Of a DNA stretch of 64,000 nucleotides, positions 1-64,000 are shown one piece after another. The stretch covers positions 34,081,986 to 34,145,985 of the forward strand of contig NC_135355.1 in assembly GCF_051622035.1 (NCBI RefSeq), read 5' to 3'. Positions within the stretch are counted from its first letter, which is position 1. Every line of letters starts with the position of its first letter. The notes under the pieces were generated by a model. It did no database searches and had not been told where the DNA came from. It saw only the letters and a program-made list of their open reading frames with translations. A program made the translations under genes and the position numbers. The DNA comes from Arctopsyche grandis. Taxonomy: Eukaryota > Arthropoda > Insecta > Trichoptera > Hydropsychidae.

Positions 1-1629
1 CATGAGAATGCCAGAAAATTGTGATATTCTTAAATAACTAGATTTTAAAAATAGTTATATTTTTTATTGTTCTACTTTATTCTTAATATGTAATGTTCTA
101 TAAAATAAAATACTGGAGACATCTAAACATTTTATCGTGTATAAAATATATGGAATAATTTTCAGTTACTAAAACAAGACGATAACTTAATAAACAAAAA
201 TTGTTCCTCTATCGATTTATAATTGTATGTTATTAACCATCATCCAGCCAAACTACTATTGGAGCCAGCTGAGCTTTAACCTTTTGGTCACAGGTGGATA
301 TATGTACATATATTATCAAAAAAATGACACTACAAGAAATTGATTTACTAAATGCCAATGACTAGTATTTATCCGTATATAAAGTCTGATTTACCGAATG
401 GATATCAACTTGATCGGACATACCCGAATAACCAGGGACAGCTCGTTCTAAGAAGCGCTGGTGCGGTGAATCCCCAGTCAAAATTAACAAATTCATATCA
501 ATATATTATGTGGTAGTAAAATAAACGAAAATCACAAATAGGGGGGGTATTTTCAAGAAGTTGCGCTTATTCTACACATGAAAAATGGAAAGACAATGGT
601 ACATCTGGTCTGATGCGTCTTACTTGGCGCTCCTATTGAAATATCATACAAAATCCAATGAAAGGGAAAGAGAACACTCACGTGACCTCGACACGGAAAC
701 AAATATGTTTCCATACATAAAAACTAATATGGATCAGCGCTCCGAAATAACGCTTTTTTCATAATCGGTTTCGAAGATCTCTGATCCCCCAGTCGTCTCT
801 TATTGCATTGTCCTTCGGTTAGTTACTAAGTTATCAGCTTTGCTTGCAGAGGGTCGTCTAAATTTTTGGAACTCGCAATGTAATTGTTCACCATCCGCCA
901 CTGCAAATAACATATTGATAGTTTCATTTTTTCAACACCATCACCAGATATCTGATTTGTACAAGCCTACTCGTAATCAATCAGCTTTTGTTTTCAGTTC
1001 AATCAGAATCAGGCGCGCACACATGATATATTTTTAGGGGTCATTTAATCTAGGATGATACATGCTAGGTTGGATGGCCCATGCAGAATTATAAAAAGTC
1101 ATAAACAAGTACAAACAATAAAGAAATGGGAATTCGGTTCTCGGATACTGCAATATAATAATATGATGTAACGCTACGTCTTCCTCATCGTCCTTTCAGT
1201 TGGCATCCTGCTACCCCCACCCCCCGGACGCGCGCGATAAGAGACGCTCTCTTCTAATCAGACTTTCTTCGGAGACGGTTGAGCTCAGATCTCCCGTCCC
1301 AGACGCCTCTCTTCTTACCGGACCTTCACTTGAGGTAGTCGCAAGATCATATCTCCTGCCCCAGCCTTCAACCACGTACGGTCGAGCCAATAGCTGTACA
1401 GTTCCTGGAGCTCCCTCCTCTATATACGCCGCTGTTTACGGAACAGCCAGAAGCCGTCTATGGAGAGAAAGGACTTCGTGACCGGGTCTCCAGTTTTTCT
1501 CCCACCAGCTCATACAGCTAGCTACGATTCGACGAGGGGTATATAACCAGGAGAACTCCTACGATAGATAACGACACATTCCATGTTAGTCCACGGTTTC
1601 TCATAATAATGTGTTCCTGGAGGACACAA
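1..1629. other. Intergenic, no gene seen
   Basis: I see no supportable gene here. At about 1230-1350 an imperfect tandem duplication of about 62 bp is visible, each half starting AGACGC and ending in a CCC run (the halves begin near 1232 and 1297). The 93-codon open frame over this stretch is low-complexity and looks non-coding. Confidence 0.5.
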
Positions 1630-2104
1630 TGAGAGTTTTGCGTCTTCTTTATAACGCATTGGTCCGAAGCATTTTGGAATCTGTTTCCATAATATGGAGT
1701 CCCAGGGAAGTGACTCACTCTAAAAATTGAAAAAGTTCAAAGGAAATTCCTCCGCTATCTATGTATTTATTTAATTTATTATTATTTTAAAATAATAACA
1801 ACAATAAAATGACCAGTGTGACCTGGCAGGTTGCCCCAAAGCGTCACGCCGGTATATATGAGGTAATTTGGATACTATCCTATACTGCATCCCAGTGATT
1901 TTTACAGGGATCCGTGGGCAATAGTTCTTGTAAGCTATAGTTCTTTATCTTGGAGGGATATGCTTCTTGTGTCATTTCTTGAAATTATTAAGAGGTGATA
2001 TTTGCAACCCAACTATATTGGAAGAAATTAAGCTATGGGTTCCATCTCACCTCATTGATCAGAATAAATTTTCTCCGTGCCTTGGTTTCAAATAAAGCCG
2101 TAAA
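1630..2104 (+). pseudogene. Decayed non-LTR retrotransposon reverse transcriptase, C-terminal relic
   Basis: Two blocks read like the region after the catalytic core of a jockey/CR1-type reverse transcriptase. At about 1636-1730 the frame reads LYNALVRSILE, then IIWSP, and breaks at a stop. A shifted frame resumes with KIEKVQRKFLRYL. After about 180 bp of unrelated AT-rich sequence, 1952-2104 reads GDICNPTILEEIKLWVPSHL, which resembles the extreme C-terminus of such enzymes. The frameshift, stop and interruption show a dead 5'-truncated copy. It is a different lineage from the intact LINE at 57-61 kb. Confidence 0.7.
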
Positions 2105-2138
2105 TTGAATGAAAGTCTTTTATGCATAAAATATGGTT

Positions 2139-2290
2139 CGGTGATAACTAGTCAAATGTGAACCGGTCGCTCTAGATCGGTCACACCCTAAAATCGGTCA
2201 ACCAGTTTTAAGGTGTGACGGGTGATCACGTGTGACCGATCTAGAGCGACCGGTTGTCCTGTGACTGGTTTACATATGACTAGTAGTCCG
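2139..2290. repeat. Short foldback (hairpin) element
   Basis: An inverted repeat of about 26 bp (core GGTCGCTCTAGATCGGTCAC at 2164-2183, with its complement at about 2233-2254) surrounds a loop of about 50 bp. A weaker outer repeat, ACTAGTCA against TGACTAGT, extends to both ends. It looks like a small non-autonomous DNA element. No target duplication was identified. Confidence 0.65.
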
Positions 2291-2536
2291 TTTACCATAA
2301 AATATAAAATTTCGTGAATATGGTCGGAATATAAATTCTTATGTTCATCGGTAATGTCACTGTGACAGCAAGGGGTGTCAATACCTTGATTTGGTAATCT
2401 ATGCAAATTCAAAATCTAATCAAAATACTGCATTTGGTAAGCAGCAAGTTTTAAATTTAATTATAAACTTACATACATTCATATTTTTATCATACACCCC
2501 CTAATATACAATTAATAATGAGCGTCATTTGCAGAA

Positions 2537-3895
2537 ATGGGATCAGAACAATCGACCCCAACCGTGAACAAAGCTCCTACTTCATCACGTATAACTCGAG
2601 GACATACCATTGCCGTTCCACTGAGTGCTCGAGGTGGGTACCGCGGTAATACTTTATACGAGTGTACAATTTTTCAAATATAACATCACCTCGATCCAAT
2701 TTTAAATAAACATTCTGCGTGTTGATGGTTCTTCAACCGTTACTTACAGAAGCTCACATTATTAATACTGATGCAGCACCAAGCGGAAGCACTTCCCCTG
2801 GAGCCAGTGTGTGTTCTGACACAGATCTGCCTTACATTTCTTACACATTGAATCGTCCCATCGGTGGTAATTTTAATATATATTCACCCATCCTCCAAAC
2901 ATTACAGTTACAGAAAAAAGCGGCACAAACATTTTCTTAAAATATTTTACACAATTATGTATTAGAATTTTTGGCTTGCTATGTATTGGATAAGATTTTA
3001 TACATAAAATTAGATTTTTTTATGCGTAGATTCTCCAAAACTGACTGGACGAGGACACAATAGCAACAGCAATAAAAGAAACAGTTTTCCACCAAAAAAA
3101 ATTATTCCACAGCGTCGTCCAGTTTCGCTCAATGCCGGTAATTCATCTCACACCATTGTAGTGGTTAAAGAAGCGAAAGTTCCACAGTCCTCGGATAAAG
3201 ATGAAGATATTCTTAGATTACAAGTAAAGCTTATGTCCAATATTTAAGTTTTGCGTGTGTTTATTTTATATATAGTATGATTAACTTGTCTTTTTAATTT
3301 GTCAGCAAATTCCAATGTTTTTACCAATAATGAGGGGAACGTTAGGTTTACCGGGAGCTAGAGATCCTGAAATTTTAGAAGGTATTTAGAATAAAACTTA
3401 CAATATGTGTAATACGCATTACCCAAACTTAAGTAGAAAATTGTTGTATATTAAATTGTTATTCATTGGAACAAAAGGAATTGATTCTACTCCATGGTTA
3501 CGATTATGTAGTCGTTATCAAGCTCATTTGACAGCATCATCTCAACTTGTATCTACAGAACAAAATGTAATTACCGCGAAGTGTAAAGAGGTTTGTATTT
3601 TTTAAATGAATAATATTTTATCAAATTACCATTACCAGTATGTAATAAATTAAACTTTTTTTTAATTTTCAATTAATAGGTCGATGCAGAAATGGCGAAA
3701 ACCTTGTCCACCTTTGTGGAAAAACAAAAACAAGGCGCTCAAATTGCAGAAAAACTCTCACACATCAAATTCATATCTCAACAATTGACCCGATGTAATA
3801 CCCAATTGGAACAATTATTAATTTCTATGAAAGAATTAAACGATGTACTGCCGCTTGAAGAAAAATTAGAGCCTTTCGTAGTACCAGTCGATTAG
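2537..3895 (+). CDS. BORCS5: BORC complex subunit 5 (BORCS5/LOH12CR1), six exons
   Basis: BORCS5 is a peripheral lysosomal-membrane subunit of BORC, which recruits Arl8 and kinesin for outward lysosome movement. Exons by splice sites and phase: 2537-2633, 2750-2866 (donor 2863 also possible), 3030-3223, 3306-3381, 3478-3590 and 3680-3895, giving about 270 residues (human about 196). The N-terminus MGSEQS carries the conserved N-myristoylation glycine. Exon 3 ends DILRLQ and exon 4 starts QIPMFLPIMRG, matching the family IKLQ-EIPTFQP region. Exon 5 has LCSRYQAHL. The coiled-coil last exon ends LPLEEKLEPFVVP, the family signature. The extra length is a low-complexity Ser/Asn/Arg linker at residues 10-100. 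It is convergent with TMA16. The ATG lies two bases after a TTTGCAG, so a 5'UTR exon upstream is likely. Confidence 0.92.
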
Positions 3896-4709
3896 ATCAA
3901 TAGGAATAATTAAAATATGTATTACATACATATAATATTTTATTCTGTGTATATTCGCCAAAGATAACACTTAAATATTAAGTAGACTCGCTTTAGCTAA
4001 CTGAATAAGCTTTGTATTTAATATAAATTATATAACACGGGTACGTCAAAGGAAAAATTTAAGTGTAGTTTCGATATTAATATAAACTGTTGATTAATAT
4101 TAAAATGAAATAAGTGTACAAATACAAATATCTGAGGAAAAAAAATTGATTACAGCACATTTTATAGTGGCTTTAATTGATTTACTGCGAAATAATGCAT
4201 TTGATGTGCCTGATTCAGTGTCATAGTTCTATAGTATGTTTGATTTAATTTGTAATTTTAATGATTTTTGTTAAAAATTTTGGCCTAATTTGATCTCAAT
4301 AAATATAATGTTATATGTCATTACATATTTATAAAAAAATGTCTTTAAGAATATAATATAACGCATTTCATAGGTTACATTGCATTATGTAATGGTTTTG
4401 ATATATCATATTATGATACGTGATATAAATTTTTGAATTTAATAATATTAAGAAAACAATAAAATTTGCATACATTTCATATTTATTATAATAAAAAAAT
4501 TTAACAATTGTTTTTTTTTTCTCTTAAATGTAATATAAAATTGTGTTATATTAGTACATATTCACAATATTGTTCGAACACCATATTTAAGTAATGTGCT
4601 TATAACTGATCATATGTTCACATATGAACATTGTACAATTAGTCTAAATGACTAAAATGCTGAGTTTGCAATTTCATCATTTGTTTAAAACAGTGTATTA
4701 TTTATTCTA
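3896..4709. other. Convergent 3' intergenic region of BORCS5 and TMA16
   Basis: AT-rich sequence holding the 3'UTRs of both convergent genes. A plus-strand AATAAA lies at 4298-4303, about 400 bp after the BORCS5 stop. A minus-strand signal (TTTATT on +) at 4482-4487 would serve TMA16. The two 3' ends may lie within 200 bp of each other. Nothing else was seen. Confidence 0.55.
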
Positions 4710-5201
4710 TCATTGCAAATTACTAATTGAGAATCGTCTGAGTTTGAAATTTTGCAAAAATCGTAGTTCTCCATTCCACGACTTCAGTAAGACGACTTGA
4801 CTGGTATTTGTTAAATCCGGTATTTCTATTCCACACGTCTTGTATTCTCGAGACTCGTTCTCCTTCGTCATGTTGATAGCATTCTCTCTGCTGCAATGTT
4901 GTTTAGTTCTCTTTCCGCCGATAGAATTCTTGTAGACGATTTCTTCTAATTCTTTATCGAATCTTGCCAAATATACGTCCAACATTTCTTTAATTTCTTC
5001 TTTGGAGTACACAGACGCATCCGTCTCCGGGAGGTTGTCTTTGAACCAGACTATCTTTTCGCCGAGTACATTCTGCTTTATATATCGCCCTAACTTGTTT
5101 TCTTCTTTGACGAGGGCTTTCTTTGATTTTCTCGCTAAAGCGATCGTTTTTCTACTGTTGGGATGTTTGCATTTCGCAATTTCCTTCTGGATGGGCTTCA
5201 T
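4710..5201 (-). CDS. TMA16: Translation machinery-associated protein 16
   Basis: TMA16 binds nuclear or nucleolar pre-60S particles and 60S subunits during late ribosome assembly. This is an intronless ORF of 163 residues, near the usual length. The start is MKPIQKEIAKCKHPNSRK. The upstream frame extension to 5234 would need a GTG start, so the ATG at 5201 is chosen. Family landmarks in order: HPNSRK, LGEKIVWFKDNL, Tyr-Ser-Lys-rich helix to YLARFDKELEEI, NSIGGKR, HCSRE, then GIEIPDLTNTSQVVLLKSWN near the C-terminus. It lacks the acidic tail of the vertebrate protein. It is convergent with BORCS5. Confidence 0.92.
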   Translation of the reverse strand: MKPIQKEIAKCKHPNSRKTIALARKSKKALVKEENKLGRYIKQNVLGEKIVWFKDNLPETDASVYSKEEIKEMLDVYLARFDKELEEIVYKNSIGGKRTKQHCSRENAINMTKENESREYKTCGIEIPDLTNTSQVVLLKSWNGELRFLQNFKLRRFSISNLQ

Positions 5202-5234
5202 CTTGTTTGACGTTTGACGTTTACTAGTGCACAC

Positions 5235-6205
5235 GTGCTGCGGATAAAACGATCACAAGTAGTGATATTTTCGACCAATAACAAACATACTTTTATCATA
5301 TAAAATTAAGCTTTCCACCTCCTCAAACCACTAGTAAAATTGCCGTGTTCAATTTTATAATCAAATGGAATAAATATTTTATATTTCAGATATAAATAGT
5401 TGATAAAGGCGCATGTGTTCGGCTTGTAGCTCTGTGTATAATTGCTTGCTGATTTGACTTGCCAAGTCTAGAAAAAGGAAGCATTTGTACTGGAAAAGTT
5501 CCGTCATCAATTCAACGAAGTTATTTATTTTTGACAAGTACAAGTTCAGCAAAGGAGTGAAACGCAAATGGATTGCTTGAAATTGTTTGCGTGGCTTAGT
5601 AAACCGATTGATATCTAATGTGCGGTATTTGAACTATCAGGTTAGACATTGATCTCGTTCAAGTCACTAAAATCCGGCACCCAAAACCCCATCAATCGAA
5701 AGCTAACCACGTGAAATATTGTACAAACGAGAACTAGAGTGCCTGATGTTCCGTGATCGAGATTTTAGGGACTTGGGTGATTTTAGTAAATATTTGACCC
5801 CATCAAATTATTGTCCAAGCCATTTCTTCGTTTCCATGGAGAGATTCAAAATCATCTTTTTGGCACGTGTAGAGAGATGTGTAAACGGCGTGATCAAAGT
5901 AATTAGTTGTTCTTGATGTTTTATGGCAAATTTATATTTTGGTTGTCGAAAAATATTGCTTCAAAAGGGCTCGTGGCTTAAGTCTTCGGTTAGGCTTGAA
6001 TAGTGCACGTGATAAGCCATGATATTAATGATTCGCTACACCTGCAATGATTTATTCAGTCATTTTCATGAAACAAATATTTTCCAATGACACCTCACTA
6101 CACACTGTGTGCAGTGGTGTCACCCTAATTGTTTCCATGGGTTTCTGAAAATCCGTTGTTAAAAATCAAAAGTTTCCGGAAACCCGTTCGTTAATCTAAA
6201 AATTC
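5235..6205. other. Intergenic between TMA16 and the 6.2-kb MITE
   Basis: The TMA16 promoter should lie just above 5201 (E-box-like CACGTG at 5233-5238). The rest is AT-rich without a supportable gene. One dispersed repeat (5655-5790) is listed separately. Confidence 0.45.
5655..5790 (+). repeat. Dispersed repeat, inverted copy at 18405-18535
   Basis: The reverse complement of this stretch matches 18405-18535 over about 130 bp, sharing the block TAAAATCTCGATCACGGAA, then GGCACTC, then TTTCGCGTGG/TTTCACGTGG and TTTTGATTGATG/TTTCGATTGATG. Function and class are unknown. It could be a SINE or MITE fragment. Confidence 0.65.
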
Positions 6206-6590
6206 GGGTCTACGTGACGAGCCAGAATGTTAAATTACAGAAAACACAAATAGCGGAAGGCAAAGATTGAAAATCGAAAGATCTTAAGTCGAAAGATCAA
6301 AAAAAAAGGGTGCATGGTAAACGATACATACTCACTTAATTTGCGCGAGCAGGGTACAACAGGAACAAGAGGAACAGGCTTTTCCTCCCGTATTCGGCGC
6401 GCGCACATTAATACGGGAGGAAAAGCCTGTTCCTCTTGTATCCTGTTCGCGCAAATTAAGTGAGTATGTACCGTTTACCATGCACCCTTTTTTTTTTGAT
6501 CTTTCGACTTTAGATCTTTCGATTTTCGATCTTTGCCTTCCGATATTTGTGTTTTCTGTAATTTAACATTCTGGCTCGTCACGGAGACCG
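6206..6590. mobile_element. Foldback MITE with 9-bp TSD (copy 1), Mutator-like
   Basis: A 385-bp near-perfect palindrome. The ends are GGGTCTACGTGACGAG and CTCGTCACGGAGACCG, and the centre holds the arms around GGCTTTTCCTCCCGTATT. It is flanked by a perfect 9-bp target duplication, TAAAAATTC, at 6197-6205 and 6591-6599. A 9-bp duplication with long inverted arms fits Mutator/MULE or Foldback-type non-autonomous elements. Copy 2 is at 54309-54688. Confidence 0.88.
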
Positions 6591-6899
6591 TAAAAATTCA
6601 TATAAATTTTTTCAAAAATTATACAAATCTTGAAAGCTTAATAAACTTTCATGTAATAGTGCCTTGGACGAAAAAAAATGGACATATATGTATATATATA
6701 TTTTTTTTTTTTCAAAATAATTTTATTGAAAAAAAACCCGTTGTTCCAAAATTGGGGTGACATCACTGACTGAGTGTCGATAAAAGTGTAAATCGATTAA
6801 AAAGTGAATGACATAAAACAAGTATGGACATAAAAGAGAGTATTGGGGCGCGAATATGTCGAGCGGGTGAACGATCAGATCTGTTCAATTGCCGTCGAG
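6591..6899 (+). promoter_or_regulatory. Upstream and 5' leader region of RRP1
   Basis: AT-rich up to about 6830, then the sequence becomes GC-rich, consistent with promoter-proximal DNA and a 5' leader. An out-of-frame ATG at 6824 opens a 72-codon frame that overlaps the RRP1 start. If transcription begins upstream of it, that would be an overlapping uORF. Confidence 0.4.
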
Positions 6900-15555
<8,656 letters not shown>

Positions 15556-15861
15556 AAACAAACGATTATTTAAAATATTTTTCTATACACGCTAGACTTA
15601 TTTTGCGTTAAAAAATTTATTGATTGTTTGGTAATAGAATTGTAAATACTTTTTATAAGGAAATTGGAAGAAAAAAAAGATGAAATAATAACAACGTTTT
15701 TTATTATAGTAACTCGTGCGACACCTTTCCTTCAATCCTTAACGAATAACTTACTCACATCTTCTAAAATTGCTAATTATTAATTTGCACATATGTATGT
15801 CAGCGGTGCGCCCCATTCCACCAACTTGCAGTATCTCGAGACTCGTTTTCTCAACTTATCC

Positions 15862-16222
15862 ATTCGGGTGCTGACGTCTTTTCTGTTACAAACCTGCCAC
15901 GCTGAAAATTTCGCCAATATTTCCAACTAGAATTATTTAGAGATCCAATAGAAAGCAGGTATAAAAATTTTAGCTAATCCAAACACACCCTAGATAACTA
16001 CCACCTAGAGTTTAGAGTTTTGTAAAGGTGTGTTTAGACTCTCTAATATATCTTGCAACAATATAAAATAAACAAAAGAAGTCTATTAATGAATGTATTT
16101 TTCCAAAACTAGTTCCATCTGCATTGTTGTTAAAATATAATGCTCACAATCTCACAAGAAATTCTGCTATGGTCATAAATTCAGAAATTCCAGTGTAAAT
16201 CAGTCTTTATAAACTCATAAAG
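15862..16222 (+). mobile_element. Truncated piggyBac-like MITE, relative of 62241-62780
   Basis: From GGGTGCTGACGTCTTTT on, this follows 62252 onward for about 350 bp, including GAAAATTTCGCCAA, CCAATAGAAAGCAGGTA, TAAAGGTGTGTTTAGACTCT and GAAATTCTGCTATGGT. The right terminus is missing. It lies between the convergent 3' ends of RRP1 and NDUFAF3. Confidence 0.75.
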
Positions 16223-16368
16223 AAGTATATTACTATGTGAAATATTTTCGTATACGTGTTTTAAATACATATATAAAATCTCCGACGAAAAAGTTAGGTA
16301 AACGAGTCTTGAGATATTGCAAGTTGGTGGAACAAGGTAGACCTGTATATCAAAAGTCGATTTTTCAT

Positions 16369-18083
16369 TTAATAGTACATAAAACCACTCGGCATAGTGG
16401 ACTGTGCCAAATCATCTTCATTCATTTCTATGAATTTAGGTGGTATTAAAGCAGCAGCAACATTTCTGAGGAAAAAGAAAAATAACATTAAAAATATATT
16501 CATAGTGTCTTGAAATAACTTTTCAACTCACCGTTTTTCGGCATTCAGAAAATTGAAAGCTGAAATCGCGTGTTCTGTACTATGTATTTCAATATTTGTA
16601 TTTAATTCTCTACCAAATTTGATAAGATTTCTAGAACTTTTTATATTATCAGCATCGCCTACACCGATGATCTGTAAATATACATACAATATTTTTTTAT
16701 TCCTTACAGACAACAGTTGTTCACATACAGGCCGGCTCGAAGGTGTAGGAGAATAATCTTTTAATTCTTATTAAATTGAAAAAATAATTTGGCTTTCTTT
16801 GAACATATAAAACTTTTTATATTTAACTTATTTTTGGATGCGGTGCATCCGCTATAAAATCGCCAGACAAATTGAACGACAGATTAATGGACGGCTGCTT
16901 TAAATGCAATTCTCGTCTTCTCGAATGATAGATTGCACATCAGATGATGGGTAACCTTTCGATGTGCACAGATGCAATTATTAAAATTGAGTTGGATCTT
17001 TCAGGCGAGTTTAATAAGGCAAGATTCGATAAGTTCCGAATCTTGTCTTATTAAACTCGCCAGAAAGATCCAACTCGATTTTAATAATTGCATCTATGCA
17101 CATCGAAAGATTACTCGTCATCTGATGTGCAATCTATCATTCGAGAAAACGAGAATTACGTTTAAAGCTGTCGTTCGTTTGGCGATTTTAGAGCGGATGC
17201 ACCAAACCCCTTATTTTTCTACTCAAAGTAAATATACCAATTGTAAAATATTATGATTTACGAGGAACGCATGAAGTTGACTGTCAAATATCAACGAATC
17301 ACGAATAAACTGTCATCGGTACAAATGGTATTTTGGAATTGTATTGCCATATACCCTCGGACCGGGCCTGTTCATATATGTACATATGTAACCTTACCAA
17401 TATGTCTACTTGTGGTTCAATTAAATCAAAAATGCTCAAACTTTGTCTAGTTATTTCAGAAGCATCATTTATTCTCCATGCCAAGACAGACCTTAAAAAT
17501 GTAAAACCTCAATATTAAACGTTTACTTGAAAACATATTAAAACATAATTTAGTTTTACTTTTGAAACAGCATGATCGGGCCCAATATATTTATGCCATT
17601 GTTTAACTTGAATCCATTCTGCAAATTAATAGAATGATGTAATAAGCACAGACAAAAAGATTTTATGCATGTTTTTAATTAATACTATATTGTAAGGCAT
17701 GTTTTTCGGTCACATCCATATTGCATAATCGTCTATATTGTATTACAAATGGGCAACCATTTTACAGATTATATGGGTGATATTAAACTTACTTGACTGA
17801 AACGATCTATCATCAACCCAGAATCTATCTCTTTGTTTAGAATATCAACTCTCATTTGTCCGTCACCATCATAGGAACTGCCAAATCGTACATTGCGATG
17901 ACTGAAAATAAATATGTACATGTCGAATAAATTCTGTATAATATTAAATATATGTACATAATAGTATCATAATAAAGCTCTTATACTAATGATGCTATAC
18001 TTTTTAACGGTAGCTGTAATAGCTGCCTTTAAAACGCGCGTTCTACAAAGACAGTTGGTTAAAGTTGACATAGCTTCAATCAT
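16369..18083 (-). CDS. NDUFAF3: NADH dehydrogenase (complex I) assembly factor 3, six exons
   Basis: A mitochondrial matrix protein that joins NDUFAF4 to assemble the Q-module of complex I. Exons in coding order (minus): 18083-18001, 17901-17793, 17618-17569, 17491-17398, 16671-16532 and 16465-16369, giving 190 residues (human 184). Exon 1 has two in-frame ATGs (18083 and 18071). The residues after the second are basic and Ser/Thr-rich without acids, a mitochondrial targeting pattern. Core landmarks: RFGSSYDGDGQMRV, INILGPIMLSVLAW, FDLIEPQVDIL, IIGVGDADN, then TEHAISAFNFLNAEKR and VAAALIPPKF. These match the family motifs YNSRGFMING, LEPRIEI, VGTGD, ACATFNFL and AALIPP in order. All phases close. 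A palindromic element sits in intron 4. Confidence 0.94.
16842..17203. mobile_element. Whole-length foldback MITE in NDUFAF3 intron 4
   Basis: A nearly complete palindrome of about 362 bp. The ends are GGTGCATCCGCTATAAAATC and the complement of GGTGCATCCGCTCTAAAATC. The central turn is near 17025-17040 (GATTCGATAAGTTCCGAATC). The stem arms keep about 90 percent identity by eye. No clear target duplication was found. Confidence 0.85.
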
Positions 18084-18404
18084 ACAATGATAAACTGTCA
18101 AATATGAACATTGCTTACCCCAAACAGAAATTATAACAGGCATGATTTTAATACAAATGTAAATATTTTAGAAATCCATTTATCAACCTAAATATTTTTG
18201 AAGCATTATAAATACAGATGATAAATATTAAAATAAATAAATAAAAATAATTATCTTTGGATGTGAAAGATTCAAGTTATTTTATTTTTTTGTATTTGAA
18301 TTTATAATATTTTTAGCGCTATTGATAGTCATGGATGGTTCTTCAGTTGATATTTTAGTAATATAAAACTGGTTCGGTGATTATTCCGCATAAAGCGATC
18401 TCGC

Positions 18405-18535
18405 GTAAGTCGTTAAAATCTCGATCACGGAAGATCTGGCACTCGAGTTTTCGTTAGTAAAATATTTCGCGTGGCCAGCTTTTGATTGATGAGTGTTTTT
18501 GGGCAATAGTGAAGCTCGTGTTACATTATTTTTCA
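18405..18535 (-). repeat. Dispersed repeat, inverted copy of 5655-5790
   Basis: See the entry at 5655. The match runs about 130 bp with several substitutions. It lies upstream of NDUFAF3 in the NDUFAF3/swm divergent spacer. Confidence 0.65.
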
Positions 18536-19025
18536 AATCCATATTCGGATGTAGGCGTCTACCGTGGTTAGACATTATTGATAGCACGCATAAATTCTAT
18601 ATTGTATATGCCAGGCAGAATAATAACAACTGAATCAAAAATAAAATAAAATACTCAAAAGAAACCGACTGTGAGCAGGAGCTGCATTAGATCATTGATT
18701 GGACTCAGACTAGAAAAATTGTTCGCCTTGCCTAAGGGTAGAAGGGTTTCCAGGGTAGAATTCGTACTGGCAGGGCCGCGCCCAAGAGTTCGGCCGCCTG
18801 TGCGTTGCACACATTTGTACATATGGTAAGCTAAGATGACCGGGTTTTGAAAATCTCAAAAGGGGACAATGATAAAAATAGATATAAAAAAATCCTTTAG
18901 CAATATTCTTTATTGATCATATCTTCGATTTATTACAATGTTAATGCTGTTACTCTACAAAAAAAAAAAAAAAAAACGTTCAAACGTTCGCAGAGACGGG
19001 TCTACGGAGAATTTGTAGAGTATTA
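18536..19025. other. Spacer between NDUFAF3 and swm, no gene seen
   Basis: Mixed AT-rich sequence with a poly(A) run of 18-19 bases at about 18959-18976. I find no coding evidence. Confidence 0.45.
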
Positions 19026-19227
19026 AGGCGCTATAGACGCTCTAGAATATCGTAGCGGTATGTGTTTCGGTAGACCGTGTGGCGAACGAACAGAATTTGG
19101 TTCGACGTGCGGCGTACTGAATGCACTTCGACCTAACGGTGAATGTTCCTACACATGTTACGGTCTGCGTCAACATCGTTCGCCGCACGATCGACCTCTC
19201 CGATATTCCAAAGCGTCTGTAGCGCCT
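19026..19227. mobile_element. 202-bp MITE, PIF/Harbinger-like (TTA TSD)
   Basis: Inverted ends AGGCGCTATAGACGCTCT and complement of AGGCGCTACAGACGCTTT, flanked by TTA at 19023-19025 and 19228-19230. A 3-bp TWA duplication and an AGG terminus fit PIF/Harbinger. The Cys-rich open frame inside (19060-19296) is taken as chance. Confidence 0.7.
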
Positions 19228-19302
19228 TTAAGAGGGCTGTACACCCGAAACCTTAATTTTGTTGCCGTTCCTTTCTTCGATATATATATTGAGTGAATGC
19301 GA

Positions 19303-19304
<2 letters not shown>

Positions 19305-19393
<89 letters not shown>
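19305..19393. repeat. (TA)n microsatellite
   Basis: About 89 bp of perfect TA inside the TTAA-flanked element. Confidence 0.97.
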
Positions 19394-19395
<2 letters not shown>

Positions 19396-19585
19396 AATGA
19401 TTTTTAAGCGAGCCGTATGTGTGGTTGGCCAAACTGCTAGGGATAAAAGTGTGTGTGGTATGCATGGGAGAGACCGGATGCGTGTTGCTATGGTTACTTG
19501 TTGGAGAATAAGCCGGACGACATGGTTATAATAAATAGATTTGACTGAATTTGCGCTTTTCACTTGGAATCCTTCACACCCGGAT

Positions 19586-19705
<120 letters not shown>

Positions 19706-19943
19706 CATTCACTCATAGATCTAGAACATACTAGATCCGCCCTCACGTGTTATACTTGTCTCCCTTTTGGCGCATGCACAGTTTCTCTAAATAGGTAGGT
19801 AGGTACCGCTGCGTCGTAGGGAAAAAAACTCAACTTCCCCGGTAGTTAAACCCCCGCACCCCTCAGTTAGTGAAGACAAGATCTCCGACCAAAATAACAC
19901 GTCTGGGCCCATCTAGTGTATTATACATCAATGCATTCACTCA

Positions 19944-19974
<31 letters not shown>

Positions 19975-20019
19975 AGAAAGGAACGGCAATAAAATTAAGG
20001 TTTCGGGTGTACAGCCCTC

Positions 20020-20558
20020 TTAAATAAGCACGCTGGACTCTTTTCGTGGGTGTAAAAAAGAGGCGATTTTATAGATGTTTGGCGGCTCCTAACTCCTATA
20101 AAAAATAACTAATCAAAAAAAAATAAAAGCACAAATGCATGCCAATGGTGGATATCCATAGCATATTGAAAAATAATGTCTCTAGTGCCATAATTGAGGA
20201 AGGGAGAAGTGTAATACGTTTGTATGGACATGGCGCTGGTGTCAAATGCACGCGACAATGTTTGCCGTATGTTGGCTGCAGTGAAAGTGACGACGTGTGG
20301 GGTGTTTGGACCGCGAGGCGAGAGGCGAGTGGCGGTGGCGGTGGCGGTGGTGAGTGGCGAGTGGCGAGTGGCGAGCGTGAAGTGCAGAGTGGCCGAGACG
20401 CGTGCCTTCGTTGTCGTCTCTTCGTCTCTTCGTCTCTTCGTTGTCGCGCCACTCGTCGACACCGTCATTCGCCAGTCGACGATCTTCGCGCCTGTCGCCT
20501 GTCGCCAGCCAATCGCCAATCGCCAATCGCCACTCGCCGATCGCATCGCATCGTCGCC
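20020..20558 (+). promoter_or_regulatory. swm promoter and 5' leader with simple repeats
   Basis: GC content rises sharply toward the swm ATG. The last 250 bp hold short tandem arrays: GGCGGT at about 20332-20350, GAGTGGC at about 20350-20372, CGTCTCTT at about 20414-20440, and CAATCGC/CCTGTCG-type repeats at 20488-20530. Many are mutually complementary (GGCGAGTGGCGA against TCGCCACTCGCC), so a transcribed leader could fold strongly. The start site itself is not determined. Frames read through these repeats are Arg-rich artefacts. Confidence 0.55.
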
Positions 20559-36904
<16,346 letters not shown>

Positions 36905-38664
36905 CGACTGGCAAATTCTCATCAAAATACTACCGTGAATGTAGTTGAATGTCTTATTTCAAAATTTTACATAATGGATTTGTTAAAATTATCTCGTTCT
37001 GCTTACTTTTTAAATGCAATTTATGTAAAATGTAGTTCTTGATTGATGAAATAACTCTAGAGTCTAGACCTATTATTCGGGTCCATTTTTATTGAAACAT
37101 TATACATTTAACAATGTTAACCATTTGCAACAAGGCATTATCAATTTTAACGATCTTATGCTTATTCTCCATCAATAACCGAGATATTCTTAAAATATAT
37201 ATTATATATTTACTAGACGTTGATGAAATTCATTAAACAAAATATATTTATTCTAAGCTAATGAATATTTCACGAGCTCGACATTTTTAATGTACCGGAA
37301 TGTATAGTTCCATCACTTTTAAAAATTAATCTTAGTTTATAGAGAGTGATACACGATATGAGTGAATAAAAACAAAATCATTTTGTAACGTTAAATTGTT
37401 ATATGAAATAAGTTATATGTGGAATCTTTTCCGTGCTGTGGTTAAAAATATTAAACTTGATGATGTCGGTTAGTGCACCAAAATATATATGAAAACTTGC
37501 ATTAAGTGGAGTTGGCTGTAACCGAACTCTCTGATATAACAGATATAACGAAATGTGTTTTACAAATATATAACTATTTTTTAGTAATATACAATATTAT
37601 ACGTTAATAGTAAATAAATAATGGAATCTGAATGCTGTAGTCGCTTGTAATGTGATGCTAAATAATCTCATAGATTGATTTTTTGTATATATCCCATCAT
37701 TTACACACTGTACCTTAGGATTTTATACACAGCAATATCGACTTAGTGCATTTTTCAAGGCAATACAAAATTTGTGCAAATTTTTATATATTATTGTGAA
37801 ATTCTGTTGTTGTTGGATATCGTAAATCATACAAGTTTTGTTATCTAGGCTATCATAGGTTATGTATTATATATATATGTAAGGCTCACTATATTTGTTC
37901 AGTTCATAGTGTAACTATTTATGTAATCGAACGTAAGTGCAAAAAATTGTAGTCAATAGCGATTATATACATATTTTCTCGGGCATATTTGATAATTTTG
38001 TTGTGTAATTTTGCTGTAGCTTACTTTTGACTTTTAACTGCTCTTGCGGTATTGAATTGTTATATTCAACCATTATATTATAAAATAATATTTTATATAT
38101 GTATTAAAATTTGTATATTTCAAATTAGCCATTTTGAAAAACATAGCTATTTAAGGATTTTGTCATTATATTATATATATTAGTTTGTAGATTTGAAATT
38201 TTGTTGGAAAAAAAAAAGATAGAAAAAAGGAATGATGCTAACATTTCTTAACACTATTTTGATTACAAAAGAAAAAAAACATGTAAAAAATAAAATGAAT
38301 GGCTCCCAAAATCACTGAAAAAAATAGAAAAAAGAAATAAAAGCAAAGAAAAATATATCGATTAAAAAAAAGTGAAACTCAAAAAATGTATGAAAAGCAA
38401 TCATTTTGATAAATTTTATTTAATGTTTTTTCCTACAATGTTTTTATGGTTAAAAAAATATTTTAGTCAGTGATAAAAAAAAATGGGTCCATAAAAAAAA
38501 AATTTATTCCCTTTTGGTGGTTTGACAGCACATCATTGCAAATTTGGTTGCAACACTGTCTTTATCAAGATAGTATGCAACGTTATCAGAAATCTACAGG
38601 ACATTGCCGGTGTTTGGAATGCTGCATAAAGAACCAGAGAAAATTTGAGAACAACATATATGTA
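36905..38664 (+). other. swm 3'UTR and intergenic AT-rich DNA
   Basis: AT-rich without coding evidence. The first consensus AATAAA after the swm stop is at 37365-37370, and several A-rich stretches follow to 38400. A long 3'UTR is possible but the true cleavage site cannot be fixed. Confidence 0.5.
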
Positions 38665-39431
38665 CAGTCGTGGACAAATGCATTAGACCACTTGTGAAAT
38701 ATAGTTTTAAGCTTCTGTCAGGCATCTTATTCTGATTCGCGAATAATATTTTATACTTCATTCTCTTTACAAGTCTCCAGCTACACAGCTTAGGTCTGTT
38801 TTTGGGGTTTTTAAAGACATGGTTGTTTAAATGAGAGACAAGAACCCTAGTCCCCATGTTTTTGGCATTTTTCAATAAAAGAAGATGAAATCATTTAAAA
38901 AAAACAGAAAAGCCTCGTAAAAACAAACTAAAACGATAATAACGACGCAACGAAACCACTTTTCTCAATACACTGATTTGCATAAACAATTTCGTATTTT
39001 TTAAAATAATAAGCAACCCAAGGAAGAGGCATTAGAGTAATTTGCTATTTAGGTAGTGGCTGTATCAAATACCTGGTTATTTTCGGTTAAAACCGTTTTT
39101 ACAAGCCTCTTATTAACTTTCTTTTTACATATTTTTATACTTCACTTACGATTACAATTCAGGAAAAAATTGCCTCGTATCCGAGCGTTTTCATAAAGTA
39201 AATGTATCCTCCGCCATTACCATAGGGAAAAAATATCGTTTTAGACGCGTTTGAAATTTGAATTTCTGAAAAGTGCCTGACGTTTTTACTTTTAAACATA
39301 GATGGCGGTAGTAGAATAAAATGATTGGTATTTTTATTCAAAATAATAATTTTATATACAAATTATAGAAGAGGTATGTATTTTTATAATATAATTATTT
39401 ACAAGTATCCTCGTACATTTGTCCACAGCTG
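38665..39431. mobile_element. Tc1/mariner-type element, no intact transposase
   Basis: The left end CAGTCGTGGACAAATGCATT and the right end (complement CAGCTGTGGACAAATG) lie next to TA at 38663-38664 and 39432-39433. TGGACAAAT followed by TTAGACCAC is typical of Tc1-like termini. It is 767 bp with no recognisable transposase frame. Confidence 0.75.
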
Positions 39432-39939
39432 TACTAATACTAAGGTAGGTACTTATGCATTATTAAAAAGTTCGACTTCAGTAAACAATATTATTTATTT
39501 TTGAATTTTACATACACACACACACATAGAAACTTACATTATTTTATTTTATTTTATTATATTACTGAGATTTACGGTCTTTTATCATATGTTGAAAAAA
39601 ATATGCATTTACACTCATCAATTATATCTATAGGTTGTAAAAGTATACCTAATCATTGACTATAGTCACCGCACGATGGGGTGGTTCAATTTGATCCTAT
39701 TGAAGGTAAATTCAGGTTGGACGTAAGCGCCAGCCCATCGGTACACGGACCAAATATAAAATTTTACAAAAATATTTAAACAAGACAGTTTAGTGTTATT
39801 ATTTCCTACACAATTTGGCGCAAAATTTGATGGGTTCAGAAATTGTCTGATGTGTATTTCAATGTATATCGGTGTACTGGAAAATTCCTTCATATTTTAA
39901 GTTGTGAAATTAATATCGCATCATACAAATTGTATGATA
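39432..39939. other. Intergenic, no gene seen
   Basis: AT-rich DNA with a short CACACA tract near 39515 and repeated TTTTA around 39540. A 75-codon minus frame at 39666-39893 has no recognisable feature. Confidence 0.4.
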
Positions 39940-40280
39940 TGTAACGTGGGGATTGTCCCCCGCCTAAAGTGCAGTCGTGGACTAACAATGGAGACCCCGA
40001 ATTGACCTAGCAGGACTCTTAAATGGTCGGTACCGGCACTCATTCGCTTCCCGCTATAGTTCTCAGAATCCTGATAAAAGCTTGAGACTGTACGTGCCTA
40101 AACAATAGATGAACAAACCGGTCGAGGACGCTACAGTGAGCAACTTGTCCTTTAAAGGGAAGTACACTTGGCATGGGAGATTATTCTGGAACGAGCGCTG
40201 GCTGCGCGTGGATCAATAAATAAATGCTGTGAAGCGACTTTGGCCTTTCATTTGGATCCTACACCCACCCATACGCAACA
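39940..40280 (+). mobile_element. Candidate solo LTR, gypsy-like
   Basis: Starts TGTAACGTGGGGATTG and ends CATACGCAACA. Near the 3' end it has AATAAATAAATGCTGTGAAG followed by GGCCTTTCATTTGGATCCTA, the usual layout of a gypsy LTR polyadenylation region. It is markedly GC-richer than its flanks. ATAT occurs at both edges, but the exact target duplication is ambiguous. Confidence 0.6.
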
Positions 40281-41536
40281 ATATCATAGATTTGTAATTT
40301 TTTCTGTGGTCATATCCATTCCAGAGGGTTTTTCAGGTAGTTGACTGCGAGATGGATCTTAATGATGATTCCTGAATGGCCGTTTTCAAATAAATTTCAA
40401 GACATTATCAAAACAATCGTTTTTTCACCGTCAATATTTAAAATGTATTTTGCAATAGCTGATGAGATGTTTTCAAAAACGAAATTCGTTAATCAGGCAT
40501 AAAATATCTACATAAAAAAGCTGCCATTTTACATAAAAATCAATACGATGTATTATAAAAGTGCTTAAATTACTTTAATAATAAAGTATGTACATACAAA
40601 ATACAACAAAACTGACATTTGAAAGAAATCCAATACAAAATACAACAAAAAAATTCCAGTACACTTATAAGAAATGTGATGTTTATGTTCGGCAAATGAA
40701 CTAGGCGTTTACAAACAAGCCGATCTAAGCAATCACATATGTAATTGAAAACGTTGTTGACAAATATAAAATCGTAGCGGAGAATGTGTAATTGAAAACG
40801 ACTATAAAATTACAGTGAAGAATGTGGTCATATTGAAGTTCAACTATAAAGAGTAAATAAGAATGGTCTAAACTAATACTGATTGCCTTAAATGAGGCAA
40901 GAACATCGAATGTTTGAAATACTATGGACGGATTAGCGAACAAATGACTCTTGGTTTTGCAAGAGGTTCAGTGACCAGATTGGACAACCCAAAGTTGAAA
41001 TATGTACGCGCTTGACCAGATAAATATGGATGATTTTTGCATAAGGTGAAGAGTATGAAAAATAATAAAGAGCTTTTGCACCAATAGATTTGATTTAAGA
41101 GGCGTTTGAGAAGAATTCAATCAAATAAAACCCCTTTTCTTTGTCGATCATATGTCGACTTGCCTTTCTAAAGTCTTATCGTTTCATTCCTACTGTGAAA
41201 AATCTAATCTGTTTGTTGTGCAAAATAAGACATGCAGAGGCGGCTCGTCTGCAGGCACTATGGAACTATGAATTATCCACCTAAACTGGATTTTGTACAT
41301 CGGATACAAAGCACTTAAAAAGGCAATGCATGTACATATACGTGCCGCCGTATATACATATATATATATATATATATACATGCATTGCTCAATTTTCTAC
41401 TCTTATAAAGCCTAGCATTTGCCGCACACATATGATTTTATAACGCGGCTATCATTTTAAACTGTATGTGATAAAGAAAAAAGTTTGAATCTTTAGTATT
41501 AATTAGATTTCTTAAAACTATAAAGATTCTTTGCCC
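40281..41536. other. Intergenic, no gene seen
   Basis: AT-rich spacer between the swm and e(r) 3' ends. A short direct repeat (GTAATTGAAAACG) occurs at about 40741 and 40790 with related sequence after each, and TACATATA-type simple sequence lies at 41330-41385. No coding evidence. Confidence 0.45.
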
Positions 41537-42275
41537 CTAGTCGGTCTGACCAGCTGCTTGTCGTAATAGTACGTAAATTTTTTCTTTAATCCAGTCTTTA
41601 TTGTATGGTGCGTAGGTGTTGGTAGACTTTTGATAGACGAGACAACTCAAATCTGCTAACTGTAAAAATAAACATACGTGTATAAGTTCACAATGAAATA
41701 ATGTATGCATATATGTGTATATGTATATATATATATGTGTGGATTTCATTTTGCGTGACTCACCTGGTCCACAAAGTCAAATAGTTGAGAAATGTCATAG
41801 GTTATGGTGGGGGTGTTGGGATTTTTTCTCTTCAGATGCTCCTCATAAATTTTACACACCCCTTCCATACAGTCATTGACGCTTTCGTAATCCGAATATG
41901 TACGGGTTTCAGGTCGAGAGCCTGGCTGCACCAGAAGAATCGTATGCGACTAAAACAAGGTGTACAATAAAATCAGTATTTGATGATGGTTCTTTCAAGG
42001 GATAACTATACATAAACTGTAATATTGTTACAAATATGTGTACCAAAATGATACTTCGTAATTATTCATATACTGTGTATTCAAACTATTCATTTTTTGT
42101 GTTCTACTTAAAGGAACACAAATATTTACATGTGACGGAAGGCAAGTACGAAAAATTAGAACATAACCTAAAACCTAAATAAACATTCGATACGTTTTTA
42201 GTGCCGTATCGTACGCAACAATTCTTTAGTTTAATGTTATATGTTTTATAGCTTTAAATTAGAATAAATCACCAT
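41537..42275 (-). CDS. e(r): Enhancer of rudimentary homolog, three exons
   Basis: ERH is a small conserved nuclear homodimer acting with RNA-processing and small-RNA/heterochromatin partners. Coding exons (minus): 42275-42273 (ATG only), 41949-41764 and 41659-41537, giving 103 residues (human 104). Exon 2 reads [20 protein letters not shown], then [20 protein letters not shown] and [14 protein letters not shown]. Exon 3 reads [20 protein letters not shown] and [13 protein letters not shown]. All are near-identical to the family. An initiator Met alone on exon 1 is the known ERH gene structure. Here the best ATG followed by GT is at 42275 (ATG|GTGATT), below a GC-richer leader at 42300-42365. 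Exon 1 placement is less certain than exons 2-3. Confidence 0.95.
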
Positions 42276-43352
42276 GTTTTGAGTATAACTGGATGAAAAT
42301 ATCAGCAAAAGCCGCCACAACAAAACTAGAGGCGAACGTGACGTTCCGACCAAGTACTCCAAAGTAACACTTGTTCGACCATGATAAATTAAGTAAATTT
42401 CAAGATTTTCAATAAAGAAAATTGCGATATTCGTGTTCTATACTCAATTTTAAACACTTTTTCGTCACAATGAAAGTTTTTACTGTTTTATATGTAGTAA
42501 TATTTCGGTAAGGATATTTATCCTGTGGTTTCTCATTGAAAGTATAAGATGAGAAAATTTTCGTCTGTAAATAATCATAAATTTTTTTTTTGAATTTCCA
42601 CCGCCTAGCATTTTATGAAATCTAATGTGAATATTTAATATTCCAATAAAAAATAAAGAAAAAAATATTATCAGAAATTAAAATATAAATCTTACTATTT
42701 CAAATAAAAACGAAATTTAAGCATTCAATTTCTTGTTAATTTTTATCGTCATTTAAACATTTTAATATGTTATAAACTGAATATCTTTCAAGTCATAAAT
42801 AATATAATGTTCATACTTAAATTGTAATATTAATTGAAGTTATGTGTGAAGTCAACTATTGTAAAAAAATATAAAAATAATGGACATTTTTATTTTCATT
42901 TATTTTTTTTTTGTTTTCTTACAGAATCGATCTACCTTGTATCAAAGAAGAATGATTGCGAACATATTCATTAAAAATGGTAATGCTAATCAAAGCCAAA
43001 CATTCTGTTATATTTATTATATGCTATAAAATTTTACTCGACTACGCTTGATATATAAAAAAATGTTTGAAATGTTGCCAAATCGATGTGTATACAGCTG
43101 CTGATATTTATTATATCTACATATATTTTTAGGATGTGCGCACAGTTAACCTTAAACGAAGCGAGATATGAATTTTTATTAAAAAGCAGTTAAATAAAAA
43201 TAAAATATGAATTAAGTTGATAAATGGGGAAAGCACTATTATCATTGACAATGTGAAAATCGTTAGTCACACAGATTAAAATAGTACATTAGCACTAATT
43301 GACTGTAAATTAGTATATTTCTCTCAATCAATAATGAACAGAAGCACTATTA
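42276..43352. other. e(r) upstream region, no further gene seen
   Basis: 42300-42365 is GC-richer with CGTCACGTTCG and is the likely e(r) leader or promoter. The rest is AT-rich with no coding evidence. Confidence 0.45.
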
Positions 43353-43560
43353 AGGTCTGTTCATAGCTATCCAGCACGACCCGAATCCTGCAAGTACGAA
43401 CAGTATTCTTTAGTACATTCTATATGGACGCGCATGAATGCGTAAATGAGCATGCGCGAATGGAGTATGAATATGTCCATATAATGTATCAAAGAATACT
43501 ATCCGCACTTGCAGGACACCTGTAGGATACGGGTCGTGCTGGATAGGTATAAACAGACCT
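43353..43560. mobile_element. 208-bp PIF/Harbinger MITE
   Basis: A palindromic MITE with ends AGGTCTGTTCATAGCTATCC and complement AGGTCTGTTTATACCTATCC. It is flanked by TTA at 43350-43352 and 43561-43563. The ends share AGGTCTGTTCATA with the transposase-bearing element starting at 63623. Confidence 0.88.
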
Positions 43561-43972
43561 TTAAGGGCACAAAAGATATTTGTGATATCACAAAGTTGTT
43601 TTTTTAAAATTAAATCAAAGTGGCTAACAACCCAGTGAGCGTGGCTGACAACTGTAAAATATCTCTTATGCCCAATTATTTTAAATCAATGGAATTATTA
43701 CATCTAATACAATATTGATTATGAATTGTTGTATTTAGCAATTTGTGGATATGTATCAAATTGAAAATATGGATATAAACTCGTTGAAAATTTGGAATCA
43801 TTTGGGTTTTAGTGTCTGTATGCATATACATATGACAGAAATATGTCAGTTTTATTTATAAATGTGTGGCTTGGTTGAAAAGCGCATGGTCGCATTCGAG
43901 TTGGTTTCGAGGTAAGCGTGTGGCAGCTCTGCTGTCTGCTGACCCGCTCGAGTGCTCTCACTTCCCCACAAA

Positions 43973-44011
43973 ATGGCGACCGAATATAACGTAATGTCAA
44001 AGAGCGTGTGA
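43973..44011 (+). promoter_or_regulatory. Upstream ORF 1 in the leader of the PPP1R15-like gene
   Basis: ATG 43973 (AAAATGG context) opens a 12-codon frame, MATEYNVMSKSV, then TGA. It lies in the GC-rich leader of the 44250 gene. Its relevance depends on the transcription start, which I cannot place. Confidence 0.5.
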
Positions 44012-44040
44012 GCGAGTCGAGTGTCGTCAGCTGTTTGGAA

Positions 44041-44235
44041 ATGGAACCCCCACAAAACGAAAGGCTACACAAGTGCGAGGAGACGCGACCGCCCACAGGA
44101 TCGATTCTGGCGCCCCCTTCGCCCCCTTCGCCCCCTTCGCCGCCCTCTCGCCCTCACCCTCACCTGCTGTCATCGGGACGAGTCAACGCCCCCACCCCCA
44201 TCTGTCACTTTGCACGCGCGTCATTCCTCGTCTGA
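44041..44235 (+). promoter_or_regulatory. Upstream ORF 2, ending 14 nt before the main ATG
   Basis: ATG 44041 (GAAATGG context) opens a 64-codon Pro/Ser-rich frame beginning MEPPQNERLH. Its stop is at 44233-44235, leaving 14 nt to the main ATG at 44250. This spacing disfavours reinitiation. Two uORFs upstream of the coding start are a known feature of GADD34 and CReP mRNAs. Confidence 0.5.
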
Positions 44236-44249
44236 ACGAGCGCACCAGC

Positions 44250-46088
44250 ATGGAGCTCAAGACGCCCAGGCGATTGTACCCGTCTGCCATCAACAACCCC
44301 ATCTCAAGGTCATATGGAACGTCCACAGTCATGAAGGAGACCAAACCAAACGTCACTGTCAACAATTTCAGCACGCCCGTTTTCAAACAGAATAATCTGA
44401 TGCACATTTTGAACAGCAAATCTTTCCCCGATGCCAAGATGATCAACGTTTACAACACGCCCTTCAAGTCGAGCTACGACCGATCAAAATCGCTACCATC
44501 CGCAGGAGTACCCATCGTTAGTACGCCTTCCCATATTGGCCTTCAGAAAAATGTACACAAACAGAAATATTTTAACAAAAAAGTCGATAATCTTACTCCG
44601 ACAGTGCCTATTCTGTTTTCGCAGCCTAAAATTCCCGTCATACAGACCATCTTGATCTATCCTAGTGACCTCACTACAAAGGCTGCGCTTGACAATATTG
44701 ATACGGTCAGAACTGTTGACCCCAAGATTGAAACTGCGAATTGTATACCTGATCAAACGGACAGAGTTGACGTCGACGATATGGAAAAAGTGAATGATTT
44801 GTCAAAGAAACCCAGTCGATTTTTAGGTAAAAATTGGCGAAAGAAAGATAAGGGCAAGGGAAAGAAAACGAAGGAAGCGGAAGAAGAAAAGTTGGATTCC
44901 ATCGCTAGGTGTGAAGACAAGCTTGAATGTCTAAAAAAAATGTTGGAAAAGAAAAAGTTGGCTCTCAATGATGTCGTTCCAGATGAAAACGTAGTGAACC
45001 AAGACAATGCGAACGTTCAAAATATCAATGCATCTGATAGTTCAAACACTGTGATATTAAATAGTAATTCTGAAAGTCTACCTAAAAATGTAACGGGTAT
45101 ACTTAAATTTCGAGAACTGAAGGATATTGCCAATGTGAAATCGACCCCTGAAAATGTTGCCGTTGAAATCAAAACAGTAGACACATCTTCCATTAACCGT
45201 TCACCGAGTCCAACAGTGCAAGAATGTAGTGAAATTAAACCGGATTCTCAAATAAATAATCTTTCTACCGAAGATGATACTGCAAGTACAAATAAAGATA
45301 ATATATTAGTCAAAAATGAAAATGTTATAGAGAAAGCTAATGTTGCAACTATTGTAGATAACTTTGTAAATAATAACAAAACAGATCTGAGTCACACCAT
45401 AGAGAAAGTTCCGAATAAACAATCTGACGAAAACAAGACTGATGTATCGTATCCGAAATCCACCGAACCCGACGAGACGTTGATGTGCAAAGTCGTCTCC
45501 AGTTGTCAAGACGGTGTCAATCGAATAAAGGAACTATTGAAAAAGAAAAAGTGCATATTGAACGTGGGCTTCGGATCCGAGGAGTCGAACGCAGTCGGCA
45601 CCAGTTCTGCCGAGTCGGCCAGAGTCCGAGATGTATCGCTGAACGGAGAAACGGACGGCAAGTTCAGCGGCGAATCTTCAGGCTACGAGACCTCCGATGA
45701 CGATCAAACCTTCCACAAAACCAGCAAAACCCCCTCCAAAGTCGACCCTGGAGACGAAAGCGACGGGGAGTTGCCCCAACACAGAATATCCGAATGCGAT
45801 TCCGAGGATTCGTTCATCGTGTTCGAGAATGATCCCAACGATGGCAATGATCTGGATGCGCTGAAATGTGACATGCGGTGCGTAGTCGAGACGAGCGACG
45901 ACGATGAAGACGACGACGAGGAAGAGGGGACTCTGTTGAAGTGTGAAGACTCGGATGCGGATTCCGACTCGGACTATTGCACTTCCGAGCTGAACTCTGT
46001 CGACGAGACGCCGACGCTTAAAAGCTGCATGAAGAAGCCGAGGTCGAGGCAGTCGTCGCCCAAGCTCCCCGCCCAGGATTTGAAAGAG
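44250..46088 (+). CDS. Probable PPP1R15 (GADD34/CReP)-like protein, first coding exon, 3' incomplete
   Basis: A 613-codon exon starting MELKTPRRLYPSAINNP and ending at a GTAAAT donor after QDLKE in phase 0. Read on, the frame stops at 46133. Visible features: a Lys-rich stretch (GKNWRKKDKGKGKKTKE); an internal repeat, CEDKLECLKKMLEKKK (about residue 219) and CQDGVNRIKELLKKKK (about 416); GESSGYETSDDD; SEDSFIVFEND; a long acidic block (SDDDEDDDEEE); and LKSCMKKPR. A disordered acidic protein with SFxVF-like motifs and a Lys/Arg-rich lead-in resembles insect PPP1R15, which recruits PP1 to dephosphorylate eIF2alpha. The decisive KVxF/RVxF and downstream domain is absent here, so the assignment rests on composition, uORFs and layout. 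An unrelated acidic nuclear protein is the alternative. Confidence 0.5.
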
Positions 46089-46091
46089 GTA

Positions 46092-46160
46092 AATACTAGA
46101 GCGAGTCGACGATTATCCGCAGTGTCTTCATAAAAACAATTGACACCGCTTTGAGATCTT
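46092..46160. repeat. Inverted-repeat arm, partner at 47437-47492
   Basis: 46092-46148 is the reverse complement of 47437-47492 with about four differences (block ACTAGAGCGAGTCGACGAT, then TGTCTTCATAAAAACAATTG, then ACACC). The arms enclose 1.3 kb holding the 80-bp array. The left arm begins 3-4 bases after the putative splice donor of the 44250 gene. Confidence 0.85.
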
Positions 46161-46459
46161 GGAAAGTAACTTAATCTTACGGTCTAAATTTACATATTTA
46201 CACTTCCGTTCGAACGATTGGAATGTTTATGTCTGGGTTTTGCAGCGCTTTTCAAACATCGCTTCATAATACAACACTTCCTGGCATGAAATCGATAAAG
46301 TCAAATGGAATTAATTGTTCGCGAGTGCCAAAATATTTATCATAGAGGTTCGCTTATCATTGATATATTCATTAATCAATTCTTAGAAAAATACTATTTT
46401 TCCTCAGATAAGAAACAAAAACTACAATTTAAATATATGTATATAGATGTATATGATCC

Positions 46460-47370
46460 AGTTATAATATATTTTGACTAGTTGGAATATATTCCATCTA
46501 ACCTGGTACCGACTACTGCTATAGTTGAAGTGTATTTTCAGTTGTAATATATTTTGACTAGTTGGAGTATATTCCATCTGACCTGGTACCGACTATCGCC
46601 ATAGTTGAAGTGTATCTTCCAGTTGTTATATATTTTGACTAGTTGGAATATATTCCATCTAACCTGGTACTGACTACCGCTATAGTTGAATTGTATTTTC
46701 AATTGTAATATATTTTGACTAGATGGAATATATTCCATCTAATCTGGTACCGACTACGTAGTTTATGAATATGTATGATTTAATATATATATATATATAT
46801 ATGTGTATGCTATAGTTGAAGTGTAGTTCCAGTTGTAATATATTTTGACTAGTTGGAGTATATTCCATCTAACCTGGTACTGACTATCGCCATAGTTGAA
46901 GTGTATCTTCCAGTCGTAATATATTTTGACTAGTTGAAATATATTCCGTCTAACCCACGTAAGTTGATTCATATGACGAATTACATTTCAACTGGTCAAA
47001 ATATATTACAACTGAAAATACATCTCAACTATTAAGTTGCTACCAAGTTAGATAGAGAGGTTAGGTTTTCGTGAAAACGTCACTCGACTAGTAAATTGAT
47101 TTGGAAAGTCACATTTTTGTTTTGAACACATTCTTAGAGTTATCGTGATACAGTATTCATTACCTTTATTCGTAATATCTAGCAAATATTAACGCATTAT
47201 TGAATTCTAATTAACTGTTATATGACAACTGGCGCACATTGTTGAAAGTGTATTTGCGCTTGTAGAGATATAATTTGCTAGTTGATTTGTATTGGAATGT
47301 GAATGATCTATGTAAAACGCCAGTTGGAATATATTACAACTGAAAATACACTTTAACTAGAACAATTTTT
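46460..47370. repeat. 80-bp tandem array plus dispersed repeat body
   Basis: A unit of about 80 bp (GGAATATATTCCATCTAACC, GGTACCGACTA, TATAGTTGAAGTGTATTTTC, GTAATATATTTTGACTAGTT) repeats about four times at 46470-46760 and about three times at 46805-46960, split by a TA tract. The body 46960-47210 is the inverted homolog of 10920-11190. Half-units recur at about 46978-47035 and 47320-47362 in inverted orientation. GGAATATATTCC is itself palindromic. Confidence 0.88.
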
Positions 47371-47436
47371 TTTTGTTTTCTTAACTTTCGTTGATAAAAT
47401 TTGTGTAATGATTCGGTTGAAGAATATCTCGGAAGG

Positions 47437-47492
47437 GTGTCAATTGTTTTTATGAAGACATTGCGGATGATCGTCGACTCGCTCTAGTATTT
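47437..47492. repeat. Inverted-repeat arm, partner at 46092-46148
   Basis: See the entry at 46092. Lower similarity may continue a further 15-20 bp. Confidence 0.85.
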
Positions 47493-48353
47493 TGTTGTTC
47501 CCGATCGCTTGAACTTAAACGTAAGTTGTATGGAGAACGTTTGCTTTCCCCGCCGATGAGAACAATATGGTTTTGAAAGCCGCGACGATCGCCGGTATTG
47601 TTTCATTGTTTTCTACAGAAAATAGAGAACGTCCTTGTCGGCTTGCCAACTATTTTTTTATAAGCTAGAAATGCTCGGACACACACACTCACACACACAC
47701 ACACACACACTCGCCACAGACGTACAGATTAAAACTATTGAATTATCGCCGGCGCAAGTGCCGAGAGAGCGGCTCAAAAATTCTAGCTGTAATCTCGAAC
47801 AAATTGGCCTCGGAAGTTGTCCCGAACTGTATCTTTTAATTATGTTATTTTCGCATAGAGTGGAAGTGTCGGGCGTGCCAACAACGACTTGAAATATTGT
47901 ATTAACAGTTTCCGAATGACGTCACGTCGAGATTTCTCGCGATTCTCCACGTCCAGCGTGTTCGCCATCAGTTTTTATTTATGCGATTGTTTTGACTAGG
48001 AATTTTCTGCGACGCGTCCTATCTGTCGGATGTGCCTTATCATCGTCGGGTGAAATTGGTCCGTCGTCGACGAGGCGATTTTTACAAGTTTTACTCGTAT
48101 TACTGAACATGTACGCTTTTTCGACTGTCGACGTGTGATGATTGTGAGCCAATAACGTTTTTCGACATTACTATTGATGTGTTTCTTCGAGGCCATTGTT
48201 TTGTCAACACCCTAACATTGTAGGTGTTGTGTATTCGCGTTGGATTGATTGTATTGTGGTCAGATGGGTTCAAATTAAATTTGCTCTATTTCATTTCGAT
48301 AGTCTTTGCAGTGGGCTGTAAATCTCGATTTCTATTGGTAGATGAGCTTTTAT
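47493..48353. other. Intergenic, no gene seen
   Basis: Moderately GC-rich DNA with a (CA)n tract at 47683-47710 and several CGTCGAC/CGATCG clusters. The 85-codon frame at 47635-47892 runs through the CA tract and shows no domain. A promoter or noncoding exon is possible but unsupported. Confidence 0.4.
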
Positions 48354-48361
48354 GTATGAAC

Positions 48362-48948
48362 TAGGGATCACAAATATTCGTCGACTTCGACTATTCGAAT
48401 GTCGAATAGTAAATCAAGAGTTATTCGAAAATTAAAATAGGTAATAACATATTTACCAATCATAAATTTGAATTAATCGTCTTATCATAGTTGCCATTGA
48501 ATTCCACCACGTTTTTACAGCCAATAATAATTTACCAATTTTTTATTTTCTTTATTCATTATGATTTCTTATATAAATTTATATTTCGCCGGTGACTTCT
48601 TAAATATTCGTATTATTTTTCTGATGTTTTCTAAAATTTCGTAGAGATTATTATCGATCGGAAAGTTTCAAACATTTCCGTATTTAATGAATACAAATCT
48701 GTTTCTTCACATGTAAACATTTCATCTTCTTCATTTTTATCACAATTATCCCCATTATATATATTTCATTTTCTTCATATTCGTCGGCTTCTTCGTCATC
48801 GCTCTTTTCCTGTTGATTTTGTGTATTTAGTTTATAAAAAAATATATACACGAATAATATTCGAATAGTTGATGAAATATTCGAATAACGAATGGCTGAA
48901 AAATCAGACGAATAATTCGAATACTCGAATATTCGATTGGGATCCCTA
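48362..48948. mobile_element. hAT-like MITE with perfect 8-bp TSD
   Basis: 587 bp with ends TAGGGATCACAAATATTCG and complement TAGGGATCCCAATCGAATAT. GTATGAAC is duplicated at 48354-48361 and 48949-48956. Subterminal ATTCGAAT-type repeats occur at both ends. An 8-bp duplication with a TAGGG terminus fits hAT. No ORF. Confidence 0.9.
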
Positions 48949-49169
48949 GTATGAACCTCTAAATCTGCGATTCCTCTAAATCTGAGGTCAGAAATTTTAG
49001 GTGTTTAATAGGGATTGTGTATTTTTCTCCCTATAGTCGTTCGCTCTCAATATTTTATATACGCATAATGATGTTAATTGAATGCTGTTTCTATTTATGC
49101 AGTTGCGTTCTAGCGTTCTTGGGGTTTTTGTCTTTTCTTTCATAGAAAATCGAATCAAAATTTGCTTAA

Positions 49170-50206
49170 CCCAGGCTTTCACAAACTAGTTTTACGTGAA
49201 GAAATAGCAGTTTATTATATTTATAAGATGGATAGTCATTAGGGCAATGACAAATAACAATACACGTTCCAACAGTGCTGAATGTCAAGAGTCCAGTGCG
49301 CACTTCCGAAATAAACAAGTTTTTTTTTATTTTATGTAAGAATATTTTTTCAGTTACATTTGTACCTGAATAAAAATGACGGGCTGAAAACCAGACTGGT
49401 ACAAGTGACAATTTAAAAAAAATCTGGTTTCTAGCATACATATGTATATGAAATGCTATTATTTTAGCACTTAAACCAGCTTTTTTTTTTTTAAATGTCA
49501 CTTGTACCAGTCTGGTTTTCAGCCCGTCAAATCTCATACATTTATTTTGAGATCGAATTTATTTTCCATTTCCTTTTTTCTGAATTTTATACACATTCGG
49601 CGAACGTTAAAAAGTATCCTGTCCCTGTGACAGATCATTCTTTTTTTTACATACAATATATGTACATACATACATGTGATAAAAAGGACTCTCGATCGTA
49701 TTATTCGATCGGTTCGGTGTATATTCGACCAGTATAACCGCACGAAAATTCGTCGCGCAGGAAAATTGCCGTACAGAAAACTGCCCAAATATTGCTCAAC
49801 AAATGCTTTTTTTTTACGAGATTTAGGCAGTTTTGATTTGATTATTTAACGACCGACCAATCAGTAACGACTTTGAGGACAGCCGATCAGAAACGAATTA
49901 CAGACGCCGTTTCGGTCTTATATATAAGATTATAACTAGACATCGGGGGGAAATCAGGGAACCGTTTTGTTTGCACTTTTGCAATCAGCACTGTTGGAAC
50001 GTGTGTTGTTATTTGTCATCGCTCTAATCTTATACCTAAGCTTCGGCGCGACAGTGCTATTTTTCAGGAAAAAGGCTTTGCTTATTGTCAACCTAAATAG
50101 CTAGAGACCAAAAGTACAGGTTATCAATAGAGCGCCGATCTCTGCTTACAACTTACAATAACATATTGCTATTTCTTCGCGAAACACTAGTTTGTGAAAG
50201 CCTGGG
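49170..50206. mobile_element. 1.04-kb inverted-terminal element
   Basis: Ends CCCAGGCTTTCACAAACTAG on both strands, with similarity continuing into GTGAAGAAATAGCA/GCGAAGAAATAGCA. Further inside, GTTGGAACGTGTGTTGTTAT at 49995-50014 pairs with 49247-49270. The left flank is TTAA and the right is CTGA, so piggyBac-like insertion is possible but the duplication is not perfect. It contains the nested palindrome at 49377-49529. Confidence 0.75.
49377..49529. repeat. Nested 153-bp palindrome
   Basis: Arms TGACGGGCTGAAAACCAGAC and complement, continuing TGGTACAAGTGACA, about 45 bp in all, with few mismatches. It forms the entire 5' and 3' parts of a small hairpin inside the 49170-50206 element. Confidence 0.85.
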
Positions 50207-50600
50207 CTGAGGAAATATTTTGACCTGATTGTCTGTGAAAGAATAAAAATGTTGCCAATGCAAAAAATGCTCTGAGAACGCCAGAAGATTTATAATGTAT
50301 CAAGATTTATGAAGATTTACATATGTCATATCTTCATATAATCGTATCGTAGACTACGAAAACACCACATAGTGGTCTTTTGTTAGACGCCCATCATTCT
50401 TGTTGTGAACTTGAAATACTTCATTCAGGATTGCTTTACTAAATACCAACACTTTATTAGTAATCATATTTACTTATTGGAAAATTTTTGGTTTTTTTTT
50501 GTCATCCATATATTTCGTTGAATGTTGTAATATTTATCTGAAACGTTTCTTTTAGGTATTTTTTTTTCTGTTGTCTTGCGGTATTTATTGTTTGAGCTTG

Positions 50601-50801
50601 TCAATATTTTGAACAGATAAGATTCAATACGTTTCTATTGTACAACAATTTCGTCATCCAAGGCAATAAATTGTGACCTGCCTGCCTTACTTCCTTTAAC
50701 ATTCTTTCGGGTACCATTCCACCTACCATATAAGCGACTTGTTCTACCGTTTCGATCTCAATGGTTATACATTTTTCTTGGGTGGCTTTGAACGACGCCA
50801 T
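50601..50801 (-). CDS. Small hypothetical protein, 66 aa
   Basis: An intronless frame with a good start context (AACAAGATGGCG) reading MASFKATQEKCITIEIETVE, then QVAYMVGGMVPERMLKE and ending LNLICSKY. I do not recognise the family. Composition is protein-like (amphipathic segments, few low-complexity runs), and the sequence upstream of the ATG is GC-richer. A GTAGGT donor inside (after AYM) could make it only a first exon. It lies in transposon-rich DNA, so chance is possible. Confidence 0.3.
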   Translation of the reverse strand: MASFKATQEKCITIEIETVEQVAYMVGGMVPERMLKEVRQAGHNLLPWMTKLLYNRNVLNLICSKY

Positions 50802-51764
50802 CTTGTTTCCACTTAGTACGGCCGTTGTACGCTTGATTGGTGCGTTTAATTAAATTTGCAGACTGTTTGCTTTCGCGAAACGTGTTGCAGATTGTAAAAA
50901 TAGTATACAGCAGAATGCGTACTCGTTCGACGTGCGAGAGAATTTCGAGTCTCTTCTTAAACCGCGAAAAATAATTTTGTTACCACGGCCCCAAGATTTG
51001 ATTGTGTAACGGCATCATGAATCAAAACACAGATGAACAACGGCCGGTGTACGAGCTCGTTACTCGCAATCTATTTTACAAAAATATGTAAATTGAGTAT
51101 TGTATGTGTAGTTCGCATTCAATAATGGCCGATAAGGCGCTTAGATAAGAATTAATTTGAAATTTTCCTATCGGAGATGATGCAATAGCAATATGCGCTT
51201 AGCATGTTACGGGGATGTTTGTTTAGATTGATCGAATCATTGTTATCGAGTCGATGATGTTTATTTGGGGACACCTTTCTTAGACGCTGGCCAAGAATCA
51301 ATTTCGCAGTGCATCGTTGCGAAATCGGACTTATCGGACGCTAGAAGATATTACGATGCATTCTTCTGGGTATATATGTAATATGTATGTGTATATTTGC
51401 TACGTGAATGTAAACAAGCGTACTTTAGATTAGGTTTGTAGGGAAGTTTGCGGTTTATGATTCGATGGATACTTCTATGCGAGTGAGACGAATTCTTCTG
51501 GGTATGTGTAAAGCTATAGGATTTTACATAGATTGGACCAGGAAGGCCTAACAGGTAAACCCCAGTGCGCCTTCCTAGTCAATTACACACATTGCAGCAT
51601 TTTCTATTACATAAATCGCTGAAATTCGAGATTGCCAAGAACTTCGTGTCAATTAATCAATGAATTAATCCGTAGAGACAGCTATGGATTTATTAGACTT
51701 GTACATAAATCAAATTCAGATATTGGTGACATAGTGCAGAGTCACCCAACCTTTTAGTATTCGC
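50802..51764. other. Intergenic, no gene seen
   Basis: Mixed composition, no coding evidence. The short motif ATTCTTCTGGGTA occurs at 51361 and 51491 (and again at 52155 and 52432). Confidence 0.4.
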
Positions 51765-51915
51765 GAAACACGTTGTTTACGACTCGTAGAGTTTGTCAGC
51801 CACATATGTACTACATCGGCAGTCGCTAGCTAGTCCTTACATACATAGGTGACAAAACGATAACTAACATCGGTTTTCTCCCTCAAACGCGATCTCGCTC
51901 GCTCGCGTTAGATTA
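51765..51915 (+). repeat. Dispersed repeat, copy at 56790-56960
   Basis: Shares TTTACGACTCGTAGAGTTTG (TCTACGACTCGTAGAGTTTG in the partner), CACATATGTACT, GGTTTTCTCCCTCA and CGCGATCTC with 56790-56960 in the same orientation. Class unknown. Confidence 0.75.
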
Positions 51916-52156
51916 AAATGGTGCCGCGTCCACCAGGTTGCGATGCTCTGACATAGTGGGTTGGATGGTTTTGGCCAATTTGATGGAGGAACCGTTTCCA
52001 CAATGAAATCGGATAAATTGGCAAACTCTGACACAAATATCCAAGTCTGACCAGCAGCACTCGAACGACCAGAGCAGCAGAGATTAGCACGGGATCGAAC
52101 CCGGTAACCTCTCGGTGCTTAACATAAACGCAACCACCGAGCAATACTGCTGATGA
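51916..52156 (-). repeat. tRNA-derived SINE, head type 2 (copy B)
   Basis: On the minus strand a tRNA-like head (CTCGGTGGTTGCGTTTATG, then box B CCGGGTTCGATCCCG) precedes a body with GGTCAGACTTGGATATTTGT and GTCAGAGTTTGCCAATTTA. It relates to copy D (61905-62128). Confidence 0.75.
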
Positions 52157-52675
52157 ATTCTTCTGGGTATATGAAAAGCGATAGGAGTCTACGCATATAG
52201 AACTTTTAACAAATAACAATGTATGTAGTCGTGTTTTTCCATAGATAATGATGACCTATCATTCGAGTTTATTATCATCGAATTATTGGTGTCACTTTTG
52301 TACCGTCCATTGGTGGATGATGGTCTGTAAAATGGTTACGTTTTTTCATATCTGGGTTACTTTTAAGCGTCTGTCTCCTCACACGTGACCTACTTATGTA
52401 CATATGTAGTTGCATACGTTGCTTCTTTCTACATTCTTCTGGGTACCGTTCGATCTTTTGACACATTGAGCATGCTATGGGTTTTTAGGTACCTGTATTT
52501 TTGCGTTGATTTGTTTGTGTATTTGGACAGAATGACGTTATCGTCAAGGCAAGTCAATGACGGGTCGTCTCCTATTGCGTCTCTCCGTTGTGCTCTATGT
52601 CAGCTCAAGGTCGCGTGCAAAGTGAAGCGACCCGACAAGGATTCTCCTGTAATCCCGATCGACGAAGTCATCATT

Positions 52676-52775
52676 AGTCACCGGAGTCTGAGGGGGCCGT
52701 GTATTGTTCAAAGGTTGTAAATGCATTGTTAAAGGTTGCCGAACAATGGATAGCACTGTGACTATCCTACCTCTA
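52676..52775 (+). mobile_element. 100-bp element without inverted ends, 9-bp TSD, copy 1
   Basis: Starts AGTCACCGGAGTCTGAGGGG and ends GACTATCCTACCTCTA. GTCATCATT is duplicated exactly at 52667-52675 and 52776-52784. It is almost identical to 53173-53273 in the opposite orientation. I see no terminal inverted repeat, no poly(A) and no ORF. It contains a small hairpin (GGATAG / CTATCC) and a second one (CATTGTT / AACAATG). Confidence 0.85.
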
Positions 52776-53172
52776 GTCATCATTAGCATGTATGTATACT
52801 GTAAGTCGTAGGAGCTATCAAAAAACTATCATCAATCATTGATGATAGTTTGTCGATAGTGGTAATGTCGCGCTTAGGGATTGCATTACCGATTTACCGA
52901 TAAATCGCCAAAATTTCGCCATCGGTAATTACCGGAAATGATTTCATCGCGAATTAAGTACATATACAGGCATATTATTGAGTTAAAAATCGATGCAAAA
53001 TGGCATATTTTCATTTGAGTAGGCTGGAATTTGTTTATTAAATGTCCAAAATGATTAAAATTTTGATCGGAATAAGTAGGAGGTATGCAAGGTAGTAAAC
53101 TCTTAATATTTATGTTTTATTATATAGGTCTTGAAGTTTTGTACAGTGGTAACGTATGTATGTAGTAATAAG

Positions 53173-53273
53173 TAGAGGTAGGATAGTCACAGTGCTATCC
53201 ATTGTTCGGCAAACCTTTAACAATGCATTTACAACCTTTGAACAATACACGGCCCCCTCAGGCTCCGGTGACT
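53173..53273 (-). mobile_element. 100-bp element without inverted ends, 9-bp TSD, copy 2
   Basis: An inverted copy of 52676-52775 with one substitution and one extra base. AGTAATAAG is duplicated exactly at 53164-53172 and 53274-53282. The different target sequence shows an independent insertion rather than one palindromic unit. Confidence 0.85.
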
Positions 53274-53460
53274 AGTAATAAGTTGTGAGCCTTGTCAGTT
53301 TTACAGTTCTCTTGTAGCAACACTGATCCATTCGTAAGAGAGGCTATACTGATGCGTGTTTCAGAGTGGCAACACAGACCCACCAAGTCGTAATAAATGC
53401 GATCAAACGGTTGTTTCATTTATGATTATTAATTATTACGAAAGGGCTTTTATGTATATA

Positions 53461-53933
53461 CTAGTGTTGTACCCGATGACACATCATCGCATGGGTGTTG
53501 GTATATTAAGTTATTAAATAAAAAAAAATTAAAAGAAATGTGTCGTCGGTCATGAGTTCGATCCTCACGCGGTCAATTTTTTTCAAATACCTTTAATATT
53601 TATATTTAATTTTTTAATATTAAAAAATGGTAAAAACTACCTACCTACATATAAACAATATATGCATGTAAAACACCGATAGAAAAATTATTGAAATTAA
53701 ATAAATTTTCAATAGATAGCGGTAGATTCTCTGCCAAGCGGAATCATTCGAGCGATCAGTATATATGTATATAAGTTTTGGCAGTATCTTAGCTGTGACG
53801 TACATATTTATTGTTTTATTTATTTTTATACAATTTCGATTTTACAGATTTGCTCCAAGTTGTCACTATGGCTACAATGTACATATGTCGAATCGAAACG
53901 ACTATTATAGTACGACGAGCGTTATCCCAGACA

Positions 53934-53935
<2 letters not shown>
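53461..53935 (+). repeat. tRNA-like SINE with (TA)n tail, copy 2
   Basis: Head ACTAGTGTTGTACCCGATGA, box-B-like GAGTTCGATCCTCACG at about 53561, then a body shared with 12985-13340 (AAAACACCGATAGA, AAATAAATTTTCAATAGAT, TTCTCTGCCAAGCGGA, CGAATCGAAACGACTATTAT) and a TA tail to about 54016. Confidence 0.65.

Positions 53936-54016
<81 letters not shown>
53936..54016. repeat. (TA)n microsatellite
   Basis: About 80 bp of perfect TA forming the tail of the preceding repeat. Confidence 0.96.
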
Positions 54017-54019
<3 letters not shown>

Positions 54020-54020
54020 A

Positions 54021-54293
54021 CAGTGAAAGCATATTTGAAGTGAAAATATATTTTCACCAATTCAAGCAGTGAAAATGTATCAAACAATGAATTTACGACG
54101 TTTAACCCTAACAACCCAATCTTAAACGAATAGGGCCAACCCTTATTTAACCTAGCCTATCCTAACCCGTAAATAATACCAACCCTAACAATCTGATCTT
54201 AAATGAATACAACCAACGCTGAAAATGTAACTGGTTATGATTTCACCGAAACGTCAATGAAAATATATTTTCACTTGAAATATAATTTCACTG
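54021..54293. mobile_element. 273-bp MITE with CAGTGAAA ends
   Basis: Left end CAGTGAAAGCATATTTGAAG and right complement CAGTGAAATTATATTTCAAG, then a perfect shared GTGAAAATATATTTTCA. The middle carries repeated CCTAAC/CCCTAAC motifs (54111-54190). No clear target duplication. Confidence 0.8.
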
Positions 54294-54308
54294 TGACATA
54301 TGTTGTAT

Positions 54309-54688
54309 GGGTCTACGTGACGAGCCAGAATGTTAAATTACATAAAACACGAATATCGGAAGGCAAAGATCTTAAGTTGAAAGATCAAAAAATAGGGTGC
54401 ATGGTAAACGGTACATACTCACTTAATTTGCGCGTGCAGGGTACAACAGGAACAAGAGGAACAGGCTTTTCCTCCCGTATTCTGCGCGCGCACATTAATC
54501 GGGGAGGAAAAGCCTGTTCCTCTTGTTCCTGTTGTATCCTGCTCGCGCAAATTAAGTGAGTATGTACCGTTTACCATGCACCCCTTTTTTTTTTTGATCT
54601 TTCGACTTAAGATCTTTCGATTTTCGATATTTGCCTTCCGATATTTGCGTTTTCTGTAATTTAACATTCCGGCTCGTCACGGAGACCG
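54309..54688. mobile_element. Foldback MITE with 9-bp TSD (copy 2), Mutator-like
   Basis: 380 bp, same family as 6206-6590, with ends GGGTCTACGTGACGAG and CTCGTCACGGAGACCG. ATGTTGTAT is duplicated perfectly at 54300-54308 and 54689-54697. High identity to copy 1 suggests recent activity. Confidence 0.9.
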
Positions 54689-54699
54689 ATGTTGTATAT

Positions 54700-55772
54700 A
54701 TGATATGACATTATTCATTTAAAATTTATTTTTAATTATTTACGGATAAATCAAGGTTAAGATAATTTGATGGTAGATTTCAGTCCCTAGTCGCGCTTTG
54801 TCACTTCACTGTTACGCCACGAGATGTGTCAAATTAGTCACTTTAGGACACATCTAATGTACAAGATCTTCAATGACTCATTTTCGACGAAATTTAATGA
54901 TTAAATTTTGTTTGTCCAAATTGCAAACCACCACGTGTCTTTACAAATGTCCTAATCGGTTCGGCCCACGTATGTATTCTAAAAGTGCGCATTACTTTCG
55001 AAGGAAACACTTCATGTGTGAAAGTACATATGCTGATGATGATGATGGTGGTTAGTCTGGTGGGGCTTCTGGTTATTTTCATGATTGTTGTTTCCCCCTG
55101 CTGAATTTGCTGAAGTGGTTCTTGTGGATGTCTATATGGTGGTGGTGACATTATTTCGCACATCGTCGTCGGCTCGGGTCGCGTTTTTCCTGCCGGTTTT
55201 CGCAGCCGCTTTTCCCGACTATTTCCGGCCGCCATGACGCCCATGTCTCGTGACGTCACCTCCGCAATCATCGCCGACGTCACTCGATCCGTAATACGTC
55301 ACACATTACTCACACGCACGCTAGAATTTCATTTACATATTCCATTCCAAAACGAGCCATCCTCGCTCGCCTCCGATGACTTCATTCATAAACTCTCGCG
55401 TCATCTCGAAGACATGATCGGAACGGGAATCGGCATCTCCCGGAACAATCTCGAGTTTTACACGAAAATACTGTCAATGATTAACACAAGCGTGTACTTG
55501 TATGAATGTGTTTCTAGGATACACTTTGCTGAGTACATTTGTGTCGAGTTCGGTATTCATTAATTTCTGTGAAATTTGTTGCTGAATGAAAAGTCCGTTG
55601 TGAGATGTGATTTTGGGATAGCGAATCAAAAAAAATTCGCAAAGCTCAATGTTAAAGATATTTTGATTATTAGCGATCGGGTGGTGCTTATGGGGCAATG
55701 GCTACAAAATGGGTGACCGTGAAAAAGTCGAAAATATTCGTTTATCATGCATACATATGAAAAACGGTTAGT
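54700..55772. other. Unassigned region with a GC-rich island at about 55040-55300
   Basis: 55040-55300 is GC-richer, has a perfect TGACGTCA (CRE-like) at 55251-55258, and carries a minus frame from ATG 55233 (MAAGNSREKRLRKPAGK). Another minus frame there reads NNNHENNQKPHQTNHHHHHQ, then HMYFHT and a stop. Either could be part of an exon, but I cannot join them to a gene. The rest has no coding evidence. Confidence 0.35.
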
Positions 55773-56393
55773 ATATATGAGTCGTCTAGTTTCAAAACCC
55801 GGTAAAAGCATTTCACTCATTTGTTGGTAAACGCAGTTTTTCTGCCACAACTTTATTTAGTGGATTTCATTTACAAAGTTTTATTTTATTTTGCAATTCA
55901 GTTTTTTGGAAAATTTTCGAGATTAAATGTAATAATTTAAGGCTTGAAAACGATTTTGCCGGTGTTTGTTCCCGAGTTGTCCTTTCACGGCGATTCCGTT
56001 TCTTTGCTCACGATTTCTTTCGGATTTATTTCTTTCTTGTATCTCCATCTTTGGTTTTTTCAATACTTCGAGACGGATCGTCCATGATAGCAGCAATTAC
56101 GAAGGAAATGCGGAATGACAGTTGCACCCAGGTAACCGGCCGAAATGGCCATCTTGCCATATGCAGTGTTCTGATTGGCTGTCGGCAGTTAATTCGAATA
56201 AACAGAGAATTTTTGCCGTTCTTTGGAACAAAACAAGATTTAAAATATTTTTTTTTAGTCATTTAACTTGGTTTTAGAAATAATTCAAGTATACAGTATT
56301 GTGTGATAATATTCCTAGAATCGGAATACATTTTTATCTCCGTTTTGACCAAATATGCAGATACCGGGTTTTGAAACTAGACGACTCATATAT
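55773..56393. mobile_element. 621-bp inverted-terminal element
   Basis: The left arm GAGTCGTCTAGTTTCAAAAC with CCGGTA is complementary to 56362-56388 over about 30 bp, nearly perfectly, with ATATAT flanks. No ORF. Confidence 0.75.
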
Positions 56394-56563
56394 CAGTGGC
56401 GTGCGGTAAAACTCTCTCTCCCCCCCGTCGTACATCCTCACTTAATTTGCGCTAGCAGGATACAACAGGAACAATAGGAACAGGCTTTTCCTCCCGTATC
56501 CGCGCGCGCACTTTAAACAATGCTGTATGACAAAAAGAGAGATAATTTCACCGCATGCCACTG
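56394..56563. mobile_element. Small CAGTGGCGTGCGG-ended element carrying a piece of the 9-bp-TSD MITE
   Basis: Ends CAGTGGCGTGCGGTAAAACT and complement CAGTGGCATGCGGTGAAAT. Its interior (56440-56513) is a stretch of the MULE-like MITE (CACTTAATTTGCGC, CAGGCTTTTCCTCCCGTAT). The rest of that MITE (CCGTTTACCATGCACCC to CCTTCCGATATTTGC) continues outside at 56588-56668. So MITE copy 3 was either disrupted or captured. Confidence 0.7.
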
Positions 56564-56789
56564 ATATATATATTATATATATACATAGTACCGTTTACCA
56601 TGCACCCTTTTTTTATCTTTCGACTTAAGATCTTTCGATTTTCGATCTTTGCCTTCCGATATTTGCTTTTTCGACCTTTTCACTTTCGGTCCCGTGGGGT
56701 AGATCCCTACAAAATACATGAATCATTCACAATACATGTTCTAACAGTGTTTGAGTGCAAGAGTGCATTACAGCAGAGCATCGTAACCT

Positions 56790-56960
56790 TTGGATATTCG
56801 CGGCACACATTGTCTACGACTCGTAGAGTTTGTCAGCTACGTACATATGTACGTATGTACTTCATCGACAGTTGCTAGTTATTCCGTATATGCATAGGGA
56901 CAAAACACTAACTATAATCGGTTTTCTCCCTCACACGCGATCTCACTCGCACGCATTAGG
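56790..56960 (+). repeat. Dispersed repeat, copy of 51765-51915
   Basis: Same order of blocks as the partner copy, and extended by about 20 bp (ACGTACATATGTACGTATGT). Confidence 0.75.
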
Positions 56961-57239
56961 CCGAAGTGCTGTGCGGAGAACACATATTACCGCGATGCAC
57001 AGGTTACGATGCTCTGCATCACAGTGTTGAGTCTCTGAAAGACAGCGAATTCAACTGAGATCATTTGTATTGTGTCGTAAACGAAAGTATAATATGTTGG
57101 CAGACGAGATGCTTATCTACAAAAAAAAAGTGCTACGACAGACAAATTGCTAGAGATTTGTCTATTAAAATCATGTGAATGTTTGCGTTTATTTCGTGAT
57201 TTAACATTTTGATCAGGTTTTTATTGTTTTATTTAATTT
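56961..57239. other. Unassigned, possible LINE 5' end
   Basis: No gene seen. The 5' boundary of the LINE lies somewhere in or just after this stretch. Confidence 0.4.
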
Positions 57240-57427
57240 ATCTCATAGAACATGAACACTCGCTTTTACAGATCGCTCCAAAGCGACGAGTGCACTTAAA
57301 CAGATACAATACAATCAATATACATAAGCATTTTTTACAATGCGAATTCGTACAAACATCCACAGTAACATCTTTGTAAATCTAAATTTGTAATATATAA
57401 TTATGTGTACGTTCTAAGTGTATAATA

Positions 57428-58504
57428 ATGGCATCAGAACGCATAAGTGAAGTAATAACAATTGAAAAAAAAATTATGGACATTTTGACCACAAAAACTA
57501 ACAGTATATCAAACGACAATAAGTCATTTTTAATTACATCAGTAAAAAAATTAGTTGAATATATTTGTGAAAATGAAAATAATGATAAGGAACAATTTTT
57601 GGATGTAATATGTGAATTAAGAAGTGAATTTAAAAATTTGAAAAACAATATACAAAAAGACATAAATATACTAAAAACTAACAGTGAATTAAACATTTTA
57701 AAAAGTGTAAATAAAAATGATAACAATTTAAGTTATGCAAATGCACTTAAAAAAAATAATAATGACGTAACAATAATTGTTCCGAAAAAAATTCAAGATA
57801 CGGACAAAACAAAAAATGAGTGCAAAAATTTAATAAAACCAAAGGAACTAAAAATAGGAATACAAGGGGTTAAAAAAATCGGTAAAGGGGGCATTGCTGT
57901 AACGTGTAACAGTGCACAGGATAGTATTAAATTAATAAAAGAAGTAGAAAATAAATTAGGGGAGAATTATAATGTTAAAAGAGGGGAATTAAAAAATCCC
58001 AAAATTAAAATTGTAGATATGTCGGAGGAACTTACAAGTGAACAGTTGGCTGAGTGTTTGATGAATCAAAATCAAGAAGTTATAAATGATGGTGAACTGA
58101 AGGTGTTAAAAATATGGAAAAGTAGAAAAAATAATAAATATAATGCGATAGTGGAAGTAGATTGCAATACATTTAAAAGATTTATTGAAGATGGAAAAGT
58201 AAATATAAATTGGGATAGATGTAGGGTTTTTGAAGAAATTAATATTCTAAGATGTCTAAATTGTTACGGATTTAATCACAAAGCGGTGGATTGTAGAAAC
58301 AAGGTGACATGTGCGAAATGTGGAGAAGAAGGGCACAAAAGCGAGGGATGTAACAATAAAATAATAAAATGTAATAATTGCTTTAAAAGTAATAATAAAT
58401 TAAAATTAAATTTGAACACAAATCACGGACCGTTGGACACTAAGTGCAGTGTATATAAAAGAAATATAGAATTAATGAGAAATAGAATTAAGTATAATAA
58501 TATA
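57428..58504 (+). CDS. LINE ORF1, gag-like nucleic-acid-binding protein
   Basis: 359 residues from ATG 57428 (AATAATGGC). An N-terminal helical, Lys/Asn-rich part holds a coiled-coil-like stretch, then SYANALKK (about residue 100). A middle region (about 140-270) has the layout of the RRM-like fold of such ORF1 proteins. C-terminal zinc knuckles follow: CLNCYGFNHKAVDC, CAKCGEEGHKSEGC and a third, CNNC with a later His and Cys (about 283-345). It probably coats the LINE RNA and helps strand exchange. It ends at UAG 58505-58507, immediately and in frame with ORF2. Codon use is strongly A-ending and AT-rich, like ORF2. Confidence 0.93.
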
Positions 58505-58513
58505 TAGCAACCA
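58505..58513 (+). promoter_or_regulatory. Candidate stop-codon readthrough signal UAG CAA CCA
   Basis: The only stop between the two LINE coding parts, followed by CAA CCA. This fits the UAG-CAR-YYA consensus that directs programmed readthrough in tobacco mosaic virus-type contexts. The codon before is AUA, with A at position -1. Confidence 0.6.
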
Positions 58514-61336
58514 CCAAAAGGTATCGGTATAAATGTACAAAGTTTTTTTGCTCACAAGGATGAGGTTTGGAGTTTAACTGTAAGTCAAAAACCATTATTT
58601 ATAGGTTTAAGTGAAACGCATGTAACTAGTGATTTTGAAGATTTTGAGCTGAATATAGATGGATATTGTGTTTTGAGATGTGACTCTAATTCTAGACATA
58701 CGGGTGGGGTACTATTGTATTTAAGGGATGATTTAAGTTACGGTAATGTAATAGTTAATAAGGTTGATGGTGAGTTTTGGACAATTGGTGTGGATCTGCT
58801 TGTGAATGGAGTTACTGTGTTTTTGCTAGTAATTTACCGCTCTCCGAATGGTAGAAGTGGAAGATTTCTTAAATTTTTAGAAGAATTGAGTGAAAGAAGT
58901 ATAGATGTGAGTAAAAATATAATTATGTTTGGGGACTGGAATTTTAATTGGTTACAGACAGAAGAATTTTATGTAAAAAAGTTGAGAAATTGGGTAAATG
59001 AATTGGGTTTTAAACAAAAAGTGACGGAAGCAACGAGAGTGAATAATTTATCAAGCTCTCTCATTGATTTGGTTATAACAAATATAATGGATCTGCGGTG
59101 TGAGGTGAAAGATGTACCGAAAATAGGAGACCATTCTATTGTCAACATGTTTTTGGGACAGCGGTTTAGTAACGGAGGACTTAAAAATATGCAGGTGACT
59201 GAAAGAGAAAACATTGATTATCAATTGATGAATGAATTGTTAAAGGAGTGTGTATGGGGAAAGGATGGTGATAGTGTGAATGAAATGTGGGAGATAATGT
59301 ATCGTAATATAACATATTCTAAAAGTAAATGCGTAAAAACCACAAGAATCATGCATAAGCATAAGCTGAAACCTTGGTTTACCAAGGAAGTAAAGGAAAG
59401 CTTAGTTGATAAGAATGTTAGTTATAAAAGATATAAAATTATTAAGGCTATGGATGGAATCCAATTAGAAAAGGCTTGGTTAGAGTATAAAAGAAAGAGG
59501 AATAAATGTGTGAATGTTTTACGTAATGCGAAGAGGGATTGGCATGAAAGAAATATTGATGGTGCAAAAAAAGATCCCACAAAAATGTGGCGAATAATTA
59601 AAACTTTGATTTCCGGGGGAAAAAATGTTTCTTTGAATGAATTAGAAGTCGAGGGAGTAGTATATAATGATAAAGAGGATATGGTTGAAAGATTGAATGA
59701 GTTTTACATCAATAGTGTGAATGATATAGTTAATTCAATACAAATAAGGCATAATAGTGTGAATGATGATATTAATTTGGGTTTAAATAAGTTTGAAAGG
59801 TTTAAATTAGTGGAAATGGGGGGATTAAATGGTGTATTGAAGGGCATGAAATCAGTTTCTAGTATGGATGGATTGACTCTAGATATTTTAATCAACACTT
59901 GGGACATGGTTGGACCTCAGTTACTGAAATTAATAAATGAATCGTTAGAAGTGGGATCCGTCCCGGATGCATGGAAGGTGTCTACTATTGTACCGGTACC
60001 AAAGGTTACTGGCACACATAAAGCCAGTGAAATGAGGCCCATCAATATGTTACCAATTGTTGAGAAGATGCTGGAGGAAATCGTTATGATTCAATTGAAA
60101 GAGTTCATTAGTATAAATGATTGTTTGGTTGTGGAACAGTCTGGATTTAGAGTGAAACATTCAACAGAAACCGCTATCCAGTTGGTGGTTTCTGATTGGA
60201 TGGAGACGATGGATGAATCTAGCATGGTTGTTGGAGCAGTTTTTCTAGATTTTAAGCGAGCGTTCGAGACAGTAGATAGGAATATTTTATTACAAAAATT
60301 ATATAAGTTAGGAATAAATGGTATAGTATTAAAGTGGCTTCAGTCATACTTAAATAATAGAAGGCAAAGAGTAAAAATTGATAAGGTGTTATCCTCTGAA
60401 TTTGTAACACCTCATGGAGTGCCGCAAGGGTCCAAATTGGGACCCTTATTATTTATATTATATATAAACGATATTGTTAAGGTAATTAAGATGTGTAAAA
60501 TACATTTGTTTGCAGATGATACATTGATATATATAATTGGAAAGAATGTTGATGTAATGTCTGAGATTTTAAATATAGAATTAAATTATGTGAATGACTG
60601 GTTGTGTGAAAATAAATTAAAGTTGAATGTGAATAAAACAAAAATGATGTGGTTGAATGGTAAAAATAAAAATATATTGAATGAAATTAGAATTGATGAT
60701 AAGTTAATTGAAAAAGTTGAAAATATAAAATACTTAGGTGTATACATAGATTCAGGACTAAATTTTAAAATGCACGCTGACTATATAATAAAAAAAATGG
60801 CTAGAAAAGTTGGTGTATTATGTAGATTAAGAAATATTTTAAGTAAAAAAAGTAAAATTTTAGTGTTTAATTCAATTGTCTTGCCACATGTGGTTTATTG
60901 TGCCACTGTGCTTAATTTGTTTAGTGGCCAAGATTTAGAAAAAATGCAAAAAATACAGAATAAAGCTATGAGAGCTATTTTGAATGTGAGTAGATTTAAG
61001 AGTATTGGAAGTATGTTAGATGAATTAGGATGGATGAGTATTAGAATTAGTCTAAATATTAGTACATTGTCTTTTGTTTATAAGTTAGATCATAAGTTAT
61101 TACCTAAGTATTTTGATGATTATATAATAAGGAATAGAGATAAACATAGTTTTTATACTAGAAATAAGGACAAACTAGTTGTAAGTAGAGTAAGAAAGAA
61201 TAAGACGGCTGGGGGTGTTTTTCACAGGGGTGTGCTCATGTATAATGCCCTCCCTGAGTGCGTCAGGTCTGCTAAAAACATGGATGCATTCCTGCGAGGT
61301 GCAAAGAGACACCTCTGTGAGGGACAGTACATATAA
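58508..61336 (+). CDS. LINE ORF2, endonuclease and reverse transcriptase
   Basis: 942 codons open directly after the ORF1 UAG. An APE-type endonuclease is at about residues 1-220: GIGINVQSFF, GLSETH (catalytic Glu), GDWNFN (Asp/Asn), SSSLIDLVITN and GDHSIV (catalytic His). The reverse transcriptase spans about 420-720: RPINMLPIVEKMLEEIV, SGFRVKHSTETAI, FLDFKRAFETVD (first Asp), GVPQGSKLGPLLFILYINDI and FADDTLIY (Asp-Asp at 60515-60520). A thumb and C-terminal region ends MYNALPECVRSAKNMDAFLR. The first in-frame ATG is 58925, after GLSETH, so normal AUG initiation would lose part of the endonuclease. A fusion with ORF1 by readthrough is inferred. ORF2 nicks the target and reverse-transcribes the RNA there. 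Confidence 0.93.
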   Translation, partial: QPPKGIGINVQSFFAHKDEVWSLTVSQKPLFIGLSETHVTSDFEDFELNIDGYCVLRCDSNSRHTGGVLLYLRDDLSYGNVIVNKVDGEFWTIGVDLLVNGVTVFLLVIYRSPNGRSGRFLKFLEELSERSIDVSKNIIMFGDWNFNWLQTEEFYVKKLRNWVNELGFKQKVTEATRVNNLSSSLIDLVITNIMDLRCEVKDVPKIGDHSIVNMFLGQRFSNGGLKNMQVTERENIDYQLMNELLKECVWGKDGDSVNEMWEIMYRNITYSKSKCVKTTRIMHKHKLKPWFTKEVKESLVDKNVSYKRYKIIKAMDGIQLEKAWLEYKRKRNKCVNVLRNAKRDWHERNIDGAKKDPTKMWRIIKTLISGGKNVSLNELEVEGVVYNDKEDMVERLNEFYINSVNDIVNSIQIRHNSVNDDINLGLNKFERFKLVEMGGLNGVLKGMKSVSSMDGLTLDILINTWDMVGPQLLKLINESLEVGSVPDAWKVSTIVPVPKVTGTHKASEMRPINMLPIVEKMLEEIVMIQLKEFISINDCLVVEQSGFRVKHSTETAIQLVVSDWMETMDESSMVVGAVFLDFKRAFETVDRNILLQKLYKLGINGIVLKWLQSYLNNRRQRVKIDKVLSSEFVTPHGVPQGSKLGPLLFILYINDIVKVIKMCKIHLFADDTLIYIIGKNVDVMSEILNIELNYVNDWLCENKLKLNVNKTKMMWLNGKNKNILNEIRIDDKLIEKVENIKYLGVYIDSGLNFKMHADYIIKKMARKVGVLCRLRNILSKKSKILVFNSIVLPHVVYCATVLNLFSGQDLEKMQKIQNKAMRAILNVSRFKSIGSMLDELGWMSIRISLNISTLSFVYKLDHKLLPKYFDDYIIRNRDKHSFYTRNKDKLVVSRVRKNKTAGGVFHRGVLMYNALPECVRSAKNMDAFLRGAKRHLCEGQYI

Positions 61337-61559
61337 GTTAATTATAAATTTTAGAGTTAAGTATAATAATTAAGATGTATTTTTAAATTAGCTTGATAGC
61401 TAAAATATATATAAATAAATAAAAATAAAATAAATAAATAAATCTGTGGAGAAATTAGTGCAGCATTTTATAATCAAATTGGCGAACCTCAAGACTCTGA
61501 ATAACTTGAGATTAGCAAAAGAGATAGGAAAGGAGATGTCATTTTATAGGAAACGTTTC

Positions 61560-61713
61560 AATAAAAAAAATCAGAAAAATTGGCAAACTCTGGTAAGAAA
61601 CGATCGACCTGGAGTCACAAACCAAGGTCTGGTTAGCAGCGGGGCTCTGGTGGGACTCGAACACGTGACCATCTGCTCGAAAGCATAATATGCTAACCAC
61701 TAGTCGACGCCAA
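61560..61713 (-). repeat. tRNA-derived SINE, head type 1 (copy C)
   Basis: On the minus strand: GGCGTCGACTAGTGGTTAGC (box-A-like), then box B GTGTTCGAGTCCCACC, then body AACCAGACCTTGGTTTGTGA and CCAGGTCGATCGTTTCTTAC. It is near-identical in body to copy A. 61444-61559, between it and the LINE tail, is unassigned. Confidence 0.8.
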
Positions 61714-61904
61714 GATAATCATCATAGTCTATGTGATCGGCAAAACCTTACACATGTACATATAATGTATGTATAATGATCGTCTATTATAGCTACTCAC
61801 CTCTTCCAACTCATGATTCGATCTGATGACAATTTTTACTCGTCCTGATATTTTTCTCAGATGGTCGTTCTCAAATCATTCGAGCTTGGTTGTACTTTCT
61901 GAGC

Positions 61905-62128
61905 TATCATCCACTATCGACATTTGAAATATGGTTTGGTCGACATGGTTTCCTATCGACAAACTCTGATAGGAAACGATCGACTTGGAGCACAAATATC
62001 TGAGTCTGACCAGCAGCACTACAGATAATACTAGGAATAAATTATTTTCAATCGAGGTCACCCAAGGAATCAAACCCGGGAACTTCTCAGTGGCTAACAT
62101 TAACGCAAATCACCAAGCCATGTGGCTG
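61905..62128 (-). repeat. tRNA-derived SINE, head type 2 (copy D)
   Basis: On the minus strand: ATGGCTTGGTGATTTGCGTT, AATGTTAGCCACTGAGAAG, box B CCCGGGTTTGATTCC, then after about 60 bp the body GGTCAGACTCAGATATTTGT, CCAAGTCGATCGTTTCCTAT and CAGAGTTTGTC. The body is shared with copies A and C; the head is shared with copy B. Confidence 0.75.
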
Positions 62129-62240
62129 GCTAATATTGAACCAAGTCCTCCATCTGATTGAAACGACTTTTGGTGTGTATCGGGGAATTTAGTACATTGA
62201 GACTTTGTGACGTGTAGGGGACTCTGCTGGGCTCCGTTAA

Positions 62241-62780
62241 CCCTTTGAGTGCTGACGTCTTTTATGTTAAAAGCCCGCCACGTTGAAAATTTCGCCAACA
62301 TTTCCAACTGGAATTGTTTAGAAATCCAATAGAAAGCAGGTAGCTAATCCAAACGAGACTTGTAGAGAACAAAAGAGTTTTGTAAAGGTGTGTTTAGACT
62401 CTCTAATATATCTTGCAACAATATAAAATAAACCAAAGAAGTCTATTAATGAATGTATTTTTCCAAAACTAGTTGCATCTTCTACATTGTTGTTAAAATG
62501 TAATGCTCAAAATCTAAATGCCAAGCCACAATCTAAAATGTGTACTCACCAGTTAGGGATTTCCATCGAGAAATTCTGCTATGGTTATAAATTCAGAAAT
62601 TCCGGTGTAAACCAGTCTTTATAAACATGGACACGGATTACACGACCCATATTCAATGCATTTTTTTTTCAATGCTACCTGGAAAGGCTTAGCGGGTAGT
62701 ATTCTTGTTATCGGCGTATTTCAGGCCCATGGACTTGTTGTTGTCAAAACGCCGATCGACGTTGGTCAGCATTCAAAGGG
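62241..62780. mobile_element. piggyBac-like MITE, 540 bp
   Basis: Ends CCCTTTGAGTGCTGACG and complement CCCTTTGAATGCTGACC. TTAA is at 62237-62240; the right flank TAAA is a degraded TTAA. Its internal sequence matches the truncated copy at 15862-16222. Confidence 0.8.
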
Positions 62781-63622
62781 TAAAGCTACATGATTTTTTT
62801 CCAGTTCTATCAGGCATTAGAAAACCAATGCGACTTTGTTGCGTTTTAATTTTCTAAGACACGCTTTTATATGTAGAAGAGCTACTAATAGTTGATATCG
62901 TACTAGTTAGTTATTTTTGGGGATGTTATGCTGGCGCTGCAGTTTAGGGAAGGTCGTCGAATTGACTGAACATCTTTATTAGTTGGCTGAGTCAGTGTCG
63001 CGAAATTTAGAGCTTTAGAGCTGTTTGTTTTTTGTTTTTTTTTTTTGTATTATTAGTGGACCAGTGTATAATTTATTTAATCTAAAAATACTTTTCGCCA
63101 AAAACTCATCGGGGCTTTGTTCGACTTGCCTTGTCAATGGCACTTATTGTCGAGCGATGTGTTGGCGTTTGTTTGTATGTATGTACATGCAATGACCTCT
63201 CAATGATTCAGCTACATAGCTGGTGCATCAAAGTGACGCAAAATGATGAAATATCAGTGAAATTGTGCGTCCTAGATATCTCATATAGTCCACACGACTA
63301 TTTTCATTGTGAGCTCGTTTTGAATTTTCGTCTTATGTAATTGTATAATATAATTCAAATAAAAACAGTGATAACATTATACGTATGTGGGTATTTCGGT
63401 AATTATTGTCCTACACTTTGAATGTACATTGTTCGATTGAATTAAAACTTTACGATAAAAATCTTGACACATTCCATTTGTAATTTTTTTTTGTTACATT
63501 ATTGATTTTATTAAGTTTGAAAGTTGGCTGTTTTGGAATTAATGTGTGCTAAAATTTACATCTCTAGATTCTAGTGGATTCATTTTTTATTCATTGTTAG
63601 ATTGCTTAATTTTTACCAGTAA
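62781..63622. other. Intergenic, no gene seen
   Basis: AT-rich DNA with poly(T) tracts near 63020 and 63485. The 69-codon frame at 63131-63340 has no recognisable feature. Confidence 0.4.
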
Positions 63623-64000
63623 AGGTCTGTTCATACTTAACAGCACTGCACGGCTTCAGCACTGCATGACTCCGTTTCAAATATGTAATTTTATTACATT
63701 TCTATTCATATCTACCTACACGTCGCGGTCACGTCACGTTTACAGCAATTTGGCCGAGTGCAAGGCAAAATCGGCTTACTTATACATTAGAGGCCATGAC
63801 GACACGGCGCAATATTGCTTACGTCGTATTGTCGAGTACTTGCAATATGAATGCATACGCGTCAGAATACAAGTCAGCAAAAATGTTTCGACGTTTATCG
63901 AACGAAAAATTATGTATAATTGCGCTGTTGTTGGAAGAAGAAGCTCAAGAAGGCAATAAAAAAGCACGGAGGCGTTTTGATGTGCATCCCATGTTAAAAA
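63623..64000 (+). mobile_element. PIF/Harbinger element, 5' end (runs off the window)
   Basis: Starts AGGTCTGTTCATACTTAACA after TAA (63620-63622), a 3-bp TWA target site. It shares its 13-bp terminus and CAGCAC with the MITE at 43353-43560. The transposase frame starts at 63883. Confidence 0.75.
63883..64000 (+). CDS. HARBI1-like transposase, N-terminal fragment cut by the window edge
   Basis: 39 codons from ATG 63883 to the window end. The frame reads MFRRLSNEKLCIIALLLEEE, then GNKKARRRFDVHPMLK. PIF/Harbinger nucleases (HARBI1 family) typically start with a Leu/Glu-rich helix followed by a (R/K)RRFWVHP-type motif, here RRRFDVHP. No catalytic residues fall in the window. Intactness cannot be judged. 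Confidence 0.75.
   Translation, partial: MFRRLSNEKLCIIALLLEEEAQEGNKKARRRFDVHPMLK

Follow-up and report, generated by a model that had tools for sequence, protein, structure and literature searches.

An Arctopsyche grandis LINE whose ORF1 and ORF2 share a frame and are separated by a UAG in a TMV-type readthrough context

Organization of the element

The window analysed here, a stretch of 64,000 nucleotides of Arctopsyche grandis DNA, contains an APE-type non-LTR retrotransposon (LINE), in which an RVT_1 reverse transcriptase lies behind an APE-like endonuclease, ORF1 carries zinc knuckles and copies are dispersed (Table 1). In an alignment of the window ORF1 with 16 others (n = 17), the knuckle residues C276/279/289 and H284, C295/298/308 and H303, and C315/318, H333 and C340 occupy invariant or nearly invariant columns. 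Pfam assigned no accepted family to this ORF1, and the zf-CCHC model was not reached. Two Pfam models match the endonuclease, though under their curated cut-offs (PF03372 at E 8.7e-5, PF14529 at E 6.8e-4), and profile searches match it to LINE-1 endonuclease structures and to LINE-1 ORF2p, the latter with both domains covered (E 4e-40).

The window copy is truncated at its 5′ end. The alignments of 21 of the 29 other extracted copies begin exactly at 57377, upstream of which these copies carry sequence that is absent from the window, and about 130–140 nt 5′ of ORF1 are common to the other copies. At the 3′ end, the alignments of other copies stop between 61423 and 61445 and are followed by differing A/T-rich ends. 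The element ends show no long direct repeats, hence no LTRs, and target-site duplications were not clearly found at copy ends. ARAGORN reported no tRNA adjoining the element.

Table 1 Features of the element, in window coordinates
Feature	Position	Strand	Remarks
5′UTR remainder	57377..57427	+	window copy 5′-truncated at 57377
Gag-like ORF1 of 359 aa with CCHC zinc knuckles near its C-terminus	57428..58507	+	ATG 57428, TAG 58505-58507
ORF1 zinc-knuckle region, residues 276-340	58253..58447	+	invariant or nearly invariant alignment columns
Readthrough signal UAG-CAA-CCA (candidate)	58505..58513	+	type I consensus UAG-CAR-YYA
ORF2, 942 codons, in the frame of ORF1, AUG-free before codon 140	58508..61336	+	stop TAA 61334-61336
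APE-type endonuclease domain, residues about 9-210	58532..59137	+	Pfam and profile matches
Reverse transcriptase domain, ORF2 residues 506-747	60023..60748	+	Pfam RVT_1, E 4.4e-33
Short 3′UTR	61337..61409	+	common to 30 extracted copies; alignments extend to at least 61423
TAAA-type 3′ repeat tail	61410..61443	+	length varies between copies

The ORF1/ORF2 junction

The first-pass annotation of this DNA had described an ORF1 that ends at a single UAG in an exact UAG-CAR-YYA context, after which the same frame stays open and has no ATG ahead of the endonuclease catalytic motif. The sequence bears this out: the stop at 58505-58507 is followed by 942 open codons, its context reads TAG CAA CCA CCA, and the first in-frame ATG, at 58925, lies 139 codons in and beyond the catalytic Glu of the GLSETH motif. 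Endonuclease homology does follow closely behind the stop, but it begins at about residue 8–9 (INVQ) and not within the “about 5 codons” given earlier. Around the stop (90 nt on its 5′ side, 250 nt on its 3′ side), AUGs lie in other frames and lead into ORFs of just 1–14 codons; the single exception is an in-frame AUG located 33 nt 5′ of the stop, which runs into it. As both ORFs occupy the same frame, a frameshift between them is ruled out.

UAG-CAR-YYA is the type I readthrough consensus, and no 3′ structure is expected for this class, unlike the UGA class (PMC3542737). As TAGCARYYA occurs once on the two strands of the window compared to 4.4 expected occurrences in shuffles, the motif alone is weak evidence, and its weight derives from its location exactly at the ORF1/ORF2 boundary.

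Among 50 relatives, predicted ORF2 starts range from upstream of residue 1 as far as residue 69, which rules out a single ORF2 AUG kept throughout the clade. In 26 of the 50, the predicted start lies after the Asn of the first endonuclease strand (residue 9), and in the other 24 it lies at or before this residue. In seven of the 50, the predicted start is the Met that immediately precedes the first-strand Asn, and some relatives may thus begin ORF2 at an AUG of their own. These seven include P0002, a 45%-identical relative from the window's own 5-row group; at the position of this Met, the window has Ile (ATA). Of the outcomes that the first-pass annotation had named as evidence against its reading, a frame shift is not seen and no single ORF2 start is conserved, with the Met shared by 7/50 relatives as the observation that points the other way.

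Genomic copies and diverged relatives

A search of the host genome with a junction pattern that tolerated up to three mismatches and any codon at the stop position gave 118 matches, of which 112 carry exact TAG-CAACCA; the remaining six may hold other codons. Every one of the 30 extracted copies, a set that includes the window copy, reads TAG-CAACCA; none differs from the window copy by more than ~35 substitutions, and five of the others are only 1–2 nt away from it over 3,909 nt. A sense codon at this position, which the first-pass annotation had asked to look for in young copies, is thus not the majority state. Under the standard code, the open frame is exactly 942 aa long in 49/49 scored genomic matches and in 60/64 of a second scored set, made up for the most part of the same copies; with UAG read as Gln it exceeds 942 in each of the 48 ORF2 matches scored. 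Between subfamilies, ORF2 shows about five synonymous and two nonsynonymous differences (551 and 2275 sites) and ORF1 about ten of each (193 and 884 sites); these values, although few differences underlie the estimate, point to a dN/dS below 1. Taken together, the TAG in the copies, the 942-codon frame and the dN/dS below 1 indicate that the family spread while carrying the stop. Since the ~118 copies share a recent ancestor and the pattern reaches only junctions within three mismatches, they are evidence of spread with the stop and not of its independent conservation. The LINE is young, recently active and probably still active. When the host genome was queried with the ORF2s of P0006 and L002, the matches appeared to belong to the same family only, among the best candidates scored, so that no second, diverged family was found in host DNA.

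Independent information comes from L002, a presumed contaminant in a bacterial MAG, whose ORF2 is 38% identical to that of the window in the best segment and 31% in the C-terminal segment, and which has one match in its own genome. The stop and the motif class, sought in relatives as the first-pass annotation had suggested, are both present in this diverged element: its junction DNA reads UAG-CAA-CUA at the same place, ORF2 is in the frame of ORF1, and no ATG intervenes between the stop and endonuclease strand 1. DNA across the junction thus represents two lineages, window and L002, both with UAG-CAR-YYA, the other relatives in the clade being predicted proteins. From codon usage, CAR-YYA is expected after a given stop at a frequency of ~0.0017 (window ORF2) or ~0.0023 (L002 ORF2); combined with a factor of ~0.2 for the stop being TAG (window composition), this puts the rough chance of the recurrence at ~5e-4. 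Local folding of the 121 nt from the stop onward, a procedure that does not extend to pseudoknots or long-range pairing, gave z = +0.91 for the window and +0.35 for L002, and no stable 3′ stem-loop was found in this interval in either.

The position of the ORF1 end is also shared. In all 17 ORF1s, the relatives' being 26–51% identical to that of the window, 16–23 residues separate the last zinc-knuckle Cys from the end of the protein. Two relatives are predicted as fused proteins. In P0051, the column at which its relative P0093 terminates is occupied by Q, with QP next to it, and this Q-Q-P fits a UAG-CAR-CCN read through with Gln. In P0003 (46% identical), the column of the window's stop likewise holds Q, followed by R-Q-K, which implies that its 3′ context is not CAR-YYA. 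Gln makes up 2–4% of these proteins, and the Gln codons of P0003 and P0051 may be genuine, in which case the stop might be dispensable. In a quick tree confined to relatives and MAG contigs, the window, L002 and P0051 each occupy a deep branch of their own within a clade of 55 rows. Scans of viral contigs yielded no full-length relative.

In L019, a distant LINE whose ORF1 has a PHD finger, UGA-CUA-G stands between in-frame ORF1 and ORF2; these bases form the core of the second classic signal for readthrough.

Translation of ORF2 and its implications

We propose that this LINE very probably makes an ORF1-endonuclease-reverse transcriptase fusion through TMV-type readthrough of its UAG, a reading of the sequence that the first-pass annotation had put forward and that the checks on copies, on frame and starts, and on recurrence in L002 support. 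In this model, ribosomes would begin at the ORF1 AUG and most would terminate at the UAG at 58505, releasing the gag-like zinc-knuckle ORF1p. The 3′ hexanucleotide CAA-CCA would cause a small fraction to accept a near-cognate tRNA at the UAG, presumably inserting Gln or Tyr, and to continue into a fusion of ~1,302 aa. The UAG would thereby determine how much ORF1p is made relative to enzyme, in the way that readthrough retroviruses balance Gag and Gag-Pol. Actual readthrough, its rate, the inserted residue and the fusion as the working enzyme are what we infer from this arrangement. A broader proposition, that UAG readthrough is ancestral in a large, possibly undescribed animal LINE clade (the 55 rows), much of which would lack an ORF2 start codon of its own, and has been recruited repeatedly by LINEs, has in our estimate even chances of being correct.

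A separate ORF2 product could instead arise by reinitiation or internal entry at a non-AUG codon between the UAG and the first endonuclease strand. SART1 is described as reinitiating at a separate ORF2 start after termination, and the same has been proposed for LINE-1 (PMC5972666); like the present element, both are two-ORF LINEs that obtain ORF2 by a non-standard route. Here, however, ORF2 continues in the frame of ORF1 and has no AUG ahead of the endonuclease. The Met directly before the first-strand Asn in 7/50 relatives, with ATA in the window, could mark an ancestral site of this kind. Such a route predicts neither a shared frame nor CAR-YYA, both of which are present in the window and in L002, and, bar the one that runs into the stop, the window's junction AUGs open only short, out-of-frame ORFs. 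We therefore consider it unlikely, albeit the most probable of the alternatives. Even less probable is an in-frame layout that is real but accompanied by a coincidental UAG-CAR-YYA in L002, with ORF2 translation set in some other way. Junction DNA from only two lineages, a rough match chance that is above zero, and P0003, with no CAR-YYA, leave some room for this; the Q-Q-P of P0051 from the stop column onward argues against it.

The UAG might also be a nonsense mutation in what was formerly a single long ORF, its copies having spread on the enzyme of intact relatives, and the prediction of P0003 and P0051 as single long ORFs is in line with that. This explanation is largely refuted, and we assign it a very low probability: with TAG in 112/118 junctions, no majority without a stop was found, the subfamily differences in ORF2 are mostly synonymous, the remaining 16 ORF1s terminate at a similar position, and L002 shares both the stop and its context. 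In particular, TAG in those junctions, in 30/30 copies and in L002 rules out a mutation private to the window copy. Equally improbable is that the stop is lost at the RNA level, whether the UAG undergoes A-to-I editing or is spliced out. Editing of a UAG is known in another system; here, no stable stem-loop was detected on the downstream side that the fold covers, and neither editing nor splicing gives a reason for CAR-YYA to be kept.

The readthrough signal proposed here shares with the TMV type (type I) the exact consensus and an in-frame downstream enzyme ORF, and no local 3′ structure was detected over the 121 nt folded. It differs in that the host element is an animal LINE, with a gag-like ORF1p upstream and endonuclease-reverse transcriptase downstream, and in being known from sequence. 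In retroviruses of the murine leukaemia virus type, one in-frame UAG likewise lies between a gag-like protein and the enzyme and sets the Gag:enzyme ratio, but readthrough uses a 3′ pseudoknot and the retrovirus has a protease. The LINE, by contrast, has no Pfam protease match in ORF1 or ORF2 and no local 3′ structure, pseudoknots being outside the folding. Paramecium elements belong to a ciliate with a changed genetic code. Its Group 3 non-LTR elements are LINEs that also have ORF1 and ORF2 in one frame, and readthrough of the ORF1 stop has been suggested for them; they form a separate reverse transcriptase clade, and the description consulted names no readthrough signal (PMC5405496). The Copia-type LTR elements Tca2 and VdLTRE5 share an in-frame stop between gag and pol, both without CARYYA according to the account of VdLTRE5 (PMC3441728). 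The strategy, called possibly undescribed in the first-pass annotation, is therefore anticipated in one respect: stop readthrough in a LINE had been suggested for a Paramecium group. UAG-CARYYA in a LINE was not found in the literature searched, in which subscription papers are partly uncovered and others may have been missed. Among the matches listed, work on CARYYA in mobile elements concerns LTR elements only.

It is still debated how LINEs keep enzyme output far below that of ORF1 protein, the proposals including reinitiation, internal entry and overlap. If the readthrough model is correct, a defined and mutable nine-base signal opens the ORF1:ORF2 ratio to direct testing, ORF1 forms the N-terminal part of the enzyme, and viral-type recoding operates at more than 100 recent loci in one animal genome. 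Gene predictors and repeat libraries may then split or truncate such elements. If, in addition, readthrough is ancestral or repeatedly recruited, LINEs would share the retroviral Gag/Gag-Pol solution.

The element and the context of its ORF1 stop

The LINE copy in the window (see table) lacks about 80 nt of its 5′ UTR compared with other copies. Its ORF2 carries a reverse transcriptase (RT) domain (Pfam RVT_1, E 4.4e-33) and an APE-type endonuclease (EN), to which two Pfam endonuclease models matched, each below its cut-off, and a profile of the ORF2 part matched human LINE-1 ORF2p (E 4e-40). The first-pass annotation had placed both ORFs in one frame across a single UAG, with a late first AUG, and the sequence bears this out: 942 open codons follow the UAG, and the first in-frame AUG lies 139 codons from the stop, beyond the catalytic Glu of EN.

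Features of the window's LINE and in-frame stops of distant LINEs (MAG, metagenome-assembled genome)
Feature	Sequence	Position	Detail
LINE copy	window	57377-61443	single
ORF1	window	57428-58507	359-aa gag-like protein, C-terminal zinc knuckles
ORF1 stop	window	58505-58507	UAG
ORF2	window	UAA 61334-61336	942 codons open in the frame of ORF1, up to UAA
In-frame stop	L019 (1-3251)	1088-1090	UGA-CUA-G; Poribacteria MAG contig
In-frame stop	L013	353-355	UGA-CAA-ACC; MAG contig
In-frame stop	L017	1230-1232	UGA-CAA-ACC; MAG contig
In-frame stop	L020	1459-1461	UAG-GAA, then ORF2; early AUG absent

CAA CCA stands directly 3′ of the stop, and the site is thus an exact match, as had been claimed, to the TMV-type (type I) readthrough consensus UAG-CAR-YYA (excerpt of PMC3542737). 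The 9-mer itself is not rare (1 in the window vs 4.4 in shuffled sequence); what is unusual is its position exactly at the ORF1/ORF2 border, not its occurrence. From codon usage, CAR-YYA is expected directly after a stop at 0.0017-0.0023, and TAG makes up about 20% of stop trinucleotides in the window.

Copies in the host genome

A first search of the host genome (G000; 475.7 Mb, 189 contigs) returned at least 48 full-length ORF2 matches that were 99-100% identical and free of internal stops, a lower bound because they were scored out of 13,336 candidates. TAG-CAACCA was present in 30/30 extracted copies, including the window's own (L026), and in 30/30 of a second, overlapping locus set chosen by DNA. 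A junction pattern that leaves the codon at the stop unspecified and tolerates at most 3 mismatches, and is blind to copies with more, occurred at 118 places (56 + 62). The exact TAG-CAACCA junction occurred at 112 places (51 + 61); all 100 listed of the 118 carried it, and the codon of 6/118 was not resolved. The earlier concern that most young copies might have a sense codon here was thus not realized among the junctions that this pattern reaches. With the standard code, the open frame measured exactly 942 codons in 49/49 ORF2 matches and in 60/64 of another search, two sets that overlap in most copies; translating UAG as Gln extended it past 942 codons in 48/48 matches (957 to 2,893), so the stop in those copies is UAG.

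Five other copies differ from the window's by only 1-2 nt in 3,909, and 12 further ones by 22-32 nt, in an ungapped count that is shifted by indels or truncation in the remaining extracted copies; gapped alignments of the 29 other copies gave 3-35 mismatches across the aligned part. Between the window copy and copies of a second subfamily, ORF2 differs at about 5 synonymous and 2 nonsynonymous codons (551/2275 sites) and ORF1, in copies that permit the comparison, at about 10 of each (193/884 sites), dN/dS being roughly 0.1 and 0.2, respectively, on few differences. Their shared recent ancestor means that these copies do not count as separate instances of conservation; what they document is a recent expansion of the family with the UAG stop in place.

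At another host copy, L046, a segment from the 3′ part of the element (window 61116-61334) lies in inverted orientation beside the 3′ end, and a reversed tail-like match precedes the 5′ end, perhaps through a second insertion or twin priming. Just 3′ of the window's element, part of 61498-61715 recurs flanking four other copies (L030, L048, L054, L055). Its minus strand carries GTTCGAGTCC, which resembles a B box, and the segment is perhaps a tRNA-derived SINE; ARAGORN found no tRNA next to the element.

The junction in relatives

A scan of genome contigs yielded 21 loci with related ORF2s (L002-L022), 20/21 at 24-34% identity. They come from prokaryote genome records, resemble eukaryotic LINEs and are probably contamination of those assemblies. 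The closest, L002 (LDIY01000043.1; 38% ORF2 identity over its best segment), presumably represents eukaryotic DNA that contaminates a soil MAG of TM6. Its ORF1 has a CCHC zinc knuckle region like that of the window and ends in TAG followed by CAA CTA; ORF2 continues in the same frame, with the first in-frame AUG 17 codons in, beyond the first strand of EN. The rough chance of the L002 match alone is 5e-4. A quick tree separates the two elements widely; saturation of synonymous sites is expected at such a distance, so the presence of UAG-CAA-CYA in both favours selection or recurrent gain.

Other relatives in this clade are known from predicted proteins alone. ORF1 ends 16-23 residues past the last knuckle Cys in 17/17 aligned ORF1s, namely the window's, that of L002 and 15/17 matches of an ORF1 search (P0082, the window's own, and the short, distant P0098 were left out), which include a Microplitis mediator protein, consistent with an insect host. 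Fused proteins could not turn up in that search because candidate length was limited. Among 39 matches of a search for fused proteins, ORF1 sequence was seen in P0003 and P0051. Aligned with the stop of its relative P0093, P0051 has Q and then QP, the translation expected of UAG-CAR-CCN if UAG is decoded as Gln. P0003 also has Q at the window's stop column, but then R-Q-K, so CAR-YYA is not kept. Either these are real Gln codons or the source's gene caller rendered UAG as Gln; whichever the origin, P0003 and P0051 show ORF1 and ORF2 in one frame.

Predicted ORF2 starts were aligned in 50 relatives (P0001-P0024 and P0051-P0080 minus P0003, P0023, P0051 and P0079; P0025-P0050 and P0081 were not included). 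With placement near the N-terminus approximate, 24 lie at or before the first-strand Asn of EN, 24 from this Asn to the catalytic Glu and 2 further on, a scatter as if a gene caller had taken the first available start codon. The conserved ORF2 start that had been raised as counter-evidence is only partly dismissed: no one AUG is shared across the clade in these 50, yet 7/50, including P0002 from the window's own five-row group, have a predicted start Met immediately before the Asn, where the window has ATA. Those seven starts could be real, and some relatives may have an ORF2 AUG of their own.

Readthrough as a probable account of the layout

Among the 22 loci whose junctions were scanned, 4 more, belonging to 3 distant LINE families, show a single stop between ORF2 and a long ORF1 of the same frame (see table); of these, L019 alone matches a classic readthrough signal. 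The L019 ORF1 has a Pfam PHD finger, and no AUG lies between its stop and the EN start. In L013 and L017, an ATG about 38 codons past the stop, just ahead of EN, could also be the start of ORF2. A 2A-like GDVETNPGP sequence was seen in the L020 ORF1, and a 2A-like NPGP ahead of the EN match in translated LINE ORFs of L003, L004, L006-L009, L016 and L021 (MAG or symbiont contigs).

Two-ORF LINEs can use reinitiation, as in SART1, and an unconventional form has been proposed for LINE-1 (both from an excerpt of PMC5972666). Reinitiation at a non-AUG codon is a less likely alternative here; it accounts for neither the shared frame nor the hexamer. Folding of the 121 nt that begin with the stop gave no stable RNA structure (z +0.91 in the window, +0.35 in L002), as fits a type I signal, for which six bases suffice. 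Programmed readthrough is the simplest account of this layout.

The first-pass annotation had called the strategy possibly undescribed. Among the literature matches listed, as excerpted, one LINE precedent for readthrough was found, Paramecium Group 3 (PMC5405496), where the shared frame of the ORFs prompted the suggestion, whereas UAG-CAR-YYA linked to a LINE was not found; LTR elements with in-frame gag stops exist, without CARYYA (excerpt of PMC3441728). We thus call new the combination of a known recoding signal with a LINE. Under programmed readthrough, frequent termination at the UAG would yield ORF1p, and occasional decoding by a near-cognate tRNA would yield an ORF1-EN-RT fusion, whose rate, inserted residue and use we infer.
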